Of a stretch of 49,668 bases of DNA, positions 1-49,668 are shown piece by piece. Location of the stretch: contig CANEVR010000012.1 of the NCBI GenBank assembly GCA_947442505.1, positions 1 to 49,668 on the forward strand, in the 5' to 3' direction. Position numbers and translations under genes: made by a program. The DNA is from Flavobacteriales bacterium (GTDB lineage Bacteria > Bacteroidota > Bacteroidia > Flavobacteriales_D > Sanyastnellaceae). The notes under the pieces are model-generated. The model made no database searches and was not told where the DNA came from. It saw only the letters and a list, made by a program, of their open reading frames with translations. Every line of letters begins with the position of its first letter. Position 1 is the first letter of the stretch.

Positions 1-1790
1 ACAATCGGTGTTGTTTGTTACAAAACCAACACCTGGATTCGAGCACAAGTTGCTCGCTGAACCAGCACCATATCCATCACCGTCATTATCCACATAATAG
101 TTGATGAAAGTCAATCCATCATCCACTGATCCATCACAGTCGTCATCAAAGTTGTTACAAACTTCAACAGTGATAGCATTCAAAGTCGCATTGTTGTCGT
201 TACAGTCGGTGTTGTTGGTTACATAACCAGCACCGGGATTCGAGCAAAGGTTGCTCGCTGCTCCAGCACCGTAACCATCACCATCATTATCCACATAATA
301 GTTGATGAAAGTCAATCCATCATCTACTGACCCATCACAATCATCATCAAAGTTGTTACAAACCTCGGCGCTGATCGAATTCAAAGTCGCATTGCTGTCA
401 TTACAGTCGGTGTTGTTATACTCACCGCAAGCAACTTCAGTTGTTGAACCAAAACCATCTCCATCACTATCCAAATAAGTTACTGCCGCATCATCGCAAT
501 CATCATTGTTGCTTACATAATTAAGGGGAGCTGAACAAGCTTGAACAGACCCATTGGCATCTCCAAAACCATCATTGTCTGTATCCAAATAGAAAGTCGA
601 CGTCACAAATTCATCAATCTCTTCATCACAATCATCATCAATGGTATTACAAATCTCCGTTTCACTTGGATTTACATTGGCGTTGCTATCATCGCAATCT
701 CCAGGTACTTCTGCATAACCAACCATCAAACCACATTCTTGTATGGTCTCGTCAGCAATGCCATAACCATCTCCATCCGCATCTTCATAGTAAGTGGTAG
801 TTACGCCCTCATCAACACCATCGATACAGTTATCATCGATGTAATTGCATATTTCATTCGCTCCAGTATTAACGTTATTGTCTGTATCGTCACAATCCGA
901 TGAGTTGGTAGAATAATTGGCAGGCACAGTGCAAGCCAAAGTTGTGGTGGTTCCTATTCCAAAACCATCACCATCAGCATCTAAGTAATAAATATTCTGC
1001 ACACCTTCATCTATCGTGTTATCACAATCATCGTCAATGGTATTGCATATCTCAGTGGCTGCAGGATTCACATTAACATTGGCATCATTGCAATCCGCAG
1101 CGTTCACCACATATCCCGTTGGTATGGAGCAAGCCAAAGTTGTTGCATTGAGATTTCCATAAGTATCGCCATCGGCATCCGCATAATAAGTTGTCTTAAC
1201 TCCCTCATCAATGCTTAAATCACAATCATCATCCACTCCATTACAAGTCTCACTAGCGAAAGGATAAATCGCAGCATTCAGATCATTGCAATCAGTATTA
1301 TTGGTAACGTAATTCAAAGGTTGAGAACAAGCCAATCCAGGAACGGCTGGATCTCCAAATCCATCACCATCTGAATCCGCATAATAGGTATTTTGTACTC
1401 CCTCATCAATCAATGCATCACCATCATTGTCTATTCCATCACACAATTCTGGAGCACCATTATAAGCTGTGGGGTTGTTGTCATTAAAGTCACCGTTGTT
1501 ATTGACATAACCCGTAGGTTGGGTACAAGCCAAAACAGGAACTGCTGGGTTACCATATCCGTCTCCATCAAAATCTACATAGAAAGTGGTTTGAACTCCT
1601 TCGTCTATTGAACCATTGCAATTGTCATCTATCAGGTTACAAGTCTCACTGGCAGTGGGCTTAATGGCTGCATTCAAGTCATTGCAATCGCCTCCCTGCG
1701 TGGTGTATCCTGCGGGTTGTCCTGTGCAAACAGACTGCGTTACATTATCCTTTCCATAACCATCAGCATCGCTGTCTTGGTAATAGGTAG
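1..1790 (-). repeat. Tandem coding repeats, period 201 bp at the left edge
   Basis: The unit beginning near base 1 recurs at 202 and again near 403, a period of 201 bp (67 codons). The first two units differ at about 25 of 201 positions by my count (about 88% identical), many of them synonymous. Further units to about 1790 are more divergent and vary in length, but keep the CNDxxDDDCD and DxDGDGYG core. The array lies inside the secreted protein gene and encodes its acidic Cys repeats, so it is a protein repeat and not an intergenic element. Confidence 0.85.
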
Positions 1791-3843
1791 TAGGTGCAAT
1801 ATAAGTTGCAGTTATTGTATTGCTATTCACTGATGCACATGCACCATTGGTAACCGTCGCACGGTAATACATGGTCTGAGATATCAATCCTGAAAGATTG
1901 GATTGTGTCAAAGGACTGGCTGTTGCTCCGCTTATATTGGAGAATGTCGAGTTGTTGGTTGAAGAAGTCCATTGGATGGTACCCGTATTTCCAGACAAAG
2001 AGATATTGGCTATGCCGCTTCCTCCACATACATTCTGGGTACCTGTGGCAGTTCCAGCAACTGATGACGTGAAAATGGTCACAGCACCTTCGTCACTGTA
2101 TGCCGTTCCGCAAGTTCCATTGGTAACTTTTACGCGATACAAAGTTGATGCAGAAATACCAGAGAATCCGTAAGAAGTCAACCCTGACGTTGAGGCAATA
2201 TCAGCCCAAACAATACCTCCATCCGTTGACCGTTGCCAAGCACTGATTGTTCCTGAATGACCTGTCAAATTCAAAGTACCACTATTGCTTCCTCCGCAAT
2301 ATGATGCACTACTCACAGCACCGCCATCTGGAGGCGTGCCTGAAATAACGGTGATTGTTTTATTCGCTGTATTAACCGCGGCTCCGCAACCGGGCGTTTG
2401 AACCTCTGCTCGGAACAAATAAGTTCCTGCAGAAGCAATGGTCTGATTTAAAAAAGTCGTTGTATTCATCACATCGGTCCAATTTGTCCCTCCATTGGAT
2501 GACCACTGCCATTTGTTCACATTCCCTTGATTACCGGACAATGTCAACTCCACATCACCGCCCGCGCAAATCTGATTATTAATGGCCGTAATATTTCCAG
2601 CTATCGTTGGCGTAACATAAATGGGTACACTGGAAGTTACTTGTCCATTACATACATTGGGGCTGGTTGAATTCACAACTGCCCTATAGTAGGTCGTCTG
2701 TGTTATATTGGAAACTACATACGAAGTAGAAGTACTGGTAATATTATTGACTGTCGCCAAAAAGTTATCAGGAGATGACTCCCAACGCACAACTGTACCT
2801 GTAAAATTTGTAATCGACAAAGTGGTAGAATTAGCACCCGTACACACATTGACACCACCGCCTGTGATGATTCCAGTTGAAGAGCCAGTGACAGTTATGG
2901 AACGTGATACAAATGGTGTGTAATCCGTATTATCATTGGGCATCCCGCCAAACTCGCAGAGATAACCACCCAAGGTATGCGTGCTTCTTAAGTCATTCCA
3001 TCTTCCTTGAGATCCAGAATAAAATTGACCATAATGTTCGCCGCCACTGTTGTTAGGCTCCCCGCCATTCCAGTTGGCATACCGTCCATTAAATGACGAA
3101 GATCCATTGGAAAATTGCGTTCCGGCCTCAGGACCAGAAACCCAACTCCATTTGTTCTCAGCCGCTCCCTGATTGGCGTAGGTGTTTGTTCCAAGTGCAC
3201 TATTGATGTATGAGAAATCATCACTCGCTCCAAACCATCCGTCATTGGCCATGATTTTCCAAACGAAATTATTCTCCGCTGCGGAACTGAATGTGGCTAA
3301 GTATCCAATACGCCCGAAATATGAGCGGGTCTCCGAATTGGTCTTTGAATAGGCCCATGACTGTGCTGGTGATAGTACTACGTATTCATAAAAGTGCCCT
3401 GTTAGCGGATTGTAATAGACAGTACCCGCTGTAAATGTGATTGACCTCGCTGTTGGATAACAAACCGAGCTGGTTGATTTAAATTTCACCGCACGCAATA
3501 TGTCTTGCCATTGCTGTGCTGTCCCAGTTCCACTAAAGCTAAGTACTCCCGTGGTAGCGCTCCAAGACTGGTTAATTCCAGATGGTAAAGTACCTGTGTA
3601 TGTTAGGATATCTCCTGAGGAATAGGACTCACTGATTTGAACCCTGAATCCACCGATGGTGCCATTAGCATTAACAGTTACGTTGGGATCTACAATGGTT
3701 TCAACATTGTAAAGAGCACTCAATGAGGAGCTGGTCCCTGTCAATTCAATGCTCGATGCAACTTGACCAAATGAGGCAATTGTCATTGATGTAAGCAGCA
3801 GCAACATCAAAATACCATTGCCAAAAAATCTAACTTTATTCAT
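1..3843 (-). CDS. Giant secreted protein with C-type lectin, Ig-like and MopE-type repeats (3' end off window)
   Basis: The frame opens with ATG at 3841-3843 and stays open to base 1, so the first 1281 residues are present and the C-terminus is missing. Residues 1-25 are a signal peptide (MNKVRFF then a Leu-rich core). Residues about 135-300 form a C-type lectin-like domain with WFGASD, an EPNN calcium-site motif and a WND motif. About 310-680 hold four or so Ig-like domains of about 90 residues, rich in Thr/Ser/Asn. From about 683 onward come about ten acidic repeats of the type YYxDxDGDGYG ... CNDxDDDCDGxxDEG, the MopE/thrombospondin-3-like pattern expected to bind calcium or other metals. 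Such proteins in Bacteroidota are usually T9SS cargo acting in surface adhesion; a sorting domain would lie beyond the left edge and is not seen. Exact ligand unknown. Confidence 0.88.
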   Translation of the reverse strand, partial: MNKVRFFGNGILMLLLLTSMTIASFGQVASSIELTGTSSSLSALYNVETIVDPNVTVNANGTIGGFRVQISESYSSGDILTYTGTLPSGINQSWSATTGVLSFSGTGTAQQWQDILRAVKFKSTSSVCYPTARSITFTAGTVYYNPLTGHFYEYVVLSPAQSWAYSKTNSETRSYFGRIGYLATFSSAAENNFVWKIMANDGWFGASDDFSYINSALGTNTYANQGAAENKWSWVSGPEAGTQFSNGSSSFNGRYANWNGGEPNNSGGEHYGQFYSGSQGRWNDLRSTHTLGGYLCEFGGMPNDNTDYTPFVSRSITVTGSSTGIITGGGVNVCTGANSTTLSITNFTGTVVRWESSPDNFLATVNNITSTSTSYVVSNITQTTYYRAVVNSTSPNVCNGQVTSSVPIYVTPTIAGNITAINNQICAGGDVELTLSGNQGNVNKWQWSSNGGTNWTDVMNTTTFLNQTIASAGTYLFRAEVQTPGCGAAVNTANKTITVISGTPPDGGAVSSASYCGGSNSGTLNLTGHSGTISAWQRSTDGGIVWADIASTSGLTSYGFSGISASTLYRVKVTNGTCGTAYSDEGAVTIFTSSVAGTATGTQNVCGGSGIANISLSGNTGTIQWTSSTNNSTFSNISGATASPLTQSNLSGLISQTMYYRATVTNGACASVNSNTITATYIAPTTYYQDSDADGYGKDNVTQSVCTGQPAGYTTQGGDCNDLNAAIKPTASETCNLIDDNCNGSIDEGVQTTFYVDFDGDGYGNPAVPVLACTQPTGYVNNNGDFNDNNPTAYNGAPELCDGIDNDGDALIDEGVQNTYYADSDGDGFGDPAVPGLACSQPLNYVTNNTDCNDLNAAIYPFASETCNGVDDDCDLSIDEGVKTTYYADADGDTYGNLNATTLACSIPTGYVVNAADCNDANVNVNPAATEICNTIDDDCDNTIDEGVQNIYYLDADGDGFGIGTTTTLACTVPANYSTNSSDCDDTDNNVNTGANEICNYIDDNCIDGVDEGVTTTYYEDADGDGYGIADETIQECGLMVGYAEVPGDCDDSNANVNPSETEICNTIDDDCDEEIDEFVTSTFYLDTDNDGFGDANGSVQACSAPLNYVSNNDDCDDAAVTYLDSDGDGFGSTTEVACGEYNNTDCNDSNATLNSISAEVCNNFDDDCDGSVDDGLTFINYYVDNDGDGYGAGAASNLCSNPGAGYVTNNTDCNDNNATLNAITVEVCNNFDDDCDGSVDDGLTFINYYVDNDGDGYGAGSASNLCSNPGVGFVTNNTDC

Positions 3844-3952
3844 AAATATCTCGATTATAAGTTCGGATATTCAAAACTAAAAGACAAATAGACCATGGGA
3901 GTTAAAGGTATTTTAACTTATCAACACCAAATTCCTCATTTGTTAAAATGCG

Positions 3953-3978
3953 AAAAAGGCCGTAATCACGGCCTTTTA
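3953..3978 (-). terminator. Rho-independent terminator of hppA
   Basis: A perfect 10-bp stem (3954-3963 with 3968-3977) with a 4-base loop lies 50 bases past the hppA stop. On the minus strand the stem ends in a short run of T. It separates hppA from the secreted protein gene that starts at 3843. Confidence 0.8.
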
Positions 3979-4027
3979 TCGATACTTTATAAGGTATTAT
4001 CCCGAACTTTTCGAGAATCTAATGTAA

Positions 4028-6445
4028 CTACTTCTTACAGCAATCTTTTTTCTCGCATCCTTCCTTCTCCATACCCTCACACTTGGAAGATTCTCCCTTG
4101 CAGCAAGATCCTTCAGACTTGCAATGTCCAGCCAATGAATCAGCCGCAGTGCAAGTATGTCCTTCATGGGTGCAGCTTGATTTTTCAGCACCGCAACAAT
4201 CTCCATGTCCACCACCATGACAATCCATTGTCATTTCATGGCCGTGACACTTCTCCATTTTCTCAGCAGCACCATGGCCATCATTCAATAGCGGAGCCAA
4301 CGTCAAACCGACCAAACAAGACAACTTGATCAAGATATTCATGGATGGTCCTGAAGTATCCTTGAATGGATCTCCTACCGTATCACCCACTACTGCTGCC
4401 TTGTGTGGCTCAGACTTCTTGTAGAACATTTCACCATTGATCTCAACACCTTTTTCAAAAGACTTCTTGGCATTGTCCCAAGCGCCACCAGCGTTGTTTT
4501 GGAAGATGGCCCACATGACACCGCTCACGGTAACACCAGCCATATAAGCTCCCAAAGCTTCTGCTCCCATCACCAATCCAATGATGATTGGCGTAACAAT
4601 GGTAATGACACCAGGCAACAACATTTCACGCAAAGCGGCTTTGGTTGAAATCTCCACACACTTGCCATACTCTGGTTGTCCTGTTCCTTCCATAATTCCT
4701 GGAATCTCTTTGAACTGACGACGTACTTCATTCACCATATCCATGGCTGCCTTACCAACAGAATTCATCGCCAAAGCAGAGAATACTACTGGAATCATTC
4801 CTCCGATAAACAATGCTGCCAAAACCTTGGCATCAAAAATATTGATACCATTGATTCCTGTGAAAGTAACATAGGCTGCAAACAACGCCAATGCAGTCAA
4901 TGCTGCGGAGGCAATTGCAAATCCTTTTCCAATAGCAGCGGTTGTATTTCCTACAGAATCCAAGATATCTGTCTTTTCACGAACATCAGCTGGCAACTCA
5001 CTCATCTCAGCAACTCCACCTGCATTGTCCGCAATAGGACCAAAAGCATCAATCGCCAACTGCATAGCAGTGTTGGCCATCATGGCAGATGCCGCAATAC
5101 CTACACCATAAAAACCAGCCAAAGCATAAGCAGCCCAAATAGCACCTGCAAACAAAATAACTGGCATTGCAGTACTCAACATTCCTGTGCCCAAACCGGC
5201 AATGATATTGGTTGCTGCACCAGTTGCAGATTTCTGAACGATACCAACAACAGGTTTCTTACCCAATCCTGTATAGAACTCAGTAATATAAGAGATAGCA
5301 ATTCCAACAAACATTCCCACCAATACTGCCCAGAACACATTCATGCTTGTCGTTGTGGCTTTGCTGAACTCACCGGCGTTGAAAACAGAAATGGTCATCT
5401 CTGCAGGCAACATGGTATTGATCAAGAAATAAGATGCCACCAAGGAAATCAACATAGAAATCCAGTTACCCATGTTCAATGCCTTTTGAACAGTGTCAGT
5501 GGTTGCCAAAACATTTTCTTTAACACGAACAAAATAGGAAGCAACGATAGAGGCCAACAATCCAACGGCTGCAATACTTAATGGCAACAAGATTGGACCC
5601 ATACCCGCATAGGGGATGCCTTCAAATCCACCTGTAGATTCAATGACATCACGAATAACATAATTACCCAAAACCATTGATGCCAAAACAGTGGCTACAT
5701 AAGAACCAAACAAATCGGCTCCCATTCCTGCAACGTCTCCCACGTTATCTCCTACGTTATCTGCAATGGTTGCAGGGTTACGTGGATCATCCTCGGGAAT
5801 TCCTGCTTCAACTTTACCCACCAAGTCAGCTCCAACGTCGGCGGCCTTGGTGTAAATACCACCACCCACACGAGCAAACAATGCAATACTTTCAGCACCC
5901 ACTGAAAATCCAGCCAATACTTCCAAGACCTGGGTCATGGTTTCTACACCGCCATTCTCTAAAGTACCTTGCATAAAGAATTGGAAGAAAATCACAAACA
6001 ACATTCCCAATCCCAATACCGCCAATCCAGCAACTCCAAGACCCATTACGGTACCTCCTGTAAAAGAAACTTTCAAAGCTTTGGCCAAAGAGGTACGTGC
6101 TGCTTCTGTTGTTCTAACATTGGCTTTGGTTGCGATCTTCATTCCAAAGAAACCAGCCAATGCACTGAATACACAACCTACTATAAAGGCTACTACGATT
6201 AACCAGTGTGATGATGGAACCATTTGAGACAAAACGCCCAAACCAATTCCAGCGATGACCATGAAGATGGCCAAAATGCGGTACTCCGCTTTCAAAAAGG
6301 CCATAGCGCCCTCTGCAACATACCCCGCAATCTCTTTCATGCGGTCATTTCCCGCGTCTTGCTTAGTCACCCAAGCGGACTTGATCATCATCACCACCAA
6401 GGCAACAAGGCCTACCGCAGGAATCAGATAAAAAACATTGTTCAT
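4028..6445 (-). CDS. hppA: Membrane-bound K+-dependent-type ion-translocating pyrophosphatase with Cys/His-rich tail
   Basis: Hydrolyses pyrophosphate and pumps H+ and/or Na+ across the inner membrane. The frame has the family's many membrane segments (about 16 expected) and the pyrophosphate-binding stretch DDPRNPATIADNVGDNVGD near residues 215-240. GNTTAAIGKGFAI near residue 500 has the Ala typical of K+-dependent enzymes (K+-independent ones have Lys there). I chose ATG 6445 (MNNVFYLIPAVGL) because a promoter at 6483-6513 lies just upstream and the extra N-terminal codons further up are not family-like. This gives 805 residues. The last 85 residues (721-805) are odd: a hydrophilic extension with 13 Cys and 8 His after the final membrane segment. 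In solved family members both termini face the periplasm, so the tail probably does too. The pumped ion cannot be settled from sequence alone. Confidence 0.95.
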   Translation of the reverse strand: MNNVFYLIPAVGLVALVVMMIKSAWVTKQDAGNDRMKEIAGYVAEGAMAFLKAEYRILAIFMVIAGIGLGVLSQMVPSSHWLIVVAFIVGCVFSALAGFFGMKIATKANVRTTEAARTSLAKALKVSFTGGTVMGLGVAGLAVLGLGMLFVIFFQFFMQGTLENGGVETMTQVLEVLAGFSVGAESIALFARVGGGIYTKAADVGADLVGKVEAGIPEDDPRNPATIADNVGDNVGDVAGMGADLFGSYVATVLASMVLGNYVIRDVIESTGGFEGIPYAGMGPILLPLSIAAVGLLASIVASYFVRVKENVLATTDTVQKALNMGNWISMLISLVASYFLINTMLPAEMTISVFNAGEFSKATTTSMNVFWAVLVGMFVGIAISYITEFYTGLGKKPVVGIVQKSATGAATNIIAGLGTGMLSTAMPVILFAGAIWAAYALAGFYGVGIAASAMMANTAMQLAIDAFGPIADNAGGVAEMSELPADVREKTDILDSVGNTTAAIGKGFAIASAALTALALFAAYVTFTGINGINIFDAKVLAALFIGGMIPVVFSALAMNSVGKAAMDMVNEVRRQFKEIPGIMEGTGQPEYGKCVEISTKAALREMLLPGVITIVTPIIIGLVMGAEALGAYMAGVTVSGVMWAIFQNNAGGAWDNAKKSFEKGVEINGEMFYKKSEPHKAAVVGDTVGDPFKDTSGPSMNILIKLSCLVGLTLAPLLNDGHGAAEKMEKCHGHEMTMDCHGGGHGDCCGAEKSSCTHEGHTCTAADSLAGHCKSEGSCCKGESSKCEGMEKEGCEKKDCCKK

Positions 6446-6482
6446 AATGATAATTTTATTTTGGTTATCGGTTAATTGAGCG

Positions 6483-6513
6483 CAAATGTAAGAAAGCAAA
6501 GCACTTTCCACAA
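6483..6513 (-). promoter_or_regulatory. Bacteroidota-type promoter of hppA
   Basis: On the minus strand a -33 TTG (6511-6513) is followed after 20 bases by TACATTTG (6483-6490), an exact match to TAnnTTTG. Transcription would begin some 30 bases before the ATG at 6445. The promoter lies in the gap after the upstream oxidoreductase gene, so hppA probably has its own transcript. Confidence 0.65.
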
Positions 6514-6553
6514 TACTAATATTCCATATCCGAAAGTCAATAACTATGGCGGG

Positions 6554-8848
6554 TTAATTCCGCTCCAAACTCACCTCAATCCATTTGCTCACCGGTGTAT
6601 TGCTCCTAAGCGCAGTGTGCTCCAAAGGAACAAGACAATTGGTTTCAGGGAAGTAAGTCGCAACACAACCACGGGCTATGGGATACGGAATGACCAAAAA
6701 ATGTTCAGCCACCCTTCGCTCATTGTTGTACCATCCCGCGATATTCACATCCGCCAAATGACTCAATCCAGCCTCCTGCATATCATCTGCATGCATCAAG
6801 ACCACTCTCCTTTCATTCTCTATTCCCCTGTATCGATCATCCAAACCGTAAATCGTTGTGTTGTATTGATCGTGACTTCGGATGGTCATCATGATAAAAC
6901 GTCCTTCTTTCACTTTCTGCACTTCCATCGCATTCATTGAAAAATGCGCCTTTCCGCTTGGGGTTGTGAAGTTCCCATCTCGAGGTCCATTGGGCAAATA
7001 AAATCCTTCAGGTCTCCTGACCTTCTGATTAAACTGATCAAATCCAGCAATACTTCCTTCAATGTGATTTCTTACCACATCATAATTGTCTACCATTGCC
7101 TGCCAATCCATTCCTCCATCATTTCCAAATAGTGCTTGCGCGATTCCCGATACAATGGCTGGCTCTGATTTCAAATGAGCTGAACAAGGTTCGTTGACCC
7201 CTCTTGAGGTATGAACGACACCCATCGAATTCTCCACGGTCACAAACTGCTCTCCTGAAACTTGAACATCCTTCTCTGTTCTTCCCAAACAAGGCAAAAT
7301 CAATGCACGTTGTCCTGTAACACAATGTGCCCGATTGAGTTTGGTACTCACTTGAACGGTTAAACCAACTTTCTGCATGGTCTTTCCTGTGCGTTCACTG
7401 TCTGGCGTAGCAGAAATGAAATTACCACCCATGGCTATAAAAACATCCACATCTCCCTTCTCCATGGCCGCAATGGCTTCTACTACATCGTAACCCTCCT
7501 CTCGGATGAATTTCTTGTTCCAATATCCATCTAACTTATCCATAAAAGCAGCCTTGGGCTTTTCATATATACCCATGGTCCTATCACCTTGGACATTGCT
7601 GTGTCCGCGCACTGGACAAACCCCCGCGTTGGGCTTACCTATGGCACCTCGCAACAAATGTATATTCACAATTTCTTGAATAGTTGCTACACCTTGCTTC
7701 TGTTGTGTCAATCCCATCGCCCAACAAGAGATAATTTCCGTTGTGCTCAATAACAAATCAATCAAAGGATCGATCTCATTTGGCGTCAACCCAGTTAATT
7801 CTTCAAGTTGTTCCAAATGCCAATTTCCAAAAAACGCTTTCCAAGCTTCAAAACCCAAAGTTTTGTTTTCAATAAAAGACTCATCAAAAACACCAGAATT
7901 TGATTTTGACCTCATCAACATTTGCGATTGCACATATTGAAACAAAGCCATATCTCCACCAATCTTTACAGGCAAATACAAATCCGCCAACTTGGTTCCT
8001 CCTTTCAATATTTCCAACGGACTTTGCGGGTCGATGAACTTTTCCGTTCCAATCTCAGGCAGTGGATTAATGTGAACAATCTTCCCTCCATTTCCTTTGC
8101 ATTTGGACAAAGCACTCATCATTCTTGGATGATTGGTCCCTGGATTTTGTCCAATCACCAAAATCAATTTGGCATGATGGATATCCTCCAACTTCACCGT
8201 GCCTTTTCCTATACCAATGGTTTCAGTCAAGGCAACTCCTGAACTTTCGTGACACATGTTAGAACAATCCGGCAAATTATTCGTCCCATAGTTTCGCACC
8301 ATCAACTGATACATATAAGCCGCTTCATTGCTGGTGCGTCCGCTGGTGTAAAAAACCGCGCGATGGGGATTGGCGGTCCTTTTCAATTCTTCTGCAATCA
8401 TGTCAAATGCAACCTGCCATGAAATAGGTTTATAATACAATTCACCTTGCGCCAAAAACATCGGATGTGTTACTCGACCACTCTTTCCAATTTCAAAATC
8501 ACTCCATGAGGATATCTCTTCAACACTATGCTGAGCAAACCATTCCGGAGTGCACTTTTTATCCGTTGCCTCCTCAGCAATTGCCTTAGCTCCGTTTTCA
8601 CAATATTCTCCCATTGCTGAACGATGGTCATCAGGATCAGGCCATGCACAGCCTGGACAATCCACACCGTTTTTTTGATTCAATTTCAATAAAGTCTTCA
8701 TCCCCTTCAACAATCCCAATTCTTCCGAAATATGATACATGGTTGAAGTGATAGCGGGTACACCGCAAGCCGCATCTTTCAATGGAATTTCTTTGATTCC
8801 CGTGTATTTAGAAGGCGGCACGATCGTTACATTGCGTTCGTTTGACAT
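6554..8848 (-). CDS. FdhF/YdeP-family molybdopterin oxidoreductase
   Basis: A 764-residue protein of the formate-dehydrogenase-like alpha-subunit family that includes E. coli YdeP (acid resistance). It should bind bis-MGD molybdenum and one iron-sulfur cluster. C64-x2-C67 and C83 near the N-terminus are candidate cluster ligands. C199 in NMCHESSG sits where FdhH has its selenocysteine, so it is the likely Mo ligand. VIGQNPGTNHPRM and CPVRGHSNVQGDRTMG are typical cofactor-binding stretches. No signal peptide is visible, so it is presumably cytoplasmic. The next genes encode no Fe-S or membrane partner, so its electron partner and substrate are unknown. The start at 8848 fits a promoter only a few bases upstream. 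Formate as substrate should not be assumed. Confidence 0.9.
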   Translation of the reverse strand: MSNERNVTIVPPSKYTGIKEIPLKDAACGVPAITSTMYHISEELGLLKGMKTLLKLNQKNGVDCPGCAWPDPDDHRSAMGEYCENGAKAIAEEATDKKCTPEWFAQHSVEEISSWSDFEIGKSGRVTHPMFLAQGELYYKPISWQVAFDMIAEELKRTANPHRAVFYTSGRTSNEAAYMYQLMVRNYGTNNLPDCSNMCHESSGVALTETIGIGKGTVKLEDIHHAKLILVIGQNPGTNHPRMMSALSKCKGNGGKIVHINPLPEIGTEKFIDPQSPLEILKGGTKLADLYLPVKIGGDMALFQYVQSQMLMRSKSNSGVFDESFIENKTLGFEAWKAFFGNWHLEQLEELTGLTPNEIDPLIDLLLSTTEIISCWAMGLTQQKQGVATIQEIVNIHLLRGAIGKPNAGVCPVRGHSNVQGDRTMGIYEKPKAAFMDKLDGYWNKKFIREEGYDVVEAIAAMEKGDVDVFIAMGGNFISATPDSERTGKTMQKVGLTVQVSTKLNRAHCVTGQRALILPCLGRTEKDVQVSGEQFVTVENSMGVVHTSRGVNEPCSAHLKSEPAIVSGIAQALFGNDGGMDWQAMVDNYDVVRNHIEGSIAGFDQFNQKVRRPEGFYLPNGPRDGNFTTPSGKAHFSMNAMEVQKVKEGRFIMMTIRSHDQYNTTIYGLDDRYRGIENERRVVLMHADDMQEAGLSHLADVNIAGWYNNERRVAEHFLVIPYPIARGCVATYFPETNCLVPLEHTALRSNTPVSKWIEVSLERN

Positions 8849-8852
8849 ACAA

Positions 8853-8884
8853 CAAATGTAATCGACTTCCGAAAGGAAGCCAAA
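8853..8884 (-). promoter_or_regulatory. Promoter of the YdeP-like gene, apparently leaderless
   Basis: TACATTTG (8853-8860, minus) follows a -33 TTTG (8881-8884) after exactly 20 bases. Only four bases separate the -7 box from the ATG at 8848, so the mRNA would have almost no 5' leader. The same -7 octamer and spacing occur before hppA. Confidence 0.65.
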
Positions 8885-8894
8885 GATTCAACAC

Positions 8895-10166
8895 CTAGTT
8901 TTCACCAACCATCAGCTTGAAAACCTGATCTCGATTCGAATCAAAACAATGCAACACATAAACACCAACTTCCAACTCATCTAGTGACTCATGAACCAAT
9001 TGACCAGTGACAGTATAAACAGACCATTTGCAATTTTGATTGAATTGTAATTCTGGACGACGTCCATTGTTTTTTATAACAACCATTGGGAGCTCATTCA
9101 TCTCCACCTCAGAGGTGCAAAAAAACCATTTCATCTTCTTCCAAATGTTTTCCAAAATAGTCACACTCACCAATTCATTGTTCCCATTTCCCATTCGAAT
9201 AAAAGAAACATTCTTGCTTGGTGCGGCGCAAACCACTTGTCCATTTTTTCCCAGCCCAGCATAGGTATCCGCTGGAGCACTAGGAGCCATCATACCGGGA
9301 AATTGTATTTGTGTTTCTGGAATCATAAAAGAACTACTTCCATTGAGCCATGTCAGATATCCATACGCCGGATTAATGGTTTGTGACGGAGTAATCATGG
9401 ATTGAAAATAATTAGAAGGTATTATTTCCGTTCCATTCCAATTCCCTTGAGATTGTAATAAAAGACCAAATTTCGCCATGTTTCTTGGTGTACTCACAAA
9501 GGTTTGATTGTATGGACCACTAGGAAAATACAATCCTGATATGCCACACGGTAATCCAATTTTCTGGGCAAAAAACTGATTCAATGTCAGACCTGAAACA
9601 TTTCCTATAACACCATCCAATAAAGTATAAGGAGCATTGTGATAAGCCCATCGTGTACTTGGGTCAGCCGTGTATTGCAAACACGCAGGCAAGGTGCAGT
9701 CGTCATCTAAAACGGCATCATTTAAACCCGTAGTCATGGTCAACTGATTCCAAACTGTAATGGCATCTTCTTGCTGAGGAGTCAGCGAAGTCCATCCTTG
9801 ACCAAGGTACTGAGATGTAGCAGACTGTAAATTCAAGTTGAAATCTTGCTCCGCAATTCCTACCATGGCCGACGTCAATGTTTTCCCTGCACTGGCCCAA
9901 TACCAGAGGCTGTCAGCAGTGAATGTGTCAAAATAATGCTCAACGATAATCTTTCCATCATGCAATACAATAAATGCTTTGCTATCTTCCTGGTCCAAAA
10001 AATTTATCAAAGCATTGAGACTATCAGAACACCAACCTGCTTCTTCAAATGATACCGTTTCCCAAGGCTGTCCATTGGCGGGAAAGTAACCTTGCGCTTT
10101 ACCATTTGATAAGCAATACAACAGAAAATAAAAGGTCATCGGAAGGACAATATTCAGATTTTTCAT
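8895..10166 (-). CDS. Secreted serine hydrolase (class C beta-lactamase fold) with T9SS type A tail
   Basis: A 423-residue protein counted from ATG 10166 (MKNLNIVLPM), chosen because a signal peptide follows directly; an upstream in-frame start would overlap the -7 box. The beta-lactamase/DD-peptidase (PF00144) motifs are S92-A-G-K95 (nucleophile) and Y175-H-N177. The last 60 or so residues (WSVYTVTGQLVHES ... GVYVLHC) resemble a type A T9SS sorting domain, so the enzyme is probably exported and surface-bound or released. The family covers esterases, amidases and peptidases, so the substrate is unknown. It is followed on the same strand by the YdeP-like gene after 46 bases, but that gene has its own promoter. 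Confidence 0.82.
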   Translation of the reverse strand: MKNLNIVLPMTFYFLLYCLSNGKAQGYFPANGQPWETVSFEEAGWCSDSLNALINFLDQEDSKAFIVLHDGKIIVEHYFDTFTADSLWYWASAGKTLTSAMVGIAEQDFNLNLQSATSQYLGQGWTSLTPQQEDAITVWNQLTMTTGLNDAVLDDDCTLPACLQYTADPSTRWAYHNAPYTLLDGVIGNVSGLTLNQFFAQKIGLPCGISGLYFPSGPYNQTFVSTPRNMAKFGLLLQSQGNWNGTEIIPSNYFQSMITPSQTINPAYGYLTWLNGSSSFMIPETQIQFPGMMAPSAPADTYAGLGKNGQVVCAAPSKNVSFIRMGNGNNELVSVTILENIWKKMKWFFCTSEVEMNELPMVVIKNNGRRPELQFNQNCKWSVYTVTGQLVHESLDELEVGVYVLHCFDSNRDQVFKLMVGEN

Positions 10167-10192
10167 TGTGTGCATTTGTAATTTCACTAAAA

Positions 10193-10200
10193 CAAAGATA
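10193..10200 (-). promoter_or_regulatory. -7 box TATCTTTG before the serine hydrolase
   Basis: An exact TAnnTTTG match 26 bases before the ATG at 10166. I found no TTG at the 19-20 base spacing, so only the -7 element is supported. Confidence 0.45.
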
Positions 10201-10317
10201 ACCGCAATCAATAAAAGTTATAAGTTCCATTGCCATCAATTTCCCTTTATTCGTTGTGACAATGAATAACTTTATTTTCACGTTGCTCCATAGTTCCTTA
10301 CTTTCGGGAAAAAAGTA

Positions 10318-11031
10318 ATGTTCAGCAAAACTTTTATTAGCTCCGTTTCCAATCAGACATTTCCCATTTCTCACCAGGTCAAATCAGAAAATATAGATCA
10401 TGATATACTGGTACTGATTCAAAAAAAACATCCCAATTTTTCCGAATTAGATTCCCTTACCATTGATGAACTCAATGAATTCAGAAGACAATACATTGCA
10501 GCCAAAATGATCGCTGAGTATAAGGAAATCAATAAACTCAGAAAACGAGGAGAGAATAACTTACAAAAAAACACTTTGAATTCCGAAGAGTTAGAAATGA
10601 ATGATGAGCTGAATTTATCCTTCGGTCAAAAACTTTCGGATAAAGTAGCATCCTTTGGTGGAAGCTGGCTCTTTATTGTTTCATTTTTACTTTTCATCGG
10701 TATTTGGATCATTTCCAATGCAATCTTGTTGTTCAATATTCACTTTGATCCCTATCCTTTTATTTTCCTCAATCTGATTTTATCTTGCGTTGCTGCTTTG
10801 CAAGCGCCCATCATCATGATGAGTCAGAACAGGCAAGAGGAAAAAGACAGAGACCGAGCAAAGAAAGATTTCAGCGTAAATTTAAAATCTGAATTGGAAA
10901 TACGTTTGCTTCACAGCAAAATGGATCACCTCATGATGCATCAACAACAAGAACTTATAAAGATCCAGAAGATTCAAATGGATATGCTCAATGATTTGCA
11001 AAATCAATTAAAAAACTTAAACAATGACTGA
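10318..11031 (+). CDS. DUF1003 inner-membrane protein
   Basis: A 237-residue protein. The N-terminal 100 residues are polar with helical, charged stretches. Two membrane helices follow at about 117-136 and 145-166 (GSWLFIVSFLLFIGIWIISN and a second with NLILSCVAALQAPIIMMSQ). A charged coiled-coil-like tail rich in Gln/Lys runs to the end. The pattern of two helices then MMSQNRQ..KDR is characteristic of DUF1003, whose function is not established. It overlaps the downstream helicase by eight bases (ATGACTGA), so the two are probably translated together. No signal peptide is seen. Confidence 0.85.
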   Translation: MFSKTFISSVSNQTFPISHQVKSENIDHDILVLIQKKHPNFSELDSLTIDELNEFRRQYIAAKMIAEYKEINKLRKRGENNLQKNTLNSEELEMNDELNLSFGQKLSDKVASFGGSWLFIVSFLLFIGIWIISNAILLFNIHFDPYPFIFLNLILSCVAALQAPIIMMSQNRQEEKDRDRAKKDFSVNLKSELEIRLLHSKMDHLMMHQQQELIKIQKIQMDMLNDLQNQLKNLNND

Positions 11032-12235
11032 AAACTTCACACAGCTCAACTTAAAATCAGAAATCATAGATGGCCTAAATTCAATGGGCATCGATAAGCC
11101 AACACCCATTCAATCTCAGGCCATACCTGAAATCATTTTAGGAAAAGATATTCTAGGAATTGCACAAACAGGAACGGGTAAAACAGCTGCTTTTTTGTTG
11201 CCTGTTATTCAAAAGATAACTGAGCAAAGCAACAGAAAAAACATCTCTGCCCTCATCATTGTTCCCACACGCGAATTGGCCACACAAATTGACCAAGCCA
11301 TCGCAGCTTATGGCTATTTCACAGACATTTCATCTATGCCTATCTACGGCGGTGGGGATGGCAAAATTTTCAATCAAGAACGCCATGCCATCGAATCTGG
11401 CATTGACATCATCGTGGCAACGCCAGGAAGATTGAACATGCACATCAACCTGGGTTATGTCAATTTCTCCGAATTGAAATTCATCATACTCGATGAAGCG
11501 GATCGGATGCTCGATATGGGATTCTTGCCAGACATTCAACGTGTTTTAAAAGTATTGCCAAGAGAAAAACAAAGTTTACTTTTCTCCGCGACGATGCCAG
11601 ATAATATTTTCAGTTTTGCATCATCCATTCTGAAAGACCCAACCATTATCAATATTGCATTGAGCAAACCTCCATCCAATGTAAAACAAGGTGCATTTGT
11701 ACTATTTGACAACCAAAAAATTGGTGTACTTGTAGATTACTTGACACCACGAAAAGACAAAAGTGTTATCGTATTCAGCAGCCGAAAAGCGCAAGTAAGC
11801 GAGATTCAAAATATGCTCAAACGCAAAGGTTTTTCTTCTCTGGCCATGTCCAGTGATTTGGAACAATCAGAACGTGAATTCGCTTTGAATCAATTCAGAA
11901 ATCAACAATGCAAAATTTTGGTAGCCACCGATGTTATGTCCAGAGGAATTGACATCAAAGGTGTGGATGTGGTCATTAATTTTGATGTTCCCGGTGATGC
12001 TGAAGATTATGTTCACCGCATTGGGCGCACGGGTCGTGCAGAGGCAGAGGGCGAGGCCGTTACTTTCATTGTACCTGAAGATCAATACAAGTTCAAGAAA
12101 ATTGAAACCTTGATTCAAACCACCATTGAAAAATTACCCATTGACCCCAAATTTGGCGATTTACCAGAGTACAACCCCAAGGCGCAGAGCAATAAGAAAA
12201 AACCGTTCAAACCGTTCAAACGAAAGTCTCGATAA
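11024..12235 (+). CDS. DEAD-box ATP-dependent RNA helicase (RhlE/DeaD type)
   Basis: A 403-residue SF2 helicase. Visible motifs are the Q motif near residues 25-31 (PTPIQSQA), motif I AQTGTGKT (47-54), PTRELA, DEAD (157-160), SAT, and the C-terminal HRIGRTGR of motif VI. The tail is short and basic (KKKPFKPFKRKSR) and likely binds RNA. It unwinds RNA duplexes in ribosome assembly, mRNA decay or cold adaptation; which one cannot be read from the sequence. The ATG overlaps the end of the DUF1003 gene. Bacteroidota carry several such paralogues, so I give no firm symbol. Confidence 0.95.
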   Translation: MTENFTQLNLKSEIIDGLNSMGIDKPTPIQSQAIPEIILGKDILGIAQTGTGKTAAFLLPVIQKITEQSNRKNISALIIVPTRELATQIDQAIAAYGYFTDISSMPIYGGGDGKIFNQERHAIESGIDIIVATPGRLNMHINLGYVNFSELKFIILDEADRMLDMGFLPDIQRVLKVLPREKQSLLFSATMPDNIFSFASSILKDPTIINIALSKPPSNVKQGAFVLFDNQKIGVLVDYLTPRKDKSVIVFSSRKAQVSEIQNMLKRKGFSSLAMSSDLEQSEREFALNQFRNQQCKILVATDVMSRGIDIKGVDVVINFDVPGDAEDYVHRIGRTGRAEAEGEAVTFIVPEDQYKFKKIETLIQTTIEKLPIDPKFGDLPEYNPKAQSNKKKPFKPFKRKSR

Positions 12236-12264
12236 ATCCTCATCACACCCTTTGGCGTTTCTAT

Positions 12265-12272
12265 TATCTTTG
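12265..12272 (+). promoter_or_regulatory. -7 box TATCTTTG before GAPDH
   Basis: An exact TAnnTTTG match 59 bases before the GAPDH ATG and just after the helicase gene. It suggests that GAPDH has its own promoter. No TTG at the expected spacing was found. Confidence 0.45.
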
Positions 12273-12331
12273 TATCACCAAAAGTCAATGAACCCTTTTG
12301 GTCAAAACGTTCAAAATTTTATTATTTATTT

Positions 12332-13792
12332 ATGTCAAACAACTTGTCAAAAGACACGTACAGCAATGAACTGAGCGTGTATGTCAACCAAGAAAGAGCG
12401 GCCGTAGAATTGGCCCACATGGTTGGAAAACTATTGTTCGATAAGTCTATCGAATTGGTGCTTTTTCGCAATCACCTTGCGGACACCAGAATCACAGAAA
12501 TCCTTCGTCTGCACAAATATGCCGCAGAAGTAGTAGGCAAACCCATCAGTGTTTTTGATTCTGCCGAATTGGCGACAGAATTGTACAACATGAATTTGGC
12601 ACCTGCCAAAATTGACATCGGGAAATTGGCCAATGAATGGTCCAATTCAAGAGAGCATTACCAAAATCAAAGAGAATTTTTAGAAGATAAATTGCAAAAC
12701 TTCATCGAGGAATCCGGTCATGAATTGGAACCCAGAGATGTGGTATTGTATGGATTTGGTCGAATCGGACGCTTGGCTGCAAGGGAACTTGTAAGACAAG
12801 CTGGTAGCGGACAGCAGTTACGTTTGCGTGCAATTGTCACCAGAGAAAATGATGACCTGAGCATCAAGAAACGTGCAGCGCTTTTTGAAAACGATTCAGT
12901 GCATGGTCGTTTCAAAGGAACCGTTGATACAGATTATGAAAACAAATGTTTGATCATCAATGGTCAACGGGTTTTTATGATTGGAGCCAAAGATCCTTCA
13001 ACGATTGATTATTCAGTTTATGGAATCGATGACGCATTGGTCATTGACAACACAGGTGTCTTACAGGACAGAGAAGCGTTAAGCGCACATTTAAAATCCA
13101 AAGGAGTCAGCAAGGTATTGCTAACAGCTCCAGGTAAAGAAGTACCCAACATTGTATACGGTATCAATCACCGTGATTTGGATATTGAAAATGAAACCAT
13201 TTTCTCTGCTGCATCTTGCACCACCAACGCCATTTGCCCGATTTTAAAGACCATCCACGATTCGTTTAGCATTGATAAAGGTCATATTGAAACCGTGCAC
13301 GCTTACACCAACGATCAAAACTTGTTGGACAACATGCATAAGAAAAGCAGAAGAGGGAGAAGTGCAGCCATCAATATGGTTATTACTGAAACAGGGGCGG
13401 GTAAAGCCGTCACCAAGGTTATTCCATCTTTGGCCAACAAACTTACTTCCAATGCGGTTCGCGTGCCCACCCCCAATGGCTCTTTGGCAATCATCCACGC
13501 CTATGTGGACAAGCCAACCACCAAAGAGGAAGTAAATGCTATGGTTAGAAAAGCTGCATTAGAAGGCGACTTAGTGAACCAAATTTTTTATAGCATCAGT
13601 GAGGAATTGGTGTCTAGCGATATCGTCGGCAATGATTGTTGCAGCGTGTTTGACAGCCAAGCAACAATAGTCAGTTCAGACGGAAAAGGCGTTGTTTTGT
13701 ATGTATGGTATGACAACGAATTTGGTTACACCAAGCAAGTAATTCGCTTGGCAAAATATGTTGCAAAGGTTCGCCGCAGCATGTACTATTAA
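12332..13792 (+). CDS. gap: Glyceraldehyde-3-phosphate dehydrogenase, long N-terminally extended form
   Basis: Catalyses NAD(P)-dependent oxidative phosphorylation of glyceraldehyde 3-phosphate in glycolysis, or the reverse in gluconeogenesis. The Rossmann motif YGFGRIGR begins only near residue 140, and the catalytic Cys is C296 in SAASCTTN. YVWYDNEFGYTKQV near the C-terminus is the family ending. The protein has 486 residues against about 335 for the classic enzyme. The extra 130 or so N-terminal residues are helical and charged, beginning MSNNLSKDTYSNELSVYVNQ. Long forms of this kind are known in Bacteroidota and some Proteobacteria; the role of the extension is unknown. A strong terminator follows, so this looks like a single-gene transcript. 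Confidence 0.95.
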   Translation: MSNNLSKDTYSNELSVYVNQERAAVELAHMVGKLLFDKSIELVLFRNHLADTRITEILRLHKYAAEVVGKPISVFDSAELATELYNMNLAPAKIDIGKLANEWSNSREHYQNQREFLEDKLQNFIEESGHELEPRDVVLYGFGRIGRLAARELVRQAGSGQQLRLRAIVTRENDDLSIKKRAALFENDSVHGRFKGTVDTDYENKCLIINGQRVFMIGAKDPSTIDYSVYGIDDALVIDNTGVLQDREALSAHLKSKGVSKVLLTAPGKEVPNIVYGINHRDLDIENETIFSAASCTTNAICPILKTIHDSFSIDKGHIETVHAYTNDQNLLDNMHKKSRRGRSAAINMVITETGAGKAVTKVIPSLANKLTSNAVRVPTPNGSLAIIHAYVDKPTTKEEVNAMVRKAALEGDLVNQIFYSISEELVSSDIVGNDCCSVFDSQATIVSSDGKGVVLYVWYDNEFGYTKQVIRLAKYVAKVRRSMYY

Positions 13793-13806
13793 TTGAACTT
13801 TAAACC

Positions 13807-13841
13807 AAAAAAAAGGGTCTTCTTGCAAGACCCTTTTTTTT
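13807..13841 (+). terminator. Rho-independent terminator of GAPDH
   Basis: A 7-bp GC-containing stem (13815-13821 with 13827-13833), extendable through A/T pairs, has a 5-base loop and is followed by eight T on the plus strand. It begins 15 bases past the GAPDH stop. Confidence 0.9.
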
Positions 13842-13858
13842 CACCCTATATTTATCGA

Positions 13859-14275
13859 ATGAACAATAAAAAAATCATCAGAACCATTTTAGCTATTGTC
13901 ATTGGTATCGTCGCCGGTATTTTTGCCAACAGTGGACTTATTGAACTATCACCTAAGATTATTGCTCCACCCGAAAATGTAGATGTCACCACAGCAGAGG
14001 GACTACAATCCAGCATTCATTTGTTTCAACCCAAGCATTTCATCATGCCCTTCCTGGCGCATGCACTAGGAACTTTTGTTGGCGCATGGGTAGCCATGAA
14101 AATTGCACAAAGCAATGAAAAAAAGATTGCCCTTTTCTTTGGAGTATTCTTCCTAATGGGAGGAATTAGCGCTGTTGCCATGATACCTGCTCCCACTTGG
14201 TTCAATGTGCTTGATTTGACAATGGCTTACATCCCCATGTCTCTTTTGGCTTGGTATGTAAATGGAAAAAATTAA
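13859..14275 (+). CDS. Small four-helix membrane protein of unknown function
   Basis: A 138-residue protein from ATG 13859 (MNNKKIIRTILAIVIG). An earlier in-frame ATG at 13793 would run through the GAPDH terminator and is rejected. Four hydrophobic segments are visible: about 5-27, 60-82, 85-106 and 112-135. A short polar stretch with ITAPP-like and VDVTTAEG sequence lies between the first two. I do not recognise the family. The stop codon lies inside the stem of the downstream hairpin. It sits between GAPDH and a convergent SPFH gene, with no contextual clue to its role. Confidence 0.75.
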   Translation: MNNKKIIRTILAIVIGIVAGIFANSGLIELSPKIIAPPENVDVTTAEGLQSSIHLFQPKHFIMPFLAHALGTFVGAWVAMKIAQSNEKKIALFFGVFFLMGGISAVAMIPAPTWFNVLDLTMAYIPMSLLAWYVNGKN

Positions 14276-14300
14276 GAGGGCAAATGCCCTCTTAATTTAA
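14270..14300. terminator. Bidirectional terminator between convergent genes
   Basis: A perfect 13-bp stem (14270-14282 with 14285-14297) with a 2-base loop has A/T-rich flanks on both sides. It ends the small membrane protein gene, whose stop is within the stem, and can serve the convergent SPFH gene ending at 14329. Confidence 0.8.
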
Positions 14301-14328
14301 AATCTATTTCCAACAATTTTTCACTTCT

Positions 14329-15237
14329 TTATTGGCCAACTTTACCCATAGCCATTACCTCTCTCATCGTTTTCTGCATTCCTTCCGTTGACCCATCCAA
14401 GAAAATCACATTGCCTTTACCATATTCAGCAAAGTTCTTGATGGCCTCAGTCCACATGGAAAACATAATCATATTGGCGTCCAAATTGGCCTCTTGCATC
14501 TCCTTGGCAGCATTCTGCATACCTCTGGCAACTTCTTCACGAAATAGAGCAACTCCTTGACCTCTCAACTGCGCCGCTTCTCGTTCCGCTTGTGCGGCAA
14601 TCTTAATAGCATTTCCTTCTGCTTCTGCCGCCTTGGTTTTGGTAATCAATAGTGCTTGACCTTCATTCTCCGCCGCAGCCTTTAAATTGTTTGAAGCAAC
14701 AACTTGACTCATCGATTTCAAAATTATCTCATCAAACGTAATATCATTGATTTGCAAATCATGCAAATGATAGCCCCATTCCTCAATGATGGTATCAATT
14801 TGCTCCTTGACGTGGTCAACAATTTCTCTTCTCAAGCCCAATACCTCAGCTTGCTTCTTGGTGGCTACAAATGAGCGAATATTTCCTTCTATGGTTCGTA
14901 TCAAAGCTTGCATCAAACTCTTATCATCTATAAATTTAAAAGCCACTTTTTTAATTGTTTCCTCCTCGGCATCTTGAACACTGAACAACAACATCGATTT
15001 AAAATAAACGTTGGCTTGGTCATTGGTGACTGCCTGAAACTCCAATTCAACCGATCTATTTTGAGTAGATACTCTTTTAAAAACGGTTTCGATAAAGGGA
15101 ATAAGAAAATTAAGTCCAGGTCTAATTACCCTGCGGTACTTACCAAAAATGGTAACTACTGCTACATTTCCTTGTTGTACTGTTTTCAAACCCAAAAACA
15201 GCACCGTACCGATGGCGGCTAAAATGATCCAATTCAT
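14329..15237 (-). CDS. SPFH/Band 7 (stomatin-like) membrane protein
   Basis: A 302-residue protein with a single N-terminal membrane helix (residues 2-18) followed by the SPFH domain (VQQGNVAVVTIFGKYRRV onward, to about 190). A long Ala/Glu-rich coiled-coil helix (about 190-250, ending AQAEREAAQLRGQG) and a short C-terminal domain come next. Family members such as stomatin, QmcA and HflC form large membrane-bound ring or cage oligomers that organise membrane microdomains and regulate proteases. No NfeD partner gene is adjacent, so its partner is unknown. A TATCTTTA sequence at 15256-15263 (minus) is a one-mismatch -7 box. Confidence 0.9.
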   Translation of the reverse strand: MNWIILAAIGTVLFLGLKTVQQGNVAVVTIFGKYRRVIRPGLNFLIPFIETVFKRVSTQNRSVELEFQAVTNDQANVYFKSMLLFSVQDAEEETIKKVAFKFIDDKSLMQALIRTIEGNIRSFVATKKQAEVLGLRREIVDHVKEQIDTIIEEWGYHLHDLQINDITFDEIILKSMSQVVASNNLKAAAENEGQALLITKTKAAEAEGNAIKIAAQAEREAAQLRGQGVALFREEVARGMQNAAKEMQEANLDANMIMFSMWTEAIKNFAEYGKGNVIFLDGSTEGMQKTMREVMAMGKVGQ

Positions 15238-15294
15238 AATTTAAAATTTATTCTAAAGATAGCGCAACGATGAAATTAAAATTGAATGCATTGC

Positions 15295-15302
15295 TATATT
15301 TG
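15295..15302 (+). promoter_or_regulatory. -7 box TATATTTG before the deacetylase/glycosyltransferase set
   Basis: An exact TAnnTTTG match 20 bases before GTG 15322. It overlaps the in-frame upstream ATG at 15286, which argues that the GTG is the true start. No clear -33 element at 20-base spacing. Confidence 0.5.
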
Positions 15303-15321
15303 TCGTGCTTTAACTGGAATT

Positions 15322-16338
15322 GTGAAAAGGCTGAGTGTACTAACATTTGATTACGAAATCTTCTTTGATGGTCAAAATGACCTTGAACACCTCATTACCA
15401 AAACCCAAAAGCTCACAGATATCGCCAACCACCAATCCGTGCCACTTTCTTTCTTCATTGACATCGCTTACCTGGAGGCGCTCAAGAGATGTGGTTTCGA
15501 ACCAGAATACAAACGCATCAAGGATCAACTGAATTGGCTTTCCACTTGTGGTCATGAATTACAATTTCATTGGCATCCCCATTGGGTAACCAGCTCATGG
15601 AATTCGGATGAAAATTGCTGGAACTTTAATAAATCAGACTATTCTTGGAATGGCTTTGTTCAGAACCACGGAATCAACAAAATGATTGAAGCCATCAATG
15701 AATGTTTGGCAATATTTAAATATGAATTCAACATTGTTCCTTGTGCTTTCAGAATGGGTGGCCTGGCCATAGAAGAACCCCAACACTATCTCAAAACAAT
15801 AGAAGAATTGGGCTTTACCATTGAGTCAAGTATCTTTCCAGGCTTTTTTAAAGAGTGTAAATTCTTCACAACAGACCACAGAAAACATCCTGAAAAAACA
15901 CATTGGAAAATTGATTCGACAACCGGTTGCTTCAAAGAAAATCAACAAGGTAGCATACTAGAATTACCGATTTCACAGGCCATTACCAAGGAATTGGATT
16001 TTATAAAAAAAGCTTCACTTTCACTCAATTATCGCTGGCTGAAGTGGAGTTCCCAAGAAGAAGAAGGTGCAGGTGCACAATCACCCATGAATTTGGGCGT
16101 TAAAAAAGAAATACTTCCCAGGACAGCTTCCTTGGACAAGGCGGATCGCGCGACCAAAATGCTCTTTCGTTCCGTCACCGAACAAATATGGGAAAATGGA
16201 GCTGATTTTGTCATTTGGTTAAACCATCCCAAAAGCCTAAATTTATACAGTTGGTCGGCCCTAAGAGATTACATTGATTGGGTGAAGAATAACGGCGGAC
16301 AATTGATTACTATTGAGTCCTTGAAAAACAAACTATGA
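15322..16338 (+). CDS. Polysaccharide deacetylase-like protein (WalW/NodB-like fold)
   Basis: A 338-residue protein from GTG 15322 (VKRLSVLTFDYEIFF). The beta strand LTFDYE corresponds to the TFDD motif of NodB-fold deacetylases, and HELQFHWHPHW near residue 85 offers metal-binding His residues. The order matches WalW-type proteins of cell-surface polysaccharide clusters. It probably removes acyl groups from a saccharide or acts on a related sugar intermediate; the substrate is unknown. No signal peptide is seen. The TGA overlaps the ATG of the next gene by four bases (ATGA), so it is translationally coupled to the glycosyltransferase fragments. An upstream ATG at 15286 is less likely because it overlaps the promoter. 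Confidence 0.75.
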   Translation: MKRLSVLTFDYEIFFDGQNDLEHLITKTQKLTDIANHQSVPLSFFIDIAYLEALKRCGFEPEYKRIKDQLNWLSTCGHELQFHWHPHWVTSSWNSDENCWNFNKSDYSWNGFVQNHGINKMIEAINECLAIFKYEFNIVPCAFRMGGLAIEEPQHYLKTIEELGFTIESSIFPGFFKECKFFTTDHRKHPEKTHWKIDSTTGCFKENQQGSILELPISQAITKELDFIKKASLSLNYRWLKWSSQEEEGAGAQSPMNLGVKKEILPRTASLDKADRATKMLFRSVTEQIWENGADFVIWLNHPKSLNLYSWSALRDYIDWVKNNGGQLITIESLKNKL

Positions 16339-17000
16339 AAAACATTCTCTTCATTGCCTACCAATTTCCACCCATCGGTGGTGCAGGCGTGAGGAGAAGT
16401 CTTCATTTTGCTGAACACCTCCCCGCAGAAGGATATCAGCCCATCATCGTCACAGTGGAATCAAAAGCCACCGACTATTTGGGAAAACCCACCGATTGGG
16501 AAGGCTCCAAAAATATTCCGCCCAACACCCCCATCTATCGATTGCCTGACCACATTTTTCCAAAATTGACCCAAAGTTTACAACGCCTCAAACTATACCG
16601 GTTTTTTTGGTTTTTCCTGTTTCCTCTTTTTTGGGAACGTGGAGCACTTTGGCCTTTTTTTGAAAGCAAACGAATCGCAAAAATTGGCAAAGAAAACAAC
16701 TGCAAAATTGTCTATACCACCAGCAGTCCTTATTTCACCATCCTCTTGGGCTGGTGGCTGAAGAAAAAACATGGCTTCCATTGGGTGGCAGATATCCGGG
16801 ATCCATTTACAGAATGCTATGCTTACTCCTTTCCTTCAAAGTTGCATTGGGCCATTACCAAACGCATTGAACATCGATTGCTTAAAACGGCCGATCACAT
16901 CATCGTCAATAACTGCGAAGTCCAAAAGTTGTACACAGAAGTCTACGGCTTCTCATCCATGAAGGTCGGTGTCATCCACAACATCATTGCGCATGATTAA
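16335..17000 (+). CDS. Glycosyltransferase family 4, N-terminal half
   Basis: Encodes 221 residues: FIAYQFPPIGGAGVRRSLHFA at the start is the glycine-rich loop of GT4 (GT-B fold) acceptor domains, followed by VVYTTSSPY-like and WVADIRDPF motifs and a final VIHN stretch. A complete GT4 enzyme would continue into a donor-binding domain of 180-200 residues. Here the frame stops at TAA 16998-17000 and the donor domain resumes in another frame from ATG 16993. The usual linker after VI(H/T)NG(F/Y)D is missing about a dozen residues. Either a frameshift or deletion has broken the gene, or two subunits are made by coupled translation. In place it follows a deacetylase gene with a 4-base overlap. Confidence 0.75.
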   Translation: MKNILFIAYQFPPIGGAGVRRSLHFAEHLPAEGYQPIIVTVESKATDYLGKPTDWEGSKNIPPNTPIYRLPDHIFPKLTQSLQRLKLYRFFWFFLFPLFWERGALWPFFESKRIAKIGKENNCKIVYTTSSPYFTILLGWWLKKKHGFHWVADIRDPFTECYAYSFPSKLHWAITKRIEHRLLKTADHIIVNNCEVQKLYTEVYGFSSMKVGVIHNIIAHD

Positions 17001-17637
17001 GATTGGATACGCTGGAATTCTTCAACACTATGAGCCATTACAAAAAGGATGGCTTCAAAGTGCAAAAGATTTGATTTGGACCTATCGCCCAAATGCGGTA
17101 GACCCCAGTTATCGATCACCTCTTCCTTTGCTCCATTCCTTGGCTCTATTGAAAGAAGAGCAATTGATTCAGAACTCCGATGTTCAAATGCATCTTTGGG
17201 GAAAGATTGATTCCTTTTATGAAGGTTTCATCAACGCACTGAATATTGATGATCTGGTGCACATCGGTTCCTATCGCACACACCAAGAAACCATCCAAAC
17301 TTTGATGGAAATGGATCTCTTGTTTCTACCGCTTGAAAAATCCAATTCAACACTGCATCGCAATCTTTTTGTTCCCAGTAAACTCTTTGAATACATCGCA
17401 GTAGGCAAGCCTATATTGGCCATTTGCCAACCCTCTGAAGTGCAAGAGATTTTAGAAGAATCTGGTCTTGGCATTATCATCCCTCCTGAAAATGAGTATG
17501 AGTTGATGACCACCATTCATCAACTCATACAAGATCCGTCATTGCTCAATAAATATAGGAGAAATGACCACATCCTTAACCATTACTCAGCAGAAACTGC
17601 AACACGGAAATTGGCCAGTATTTTCAATCGTTTCTAA
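16993..17637 (+). CDS. Glycosyltransferase family 4, C-terminal (donor-binding) half
   Basis: Encodes 214 residues from ATG 16993 (MIKIGYAGILQHYEP). IGYAG is the first strand of the GT-B donor domain. PSKLFEYIAVGKPILAIC near residue 130 carries the conserved Glu of the E-x7-E region, and NHYSAETATRKLASIF is a typical C-terminal helix. No acceptor domain precedes it in frame; the N-terminal half ends eight bases into this gene (ATGATTAA overlap). The stop (17635-17637) overlaps that of the convergent DUF2330 gene by four bases. Treat both halves as one damaged or split enzyme of surface polysaccharide synthesis. Confidence 0.75.
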   Translation: MIKIGYAGILQHYEPLQKGWLQSAKDLIWTYRPNAVDPSYRSPLPLLHSLALLKEEQLIQNSDVQMHLWGKIDSFYEGFINALNIDDLVHIGSYRTHQETIQTLMEMDLLFLPLEKSNSTLHRNLFVPSKLFEYIAVGKPILAICQPSEVQEILEESGLGIIIPPENEYELMTTIHQLIQDPSLLNKYRRNDHILNHYSAETATRKLASIFNRF

Positions 17638-19139
17638 AGTTTCATTTTATTGCTCTTCCATACCACTACAACAACCAATCCGACCAACATCATCAAATAA
17701 ATCAAACTTTCTCGTTTGGATTCTTCATGTAAAACCTCATTCACTGCAGCGGGAATTGCAACCATTGGGTTCATATCGCCCTTCTTGATTTCTCCCTCCG
17801 GAGCATTTTCATAAACGGGCTCTTTCCACTCTTCCGGCAAGGTCTTCAAATAACGATCATACTCAGTCATATATGCCCGTGATCCTGGCATATAAATGCC
17901 ACAAAGCGCATAATATTCATCCAACTCCAACTTGCGTTTGTTGTGCAAAGAGAATACATATTCTTGGCCCTCAGCGCAATCAAAACCATCATAGATTGGA
18001 GCGGGATTGGTAACCACATAACGCGCCTGGTAATGTTCCGCATTGGGTGTAACCTGAAACTGCAGATCTGCAGGAAAATGAGCCTCATCATAACGCACAT
18101 GCATGCGGGTAAAGAAGATATTACTCCAATTGGCATTCACACCTGCCATTGTAAAATCCTGATTGATGGGTGGTGGACCAACACAAGGATCACATTTCAT
18201 TCCTCCCCAACTGGGCGTTACATTCCAAGCATACTCTAAAAAGACCACATTCTTCCCCTCCTTCTGCCATTGATAATCAAACAATTTCTTGTAAAAGGGA
18301 CCAAAGTCTTGCTTCAGTGTCAACGGAATATTTCTATCCGTCGGTAATTTCACTGTGCGGTAATTGGTGCACTCTACCCTACCTGTTCTGGTAAAAGCGT
18401 AAACAATCATATCCTGAGAACCCGTACTATTGGCCATTCCCAAGCGCAAAGGCAACATGAACTTGGGATGATTGAACCTTACCTGAATGGGGCGCAATTG
18501 ATCAAAACCTGCTTTTTTCATTTCCTCCAAATTGACTTTTACAACAAAGAACTTCATATTGCTTTTGATGTATGGCGCCAATACCCTTTCCGCTTTTGCA
18601 GGAATCTTGTAGCCATTGTCCGTCAACCAATTTTTTAGGCCATTGCTCTCATTTGCTGATAGCAATAAGATGTCGTATTCACCAACCGTATACTGTGCCT
18701 CTATGGTAACTCCGTATTCTTTTTTGGTCAATGTTTTTACACGCATATTGGTAGACTCATCCATATTTACGGATGTGGGATAAGCCATATCTTTTTCCTC
18801 AATATATTGTCGATGACAAGGGTTATAATCATAATACTCTGCCAAACGTGGTGATGAATAAGCATCCAAACGATCAAAAATCCCACGATCTACAATAGAG
18901 ATGTCTTGTCTTGCCAAGACCACAGGTACAGGAACCACCATGGCAAAATCCTTCACATCACCTTTAAAATCACTTCCCATGGTGATTACAGTGTACTCGC
19001 CATCACGCACCAATATCACTTCACTTTTGTTGTTAAACAATGTCGCATCTGCCTTGGCAACATAGAAGCCGCAGAATGCCCAAGATGAAGCAAATGCCAT
19101 TAGGGCAATTGCCGTCAACATCACTCTTTTTGTTTTCAT
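17634..19139 (-). CDS. DUF2330 secreted/membrane-anchored protein
   Basis: A 501-residue protein from ATG 19139 (MKTKRVMLTAIALMAF), which begins a signal peptide ending near WAFCGFYVAKA. An upstream in-frame ATG at 19184 overlaps the end of the preceding gene and lacks a signal sequence. The mature start with CGFYVAKADATLFNNKSEVILVRDG, and the later VVPVPVVL and MKCDPCVGPPP (a Cys-rich loop), match DUF2330. A single C-terminal membrane helix (SLIYLMMLVGLVVVVVW) and basic tail anchor it, leaving most of the protein outside the cytoplasm. The function of DUF2330 is not established. It lies 32 bases after the RnfD/NqrB-like gene, so the two are probably co-transcribed. Confidence 0.85.
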   Translation of the reverse strand: MKTKRVMLTAIALMAFASSWAFCGFYVAKADATLFNNKSEVILVRDGEYTVITMGSDFKGDVKDFAMVVPVPVVLARQDISIVDRGIFDRLDAYSSPRLAEYYDYNPCHRQYIEEKDMAYPTSVNMDESTNMRVKTLTKKEYGVTIEAQYTVGEYDILLLSANESNGLKNWLTDNGYKIPAKAERVLAPYIKSNMKFFVVKVNLEEMKKAGFDQLRPIQVRFNHPKFMLPLRLGMANSTGSQDMIVYAFTRTGRVECTNYRTVKLPTDRNIPLTLKQDFGPFYKKLFDYQWQKEGKNVVFLEYAWNVTPSWGGMKCDPCVGPPPINQDFTMAGVNANWSNIFFTRMHVRYDEAHFPADLQFQVTPNAEHYQARYVVTNPAPIYDGFDCAEGQEYVFSLHNKRKLELDEYYALCGIYMPGSRAYMTEYDRYLKTLPEEWKEPVYENAPEGEIKKGDMNPMVAIPAAVNEVLHEESKRESLIYLMMLVGLVVVVVWKSNKMKL

Positions 19140-19171
19140 TTTTTTAAAATTTAGATTTTGTTCTTGATAAT

Positions 19172-19975
19172 TTATTTGATCCATTTCCAGCGCTCAGCAA
19201 CAAAGAAATGATTGATAAAAGGGACCAATGGCGTAAGCATGAGCAATGACCAGACTGCTGCTGTGGGAATAAACTTCAAATGTTGCAGGTAGAAGGTCAA
19301 AGCAGCCAATAAAACAGCCCATCCCCGTCTCACCCATTTGCGCTGTGGCGTTGTCATGGGATCAGTAATCATAAACATGGTGTACAACCAAAAAGACCCC
19401 ATGTTAAATTGATGCCACCATACTTTCCAATCCCAACCCAAATACCATGAGAATCTGACCCAACAAAGCAATCCCAATGTTGTCCCAAAAAACAATGCTG
19501 TATCCCAACGGTTTGCCGTCTTTAATACAAAAAATCCCATGAGCGCAATCAAGCCAACTACCCACAAATGATGGTCCCACTGAGCAGGTGAAATCCAGGC
19601 ATCTCCGCTGAGCAAAACCAATAAACCAATTCCAAAATTGGCCGGATTCCAAAAGTGATATCCTTTGTATTTAAAAACAAACTTTTGCCCTATGGCAAGG
19701 GCTGCAGCTGTGACCATCAACAACGGATGATTCACCCTAAGCAACAAGGACAATCCCAAACCAGTAATTAAGGCACTTCGCAAACTATTCTGATTGGCCA
19801 GGCCGAAATAAATGGCCAACATCTGAAAGGAAACGCTGCCAAGAATGGCCCACAAAAAAAGAGGAAGATGAACATGCCAGCCCATTAAAAAAATTCCCGC
19901 CAATAAGAAAGAAGATTGTCCTATTATCTGAAAATAGCGACTATCGGATTGCAGTGTTCTCAAATACAACATCAT
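19172..19975 (-). CDS. RnfD/NqrB-like polytopic membrane protein, stand-alone
   Basis: A 267-residue protein made almost entirely of membrane helices (about nine). KGYHFWNPANFGIGLLVLLSG and the later FMITDPMTTPQ are the conserved loops of the NqrB/RnfD family (PF03116), which in Nqr and Rnf complexes carry flavin and take part in ion-coupled electron transfer. I cannot find a clear flavin-attachment (S/T)GAT sequence, and no other Rnf/Nqr subunit is nearby. It is therefore more likely a lone family member paired with the downstream DUF2330 gene than part of a standard complex. The start at 19975 (MMLYLRTLQSD) could also be one codon later. Confidence 0.8.
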   Translation of the reverse strand: MMLYLRTLQSDSRYFQIIGQSSFLLAGIFLMGWHVHLPLFLWAILGSVSFQMLAIYFGLANQNSLRSALITGLGLSLLLRVNHPLLMVTAAALAIGQKFVFKYKGYHFWNPANFGIGLLVLLSGDAWISPAQWDHHLWVVGLIALMGFFVLKTANRWDTALFFGTTLGLLCWVRFSWYLGWDWKVWWHQFNMGSFWLYTMFMITDPMTTPQRKWVRRGWAVLLAALTFYLQHLKFIPTAAVWSLLMLTPLVPFINHFFVAERWKWIK

Positions 19976-20014
19976 GTTTTTTGATGCTGTACATGATACA
20001 ATGTTTATCGTTCA

Positions 20015-20740
20015 CTAGGAATTTGAAAAAACTTGAGAAAGGGCCTTCAATGAGGAGTCCATCTCGTCAAAACTAACAGAGCGATAACCTTCAGGACGAG
20101 CAAACACAGACGGGTCTTGCTTTTCAAAAACCACCTCTGCCGCTCTGAGTTTCATGCGTTTTCCATATAGATTCACTTCATATCCCATCAACACACCTTC
20201 CAATCCCTCAAATTTATTCCACCAATTGTTGTCTTTTGGACCAAAAGCTTTTGTAGAGTACAACTCAATAGTAGGCAAACTATCTATTAAAAAATGGGCA
20301 ATGGTTTTTTCACACTTATACCCTGCTATTTCCAACGTTTCATCCGTCTTCTCCAATCGCACATCTGGATAACGCTTCAACCAATCATGAATATTTTGAT
20401 GGTGCATGTGAATTACCTGCTTATCACCGTATGACTTGAAATAATGTGAAAAGAATTCATCCTTTTGACCTACAAAAAAATCAGTCGTTACCACATTGTA
20501 AGCAGAAGAAAGTACAGCGTGAGCTTCATTCTCATTAAAATAAAACATCATTTCCTTGGGATAAAATTGGGCCATGAGTCCTGTCTCATTTGGGAAGGAA
20601 ACTTCATAACGGATATACCCTTCTTTTTTGTTTTTAAAAAAAGGCATTTTGCTATCCCCACATCCCATCACCAAAGCGAGAAGGGATATAATAAAAACAA
20701 AGGCAATGATTTTTTGTATTTTCACGGCACTAAAATACAT
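20015..20740 (-). CDS. Lipoprotein of unknown function (GLPGLI/DUF4412-like)
   Basis: About 241 residues from ATG 20740; a GTG at 20725 (KIQKIIAFVF next) gives a more typical lipoprotein signal and may be the real start. The lipobox LVMGC is followed by GDSK, so it is a probable lipoprotein. The mature part is beta-rich (EGYIRYEVSFPNET, EIAGYKCEKTIAHF, IELYSTKAFGP) in the manner of GLPGLI or DUF4412 proteins, where a GYKC-x-KA-type strand is common. The function of that group is unknown. It sits 39 bases upstream of the RnfD-like gene and may head that operon. Its start is head-to-head with ctlX, only a few bases away. Confidence 0.75.
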   Translation of the reverse strand: MYFSAVKIQKIIAFVFIISLLALVMGCGDSKMPFFKNKKEGYIRYEVSFPNETGLMAQFYPKEMMFYFNENEAHAVLSSAYNVVTTDFFVGQKDEFFSHYFKSYGDKQVIHMHHQNIHDWLKRYPDVRLEKTDETLEIAGYKCEKTIAHFLIDSLPTIELYSTKAFGPKDNNWWNKFEGLEGVLMGYEVNLYGKRMKLRAAEVVFEKQDPSVFARPEGYRSVSFDEMDSSLKALSQVFSNS

Positions 20741-20746
20741 CAGTAC

Positions 20747-21658
20747 ATGGCCACTAACCGCAAACAATCGACACGAAAATTACTGATGACAGACCCTATC
20801 GGATTTTGCTACAATGAACAAACTGCGGCATCCAATGCTTTCCAAAAGAAAACTTCATACAATAGCATTGAAAGTGAATACTTAGCAAGAAAAGAATTCA
20901 ACCTATTTGTTGATCAACTCGTGCAAAAAGGTGTAGATGTGCTGGTGGCCAATGGACAAAAAAACACTCCGGATGCCGTTTTCCCCAATAATGTTTTTGG
21001 CACCACACATGACGGACAATTCATTTACTTTCCAATGGCCAACGAAAATAGAAGGCGAGAAAGAGAGATTGGCTATGATCAGCTTTTACAGAATCACGGA
21101 TACAATATCACAGAAACCATTTATTTAAATGATCTAGAACAGCAAGGCCAATTCCTTGAAGGAACAGGCAGTATGATTTTCCATCATCCTTCGGAAACCA
21201 TATTCATGACCCGCAGCATACGTTCTCATGAAAATGCATTGAACGCATTCTGCGAAAACAACCCGCACAATGTAATTTTGCTCAATGCACTGGATGCCCA
21301 TCAAAGAGAAATTTATCACACCAATGTGGTCCTCTCCATCGGTTCTCAATGGATGATGGCTTGCTTAGACGCGATACCGGAGGGTGGAGCTGTGAAATCT
21401 TGGTGTGATGAAAATCAAATGACATTGATTAAAATCAACATGGCTCAAATGAATGATTTTGGCGCCAATATTTTAGAAGTAGAAGGTAAAAACAATCCTT
21501 TAGGCGTATTCTCTGAAACCGCCTGGAAAGCTTATGATGCACAACAAAAAAGGGCTCTGGAAAAATTCCTTGAGCCCTTAATTGTTTCCATACCCACCAT
21601 CGAAACCATTGGTGGTGGCAGCGCGAGGTGCATGATGGCAGAAATATTTCTGCCCTAG
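20747..21658 (+). CDS. ctlX: Citrulline utilization hydrolase-type amidinotransferase
   Basis: A 303-residue protein of the arginine deiminase/dimethylarginine hydrolase superfamily. QSTRKLLMTDPIGFCYNEQT at the N-terminus and GGGSARCMMAEIFLP at the C-terminus fit the CtlX group; the Cys in SARC is the expected nucleophile. FPNNVF, EGTGSMIF and the central H (NVVLSIGSQW context) are other family landmarks. It should hydrolyse the ureido or guanidino group of citrulline or a related amino acid, and is cytoplasmic. I chose ATG 20747 because family members start just before this motif; an earlier open frame runs antisense through the lipoprotein gene and is not coding. Its TAG shares the CTAG palindrome with the convergent sigma factor stop. 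Confidence 0.88.
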   Translation: MATNRKQSTRKLLMTDPIGFCYNEQTAASNAFQKKTSYNSIESEYLARKEFNLFVDQLVQKGVDVLVANGQKNTPDAVFPNNVFGTTHDGQFIYFPMANENRRREREIGYDQLLQNHGYNITETIYLNDLEQQGQFLEGTGSMIFHHPSETIFMTRSIRSHENALNAFCENNPHNVILLNALDAHQREIYHTNVVLSIGSQWMMACLDAIPEGGAVKSWCDENQMTLIKINMAQMNDFGANILEVEGKNNPLGVFSETAWKAYDAQQKRALEKFLEPLIVSIPTIETIGGGSARCMMAEIFLP

Positions 21659-22251
21659 ACCTCCGCAAAAATTAAATCCAAATTCTGTTCGTCAATGACC
21701 TTGGTTAGATTGATTTTAGCATAACGCATTCTTCCCAAAGCCGTATTGATACTGATATTCAATTGATCTGCAATTTCCTTAAAACTCATATCAAAATACA
21801 CGCGCATCAAGACAATTTCTTTTTGATCATCTGGCAAATAAGCCAACAATTTGCGTGCTACCTCTAATACTTCCGTTTTAACCACAGCTTGCTCAGCATT
21901 CAGGTGGCGATCTCGAACAAAATCCAAAGGATTGTATTCATCGTTACCGCGCTTCATGGGCATTTTCTTTCTTGCCCTGAAATGATCAATGCACAAGTTG
22001 TGCGCGATACGCATTACCCAAGGTAAAAACTTCCCTTCTTCATTGTAACTCCCTGACTTCATTGCAAAAACAGCCTTCATCAACGCATCTTGAAAAATAT
22101 CCTGCGCAATAGCACGATCTCTCACCACAGACAATACTTTTCCAAAAATTTTTGATTGGTGTCTTTTTAATAGAACAGCAAAAGCCGCTTCATCACCTTG
22201 AAGGTAATTTTTGACCAATAACTCATCTGGGGTTTGTTGATTGTAACACAT
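21655..22251 (-). CDS. ECF-type sigma-70 family RNA polymerase sigma factor
   Basis: A 198-residue protein from ATG 22251 (MCYNQQTPDELL). Region 2 (AQDIFQDALMKAV ... WVMRIAHNLCIDHFRARKK) and region 4 (LPDDQKEIVLMRVYFDMSFKEIADQLNISINTALGRMRYAK) are both complete. It directs RNA polymerase to a small regulon. A strong Shine-Dalgarno sequence at 22256-22263 fixes the start at 22251 rather than an earlier in-frame ATG. No adjacent anti-sigma or SusCD genes are seen, so what activates it is unknown. It is transcribed divergently from uvrA and converges with ctlX through overlapping stops. Confidence 0.9.
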   Translation of the reverse strand: MCYNQQTPDELLVKNYLQGDEAAFAVLLKRHQSKIFGKVLSVVRDRAIAQDIFQDALMKAVFAMKSGSYNEEGKFLPWVMRIAHNLCIDHFRARKKMPMKRGNDEYNPLDFVRDRHLNAEQAVVKTEVLEVARKLLAYLPDDQKEIVLMRVYFDMSFKEIADQLNISINTALGRMRYAKINLTKVIDEQNLDLIFAEV

Positions 22252-22255
22252 GATG

Positions 22256-22263
22256 ACCTCCTT
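22256..22263 (-). promoter_or_regulatory. Strong Shine-Dalgarno sequence AAGGAGGT
   Basis: AAGGAGGT on the minus strand lies four bases before the ATG at 22251 and is fully complementary to the anti-Shine-Dalgarno core. Most genes in this window have none, as is usual in Bacteroidota. It decides the start of the sigma factor gene. Confidence 0.8.
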
Positions 22264-22423
22264 TTTATTTGGGTTAAACAAATTTTAAAAAAGTAGAGGT
22301 CTATTCGATAGGCGTGTTACGTTGTTTTGATATAATTACGAATATATAACTTTTTCTCAGAAAAAAAAATATATCCTAAAAAAAACTGAACCTGCTTGTC
22401 GTTAATTTGTTCTTTGGTTATCC

Positions 22424-25171
22424 ATGAAGCAAGGCAAGAATATAAAAATTGAGGGTGCAAGAATGCACAACCTCAAAAACATCACTGTTGAAATTCCGCG
22501 AAGATCACTCACAGTAATTACTGGGCTAAGTGGTTCCGGAAAAAGCAGCCTTGCATTTGACACATTATTTGCCGAAGGCCAGAGACGCTACGTTGAAAGT
22601 TTAAGTGCTTATGCCCGACAATTCTTAGGCAAACTAGACAAGCCGGATGTAGATCGCATTACGGGAATAAGCCCTGCCATCGCTATTCAGCAAAAGGTTA
22701 CTTCAAAAAGCTCTCGCTCTACCATTGGCACAAGCACAGAGATTTATGACTATCTAAAATTGTTGTATGCCCGATTGGGCAAAACCTACTCACCCATTTC
22801 TGGGGAGCTCGTAAAACATGACACCACTTCTTCCGTCATTGACTTTCTTCAAAAGAAAGAAGGTGAACGCATTCTCATTCTTGTTTCAATTTCAAAACAA
22901 TGGAACCAAGGGGCATTGATGCAAAAAGGTTTTTCAAGGGCTTGGAATGGAAAAGAATTGATTGCAATAGATGAATGGCAGGAAGGACAAGAAATTCCAA
23001 CGCACCTATTGATTGATCGCTGGGTGGTTGTCAGTGGCGATGATGGAGAATGGAACAGAATTGCAGATTCTATAGAATCCGCATTTAATGAAGGTGACGG
23101 TGAATTCAGTATTTATCAATACAGCAAAAACAAATACCACCAATTCTCCAATCGTTTTGAAAAAGATGGGATGACCTTCGAAATGCCCAGCGTTAATTTT
23201 TTCTCCTTCAATAATCCCATTGGCGCTTGCAAAAAATGTGGCGGATTTGGGAGTATTATCGGTGTAGACGAAAATTTAGTAGTTCCTGATAAAAGACTAA
23301 GCGTTTACCAAGAAGCCATAGTATGTTGGAAGGGTGAGAAAATGAGTGAGTGGAAAGAACAACTTATTGCTGGATCAAAAAAAGCGCAATTCCCAATACA
23401 CAAAGCATACAAAGATTTTGACAAAAAGGAATGGGACATGCTCTGGAATGGAACGTCCTATTTCCATGGTATTTATGAGTTCTTTCAGTCACTAGAACGC
23501 GAGGCATATAAAATTCAATACCGCGTGATGCTATCCAGGTATCGCGGTAAAACAAATTGCCCAGAATGTGAAGGTACGCGTCTGCGAAAAGATGCTGGAT
23601 ATGTAAAAATCCACGATAAAAACCTCATGGAATTGGTGCAAATGCCCATCCACACACTCAAGCAATTTTTTGAAGGCATTCCATGGAGTAAACACGAATG
23701 GGAAATTGGGAAAAGAATGGTCACAGAAATTCAAAACCGACTTCAGTTTTTGATGGACGTTGGTTTAGAATATTTAACCCTCAATCGATTGTCCAGCTCC
23801 CTCAGTGGCGGTGAGAGTCAACGCATCAATTTGGCTACCAATTTGGGATCGTCTTTGGTGGGATCTATTTATATTTTGGATGAGCCGAGTATTGGCCTAC
23901 ATCCTAAGGATACAGAAAATCTAATCAAGGTCCTCCACCAGCTCAAAGAACAAGGAAATACCGTCATAGTAGTCGAACATGACGAAAAAATCATGATGCA
24001 GGCAGATTACATCATTGACATGGGGCCTGAAGCAGGATTCAAAGGTGGAGAAGTTGTATTTAGTGGCAACGGCAAAGAATTGCTGAAAAACAAAAAATCA
24101 CTGACTGCAAAATACCTGAATCATCAACTCACCATTCAAAGAAGAAATTCTAATCCACTTGGAAAGGACTTTATTCATTTAGAAGGAGCCCATGAACACA
24201 ATCTGCAACACATCGACATCAAGATTCCGTTGTTTGCATTAACTGCTATTGCAGGTGTAAGTGGAAGCGGAAAGTCAACTTTAATCAGGGACATCCTCTA
24301 CCCCGCTCTTGCTCAACATGTCGGCGAACCCGTTCCAGGTTCTAATAAATACACCCAACTATCGGGTGCATTGAAACGAATAGATCAAGTCATTTTTGTA
24401 GATCAAAATCCCATTGGCAGGAGTTCCAGAAGTAACCCCATTACTTATCTGAAGGCATACGATGAAATAAGAGACATTTTTGCATCTCAACCTTCATCAA
24501 CGGCCAGAGGACTCACAGCATCTCACTTTTCTTTCAACGTAGAAGGAGGAAGATGTGAAGCCTGCCAGGGCGAGGGAATGCAAACCATATCGATGCAATT
24601 TATGGCGGATGTTCAATTGGTTTGCGACCAATGCCATGGTAAGCGATTCAAAGACGAAGTCATTGAAGTTGAATTCAAAGGAAAAAACATAGCTGAAGTA
24701 TTGGCCATGACGGTAGATGAGGCTGTTGTATTCTTTGACCACCCCACTTCTAGAATTCACAAAAATCTCATCAATAAATTAAAACCTTTACAGGAAGTAG
24801 GAATGGGATATGTCGGTCTTGGTCAAAGCTCAAGCACGCTGAGTGGCGGTGAGGCTCAGCGCATCAAATTGGCCAGCTTCTTATCCAAGAAAAATCAAAA
24901 CTCCACATTGTTCTTCTTTGACGAGCCCACCACTGGATTGCACGCACATGATGTTGCCAAACTCATGAACAGCTTTGAAGCACTGCTCGCAGAAGGCCAC
25001 ACCATCGTCACCATTGAACACCACACAGATGTCATCAATTGTGCTGATTGGCTTATTGAACTGGGACCTGAAGGTGGCAACAAGGGAGGGCAATTGATCT
25101 ATCAAGGAACTGTTAAAGAAGCCAAAAAGAAGGACTCCAGATCCCTCACCGCTCAATATCTTCCATCCTAA
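22424..25171 (+). CDS. uvrA: UvrABC excision repair ATPase subunit A
   Basis: A 915-residue UvrA (E. coli 940). Two ABC ATPase modules: Walker A GLSGSGKS near 34-41 and GVSGSGKS near 611-618, each with an LSGGE signature ([12 protein letters not shown] and [12 protein letters not shown]) and DEP Walker B boxes ([18 protein letters not shown]). The C-terminal zinc module has CEAC (from 711) and CDQC. In the first zinc region only C269-x2-C272 is present; the partner CPxC pair of E. coli is replaced by non-Cys residues. [10 protein letters not shown] near 379 is intact. It recognises DNA damage and loads UvrB. The start at 22424 follows an AT-rich divergent promoter region. Confidence 0.95.
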
Positions 25172-25185
25172 TCCGTTGTGTCAAA

Positions 25186-25689
25186 ATGAAACTAGGAACT
25201 ATAATCATATCAACGCTATTGCTCATTCAATTTGGATGTAATGCGCAAAACCAAACCCAACAGAAGACTGAAAAAACAGTTGAAATAAAAGACAACAACA
25301 TGAAAAAGACAGAAGAAGACTGGAAAAAAATATTAACTCCAGAACAATACAGAATACTGCGTGAGAAAGGAACTGAACGCGCATTTTCCGGTTCATATTG
25401 GAACCACCATGAAGTTGGGATTTACAGATGTGCAGGTTGCCAATCTCCGTTATTTTTATCGGATACGAAATTTGACTCAGGATGTGGCTGGCCGAGTTAC
25501 TTCAAAGCCATTAATGACTCTGCCGTAAAGGAGCACTTGGATAAAACGCATGGTATGATTAGAACAGAAATTACTTGCGCAAAATGTGAAGGACACTTGG
25601 GACATGTATTCAATGATGGACCACCTCCAACAGGATTGCGTTACTGCATCAACTCCGGCGCTATTGTTTTTGAGGAAATAAAACCATAA
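25186..25689 (+). CDS. msrB: Peptide-methionine (R)-S-oxide reductase, lipoprotein form
   Basis: A 167-residue protein. The N-terminus ([18 protein letters not shown]) is a lipoprotein signal with lipobox QFGC, so the enzyme probably acts in the periplasm or on the outer membrane. The MsrB domain spans about 43-165: zinc Cys pairs CAGC and CAKC, the CGWPSYF motif, GHLGHVF, and catalytic C154 in RYCINSG. It repairs oxidised methionine residues. It lies 14 bases after uvrA on the same strand and probably shares its transcript, a plausible damage-repair pairing. Its stop codon directly abuts the stop of the convergent Smr gene. Confidence 0.95.
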
Positions 25690-26283
25690 TCAAAAGGACA
25701 CCATCGTGGCGCCTTGACCATACTGCTGCCAATTGGCATCTTGGAATTCGCATTGGGGATAGTAGGATTTTAGCATACGTCTAATCTCAGATCTGAGAAC
25801 TCCCTGACCTACACCATGGATAAATACTACTTTTTTGATTTTGTCTTTTACAGCAATTCTCATGATGCGCTCAAAATGCTCCAGTTGAATATTGACAATC
25901 TCTCCATTGGTCATTCCCTCATGTGAGTGGATAAGGTGGTGAATGTGCAAGTCAACTTCCATCAACTCTCCCCTTCTGCGCTCACTGGAAGCCAATTCAT
26001 TTTTGTACAACATTTTAAACTCCTTGTTCACCCTGCTGATTACATTCTCATGGGTATTTCTTACAAAGTGTTCTTGAACATCTTGCTGTGCTCTGGCGTA
26101 GCTTTTGGCTTCATCACCCAAGTTCTCTACCAAAACCAATTCATTCAATGGATGCGGAAAGGAGAACTCTGTTTCATCCTCAACCAAGGCCACACCTTTC
26201 TCCCAATCGATTTCTGTTATTCTTCCTTGACCTGAGTCATTCAGAAATCGCACCGTTTGACCAATTTTCCAATCCTTTAACAT
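25690..26283 (-). CDS. Smr-domain protein with DUF2027-like N-terminus
   Basis: A 197-residue protein from ATG 26283 (MLKDWKIGQTVRFLND); a GTG two codons earlier overlaps the -7 box. The first 55 residues form a small beta-barrel-like KOW/SH3 type module (GQGRITEIDWEKGVALVEDE). The C-terminal 85 residues are the Smr domain: VDLHIHHL, LEHFERIMRIA and KVVFIHGVGQGVLRSEIRR, the last being the HGxGxGxLR motif. Smr domains are nucleases or nucleic-acid binders related to the MutS2 tail. The DUF2027-like combination is common in Bacteroidota, and its role is not settled. Confidence 0.88.
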   Translation of the reverse strand: MLKDWKIGQTVRFLNDSGQGRITEIDWEKGVALVEDETEFSFPHPLNELVLVENLGDEAKSYARAQQDVQEHFVRNTHENVISRVNKEFKMLYKNELASSERRRGELMEVDLHIHHLIHSHEGMTNGEIVNIQLEHFERIMRIAVKDKIKKVVFIHGVGQGVLRSEIRRMLKSYYPQCEFQDANWQQYGQGATMVSF

Positions 26284-26288
26284 CTGCA

Positions 26289-26296
26289 CAAAATTA
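26289..26296 (-). promoter_or_regulatory. -7 box TAATTTTG before the Smr gene
   Basis: An exact TAnnTTTG match five bases before ATG 26283, implying a nearly leaderless mRNA if used. No -33 TTG at 19-20 bases was found. Confidence 0.4.
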
Positions 26297-26312
26297 GTAG
26301 ACTACAACCATT

Positions 26313-26320
26313 TATATTTG
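26313..26320 (+). promoter_or_regulatory. -7 box TATATTTG before the DUF4197 gene
   Basis: An exact TAnnTTTG match 16 bases before ATG 26337, divergent from the Smr promoter in a 53-base gap. No convincing -33 element. Confidence 0.5.
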
Positions 26321-26336
26321 TCAAAACACTTAAAAG

Positions 26337-27059
26337 ATGAAAAAGTTGACCATTGGCTTATTGGCCTTACTACCATTGTTAGGTTCTGCTCAAAACCTTC
26401 AAAAATTGAGCAATAAAGCCAATCAAGCAATACCGGTAAAAAGCAACATACCCGCATTTTCGGAAAAAGAAGCCGCTGATGCATTAAAAGAAGCTTTGAC
26501 AAAAGGAGCCAGCTTAGGTGCAGATTTGGTCTCCAAAACAGATGGCTACTTTGGCAATCCCAAGATTAAAATTCCTTTACCACCTGATGCCCAAGCCAAA
26601 GAACAAAAGCTAAAGGCCATTGGCTTGGAAAAAGAAGTGGATCAAGCCATATTGTCCATCAACCGTGCTGCAGAAGATGCCGGGGTAAAGGCCAAGGACA
26701 TCTTTGTGAGAGCCATCACCAATATGACAGTTTCCGATGCAATCAGTATAGTGAAAGGGGAGTTGAATGCAGGTACAGTCTACTTGAAAAAACAAACACA
26801 ATCTGCTTTGTATGCCGAATTTAAACCGGTGATTGAAGAATCCCTGAAAAAAGTTGGAGCCACCAAACATTATGAGGCCATTGTCACACAATACAACAAA
26901 ATCCCAGGGGTTACCAAACTGAATCCCAACCTCAGCGACTTTGTTACACAAAAAGCCATTGATGGTTTATTCATTATGGTAGAGCAAGAAGAGTACAACA
27001 TCCGTAAAAATCCTGCAGCACGAACTACGGCCTTGTTGAAAAAAGTTTTTGAATCTTAG
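26337..27059 (+). CDS. DUF4197 exported protein
   Basis: A 240-residue protein with a signal peptide (MKKLTIGLLALLPLLGSAQN). The mature part is helical: AADALKEALTKGASLGADLVSKTDGYFGNPKIKIPLP, then NRAAEDAGVKAKDIFVRAITNMTVSDAISI, and a C-terminal TQKAIDGLFIMVEQEEYNIRKNPAARTTALLKKVF. This succession of motifs is diagnostic of DUF4197, a periplasmic family of unknown function found in many Gram-negative bacteria. It stands alone between the Smr gene (divergent) and the DUF5606 gene, which has its own -7 box. Confidence 0.9.
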   Translation: MKKLTIGLLALLPLLGSAQNLQKLSNKANQAIPVKSNIPAFSEKEAADALKEALTKGASLGADLVSKTDGYFGNPKIKIPLPPDAQAKEQKLKAIGLEKEVDQAILSINRAAEDAGVKAKDIFVRAITNMTVSDAISIVKGELNAGTVYLKKQTQSALYAEFKPVIEESLKKVGATKHYEAIVTQYNKIPGVTKLNPNLSDFVTQKAIDGLFIMVEQEEYNIRKNPAARTTALLKKVFES

Positions 27060-27091
27060 CCCATTTAACAGGATTGAACAGCTTTCCTGTT

Positions 27092-27099
27092 TAGATTTG
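27092..27099 (+). promoter_or_regulatory. -7 box TAGATTTG before the DUF5606 gene
   Basis: An exact TAnnTTTG match 25 bases before ATG 27125. A 7-bp inverted repeat (27067-27073 with 27085-27091) ends right at this box and may be an operator or the end of the preceding transcript. Confidence 0.45.
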
Positions 27100-27124
27100 G
27101 AGCCACTCAAAAAAATACTGAAAA

Positions 27125-27547
27125 ATGAAAACAGCTCTCGATAAAATTATTACCGTTTCAGGAAAAGGCGGACTTTTCAAAGTGATTAGTGGCGGAAAAA
27201 CCGTTGTGATTGCAGAATCCATTGTTGATGGTCAAAGAACTCCCATTCACTCCAGCCAAAAAGTGAGCACGCTTTCTGATATTTCGATGTTCACAACAGA
27301 TGAGGATGTTTCTTTGAGAGAAGTGTTGGAGCATGCAAAAAAAGTGTTCAACGGAGAGCAAGGTCCTTCTCACAAATCGGAGGGTAAGGACATCAGAAAG
27401 GCGATGTTAGAAGTACTGCCCAACTACGATCAGGAGCGTGTTTACGAGAGTGATTTGCGCAAGTTTTTTCAGTGGTACAATCTTCTTCAAAGCAAAGGGA
27501 TGTTGGATTTTGAAGCACCCGTTGAGGAAGCAGAATCAGCCGAATAA
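27125..27547 (+). CDS. DUF5606 protein
   Basis: A 140-residue cytoplasmic protein. LDKIITVSGKGGLFKVISGGKTVVIAESI is the conserved opening and DIRKAMLEVLPNYDQERVYESDLRKFFQWYNLL the conserved helical C-terminal half. The family is essentially confined to Bacteroidota and its function is unknown. The first half looks beta-rich and small-barrel-like. The final 12 residues are acidic (EAPVEEAESAE). It ends in a strong terminator, so it is probably monocistronic. Confidence 0.88.
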   Translation: MKTALDKIITVSGKGGLFKVISGGKTVVIAESIVDGQRTPIHSSQKVSTLSDISMFTTDEDVSLREVLEHAKKVFNGEQGPSHKSEGKDIRKAMLEVLPNYDQERVYESDLRKFFQWYNLLQSKGMLDFEAPVEEAESAE

Positions 27548-27559
27548 AAACACCAATTG

Positions 27560-27593
27560 AAAAGGGCCTCTGATTACAGAGGCCCTTTTTTTA
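27560..27593. terminator. Bidirectional terminator between DUF5606 and pit
   Basis: A perfect 13-bp stem (27560-27572 with 27577-27589), rich in GC in the centre, has a 4-base loop, T run on the plus side and A run on the other, and lies between convergent genes. Confidence 0.9.
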
Positions 27594-27614
27594 TTTTCAT
27601 TTTTTCAACTTCAA

Positions 27615-29192
27615 TTAATTCAAACCAAACACCACACAGGCATAATAAAACAATGCGCCCATCGCAGCAGAAATAGGAATGGTGATAATCCAAGCGGTAA
27701 GAAGTTTTCCGGTCACTCCCCATTTCACGGCACTAATTCTTTTAGTAACACCTACGCCAATAATCGATCCCGTAATTGTATGGGTTGTTGAAACCGGAAT
27801 ACCCTTGATGACTTCACCACCAATCTTCCATGGGAACTTCATTCCCTCTGTAAAGAACAAAGTTACCGCACCTGCAGTCTCTGCAGCCACTCCTTCAAAA
27901 GGAGTCACCTTAGTGATTTTGTTACCCATGGTTTTTACAATCTTCCAACCGCCACTCATTGTACCAATCGAGATGGCAGCATAGCAAGCCAAGGGAACCC
28001 AGGTGGGCATTTCCTTCATGGATGTAATATTTCCGCTGGCAATTAACGCAACCGTAATAATACCCATCACCTTTTGGGCATCATTTCCACCATGACCAAC
28101 TGAGAAAGCTGCTGACGAAAAAAGTTGCAACCTCTTAAACCAATGATTGGCTCTTGAATTATTCAAAGAACTCAAGAATAAGGTAAAGACAGCCATCACG
28201 ACCATAATAAATCCAAGCAAAAGCCATTTGAAATTATTGCCATGAAAAACAACCTTTAGCCAATAGGTTTCGAAATCGGCCTTTAGATTTGAGCTATCAT
28301 AACGCTCCTTAGCATCAGCTTCAGGGCCAATTTTGTGACTGTCAACAATCGCAAAAGATGTCTTGATTTTCTTTTGAATATTCTTCTCTATCGCTTTGGT
28401 CAAATCTGAGCTCACAGACATTTCCCCAACCTTCTGCATGTAGTCAGTTCTAACAACATAAATACGACCAGACTTATCTTCCGCACCCGCTTTAACCACT
28501 GCAGAATACTCTTTCAGATCTTCATCTTTGAATTTCAATGACGCCTTCAACTCTTCTATATCCACTTTTTCATTGAAAGAAATGGTGTAAGAATGCGATC
28601 CATTAAAATCCTTTTTGAATTCTAATGCACCCCACACCAAATAGCATGTACCTGCTATGATGGCAAGGGAGACCATTTTCATCCAAGGTCCTTTGCGAAA
28701 AGAATTCAAGAACCATATGGAAATCAAATAGGCCATGATCATTCCTGCTACTGGAGCTACGACAATAAAGATAGCTGTGGCTCCGACAACACCTCCTCTC
28801 ACTGCTTCCCAACCGAAAGCAGCCAAGAAAGCACCGGCAAAACCTCCAATCAACGTATGGGAGGAGGAGGAGGGAATACCGTACCACCATGTAATCAAAT
28901 TCCAAGCGATGGCGGACAATAAACCCGCAAAAATCATAGGCAATGGGTGGCGATCAGGCTGGGTAAATTCATCTTGAACAGTCTTGGCAATGGTGTTGGC
29001 AACACTGTGATCTTTAAAAATGAAGAAAGCGACAAAATTGAAAAATGCTGCCCAAACGACGGCCTGAAAAGGAGTTAGTACCTTGGTAGAAACTACCGTA
29101 GCTATAGAATTGGCCGCATCGTGGAATCCATTGATAAAATCGAAAATCAATGCCAAAGCAATGATGACGATGAGGAAAGTTGAATACTCCAT
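27615..29192 (-). CDS. pit: PiT-family inorganic phosphate transporter with a soluble inserted domain
   Basis: A 525-residue permease. NGFHDAANSIATVV (21-34) and VGHGGNDAQKVMG (365-377) are the duplicated PiT signatures, and PSSSHTLIGG and STTHTITGS are the paired conserved loops. It imports phosphate with H+ or Na+. Between two membrane blocks lies a soluble segment, about residues 191-322, much longer than a loop. Its DFNGSHSYTISF start and SHKIGPEADAK near the end recall the extracytoplasmic head of SecD/SecF (inference only). Six bases upstream lies the DUF47/PhoU-like partner gene, the usual pairing for this transporter. Confidence 0.92.
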   Translation of the reverse strand: MEYSTFLIVIIALALIFDFINGFHDAANSIATVVSTKVLTPFQAVVWAAFFNFVAFFIFKDHSVANTIAKTVQDEFTQPDRHPLPMIFAGLLSAIAWNLITWWYGIPSSSSHTLIGGFAGAFLAAFGWEAVRGGVVGATAIFIVVAPVAGMIMAYLISIWFLNSFRKGPWMKMVSLAIIAGTCYLVWGALEFKKDFNGSHSYTISFNEKVDIEELKASLKFKDEDLKEYSAVVKAGAEDKSGRIYVVRTDYMQKVGEMSVSSDLTKAIEKNIQKKIKTSFAIVDSHKIGPEADAKERYDSSNLKADFETYWLKVVFHGNNFKWLLLGFIMVVMAVFTLFLSSLNNSRANHWFKRLQLFSSAAFSVGHGGNDAQKVMGIITVALIASGNITSMKEMPTWVPLACYAAISIGTMSGGWKIVKTMGNKITKVTPFEGVAAETAGAVTLFFTEGMKFPWKIGGEVIKGIPVSTTHTITGSIIGVGVTKRISAVKWGVTGKLLTAWIITIPISAAMGALFYYACVVFGLN

Positions 29193-29198
29193 CTTGGA

Positions 29199-29846
29199 TT
29201 AAGAATTTTTGACCAATATACTTTCTAAAACATTAGCGACATCTTCGCACTTATCAGTTGCTGTCTCCAAGCCACTCAATACTTCCTTTTGCTTCATCAA
29301 TACCAAGGCGTTATCTTGTTCAGCAAACAACCGAGCAATGGCTTCATCAAAAATATCATCTGCATGATTTTCCAGAGAATTGATCCGAACTATAGCATCT
29401 CTAACACGCTGCGCATTGCGCATGTTGCGCAAATCGCAGATAGCCGAATCAATTTCCATCACCTGCTTCAATAACACCTCACTCATCAATTCCATGGACT
29501 TGCTGAACTCGGTCACCCCATACAATTGAACACGTGAAGCGCAACCATGAATGTAATCGGCGACATCATCAATACTGGTGGCCAAAGCATGGATATCTTC
29601 ACGATCAAAAGGCGTGATAAAATTGTCAGCCAATTCTAAAAAGATCTGATGAGTGATCTCATCTCCTTTGTGCTCGAAATCCCTAATCTCGCGAATGATA
29701 TTGCCCAATTCATTCTTGTCTGACGTCAAAAATAATTGATTAAATCTCTTGGATTGCTCCACTAGATTGGCTGTATCTTTTGCAAACAGGTCAAAGAATA
29801 ATGCATTCTTAGAAACCATAAAAGAGAAAAGTGAACTCAATTTCAT
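29199..29846 (-). CDS. DUF47 (PhoU-like) partner of the phosphate transporter
   Basis: A 215-residue all-helical protein. ALFFDLFAKDTANLVEQSKRF, IRDFEHKGDEITHQIF, REDIHALATSIDDVADYIHG and the DKCEDVANVLE ending match DUF47 (PF01865), which resembles PhoU and binds metal through Glu/Asp-rich helices. Such proteins are encoded next to PiT transporters and are thought to regulate or assist them. Here the stop is six bases before the pit start, so the two form an operon transcribed from the 253-base divergent region shared with the ArsR-type gene. Confidence 0.92.
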   Translation of the reverse strand: MKLSSLFSFMVSKNALFFDLFAKDTANLVEQSKRFNQLFLTSDKNELGNIIREIRDFEHKGDEITHQIFLELADNFITPFDREDIHALATSIDDVADYIHGCASRVQLYGVTEFSKSMELMSEVLLKQVMEIDSAICDLRNMRNAQRVRDAIVRINSLENHADDIFDEAIARLFAEQDNALVLMKQKEVLSGLETATDKCEDVANVLESILVKNS

Positions 29847-30099
29847 TATATCTGTTTTTTACAAAAGAAAGCTCAATATGTTACAGCTACGTTAAGGAAA
29901 GATTGTTTTTAGCGCAATTCAATTGCATTGACAAGAAAACTAACCCATGCATGCATTCAAGCGCGTTTATGGCGAAAAACACTTCTTCTATTTGTTAAAA
30001 TGCAATGAACGCCTCAGGATGGATTATAATCATTGCTCAAACGAATTCATAAAACTTCCATAACATTCAATTCATATCCGAGAACGGAATTTGCATTTG
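29847..30099. promoter_or_regulatory. Divergent promoter/operator region between DUF47-pit and the ArsR-type gene
   Basis: A 253-base AT-rich gap with no ORF I can support. It holds two palindromes that could bind a dimeric regulator: GCAATTCAATTGC (29914-29926) and ATGCATGCAT (29947-29956). I found no exact TAnnTTTG box for the DUF47 gene; TTCTTTTG has one mismatch. Confidence 0.5.
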
Positions 30100-30417
30100 A
30101 TGAATGTTGCACAATTACAGAATGAGTCCTTTGCCCTTTTGGCTAACCTATCCAAATCGATAGGCCACCCAACAAGACTTCAAATTTTGAAGTCACTATG
30201 TGATCACGGTGGAACCATTGAAGGAGAAATTGTGGCAATACCCAATACGGCGCCCTCGACTGTTATTCAACATTTGAGAGAATTAAAAAGAGCTGGATTG
30301 ATTAAGGGAAGGATTTTCGGTGCTCAATGTAAATACAGTTTGAATGACGAAACACTCGTTGTCTTTAAAAATTTATGGGAAGAAATTATTCTTCCACTCC
30401 AATCAAACACCAAATAA
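30100..30417 (+). CDS. ArsR-family winged-helix transcriptional regulator
   Basis: A 105-residue protein from ATG 30100 (MNVAQLQNESFALLANLSKSIG); a TTG three codons earlier is less likely. KSIGHPTRLQILKSLCDHGGTIEGEIV then PSTVIQHLRELKRAGLIKGRIFGAQCKYSLN is the ArsR winged helix-turn-helix, with the recognition helix at TVIQHLRELK and the wing at GRIFGAQCKYSL. It lacks the CxC metal motif of classic ArsR, so it may sense something other than a metal. Its placement divergent from the phosphate transporter genes suggests it could control them, but this is only positional. Confidence 0.88.
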   Translation: MNVAQLQNESFALLANLSKSIGHPTRLQILKSLCDHGGTIEGEIVAIPNTAPSTVIQHLRELKRAGLIKGRIFGAQCKYSLNDETLVVFKNLWEEIILPLQSNTK

Positions 30418-30559
30418 TAACTCGTTCGTTACATTATTTCTGAATAGGATACCTCAGAATTGACTTTTCAGATGTATACCGTTAACGTCATTTTCACAGA
30501 CGCTTTTGTCTCAACAGCATCGCTTTCTCAATAAGGCAATTTTCACAAAGAAACTACGT

Positions 30560-30584
30560 AAAAAAAAAGGAAGTCTAACTTTCC
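30560..30584 (-). terminator. Terminator of the ppk1-ppx-acyltransferase operon
   Basis: On the minus strand GGAAAGT and ACTTCC pair with one bulged A and the stop codon in the loop, and a run of nine T follows. It overlaps the end of the acyltransferase gene. Confidence 0.65.
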
Positions 30585-32305
30585 CTTGGCATCTTTTCAA
30601 TGTCCAACATCATAAATCCATCTATCGCATTATTGAAAAGAGGATCTCTATTAAAAGCTATTATTTTGGCATTTTGAGCCAGATATTTCTTGTATAAAAT
30701 TGGCATAGACAACCCCATTGGTTCAATTTGACCAATCAATTTATCCATTTGCTTAATTTCTTTCTTTACCGTTAGCAACAAGGCTTCCCGATCAATGATG
30801 TCTTCCATAACAATCCTGTTTCGCGGTTTTACATATTGAGCCAATTCCTTGTCGCCGTATTCCTCCAACAAAAATTGTATCATCAATTCTTTGGAAAGTC
30901 TTTGGTACTGATCGCTCATACTTACTGGACCAATGATGTACTTCACATCTTTAAAATGATCCATAAAAATGGTAATCCCTTGCCATAACAAGAACAATGG
31001 CCAACGTTGACGTTGGTACTTTGAGACAACAAATGATCTACCCAATTCAATACTCCGGCGCAGGTATGGCTTGAATTCATTCTTCATCTTAAACAAGGAG
31101 TTCGTATAAAAACCCTTCTTGCCATAGAGTTCAATAATCTCAGAACCCAAACCTATGCGATAAGCACCTGCCAATTCTTGGTTCTCTTTGTGCCAAAGAA
31201 TGAGATGATAATAGTAAAAATCATACTCATCCAAATCCAAGGACTTACCGGTCCCTTCGCCTACTTCCCTGAAAGTTATTTCCCGTTGTCGACCTACTTC
31301 ATGCAATAAGTTTGGTATTCGGTGCGCCTTCACGGCATAACAAGCAAATCCAGACTGATCCAACAACATTGCATCTTCTATTTGTTCTATTTCCCTCAAA
31401 ACATCCTGTCTAAATGCGGGATATCCGACTTCTTCACTTTTTGCATTTACCTTAAACCACAAACGAGGGGCAAAAAAACTGCGACGGACATCAAATTGAT
31501 AACTCAAAGCATATACTTTGGATCTGAAAAATCGATTGAGTTGAGCAACATCATCAATGACTGACCAATCTTTATGTAAAATAGGACGACCTATTTCAAC
31601 CACCAATTCTTTGTTTCTTTTTCGCAACAATTCTGCGGGTAAGGCAGCCGTTCGCAATTGGGGATGAATTTTTCCCAACAAGTGAAACAGATAAGAATTG
31701 TCTCCATAAAAATAAATGGGGAGCACAGTTGCTGTTGTCTTTTGAATCAATTTAATCACAGAATCAGCCCATCGTTTATCTACTGGCTGTCTCAACTTTC
31801 CTTTGGGTAAGGTTGATACTTCTCCAGCGGGAAAAACAATCAAGCAACCACCACTTTGAATGTGCTCCAAGGATGCCCTTACTCCGCCACGACTATTCTT
31901 ATTTCCCTCACTTTCAAAAGGGTTTACAGATAAAAAATAATCACTAATTGGCTTAACCTCAGATAAAATAAAATTGGCCATGACCTTGATATCACTGCGT
32001 ACTTGAAGCAAAATCTTCAAGGCCATCAAACCGTCTAAAGCGCCAAAAGGATGATTACAAACCACCACCAATGGTCCTTCTTTGGGTATTAAATCCAATT
32101 GTTCTTTCTTGAATTGTGTGGTTACCTTCAACTGATCAAAAAGACCATCAACAAATTCTTCTCCTCTTTTATCCGATACCTGCGCGTAGAGCTTGTTGAT
32201 TGCCTTTAATCGCGTAACTTGTTGCACAATCTCCACCAAAGGATTCCTTTCATTGGTCTTTAAAACCTTGGCAAGGGTAGATTTAGGTATCAACTCATCT
32301 TTCAT
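30575..32305 (-). CDS. Bifunctional acyltransferase: PlsC-like plus GNAT domain (OlsF/GlsBA-like)
   Basis: A 576-residue fusion. The N-terminal half is a lysophospholipid-acyltransferase-like (PlsC) domain with NHPFGALDG at 84-92 (His85 and Asp91, a spaced variant of the NH-x4-D box) and a later FPAGEVS. The C-terminal half (about 300-550) is GNAT/hemolysin-type: AGAYRIGLG, ELGRSFV and a long helical tail. This order matches OlsF of Serratia and Flavobacterium, which makes ornithine lipid, and the GlsB/GlsA glycine-lipid enzymes of Bacteroides. The head-group amino acid cannot be told from sequence. It starts one base after the ppx stop, so it is part of that operon. Confidence 0.8.
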   Translation of the reverse strand: MKDELIPKSTLAKVLKTNERNPLVEIVQQVTRLKAINKLYAQVSDKRGEEFVDGLFDQLKVTTQFKKEQLDLIPKEGPLVVVCNHPFGALDGLMALKILLQVRSDIKVMANFILSEVKPISDYFLSVNPFESEGNKNSRGGVRASLEHIQSGGCLIVFPAGEVSTLPKGKLRQPVDKRWADSVIKLIQKTTATVLPIYFYGDNSYLFHLLGKIHPQLRTAALPAELLRKRNKELVVEIGRPILHKDWSVIDDVAQLNRFFRSKVYALSYQFDVRRSFFAPRLWFKVNAKSEEVGYPAFRQDVLREIEQIEDAMLLDQSGFACYAVKAHRIPNLLHEVGRQREITFREVGEGTGKSLDLDEYDFYYYHLILWHKENQELAGAYRIGLGSEIIELYGKKGFYTNSLFKMKNEFKPYLRRSIELGRSFVVSKYQRQRWPLFLLWQGITIFMDHFKDVKYIIGPVSMSDQYQRLSKELMIQFLLEEYGDKELAQYVKPRNRIVMEDIIDREALLLTVKKEIKQMDKLIGQIEPMGLSMPILYKKYLAQNAKIIAFNRDPLFNNAIDGFMMLDIEKMPRES

Positions 32306-32306
32306 A

Positions 32307-33206
32307 TCACGCAGATATCAATTTAAAATCCTTAAATCCTTTCGTTTCAAGAACCTCTAGAACAATTCCGTCAGCCAATCCAAACTTGGGAGCCAACAAT
32401 TCTTCAATGCCTACCTCATCAGCTATCTGTGTATAAATGTTAAGTGCTGGCACAATAACATCGGCCCGATCTTCTCTTAACTTGTACTTCCGCATCCGTT
32501 GTTCTTTAGAACAACGACTCAATTGTTTCTTCAAATTGTTTAGTTCATCCAGAGAGACAAATTCGCGCGATTTCTTTTCCAATATTTTAATAGCGCTATT
32601 AATGTTTCCGCCTGTAGCAATGGCCTGGTACTTCATTTTTGGATTGATATTTTGCGATAACCAATCAAAAACCGCCTTAGGTAATTTCTTCTGGTCATTC
32701 AAAAGCATTCGCACTGTACCCACCTCAAAAGATTCGGAAGCTTTTTTAGCTCCCCTTTCGATTAATGTCAACTCCGTACTTCCACCACCTACATCTATAA
32801 ATAAGTAGTGATGCTCCTTGGGCAATTGGTAGTGGCTAAAGTTGCCAAAAATCATCTCAGCCTCTTCACTGCCTGATAAAATTTTAATATCTATTCCTGA
32901 CACTTTCTTCACTTGCAACAGCACTTCGTCTCTATTCTCTGCGCTGCGCAAAGCACTTGTAGCGCAGGCTCTCACTTCCTCGATACACAACGCCTCAATA
33001 ATTGCAGCAAATCCTTTGATGGTTAAAGCCAATTGGGTTGCTCGCTCCGATGAAACTTTTCCGTAAGTAAAAACATCTCCCCCAAGGCGAATGGGAACTC
33101 GGGTATGCAATAATTTCTCCAACAAAATGCCTTCTTCATTTTGATGCACTTGAGCAACAAACAAACGCACGGCGTTGGACCCAATGTCAATGGCTGCAAT
33201 TCTCAT
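32307..33206 (-). CDS. ppx: Exopolyphosphatase/pppGpp phosphatase
   Basis: A 299-residue Ppx/GppA enzyme. AIDIGSNAVRLFVA at the N-terminus and FIDVGGGSTELTLIE near residue 137 are the two phosphate-binding loops of the ASKHA fold; ACATSALRSAENRDE lies between them. Only the two catalytic domains are present (E. coli Ppx has 513 residues), the short form usual in Bacteroidota. It removes terminal phosphate from polyphosphate or from pppGpp. The ATG overlaps the ppk1 stop by four bases and its stop is one base before the acyltransferase start, so translation is probably coupled. Confidence 0.93.
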   Translation of the reverse strand: MRIAAIDIGSNAVRLFVAQVHQNEEGILLEKLLHTRVPIRLGGDVFTYGKVSSERATQLALTIKGFAAIIEALCIEEVRACATSALRSAENRDEVLLQVKKVSGIDIKILSGSEEAEMIFGNFSHYQLPKEHHYLFIDVGGGSTELTLIERGAKKASESFEVGTVRMLLNDQKKLPKAVFDWLSQNINPKMKYQAIATGGNINSAIKILEKKSREFVSLDELNNLKKQLSRCSKEQRMRKYKLREDRADVIVPALNIYTQIADEVGIEELLAPKFGLADGIVLEVLETKGFKDFKLISA

Positions 33207-35266
33207 TTACTGTTTTCCGATTTATCTGTGAGTACTTGATAATAGGCATCCTGGGTATCGAAGGATTTGGATTGAACGACACTGCAAACCAATTGGTTGA
33301 TGCGTTCTGATTCCAGACAGCGCGCTTTGGCGTTTTGATCGAATTGCAAATTCAACCATTCCCGCAATTCCGCGCGCAACTCTGTGTCAAGAATAGGGGC
33401 CAATACCTCTATCCTGAAATCTAAATTTCGCACCATCATGTCAGCACTTCCAATCAACATGCGTTCACGCTTACCGATTCCAAAAACAAAAACCCTGCTG
33501 TGCTCGAGGTATCTACCCAATATGCTGCGCATACTGATGTTCTTCTTTTGATTCTCTGAAACGGGCTGGAGTAAGCATACTCCGCGCACTACCAGCTTTA
33601 CTTCTACCCCATTCTCAGCAGCTTCCAATAACTTTTTGATGATTCCTTCATCTACAAGATTATTGACTTTAATAACAACCAATGCTTTCTTCCCTTTCTT
33701 GGCCTCTTTGATCTCTTCACTGATCCAATCCATTAATTTTCTTCGGGTATTGAAAGGAGAAACGACCAAATGTCTGAATTGAGGACGATGGAAATTGGAT
33801 TCAAAAAAATGAAACAAACTGCGTACCTCTCTTCCCAAATCCAAGTTAGTGGTCAACAATGAAGTATCGGAATAGATGCGTGCTGTTTTTTCATGAAAAT
33901 TACCCGTTCCAACATGGGTAATGCGCACAGTCCTACCATTGATTTTGCGACTAATTTGGAAAACCTTACAGTGAACTTTCAAGCCTGGGATACCAGGAAT
34001 CACTTTCACTCCAGCCTCTTGCAGCATTTTGGTGATTTCCAAATTGTGGGCTTCATCAAAACGAGCCTGAACCTCAACCAGAGCGATCACTTTCTTACCA
34101 TTCTTTGCAGCATTAATCAATGCGTGCAAAATGTGAGAATCATGGGCAATGCGATACATTGAAATGCGTATGGTGCGGACTTGAGGATCAATGGCAGCGG
34201 CCCTTAGCAAATCCAAAATGTGAGAGAAGCGCTGGTAGGGAAACTGCAGAAGGACATCCTTTTTATTGAAGGTATCCAATATGTTGATGGACTTTTTAAA
34301 TGCCGGATGAGATAGACTCTTCAGCTTGGGATAGACCCAGTCCGGATTTCCAAAGTCTGGAAAGCTCAAAAGGTCTTTCTTATTGTGGTAACGACCTCCA
34401 GGAATAATATTCTGAGGGTTCTTTATTTTTGTCTTATTCAGTAACAAATGCAGCAAATCCTCTGGGATCTCATGATCAAAATTGATTCGCACATAGTCCC
34501 CTTTACTCCGCTGTTGGATACTCTTGGATATTTTATCAAAAACACTTTTGGAGAAATCATTCTCAATCTCATACTCCGCATCGCGCACTACTTTAACATC
34601 ATACGCTTTTACTGATGCTATGGAATAAATGGAAAATATTTTCTTCAAGTTATAGCGAATGACATCTTCAAGAAACATCACATGCTTTTCTCCATTCTCA
34701 GCGGGTAACACTACCCATCTCCCAATGGAATCTGGAACTTCAATCAACGCAAATACCTTTCTTGCTTTGTCTTTTAACACTACATCCACCACCAGATACA
34801 ATGCATTGTCTTTGAGCGGGGGAAGTGGCATGGTGGAAGACATCAAAATGGGGATAATGTGGTGTCGGATTTCATCATCAAAATAATGATCCACATACAA
34901 CTTCTGAGAGGTCGACAATTGACGTTCATTCTTAAAATGAACACCTACTTTGGCCAAGGCTTTTTTGGTGTTTTCAAAAATTCGATCGAACTCCCATTGC
35001 AGTTCCATCACCCTATCATGGATAACATCCAATGGATTGCCCTTTTTTCCTCTTAATGCTTTGAGCTCACGATTCAAAGATGCAATTCGTACCTTAAAAA
35101 ATTCATCCAAATTACTTGAAAAAATGCCCAAGAAATGAACCCTTGACACCAATGGATTCTTCACATCCGATGCTTCAAACAATACTCTCTCGTTAAACTG
35201 AAGCCATGATAACTCTCTTTGAACACTTATAACCCTTTTCTCCATAGCTCTCAAAGATGATTTCAA
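33203..35266 (-). CDS. ppk1: Polyphosphate kinase 1
   Basis: A 687-residue Ppk1 making polyphosphate from ATP. VQRELSWLQFNERVLFEA opens the N domain. GLKVHCKVFQISRK contains the autophosphorylated His, HVGTGNFHEKTARIYSDTSL follows, and YLEHSRVFVFG has the second conserved His. A later in-frame ATG at 35245 (MEKRVISVQ) may be the true start, as family members usually begin there; a CATCTTTG sequence just upstream of it resembles a -7 box. The stop overlaps ppx. The haloperoxidase-like gene ends 29 bases upstream on the same strand. Confidence 0.95.
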   Translation of the reverse strand: MKSSLRAMEKRVISVQRELSWLQFNERVLFEASDVKNPLVSRVHFLGIFSSNLDEFFKVRIASLNRELKALRGKKGNPLDVIHDRVMELQWEFDRIFENTKKALAKVGVHFKNERQLSTSQKLYVDHYFDDEIRHHIIPILMSSTMPLPPLKDNALYLVVDVVLKDKARKVFALIEVPDSIGRWVVLPAENGEKHVMFLEDVIRYNLKKIFSIYSIASVKAYDVKVVRDAEYEIENDFSKSVFDKISKSIQQRSKGDYVRINFDHEIPEDLLHLLLNKTKIKNPQNIIPGGRYHNKKDLLSFPDFGNPDWVYPKLKSLSHPAFKKSINILDTFNKKDVLLQFPYQRFSHILDLLRAAAIDPQVRTIRISMYRIAHDSHILHALINAAKNGKKVIALVEVQARFDEAHNLEITKMLQEAGVKVIPGIPGLKVHCKVFQISRKINGRTVRITHVGTGNFHEKTARIYSDTSLLTTNLDLGREVRSLFHFFESNFHRPQFRHLVVSPFNTRRKLMDWISEEIKEAKKGKKALVVIKVNNLVDEGIIKKLLEAAENGVEVKLVVRGVCLLQPVSENQKKNISMRSILGRYLEHSRVFVFGIGKRERMLIGSADMMVRNLDFRIEVLAPILDTELRAELREWLNLQFDQNAKARCLESERINQLVCSVVQSKSFDTQDAYYQVLTDKSENSK

Positions 35267-35295
35267 TACCTTGATAATGTGTTAAGACAATGCTA

Positions 35296-38200
35296 TCATT
35301 TCACAGAAACACTGGATTTTATCCATGAATACTCTGCAAAATCGGTCTTCACCAAATATTTGCCCGAAGCCCATTTTTGAACATCCACAACAGTCCGTCC
35401 ATTGACGAATTCAGCAAACAAAACCCGCCCTTTAATATCAAAAATCGACACTTTCCCAGTGGCAACAATATTCAGAAAATCAGATGTCGGATTGGGATAA
35501 ACTGAAAATGGGACACTTTGCTCTTCAATCATCTGAACAATTTCGCCTGCGCAATTGCAATCTGATTGAATTTGGTCATTTACTGTTAAAGAATCCCCAT
35601 CATCGCACGGTGAAAGGGGAAGGATACAATCGCCATTGTCTGTATTGGCTGAAATATCAAAATTACATGCTGCACTATCGGTACAACCCAATACCTCCAC
35701 CCATGGATTCATCTCCCACTGAATGAACTCTTCAAAAACAGTGGTATCGATAATATTTCCATAAAGGTCAGTTGCACTTGTTGTACTCAATAACAAATCG
35801 GTTTGATTAAGATTGTTGTCATTGATTAGAAAAGCCCATTCATAATTCAACGTATCCAACCACTGCTGACTCAATGGGGTAAGGTCCATGGGTGCTGGCA
35901 AAAGAATAATCGGAGCTATGGCATTGGACATTGGCTCATCAAACTGAGTCTGAACAAGCCATGTGCCGCCTGCATTGCTTTCATTCAATGTAGTGGTGTT
36001 GAGACTCCAACTGGTCAAAGTTGGCGCTTTGGTATCAATGATGGTAGCCCACAAGACGGTATCCAGAATGACCATCTCGTTTCCTGCCATATCTTGAAAA
36101 CCTTGAAGGACGAATGAAGGGGATTGAAATTCTTCATTCAAATCCAACATTTGAAAAGTCATTTGTATGGTTGCCGATTCCTCACCTTGAAGCATTGCAG
36201 TAACATTGGACAGAGACGAGGAATTGCTTGATGTGGTTGGAGCATTGCTCTGAACGGGCTCACTAAAATCGAATTGCATTTCAAATGCATTAGAGGCCAC
36301 AACAGACTCATTGATTACGCTCAAGTTGGTATTGAAACTGATTACTGATGGATTCTCAGTGTCGATAACAAAAATGTCATTGCCGTACTTGATTCGCTGA
36401 ATTACCCCATCAACATTGGCAGCTCCCATGATTTTAATGTCAATATTGTCAACTACATGGTTGTTATCTTGTACAACAAAACGCCAACGATAGATGCTGT
36501 CATTGATCCAATTGACATCCACATAAGTTAGATCTGAGGACAAATCACCATTAACAAAATCCAAATTTGGGCCCCAATTGGTGGACATGGGTTGATCAAA
36601 ATGAGCAACAATATCCAAGGTGTCCTGGCATAAAAAGTCATTGACAAAAGCTGGACATTCTAAAACCAAAATTTTGGGCAAGGTATCTGACCATAAACCA
36701 TCTGCTTTGGCCACAGCATCGGCGGCTACCTCCATACCAATGAATCTTCCTGCGATGTCATCCATGGGAGGATGGATTCCACCCCAAATGCGCGATAGAC
36801 TGCACTGATCACTGGCGTCCTGATAGGTTGCCCATTGCAATTCGACATTCATGCTAGGCCCCTCTTCAAAAACCAAATACTGGTTCATGGGTGCGTCAAA
36901 TGTACCCATACCACCGGGAAAGTATTGACTACCGGTGATGGCCGTCATAACATCTGCGGACGCCCTGGAATAAGTGGAATGACCTGAGACATAACCAGCA
37001 AAAGGGGGAGTAACAAAAGTAGGTCGTTGATAAGGATACCACTTCTCAGCCAAAATCCAACCCACACCAGCCATATCAACATTTGGGTCACTGATGAGCT
37101 CTGGACCATTCCAAGAATAAACCTTTACTTTGTTTACATTTTCATTGTCTGCACCCGCCAATGGATCACCCGCTTGAACCAATTCCGAAAATCCAGGAAT
37201 CAATGGAAATCCATCAGGATGATAATTGGGTAAAGCGGCATCAGAGGATTGACCTCTTTCCGCCATATATCGAATGGCAGAAATGGGACGAGTACCATCA
37301 TAGAAACCTTTGATTCCCCATGCGGATATGGCAGCATCGTGGACCGCTCCTCCCAAGGTAAGATAAGCCCTTACACAAAACTCGGTTTCATCTAACACTT
37401 CAATACCTTCCCATAAGAAGGTGCCATTCATTTCATCAATAACATAATTCAAAATCTTAAACCAATGACCTGGAGGTGTTTCAGAACTTGGACCATCCGC
37501 CCAGAATTCTGCCAATACCCTTGTGTAATCTCCACGGTAAACCAACTGTTCTTCATAGGGCAAACCTGTGATGGGATTAACCTCATGTCCTGTTCCATTG
37601 TCACCACCATTTTCAAAATCATAAAAGTCCAATTGCTCAGAGAATGTTTGTGGCAGGGTGGCATTACCAATGCTCTTAGGAGAGATATCTATCATCTCTT
37701 GATCACTTGGATCCAAATGCCCTCCCCATTTCGCGACCAATGCAAAATTCCATTTGTAGAGATCGTTGACTCCCTCTCCTGTCTCACCCAAATGTGGAAA
37801 GGGGCCGGGATCATGGTAAACATTCCAATTGTATCCATTCCGTTGTTTGATGGTCAAATCTTGAGCATCCATGGCAAAAGGCTTGACATTACCCCACTCT
37901 GGTCCCATAAAAGGTGGTGCTCCTGAAAGTAAGTTTCCATTCTGATCGATAAAAACACTCAAACTCAAAGGCTGCCAACGATTGGGATCAACCATACCGC
38001 TGGTCCCTGGCAACGTGGGAAACAAAGATGGATTGAGCGGTGTATAAAATTGATTGGCATAATTCATCAACTGATTGGAGCCATCTCCATTGCCATAGCT
38101 GATGATGCGCGCGGCAATATAATTTCCCAAGGCTGCTGGATTTCCGGTTGAATAATCCACAGAAGAGAAATTCATGTCGTATCCCAACTCGCCCATCAAT

Positions 38201-38595
38201 GTTGTCAAATAAGTCAACGTAACAGTGCCCCATCCAGGGGAATTGATGTAGCGGTTTCTGATGATTCGATAAGCGGCGTAGCTCATGGCCATATTTTGCG
38301 CCGACAATTTGTCATCAGGCTGAAGAATACCGGAATATGGGCAGGTAAAGCCATTGAAGGTTTTACCCAAAAACAAAGTAGCTGCATCGTCATCATAGGC
38401 TGCCCATGCGTCATACATGGCCATTGAAAAATGTTGCAAGTTTCTTGCTGTCATGGGCGGGCGGGCAAAATCATTTCTGATTGCCGTCAACATGGCTTCT
38501 GTCCACTGATAAGGAACACTATTTTGCGATGACATTTGCTCCAAGTTCAATACAAAGATTAAACTCAGCAACAAGCATTTGAATGGGATTTTCAT
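35296..38595 (-). CDS. Secreted vanadium haloperoxidase/PAP2-fold protein with T9SS type A tail
   Basis: A 1099-residue exported protein with a signal peptide (MKIPFKCLLLSLIFVLN). The catalytic fold motifs are complete: K429-x6-R436-P, S537-G-H539 and S-R602-x5-H608, the vanadate or phosphate pocket of vanadium haloperoxidases and PAP2 acid phosphatases. After about residue 650 come beta-sandwich repeats (SFNTNLS... and LTSWSLNTTTL...). A GCTDSAACNFD-type Cys module follows, and a type A T9SS sorting domain (FSVYPNPTSDFLNIV ... GKYLV) ends the protein. It may halogenate or dephosphorylate extracellular substrates; the sequence alone does not decide. Next downstream on the strand is ppk1. Confidence 0.85.
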   Translation of the reverse strand: MKIPFKCLLLSLIFVLNLEQMSSQNSVPYQWTEAMLTAIRNDFARPPMTARNLQHFSMAMYDAWAAYDDDAATLFLGKTFNGFTCPYSGILQPDDKLSAQNMAMSYAAYRIIRNRYINSPGWGTVTLTYLTTLMGELGYDMNFSSVDYSTGNPAALGNYIAARIISYGNGDGSNQLMNYANQFYTPLNPSLFPTLPGTSGMVDPNRWQPLSLSVFIDQNGNLLSGAPPFMGPEWGNVKPFAMDAQDLTIKQRNGYNWNVYHDPGPFPHLGETGEGVNDLYKWNFALVAKWGGHLDPSDQEMIDISPKSIGNATLPQTFSEQLDFYDFENGGDNGTGHEVNPITGLPYEEQLVYRGDYTRVLAEFWADGPSSETPPGHWFKILNYVIDEMNGTFLWEGIEVLDETEFCVRAYLTLGGAVHDAAISAWGIKGFYDGTRPISAIRYMAERGQSSDAALPNYHPDGFPLIPGFSELVQAGDPLAGADNENVNKVKVYSWNGPELISDPNVDMAGVGWILAEKWYPYQRPTFVTPPFAGYVSGHSTYSRASADVMTAITGSQYFPGGMGTFDAPMNQYLVFEEGPSMNVELQWATYQDASDQCSLSRIWGGIHPPMDDIAGRFIGMEVAADAVAKADGLWSDTLPKILVLECPAFVNDFLCQDTLDIVAHFDQPMSTNWGPNLDFVNGDLSSDLTYVDVNWINDSIYRWRFVVQDNNHVVDNIDIKIMGAANVDGVIQRIKYGNDIFVIDTENPSVISFNTNLSVINESVVASNAFEMQFDFSEPVQSNAPTTSSNSSSLSNVTAMLQGEESATIQMTFQMLDLNEEFQSPSFVLQGFQDMAGNEMVILDTVLWATIIDTKAPTLTSWSLNTTTLNESNAGGTWLVQTQFDEPMSNAIAPIILLPAPMDLTPLSQQWLDTLNYEWAFLINDNNLNQTDLLLSTTSATDLYGNIIDTTVFEEFIQWEMNPWVEVLGCTDSAACNFDISANTDNGDCILPLSPCDDGDSLTVNDQIQSDCNCAGEIVQMIEEQSVPFSVYPNPTSDFLNIVATGKVSIFDIKGRVLFAEFVNGRTVVDVQKWASGKYLVKTDFAEYSWIKSSVSVK

Positions 38596-38643
38596 ATCAC
38601 TAATTTATGAAAATAACTTCTTCTTCGATAAAACAATGGTCAT

Positions 38644-38667
38644 AAAAAAAGCGCCTTGCGGCGCTTT
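38644..38667 (-). terminator. Rho-independent terminator of metK
   Basis: A perfect 8-bp GC-rich stem (38648-38655 with 38660-38667) with a 4-base loop lies just past the metK stop, followed on the minus strand by seven T. Confidence 0.9.
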
Positions 38668-38670
38668 CAA

Positions 38671-39936
38671 TTATCTCACTTTGAATGTCTTTTTGAAAAG
38701 CCTAACCAAGTTGTCTTTTTCCCAAGGGAAAAGTTCTACTTTCATTGTTTTTGACTTTCCACTTCCATCTACAAAAGTCTTTGATTTTACTTCAGACTTT
38801 CTTCCCATGTGTCCATAGGCAGCGGTCTCTCTGTAAATGGGCGTTCGCAACTTAAAACGTTGCTCTATTTGATATGGGCGCAAGCTACATTCTTTCATTT
38901 TCAGAATGGCATTGGCCAATTCGCCATCCGTCATTTTCACTTTTGACGTTCCATATGTATTGACATATAAACCAACAGGATCCGCAACACCGATGGCATA
39001 GGCTACCTGCACCAACGCTTCATCGCAAACACCGGCAGACACCAAATTGCGTGCAATGTGCCTAGTAGCATAAGCAGCACTTCTATCCACCTTACTTGGA
39101 TCCTTTCCAGAAAATGCACCACCACCATGTGCTCCTTTTCCTCCGTATGTATCTACAATAATTTTTCTCCCTGTTAATCCTGTATCACCATGTGGACCAC
39201 CAATAACGAATTTACCAGTAGGGTTAACATGCAACGCATATTGGGACTTAAACAACTTCTGAACGCGGGCAGGACATTGTTTCATCACACGAGGAATCAA
39301 AATGTCTTGAACATCCTTTTTGATTTTGGCCAACATCTTTTTGTCATCCTTGTCAAAATCGTCGTGCTGGGTAGAGATGACAATGGCTGTTATGCCTAGG
39401 GCCTTGTGGTCATCGGAATATTCAATGGTCACCTGACTTTTGGCATCCGGACGCAAATACTTCATCAACTTGCCTTCTTTGCGAATTACGGCCAATTCTC
39501 TTAGTAGCATGTGCGCCAATTCCAATGGAAGAGGCATAAAATTATCTGTTTCATTGGAGGCGTAGCCGAACATCATTCCTTGGTCGCCTGCTCCTTGATC
39601 CTCCTTCTTGGTGCGCTCTACACCTTGATTGATATCTGGTGATTGCTCGTGGATGGCTGATAATACTCCACAAGAGTTGGACTCAAACATGTACTCACTT
39701 TTGGTGTAACCAATCTCTTTGATCACATCTCTGGTGATACTTTGAACATCCAAATAAGTCTTGGATTTTACTTCACCAGCCAAAATCACTTGACCTGTGG
39801 TGACCAAAGTCTCGCATGCCACTTTAGATTGTGCGTCAAAAGCTAAAAAGTGATCAATCAGTGCGTCCGATATTTGGTCGGCCACTTTATCTGGATGTCC
39901 TTCTGAAACGGACTCTGAAGTAAAGAAATATGACAT
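38671..39936 (-). CDS. metK: S-adenosylmethionine synthetase
   Basis: A 421-residue enzyme making S-adenosylmethionine from ATP and methionine. [21 protein letters not shown] is the N-terminal ATP loop, [10 protein letters not shown] the methionine-loop hexapeptide region, and [19 protein letters not shown] the phosphate-binding loop. Length is slightly above the usual 385-400; a Lys/Asp-rich insertion near residues 190-215 ([18 protein letters not shown]) accounts for part of it. It has its own -7 box and terminator, so it is monocistronic. The leader is only about 20 bases, too short for a SAM riboswitch. Confidence 0.97.
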
Positions 39937-39956
39937 TTTAATTGATTTAGTATTTA

Positions 39957-39964
39957 CAAATATA
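39957..39964 (-). promoter_or_regulatory. -7 box TATATTTG before metK
   Basis: An exact TAnnTTTG match 20 bases before the ATG at 39936. A TTG occurs 15 bases upstream of it, closer than the usual 20, within the end of the small upstream ORF. Confidence 0.55.
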
Positions 39965-39965
39965 A

Positions 39966-40124
39966 TTAAGGTTTTGAAGCAATTGTTTTCGGTAATAAAA
40001 TTTTAATTCCACCCTCCGCCAGATTTGTGGACAATGGTGTAAACCCGATGAATTCACCAACACAATCAGTGGGCCAGCGGCTTCTATTCAATCGACCATA
40101 AACGACAAAGAAAAATCTTTTCAT
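39966..40124 (-). CDS. Possible 52-residue protein coupled to the hexosaminidase
   Basis: ATG 40124 overlaps the hexosaminidase TGA by four bases (ATGA), the same coupling used between rsmE and its neighbour. The product begins [16 protein letters not shown] and has no clear signal peptide or known domain. It ends right before the metK promoter. The overlap is the only support, so it may be chance. Confidence 0.35.
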
Positions 40125-42382
40125 CGAACTATCACCTCGTCTATGAACAACCAACTGGGTTCACCTGGAGCGTCATGCCAATCTGGACATTTCCCTATTG
40201 ATTTTGCCGCCACTTTGATGTAACGCCCCATAAAGAAACCGTATGGAGTTGTATCTTCTGCCAACACTTTTGAAAATACAGGAAACTCACCTGATTCATT
40301 GGCTTGGGTTCGCTTCCCTACTTCATCTGTTTTCAACAGCTGCCAATTGTTTTTATCGATGGATGTGTAATAGGATACTGACTCAGGACGGAAAATCCAG
40401 GCGTTGGCATAATGAAACCAGCGCGTCGTCAATTCACTGATGCTCTCTACCTTACCCAAATCAATGATCATTTCCATGTCTCTGCCTTGCGCAGCCTGCC
40501 AATTGCCATCTCTGAAATTATCGCTACCCAAACAGCCATTGACCAATCCCTTGGAACCACCACCCAAATAAGCATTGCTTGGCATATAGTTCAATTCAAT
40601 TTCCTTTCCCAATGCCAAATGATTGGCGTAAATCTTGGTCTCCCATTTCGTCTGCTCACTTCCTTGGGATTTCATTCCTACCTTCAAATTGACTTTCTCT
40701 CCCCTTCTAATTTCTATGGGCTCATTGATCTCCAAAACTTCCTTCACCTCGTCAATGGAATTGGAATCAAAAAGGGTTGTTGTATAAAACAACGTTAAGT
40801 CCTCTTGTTGTTTCTGAACATCCACCCACAATACTTCCCCGTCGATACCGGATACAAATTGAACTGGCGTGGTCATAAAACCATATTTCACTTTGCGCTT
40901 ATCCAACATTGGAAAATGACGCTTTAATCGATTCTGAAATTCCAAAGCATCTCGCTCCTTGGGATAGGACCATAGAACTTCTGACAAGGCGATGAGTCTT
41001 GGAAAAATTTTACTCGTAACTTCTGCTTCAGGAGCGCGCTCTGTCCACATGTTGCCTTCTGCTCCTAAAATGTAGGATTGCTTATCCATAGGAAGATCAG
41101 CGGGAATGGGGTCAAACTCATACACTTTCTTGGTATCGATGCCATCCAATCCATAATCCAAATAACAATGACTGGTTGGAGACATCACAACTGAGTGATT
41201 GTGCATGGCTGCATCAAATCCACCCTGAATACCTCGCCATGATTGTATCACTGCACCGGAGGGAATTCCGCCCTCCAAAATTTCATCCCAACCGATAACA
41301 TCTTTTCCCTTTGTTTTTAAATAACTGGCCATTTGTTCAATCAACCACGTTTGCAACTCTGCTTCGTTTTTCAAATGATGGTCCTTGATTCTCTTTTGGC
41401 ATTTATCACAATTTTCCCAGCGAACCTTGGGCGCTTCATCGCCGCCGATATGAATATATGGACTAGGAAAAAGTGCAGAAACCTCATCCATAACATCCTT
41501 TAAAAATTGAAGGGTTTGATCATTGCCCGCACAATAAATATCCTTAAAAACACCCCATTCTGTCTCAACAGGAATTTGTTTTCCTGTACAACTCAACCAT
41601 GGATAAGAAGCGATGGCGGCAACACTATGACCAGGCAGCTCTATCTCAGGAATCACCATAATGTGTAGCTTGTTGGCAAATTGTACAATCTCCCTAATTT
41701 CATCTTGCGTATAGTAACCACCGTAAGATTGACCATTGACATTGCGATAGGCTCCAACTTTGGTCAATTCTGGATATTTCTTAATCTCAATTCGCCAACC
41801 CTGATCCTCTGTTAAATGCCAATGAAAAACATTCAACTTGTATAAGGCCATGGTGCTCAATGTTTCTTTGATTTTATCTACACTCATAAAATGTCGTCCG
41901 CAATCCAAGAGCAGTCCACGGTGTTTAAAGTGAGGTTCATCTTCAATCACCCAAGCGTCCAAAGAAAAACCAATATCTTCTAATCCTTTTTTCAAAGGTG
42001 TCATTTGTACCAAAGAAAAAACCCCGTGCAACAAACCCTCAGGAGAAGTTGCAGTGACTTTCGCATTGTACTTGTCAATCTCCAACTTATACGCCTCTGT
42101 TGTCATCATCGATTTGGCCTTTGACAACAACACTCCTTTCACTTCGTCCTTACCATTCCAAATATTTACTTTGGGCTGAAAATCACGGTGAATGCGTATT
42201 TGTTGCGCCAATATCTCGGCCTCATTCAAGAATTCCTGCTCGGTCCAAATCGCCCATTGTCCATCTAACAATTCCAATTGATCCTTCACAGGAACATACT
42301 GCTTGATAGGCATGGGGATGATTTGGGCTTGCGCAACCAAACCAAGAAAAACAAAAACTGCAATGATGTTAATGCGTCTCAT
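40121..42382 (-). CDS. Secreted beta-N-acetylhexosaminidase, GH20
   Basis: A 753-residue enzyme from ATG 42382 (MRRINIIAVFVFLGLVAQAQ), which starts a signal peptide; the first 17 codons of the longer frame lack one. The N-terminal GH20b domain (to about 140) precedes the GH20 barrel (about 145-490): HWHLTEDQGWRIEIKKYPELT, and HIGGDEAPK with catalytic D315-E316. The last 150 residues (GSDNFRDGNWQAAQGRDMEMIIDLG) look like a discoidin/F5-8C carbohydrate-binding module. It would release terminal GlcNAc/GalNAc from chitin oligomers or glycans in the periplasm or at the surface. The ATG lies 14 bases inside the upstream gene, so translation is coupled. Confidence 0.92.
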   Translation of the reverse strand: MRRINIIAVFVFLGLVAQAQIIPMPIKQYVPVKDQLELLDGQWAIWTEQEFLNEAEILAQQIRIHRDFQPKVNIWNGKDEVKGVLLSKAKSMMTTEAYKLEIDKYNAKVTATSPEGLLHGVFSLVQMTPLKKGLEDIGFSLDAWVIEDEPHFKHRGLLLDCGRHFMSVDKIKETLSTMALYKLNVFHWHLTEDQGWRIEIKKYPELTKVGAYRNVNGQSYGGYYTQDEIREIVQFANKLHIMVIPEIELPGHSVAAIASYPWLSCTGKQIPVETEWGVFKDIYCAGNDQTLQFLKDVMDEVSALFPSPYIHIGGDEAPKVRWENCDKCQKRIKDHHLKNEAELQTWLIEQMASYLKTKGKDVIGWDEILEGGIPSGAVIQSWRGIQGGFDAAMHNHSVVMSPTSHCYLDYGLDGIDTKKVYEFDPIPADLPMDKQSYILGAEGNMWTERAPEAEVTSKIFPRLIALSEVLWSYPKERDALEFQNRLKRHFPMLDKRKVKYGFMTTPVQFVSGIDGEVLWVDVQKQQEDLTLFYTTTLFDSNSIDEVKEVLEINEPIEIRRGEKVNLKVGMKSQGSEQTKWETKIYANHLALGKEIELNYMPSNAYLGGGSKGLVNGCLGSDNFRDGNWQAAQGRDMEMIIDLGKVESISELTTRWFHYANAWIFRPESVSYYTSIDKNNWQLLKTDEVGKRTQANESGEFPVFSKVLAEDTTPYGFFMGRYIKVAAKSIGKCPDWHDAPGEPSWLFIDEVIVR

Positions 42383-42719
42383 TTTGATAAAATTTGTCAA
42401 GTGGATTATCTTTTTGCAATGGAATAAAAACACCCATTACGCCAAGGTATCGATACTTGCCTTCACCGAGCACAATGGTTTGTGTGGTAAAAAAAAAGTA
42501 ATCGCGTGATTGTAATAATTTGCTCAATGCTTGAAACATAAAATCCTTTTGAATTTTCACGACATCCAACATCACGGGATCGCTGGAAATCTTCTCAGAT
42601 TGGACATTGATTTTTTCTTGAGCGAGCTGCAAAAAATCTGACTCAGTAGGCTTGGTAAACCTGGCCAAGACTAACAAAGCCATTAAAAAAAAGAAAGTCA
42701 AAAAAATCCATTTCTTCAT
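42369..42719 (-). CDS. Small membrane-anchored protein (DUF4359-like)
   Basis: A 116-residue protein with an N-terminal hydrophobic helix (IFLTFFFLMALLVLA) and a soluble part. SRDYFFFTTQTIVLGEGKYRYLGVMGVFIPLQ near the C-terminus resembles the end of DUF4359 proteins, a weak match from memory. Function unknown. The ATG overlaps the rsmE stop by four bases and its own stop lies 14 bases inside the hexosaminidase gene, so it sits in a fully overlapping chain of three genes. Confidence 0.75.
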   Translation of the reverse strand: MKKWIFLTFFFLMALLVLARFTKPTESDFLQLAQEKINVQSEKISSDPVMLDVVKIQKDFMFQALSKLLQSRDYFFFTTQTIVLGEGKYRYLGVMGVFIPLQKDNPLDKFYQNETH

Positions 42720-43399
42720 AAAGAGTAGTATTTTGATACAACCAATAATCCGGCGGTTTCTGTTCGTAATCGTGCGTTTCCAAGTGCTATGGGCACACCT
42801 CCCAAATCCTCCACATCACCAATCTCTTTCCGACTAAAATCACCTTCAGGGCCAATTAAAACATGCGGATGGTCGACTTGAATACTGGTCCAAGGCATTT
42901 TCTCCGATTGCTCACAATGCGCTATGAAAACTGGCTTTCCTTTTAATCGATGAAGCACCTCATCCCAAGAATCTATCATGTCAATACTTGGGAGCCATTT
43001 TCGTTGACTTTGCTTCATGGCTGAGACCGCTATCCTAATCAATCGTTCGATTGAATACTTGACTTTCTCTGAATGTTGCGTTGTCATTAAGTTCAAACTA
43101 TGCAATCCCATTTCAACACACTTTTCAAGCATCCATTCAATACGGTCTGTTTGTTGTGTCATTGGGATGTACAAATGCACTCCACTTTCTCTTTCATGAA
43201 ACGAAATAGATGTAGAAACCTCCAGTACAGGCTTTTTATCCTGTAAATGAAAAACGCAATGCTGCGCATTTCCTTTGCCATCGATGAGACAAATGGTTTC
43301 ACCTGACTTGACCCTCAAGGCCTTGATGTGGCGCCATTCGTCATCGGACAGGGCATCGGGACCCATGCTTACCAGTTGAGGGACGTAAAAACAATGCAT
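42716..43399 (-). CDS. rsmE: 16S rRNA (uracil-1498-N3)-methyltransferase
   Basis: A 227-residue SPOUT methyltransferase. The N-terminal PUA-like domain (HCFYVPQLV ... HIKALRVKSGETICLIDGKG) is followed by the knotted domain: QQTDRIEWMLEKCVEMGLHSL, then IGPEGDFSRKEI and LGNARLRTETAGL, which are the SAM-binding motifs. It methylates U1498 of 16S rRNA. It heads the chain rsmE, small membrane protein, hexosaminidase, each overlapping the next. It is divergent from hutI with a 63-base gap. Confidence 0.95.
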   Translation of the reverse strand: MHCFYVPQLVSMGPDALSDDEWRHIKALRVKSGETICLIDGKGNAQHCVFHLQDKKPVLEVSTSISFHERESGVHLYIPMTQQTDRIEWMLEKCVEMGLHSLNLMTTQHSEKVKYSIERLIRIAVSAMKQSQRKWLPSIDMIDSWDEVLHRLKGKPVFIAHCEQSEKMPWTSIQVDHPHVLIGPEGDFSRKEIGDVEDLGGVPIALGNARLRTETAGLLVVSKYYSL

Positions 43400-43462
43400 G
43401 GCACAATTTACAAAACATATTTAATCAATTGCTGAAATAACAAATTTGATGCATCTTGCAGC

Positions 43463-44707
43463 ATGCGTCTACTGATCAAAAACATCCAAGAACTTTTTAG
43501 TACTTTCGAAATAAACCCAGGTACCATCGCAGGCAGGGACATGAATGACTGTCCCAGCATCAAAAACGCTTGGATGGCCATTGAAGACGGTAAAATTGTC
43601 GATTATGGCGAGATGGCAGACTGGCCAGGGATTTCTGATTGGGCAAACCTTGAGATCATTGATGCCGATGGAAAGATGGTTCTTCCTTGTTGGTGTGATT
43701 CGCATACACATACCGTATTTGCCCAATCGCGGGCATTGGAATTTGAGGATAAAATCAATGGATTGAGTTATGAAGCCATTGCGCAACGCGGCGGCGGGAT
43801 ATTGAACTCCGCAAGATCTATGTCTACCATTGGTGAGGAACGTTTGTATGAAGAAGCGCTATTGCGCATTCAAACCATGGTGCGCAACGGTACCGGTGCG
43901 TTGGAAATCAAGACTGGATATGGGTTGGATGTTGACAATGAGCTCAAGATGTTGCGCATCATTCAGCGATTAAAATCAAACTGTTCCATTCCTATAAAAT
44001 GCACTTTGCTCTTGGGCCATGCTCTACCTGATGCATACAAAGGGCTGAAAGATGAATACATGAGCATGCTGTTAACGGATTTATTGCCGCAAGCATTGGC
44101 CATTGGCTTTGATTTCATGGACATCTTTTGTGAGCGGGACTACTTTCAACTCCATCATTTGGAACAATTGCTTGTGGCAGCGCAGACGAATGGCAAACCA
44201 GCCAAAATCCACGTCAACCAATTTTATAGCATAGGAGGAGTTTCCATGGGATTAAAGTATAACGCGCTAAGTTTGGATCACATGGAAGTGATTTCAGAAG
44301 TTGATTGGGATGCGTTAAAAAAAGATCCTACCATCGTCACAGGATTACCCGGGTGCTCTTTGTTTACCAGAATTCCATACACCCCAATGCGCGATTTGAT
44401 GGACAATAATATTCCTGTTGCATTGGCAACAGATTTCAACCCTGGCTCCGCTCCCAATGGAAACATGAATTTGATCAATAGTTTGGCCTGCATACAAATG
44501 CAAATGAAGCCCTATGAGGTTTTGAATGCAAGCACGCAAAATGGCGCAGCTGCTATGCAGTTAGACGAATCAGTGGGCAGCATTACCCGAGGAAAAACAG
44601 CCAATTTCATCATTACTCAACCGCTAGAAAGACTAAGCGAATTGTTCTATTATTTTGGAGAAGATAAAATTGAACAGGTGTATATAAAAGGAAACCCAAT
44701 CCGATAA
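43463..44707 (+). CDS. hutI: Imidazolonepropionase
   Basis: A 414-residue amidohydrolase-fold enzyme of histidine degradation, opening imidazolone-5-propionate to N-formimino-glutamate. SHTHTVFAQSRALEFE has the metal-binding HxH, HVNQFYSIGG and LDHMEVISEVDW carry later His ligands, and ATDFNPGSAPNGNM holds the metal Asp. No hutH, hutU or hutG lies in this window, so the pathway genes must be elsewhere. The gene ends in a hairpin and is divergent from rsmE. Confidence 0.95.
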   Translation: MRLLIKNIQELFSTFEINPGTIAGRDMNDCPSIKNAWMAIEDGKIVDYGEMADWPGISDWANLEIIDADGKMVLPCWCDSHTHTVFAQSRALEFEDKINGLSYEAIAQRGGGILNSARSMSTIGEERLYEEALLRIQTMVRNGTGALEIKTGYGLDVDNELKMLRIIQRLKSNCSIPIKCTLLLGHALPDAYKGLKDEYMSMLLTDLLPQALAIGFDFMDIFCERDYFQLHHLEQLLVAAQTNGKPAKIHVNQFYSIGGVSMGLKYNALSLDHMEVISEVDWDALKKDPTIVTGLPGCSLFTRIPYTPMRDLMDNNIPVALATDFNPGSAPNGNMNLINSLACIQMQMKPYEVLNASTQNGAAAMQLDESVGSITRGKTANFIITQPLERLSELFYYFGEDKIEQVYIKGNPIR

Positions 44708-44718
44708 GATTGGGTTTC
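44691..44718. terminator. Hairpin between hutI and the convergent OmpA gene
   Basis: A perfect 11-bp stem (44691-44701 with 44708-44718) with the hutI stop TAA in its 6-base loop. The T-rich side is on the minus strand, so it may mainly end the T9SS locus; there is no strong T run for hutI. Confidence 0.65.
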
Positions 44719-44744
44719 ACTATTCTATTTCAAGAAATATCCTA

Positions 44745-46943
44745 TCAAATCTTAACAATCTTAAACTCCGTCCTGCGATTGGCTTGGTGTTGTTCTTCAG
44801 TACAAGGAATGACATTCTTGCCTTCACATTCACACTGGTTTACCAAGTTCATCTCACCATATCCACGACCATTGATTCTGGATGGGTTTGTAATTTTCGC
44901 CTTGATATAGTCCGCCGAAGATTTAGCACGTTTGTCTGAAAGTTTGCTATTGGACTCAATGCTTCCGCGGCAATCCGTATGTGAACCCAATTCAATCTGC
45001 ATGGTTGGATTCTCATTCATAATGGCTACAATTTTATCCAATTCTATTGCAGCGTCTGGACGTATGATGGCTTTTCCTAGGTCAAAGTAGATGGGCTTGA
45101 TATCAATCAATTTACCCAAATCTTGCCCCACCTCCAATTTCTCCAATTGAACATTGCATTTGTTATTGATGAGATACTCACCTTCGCGATCGATTAATTG
45201 TGAGTAGTTACATGTTTGTGGCAAATACCCATTCTTGGAAAATTGAAACAAATAATTCACTTTCTGATTCCAATCCAAATCACTCAACTCCTTCTCAAAC
45301 TCTCCCAACGCATCCGTATTCAATACTGTTTTTTGATGGGTAACAACGTTCTCCATTTCCACTTTTACATCGCTCAATTTGCGCCCGGTTACAGCTTCTG
45401 TAATGACCCCTTTCAATAACACCTCAGGTATTTTCTCCAATTCCAATGCAATCACCGATTCATGCTCCATTGGCTTCAAATTCTTATCTATTTTCATTGA
45501 GCGGTGAACAGGATAGTTGCACTCAATGACAACGTTCTCTAAATCATTTGCGTTGATGGTCGCCATTCCCAAACTGTCTGTTGTGATCGTGGTTGCTTTA
45601 CCATTCTTATCTGTAATCGTTAGGTTGGCCAAATCCAAAGCCATTCCCAAATTGTTGGTTACAGCGAATTTGATCTCTTTATCAAACTGCCATGGTTTCA
45701 AAATATTGACGACGTATAAATCATCACTTCCTTTTCCGCCATTTCTGTTGGATGAAAAGAAACCTTTTTTGGTGTCTGAGGAAAGTACAAATCCAAAATC
45801 ATCCAGATTGGTATTCACAGGCGATCCCATGTTTAAAACATGCCAATGGTTATCACCCTTTTGTTTAGCTACATAACTGTCCAATCCACCCAAGCCCAAG
45901 TGACCATTGGATGCAAAAAACAATTGACCGTTCTCGTGAATGAATGGGAACATCTCATTGCCTTCTGTATTGATGTCATTGCCCAAATTCATGGGCTTTC
46001 CCCAAGTACCGTCTGCATTTCTCTTTGCAAAATATACATCTGTACCACCAAATCCACCTGGCATATCAGAAACAAAATAGACTACATCTCCAGACAAATT
46101 GAGCGATGCATGACCTACAGAAAAATTGGCGCTATTAAAGGGCAATGCCATAGGTTCCGACCACTCATTGTTGTCTTTTCTCACCTCAAACAATTCCAAG
46201 CAAGTATATCCATGTGTATCTCTTTCCTTGTAATTGTTTCTGGTAAACATCGCAATGTTTCCATTTCCATTGAAGGAAATGGGACCTTCATGAAATTTAC
46301 CTTTCATAACGTCTGCAAAGGCCCTAATATTCATGACTTCATCATTGGGTCCCAAGTCACCCGCGTATAGCTCCAAGAAAGGCAATCCATTCCAATTCCA
46401 TTTTCTTTCCACGGATTCAACGCCCTGTCTTGATGAAGCAAACACCAACTGATTTCCAACCATAACTGGGGCAAAGTCTTGGTCTGCTGTGTTCATGGAC
46501 AATGATTTCACAACATATCTTCCATCATCTTTTTGATAGGATGGCAACTGATCGTATTTATCCAAGGACCTTGTCAAACGAGAGTCATTGGTCAATTTTT
46601 TGCTTGCTTTTTGCAACCAAGTATAGGATTCCTCGTACTTCTTGTTCACCTTTAGACACTGTGCATAATGATAGAAATCCTCACCAGATGCATCTGATCG
46701 GTTGGCAATCTCCTTCCAAATTTTTTCTGAATCCTTGAAGGCCTCTGTTTGATAATAACTCCAAGCCAATTTTCGGAGCATTTCAGAAGACTTCTCATCA
46801 ACCTTTAGGTAATTGTTGATGGCCAAGTGATAAGAGAATGACTCATAACATTTATTGCCCTTCTTCTCCCATTTGGATTGAGCACTGGATTGTATGGCGA
46901 TGGTGCCAAAAATCAATAATAGTATTCCTGTAATATTTCTCAT
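44745..46943 (-). CDS. PorE-like OmpA-family protein with TPR and PD40 propeller
   Basis: A 732-residue protein with a signal peptide (MRNITGILLLIFGTIAIQSSAQ). Domains in order: TPR-like helices (about 25-130), PD40/WD40-like beta-propeller repeats (about 150-400, e.g. GKFHEGPISFNGNGNIAMFTRN and VYFVSDMPGGFGGTDVYFA), a carboxypeptidase-regulatory-like beta domain (about 410-570), and an OmpA C-terminal peptidoglycan-binding domain (about 600-732, HTDCRGSIESNSKLSDKRA). This is the PorE layout of the T9SS, in which the OmpA domain anchors a periplasmic complex to peptidoglycan. It follows the PorP/SprF gene by 11 bases. Confidence 0.92.
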   Translation of the reverse strand: MRNITGILLLIFGTIAIQSSAQSKWEKKGNKCYESFSYHLAINNYLKVDEKSSEMLRKLAWSYYQTEAFKDSEKIWKEIANRSDASGEDFYHYAQCLKVNKKYEESYTWLQKASKKLTNDSRLTRSLDKYDQLPSYQKDDGRYVVKSLSMNTADQDFAPVMVGNQLVFASSRQGVESVERKWNWNGLPFLELYAGDLGPNDEVMNIRAFADVMKGKFHEGPISFNGNGNIAMFTRNNYKERDTHGYTCLELFEVRKDNNEWSEPMALPFNSANFSVGHASLNLSGDVVYFVSDMPGGFGGTDVYFAKRNADGTWGKPMNLGNDINTEGNEMFPFIHENGQLFFASNGHLGLGGLDSYVAKQKGDNHWHVLNMGSPVNTNLDDFGFVLSSDTKKGFFSSNRNGGKGSDDLYVVNILKPWQFDKEIKFAVTNNLGMALDLANLTITDKNGKATTITTDSLGMATINANDLENVVIECNYPVHRSMKIDKNLKPMEHESVIALELEKIPEVLLKGVITEAVTGRKLSDVKVEMENVVTHQKTVLNTDALGEFEKELSDLDWNQKVNYLFQFSKNGYLPQTCNYSQLIDREGEYLINNKCNVQLEKLEVGQDLGKLIDIKPIYFDLGKAIIRPDAAIELDKIVAIMNENPTMQIELGSHTDCRGSIESNSKLSDKRAKSSADYIKAKITNPSRINGRGYGEMNLVNQCECEGKNVIPCTEEQHQANRRTEFKIVKI

Positions 46944-46954
46944 CTGGGTGGAGT

Positions 46955-47881
46955 TTAAAAGTAACGTGGCGATTTAATTTTTGCCACTTGCTTATAAGTA
47001 AGCTCATAGCGAAGCACAACTTCATGACTGCCTGAACGACCAGCATGCTGACCAAAGGCATAGGACCAATCGTAGGCATAACCCACTTGCAAATTCTCGT
47101 TGAAATTAAAGCCTATCAAAGCACCCAATGCATCTCCACTTCTTGAAGACACACCAGTCCAAAATTTGTCATTAAAAACAAACATCGCGGTTGCATCCAA
47201 TTGAACAGGAGCGCCAGGAACAGTTTTCATCAATACAGAAGGTTTGAACATGACCTGCTTGGTCATTGGCAAAATAGCACCTGCCGTCGCATAATAGTGA
47301 CGCTTGGATTGCAGCAACTCAAGCCCATTATCTTGCGCCGACAAAAATTTGGTTTCTAAAATTCGAGGTGAGGATAAGCCAAAATACCATTTTTGATTTT
47401 GAAGATAGATACCTGCGCCAAAATTGGGGGTTAACTTACTTGCTGCATTACCCAAGAAGGAAGCATCATTCACCTCATACAAATTCAAATCTGATAGATT
47501 TGCGTTCACGCTCTGGAAACCTCCATTGATACCCAATGACATGGTGGTATTCTCATTCAACTTGGCAATGTAGGCTCCAGCTAGGGAGAACATGGAAGAG
47601 CGAATGGGACCGATGCGATCACCGTTGTAATTTAAACCAACACCTAATTTACCGTTTAAAATGGGCGAATTCATCCCAAAAGACTGGGTGGTTGGTGCTC
47701 CATCAAAACCGGCCCATTGAGAACGGTGCAAAGCAACAAAAGACATGCATCCTCGGCTGCCAGCATAGGCAGGATTCATCTCCAAGGTATTGAACATATA
47801 ATGGGTATACAAAGCCTCTTGCTGTGCAGATGCTGACACAACAAAAAGAGCTAAAATGGGTATTAAAAATAATTTTTTCAT
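46955..47881 (-). CDS. PorP/SprF-family outer-membrane protein
   Basis: A 308-residue protein with a signal peptide (MKKLFLIPILALFVVSASAQQ). The mature opening EALYTHYMFNTLEMNPAYAGSRG is the conserved PorP/SprF start (the NPAYAG motif), and the C-terminal stretches alternate as beta strands of an outer-membrane barrel (LQVGYAYDWSYAFG ... VVLRYEL). In Flavobacterium, SprF-like proteins are needed to secrete the type B CTD protein encoded next to them. Here that cargo gene lies 12 bases upstream, and a PorE-like gene follows. Confidence 0.93.
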   Translation of the reverse strand: MKKLFLIPILALFVVSASAQQEALYTHYMFNTLEMNPAYAGSRGCMSFVALHRSQWAGFDGAPTTQSFGMNSPILNGKLGVGLNYNGDRIGPIRSSMFSLAGAYIAKLNENTTMSLGINGGFQSVNANLSDLNLYEVNDASFLGNAASKLTPNFGAGIYLQNQKWYFGLSSPRILETKFLSAQDNGLELLQSKRHYYATAGAILPMTKQVMFKPSVLMKTVPGAPVQLDATAMFVFNDKFWTGVSSRSGDALGALIGFNFNENLQVGYAYDWSYAFGQHAGRSGSHEVVLRYELTYKQVAKIKSPRYF

Positions 47882-47893
47882 GATTCAATCCTT

Positions 47894-49668
47894 TTATCGT
47901 TTGATGTAGATATATCCTTGTTTGGCAGTTGCATTTCTCTCAGACTTGAAGACGAAGAAATAAGTACCTTCTGGTAAAGTTGATCCACCTATTGTTCCAG
48001 ACTCACTGCACTCACCACTCCAAGAATTGTCGTATGGCTCCGCACTATACACTTGATTTCCCCATCGGTTAAAGATGACAACGGTGTTGTTGGGGTAATT
48101 TTCGATTCCAGGTATCACCCAGCTGTCATTGACGCCATCACCATTTGGAGAGAATCCTTCTGGGATTTCAAGGTCAGGAATACAGTTGTTGAAGTCAATG
48201 TAATCAGGTATTCCGTTTTTGTTACAATCACTCAATGTTGGTGAGCAAAGCTCTGACATTCCAGACTCCTCTGCATCTGTCAAACCATCGCCATCACTAT
48301 CCTCATCCAAGTGATTGAATATTCCGTCCCCATCAATATCCGATGTCGTTGTCTCAATGTAATCAGGGATTCCATCCAAATCACTATCAACTGGAGTAAC
48401 TTCAAAATAAACGGTCGCAGTGTCGCACATGCCAAAACTGTTGCATACGCTGTAAGTCATAGAATCCAAACCGCAATAACTCCAATCTGGTTGATAAGAA
48501 ATCAAACTGGTATCCAAATCTACGCGACCGAAATCAGTTGAGTCGATAATGGTAACGGTGAAATTATTATCTCCATACAAAGTGTCATTCAATACAACAT
48601 CAATGTTGACCAATCCATCATTTGAAGTAATGTAATCATCTACTGCAATTGGAGAAAGTGCATTCACATTGATAGTAACCCAGACAGTGTCACACAAAGA
48701 TGGGGTTCCATTGTCACACATAATAACCATTATATTGGTTGGAATCTGCCAGCCCAATGCTGTAAAATCAAAGCAATAATCATCCGCAATATTGTCATCT
48801 ATTGTTCCAAGTCCTTCCATTAATAACCATGATGAAACAGTAACAATATCACCATCTACATCGCTGGCATCCAAACAAATGGTGGTCGTACTATTCAAAT
48901 CCACAGTCACGATCAAAGACTGCGGAGAAATTACTGGAGCGTCGTTTACAGGAGCAACCTCGATATTTATTAATGCAGTATTGGACAACAAACCTGAAGC
49001 ATCAGAAACAACATACAATCTGGTAGTTGTTCCAAAATAATTCAATGCTGGGGTAAAACTCAATACGCCATTTGCATCCACTGACCAGTTTCCTTCTGGT
49101 CCTGAAGAGGTAGTTTGAAGACCCGCTGCAGATGGATCAATGTCAACCGACGCAATATTCAAATTGTTATCTGCATCTGTGTCATTGGCCACCAGATTCA
49201 ATTGCATTGTACCTGCATCCTCGTTTATAAACAAAGAGTCATTGACTGCCAATGGAGAACAATCGTTGTTGTATCCCATTACAAAAGTAACGGTATCAGA
49301 AACACAAGCATCAGTCAACTTTCCAATGATCATGTACTCTCCATCACTCAATCCAGAAACACTCGCAACTGCTGCTATTTCTTGATCTTCGTTCACAAAG
49401 TAATATGAATTGAATTGATCAAAATTCAATATTTGTACAGTTCCAAGGCCTGCACTGCAGCTAGCATTCTGAATTTGACCGATGAGCAATTCTGCAGCGT
49501 TAAGAGAACAAACCCCGCTATCAGTGGCCAATGGATTAAAATCACAAGCCAAAGCGTTTGTACATCCCAATACTTCATTCTCATTACATACTCCATCGTT
49601 GTCTGTATCGTTGATGCAAGATCCATCACAATTCAAATACGTTTGCAATGGGTAGGTACAACTCGCGT
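47894..49668 (-). CDS. Secreted protein with T9SS type B (gliding-motility) CTD, 5' end off window
   Basis: The 3' part of a large gene, open to the right edge without a start; about 590 residues are seen. The first residues (TYPLQTYLNCDGSC, then NDTDNDGVCNENEVLGCTNA) are a Cys-rich module. Next come cadherin/Ig-like repeats (VNDAPVISPQSLIVTVDLN), then a thrombospondin-3-like calcium stretch (DSDLDGIPDYIETTTSDIDGDG). The end is the type B sorting domain (EGFSPNGDGVNDSWVIPGIE ... GTYFFVFK). Type B CTD proteins include surface adhesins such as SprB. The downstream PorP/SprF gene is its probable secretion partner. Confidence 0.93.
   Translation of the reverse strand, partial: ASCTYPLQTYLNCDGSCINDTDNDGVCNENEVLGCTNALACDFNPLATDSGVCSLNAAELLIGQIQNASCSAGLGTVQILNFDQFNSYYFVNEDQEIAAVASVSGLSDGEYMIIGKLTDACVSDTVTFVMGYNNDCSPLAVNDSLFINEDAGTMQLNLVANDTDADNNLNIASVDIDPSAAGLQTTSSGPEGNWSVDANGVLSFTPALNYFGTTTRLYVVSDASGLLSNTALINIEVAPVNDAPVISPQSLIVTVDLNSTTTICLDASDVDGDIVTVSSWLLMEGLGTIDDNIADDYCFDFTALGWQIPTNIMVIMCDNGTPSLCDTVWVTINVNALSPIAVDDYITSNDGLVNIDVVLNDTLYGDNNFTVTIIDSTDFGRVDLDTSLISYQPDWSYCGLDSMTYSVCNSFGMCDTATVYFEVTPVDSDLDGIPDYIETTTSDIDGDGIFNHLDEDSDGDGLTDAEESGMSELCSPTLSDCNKNGIPDYIDFNNCIPDLEIPEGFSPNGDGVNDSWVIPGIENYPNNTVVIFNRWGNQVYSAEPYDNSWSGECSESGTIGGSTLPEGTYFFVFKSERNATAKQGYIYIKR

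Follow-up and report, generated by a model that had tools for sequence, protein, structure and literature searches.

The protein export motor SecDF contains a periplasmic domain of SecF known as P4, which is described in passages of PMC8277102 as a classic β-α-β-β-α-β porter domain and which, in the same passages, forms one eight-stranded sheet with the P1-base in SecDF. The residues of SecF that take part in the proton relay are named in part of PMC8669966. In the PiT (SLC20) family of phosphate transporters, internal as well as extracellular termini have been proposed for the human proteins PiT1 and PiT2, and the loop of their extra transmembrane (TM) pair is called extracellular in parts of PMC3126765. 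In that paper human PiT2 without its large intracellular domain is reported to retain full transport, and very low transport is reported for the form that lacks the extra TM pair as well.

In the current analysis we have identified a PiT transporter that carries, between two of its TM helices, an insert which on sequence grounds is a homologue of this SecF domain, P4. It is encoded in the window, i.e. the whole stretch of 49,668 nucleotides of a Flavobacteriales bacterium that was analysed. The best explanation, to which we assign a probability of about 0.8, is that an intact PiT symporter has acquired a copy of SecF P4 as an accessory periplasmic module, possibly one that pairs through the edge of its sheet. 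The features of the locus are collected in Table 1.

Table 1. Features of the headed PiT locus, given as nucleotide positions of the window
Feature	Position	Strand	Basis
PiT/PHO4 phosphate transporter, 525 aa, 12 TM-like helices, SecF P4-like insert	27615..29192	(-)	reading frame, Pfam PHO4, structural model
C-terminal PiT signature region GHGGNDAQKVMG, residues 366-377, intact	28062..28097	(-)	invariant in 35 aligned PiTs
TM7, residues 318-340, PiT-native linker helix after the head	28173..28241	(-)	model; kept in head-less relatives
PiT-native segment between the head and TM7, residues 299-317	28242..28298	(-)	counterpart also in head-less PiTs
SecF P4-like head, K193-Y298, 106 aa, predicted ferredoxin-like β-α-β-β-α-β	28299..28616	(-)	borders from head-less relatives; homology; fold
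TM6, residues 169-189, PiT-native linker helix before the head	28626..28688	(-)	model; kept in head-less relatives
Presumed N-terminal PiT signature region GFHDAANS, residues 22-29, intact	29106..29129	(-)	no variation at residues 22-28 and almost none at 29 among 35 aligned PiTs
DUF47/PhoU-like gene, directly upstream of PiT, same strand	29199..29846	(-)	Pfam PhoU_div, E 2.5e-26

The Pfam family PHO4 (PF01384) has been assigned to residues 21-512 of the window protein (E-value 1.9e-91; 307.1 bits against a gathering score of 33.7). A model of the full-length protein, built from an alignment of 35 rows (pLDDT 79), has as its best structural match the PiT of PDB entry 6L85 (Z 37.8, rmsd 3.8, 370 of 400 residues), and the predicted fold is thus that of a solved PiT. 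On both comparisons the PiT core is intact. The region GFHDAANS is what we take to be the N-terminal signature of the family, and the GHGGNDAQKVMG region is the counterpart of the C-terminal family signature described in part of PMC3126765. Since the transporter core is intact, the window protein is probably a phosphate importer and not a translocase. DUF47/PhoU-like genes are the usual partners of PiT genes, and the one situated next to the PiT gene in the window probably constitutes an operon with it. An ArsR-type regulator gene (window 30091-30417, + strand) is located upstream of this pair in divergent orientation.

A preliminary description of this locus had placed a soluble insert at residues 191-322 of the protein (28227-28622), and the motifs that it quoted are all found there in the quoted order. 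The insert is indeed present; its true extent, as delimited by head-less relatives, is the shorter stretch of residues 193-298, with residues 299-317 and TM7 being PiT's own. Both the linker helices are retained in the head-less relatives, mostly with a short loop of the form LE(F/T)-D...LK, and the inserted piece, referred to here as the head, is therefore K193-Y298, lying between LEF192 and D299. A PiT without head (L132) shares 88.5% identity with a headed one (L008) over 418 aligned residues, interrupted by a single gap of 113 residues. In L016, L017 and L018 the TM6-TM7 helix pair is absent altogether. An extra segment is seen in L018, L019, L020 and L021 in another PiT loop, which follows the C-terminal signature near window residue 388-393. 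Loop L7 of E. coli PitA is unusually long according to part of PMC3126765 and may be the same loop.

The SecF model of NCBI, TIGR00966, matches the whole window protein at residues 170-291 with an E-value of 8.8e-7 (28.7 bits; profile positions 10-117 of 279), and the insert by itself with an E-value of 1.4e-4. The NCBI SecDF model matches the window protein at 2.6e-5, and like TIGR00966 it does so far below its whole-protein cut-off. At 28.7 bits the window protein lies well under the 160 bits that the curated cut-off of TIGR00966 demands of a SecF protein. Both the models match 12/12 PiT sequences scanned over residues 165-420 (the window PiT and 11 relatives) at E ≤ 0.01, and three full-length relatives match TIGR00966 at just 5.6e-5 to 1.2e-4. 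The match to SecF stops at profile position 117 of 279 and the remainder of the window protein is PHO4, so that the SecF TM region with the arginine of the proton relay is absent, as is a SecD partner; the likeness is limited to the P4 domain and is not that of a working translocase.

A profile of 14 PiT heads, when aligned with a profile of 10 SecF heads (hhalign), gave a probability of 98.5 and an E-value of 2.4e-15 over 99 columns in colinear order. The controls comprised 200 column shuffles of the SecF profile, which reached at most 6.5 in probability, the reversed SecF profile (0.2) and other windows of SecDF, which gave at most 0.5 save for three that overlap the SecF head. This comparison is a favoured one because 9 of the 10 SecDF rows had been picked for their resemblance to the window PiT. 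The curated TIGR00966 is free of that selection, and so is the SecDF of the same genome, found by means of TIGR00966, which the head profile matches at 1.5e-10. No SecD/SecF family of Pfam was found on the window protein at E ≤ 10, and the Sec_GG motif of Pfam was seen in one of the 12 PiT sequences, with an E-value of 0.054 at best. A profile search of PDB sequences with the insert retrieved SecDF P4 at an E-value of 0.86 only; CDK5RAP2, which came up at 0.31 in another search of PDB sequences with the insert, is not significant and has been judged a chance match. The head profile fails to reach most of the SecF proteins from other classes of the phylum, and the likeness is therefore to SecDF of near lineages.

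The preliminary description had likened the insert to the heads of SecF and SecD alike, and it is the SecF part of the proposal that stands. No likeness to SecD was seen, with 120-column windows over the SecD part of SecDF, as far as its columns are filled by three rows or more (all but the extreme N-terminus), giving probabilities of at most 0.5, and on these windows SecD P1 is an unlikely source of the head. The head alone has been modelled, from an alignment of five rows, as β-α-β-β-α-β with a mean pLDDT of 65. Foldseek gave nothing at E ≤ 1e-3 for this model and listed SecDF 13th with a probability of 1.00; VIA-align placed two SecDF entries on top with Z-scores of 8.4 and 8.3, the best unrelated ferredoxin-like domains scoring 7.4. 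With the full-length model, 6L85 was followed by three SecDF entries over residues 193-300 (Z 7.9, 7.6 and 7.0), an HMA domain being tied at 7.0. The β-α-β-β-α-β fold of SecDF P4 is what the model of the head gives, with moderate model confidence. Both profile and structural similarity to the SecF head have been obtained, and neither a generic loop nor a PAS-like fold was encountered. The predicted fold supports the SecF result yet would not prove it, and is not decisive.

A survey of PiTs for the insert, as had been suggested earlier, reveals it in a restricted set of genomes. PHO4 is present above cut-off in 32 of the 114 genomes of the window's family. The head profile together with the frames read shows that 21 of these encode a headed PiT and nine a head-less one (two without the helix pair), the others being a fragment in G075 and a different PiT in G102. 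The PiT of G102 (L117), which is 715 residues long, belongs to a different type, and its long extension at the C-terminus resembles, by eye, a fused PhoU/DUF47 domain. Among 399 genomes of the order, 80 have any match to the head profile at E ≤ 1e-3, and headed PiT frames occur only in the same 21 genomes, all of the window's family and distributed over 5 genera. Matches in other genes score at most 44.7 bits, as against at least 100 bits for the first head of each PiT, and are mostly located in frames of SecDF length; those inspected, a subset, are SecDF except for L239, in which no SecF match was found on inspection. In a sample of 395 genomes of the phylum seven matched the head profile, and the sole headed PiT was the window's own. 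In 395 genomes of the class, five matched at E ≤ 1e-12, namely the window's own and four with PiT frames, from four other families. The class sample thus overturns the view that the head is confined to one family: the SecF-type head in PiTs is rare, but it is not restricted to a single family.

Other domains have been identified in the same TM6-TM7 loop. Among the best 80 PiT loci the loop carries a SecF-type head in 4, a PDZ-like domain in 7, another insert in 1 (L042) and is short in 68; these counts describe the best 80 matches and are not frequencies, and 10 of the 68 short loops were judged by frame length, as the landmark motif varies. The PDZ-like inserts, among the matches listed, belong to PiTs of other Bacteroidota (L051, L056, L063, L067, L078, L096 and L116). 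PDZ_2 was matched in all six of the proteins scanned, L078 having been left out on account of ambiguous bases, with E-values of 0.0027 to 8e-10 and three of the six above cut-off. Two SecF-type heads are present in the PiT loop of L134, L137 and L145 (genomes G069, G065 and G064). In L134 the first head is interrupted by the second after helix 2 and ahead of strand 4 (profile positions 92 and 94), and L145 can be read in the same manner. The head of SecD P1 is described as spliced after helix 2 in two passages of PMC8277102 and between strands 2 and 3 in another, and since these passages disagree the parallel with the double heads is tentative. L042 (3533-5071) has a stretch of 139 residues in the loop, whereas L244, the PiT nearest to it by core, bears a head of SecF type. 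The L042 insert gave no match to SecF or to the PiT head; scans of the protein returned only transporter families and DUF4229 (E 0.046, under cut-off). Because relatives carry other domains, two copies or nothing at this place, the TM6-TM7 loop appears to be a site where attached modules can be exchanged, the transporter being ordinary in other respects.

In the last head tree 23 PiT heads form one clade (100/100) on a long branch, and SecDF heads from the window's family group with this clade (99/97). That tree leaves out L216, L179 and L206, which have long branches, as well as L194 (= L027) and L039 (= L243), and the double heads were excluded from both head trees. An earlier head tree with other rows again has the heads as one clade and does not resolve their grouping with SecDF of the family. 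As the 23 heads form one clade, a single capture of the head is likely; the donor was probably SecDF of the same lineage, a placement that depends on sampling, the tree being without SecDF of the four other families. On the first core tree the presence of the head requires three changes, most simply one gain and two losses, and five changes when four extra genomes are included. The core trees, of 62 and 58 rows, contain only some of the short-loop PiTs, exclude the loop columns and do not settle the root. PDZ in the loop requires 4 or 5 changes on the core trees. The heads of L244 and L245 nest among those of the family and their cores do not, a pattern that hints, with modest support, at exchange of the head between PiTs. 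The C-terminal half of L039 alone groups with head-less PiTs and its whole core with headed ones; it is possibly a mosaic gene. The record of L092 is titled Streptomyces griseus, its PiT clusters with Chitinophagaceae, and the label of this MAG seems to be mistaken.

Within genus g1 the head shows 50-96% identity to that of the window and the core 91-98%. The values of omega are 0.09-0.18 for heads as against 0.02-0.04 for cores, both being computable in 4 of 28 pairs, some of them with high dS; the head is under constraint, which is looser than that on the core. The G+C content of the head (0.381), the core (0.432) and the window (0.413) decides nothing.

If all 12 long helices of the model cross the membrane, the six loops that face one side of it carry a net charge of +8 and those that face the side of the head -1 (the head itself excluded), and by the positive-inside rule the head would lie outside the membrane. 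Charge counts and homologues together make the periplasm its most likely location; this location is one that we infer, as are the loss events and the accessory role of the head. The outer loop between the linker helices TM6 and TM7 would accordingly to this proposal have received a copy of the periplasmic P4 of SecF, the PiT core would carry out phosphate transport, and the head would serve as an accessory periplasmic module outside the translocation path and not as a protein translocase. The free edge of its four-stranded sheet may pair with another such domain, as P4 does with the P1-base in SecDF. A second PiT subunit could provide the partner with its own head, or, in the double-headed relatives, the other head could do so, and the paired heads might form a docking or gating cap above the outer face of the transporter. 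The mechanism that we propose is thus that of an accessory periplasmic module acting through protein contact. Head-head pairing is the version of it that we hold most likely, though taken by itself it is possible rather than probable; P4 shares a sheet with the P1-base in SecDF, and in double-headed PiTs a single polypeptide would again contain both members of such a pair. The occurrence of PDZ and P4 at the same site points to protein-protein contact outside the membrane. Given a complete core and the existence of sisters that have no head, the fold does not require the head, which is probably dispensable for phosphate transport as well; the linker helices may matter, because human PiT2 without the extra TM pair transports very little. 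The window PiT, then, probably imports phosphate and bears on its periplasmic side a swappable module for docking or regulation; it is probably not a translocase.

A more direct part of the head in substrate handling, as a periplasmic phosphate trap or a gate at the mouth of the transporter, is unlikely. There are 12 invariant columns among 14 heads, five at the start and five at the end adjoining the membrane (PiT flank accounts for four of these ten, namely L3, E4, N115 and L116), which makes a coupling of the head to the core possible, and the window insert has 17 lysines and a net charge of +1. The heads are in general neutral to acidic, however, with net charges of -8 to 0 in 20 trimmed heads, and are unsuited to trap an anion, for which reason an anion-trapping head has been set aside; moreover, head-less PiTs exist beside headed ones. 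The natural pairing of P4 with the P1-base (passages of PMC8277102) and the interaction site for SecF on YidC (part of PMC8669966) would favour a head that ties PiT to the Sec system by pairing with SecD P1-base or with YidC. This we consider highly improbable, as in nine genomes the PiT head was found to be just 19-29% identical to the SecF head encoded alongside it in that genome, and none of the scanned neighbours of PiT (DUF47, ArsR-type, acyltransferase) belongs to Sec. That the captured head still recognises its old partners, the importer docking on SecDF/YidC through a mixed P4/P1-base sheet, is a long shot; if true, phosphate uptake would be physically linked to protein export.

With regard to the origin of the head, it is very unlikely that TM6, head and TM7 were imported together from SecF as TM1-P4-TM2. 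The match to the SecF model does begin in TM6, and when the TM helices are included the profile alignment extends into TM1, with 115 columns in place of 99. On the other hand this alignment ends before TM2, the same two helices are found in head-less PiTs across Bacteroidota, and 58 head-less linkers have no SecF likeness (probability 0.8). An insert that is an unrelated ferredoxin-like or loop domain, its likeness to SecF being convergence on a common fold, would agree with the weak separation of SecDF P4 from other ferredoxin-like domains in the fold scores. The best Pfam match to the insert alone, ribosome recycling factor (E 0.0031, below cut-off), could be cited in its favour as well, though we have judged it a chance match and not a relative. 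We give convergence hardly any credence, since the sequence also points to SecF, in 12/12 PiT sequences and in the colinear 99-column profile alignment, and neither the shuffles nor the SecDF windows missing the SecF head give a comparable score.

The occurrence of an export-motor domain in an unrelated nutrient transporter shows that the porter fold is able to pass from one carrier to another of unrelated type. A single loop that is occupied by one SecF head or two, by PDZ or by some other domain, along with a natural head-less sister at 88.5% identity outside the insert, provides a comparison set for periplasmic modules, and protein contact at this loop would bear on how PiT carriers are organised or regulated.

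No report of a SecF or PDZ domain in a PiT came up in the literature searched, which lacks most subscription journals; PiT and SecF P4 are each known already, and it is their union and the swappable loop that were not found there. The whole transporter core is shared with the T. maritima PiT of 6L85 (Z 37.8), a protein of 402 residues that would be too short for the core and such a head. According to parts of PMC3126765, the core halves of human PiT2 (SLC20A2) are likewise separated by an extra TM pair, whose loop, L5, is extracellular. This pair may be equivalent in position to TM6-TM7, but the large extra domain of PiT2 comes after the pair and is located inside the cell. The six PDZ-bearing PiTs that were scanned have the same transporter and the same TM6-TM7 loop with an unrelated domain inserted. 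With P4 of SecDF (PDB 2RRN, 5XAN, 5XAP and 5YHF) the head shares homologous sequence, the β-α-β-β-α-β order, a position between two TM helices and, as it would appear for PiT, the periplasmic side, whereas the PiT chain is without TM2-6 of SecF, SecD or a P1 partner. PiT is not named in the covered parts of the porter-domain review (PMC8277102), which describe the porter (PD) domains of RND and MacB/FtsX transporters as modules of the same standard PD fold, reused across several transporter families.
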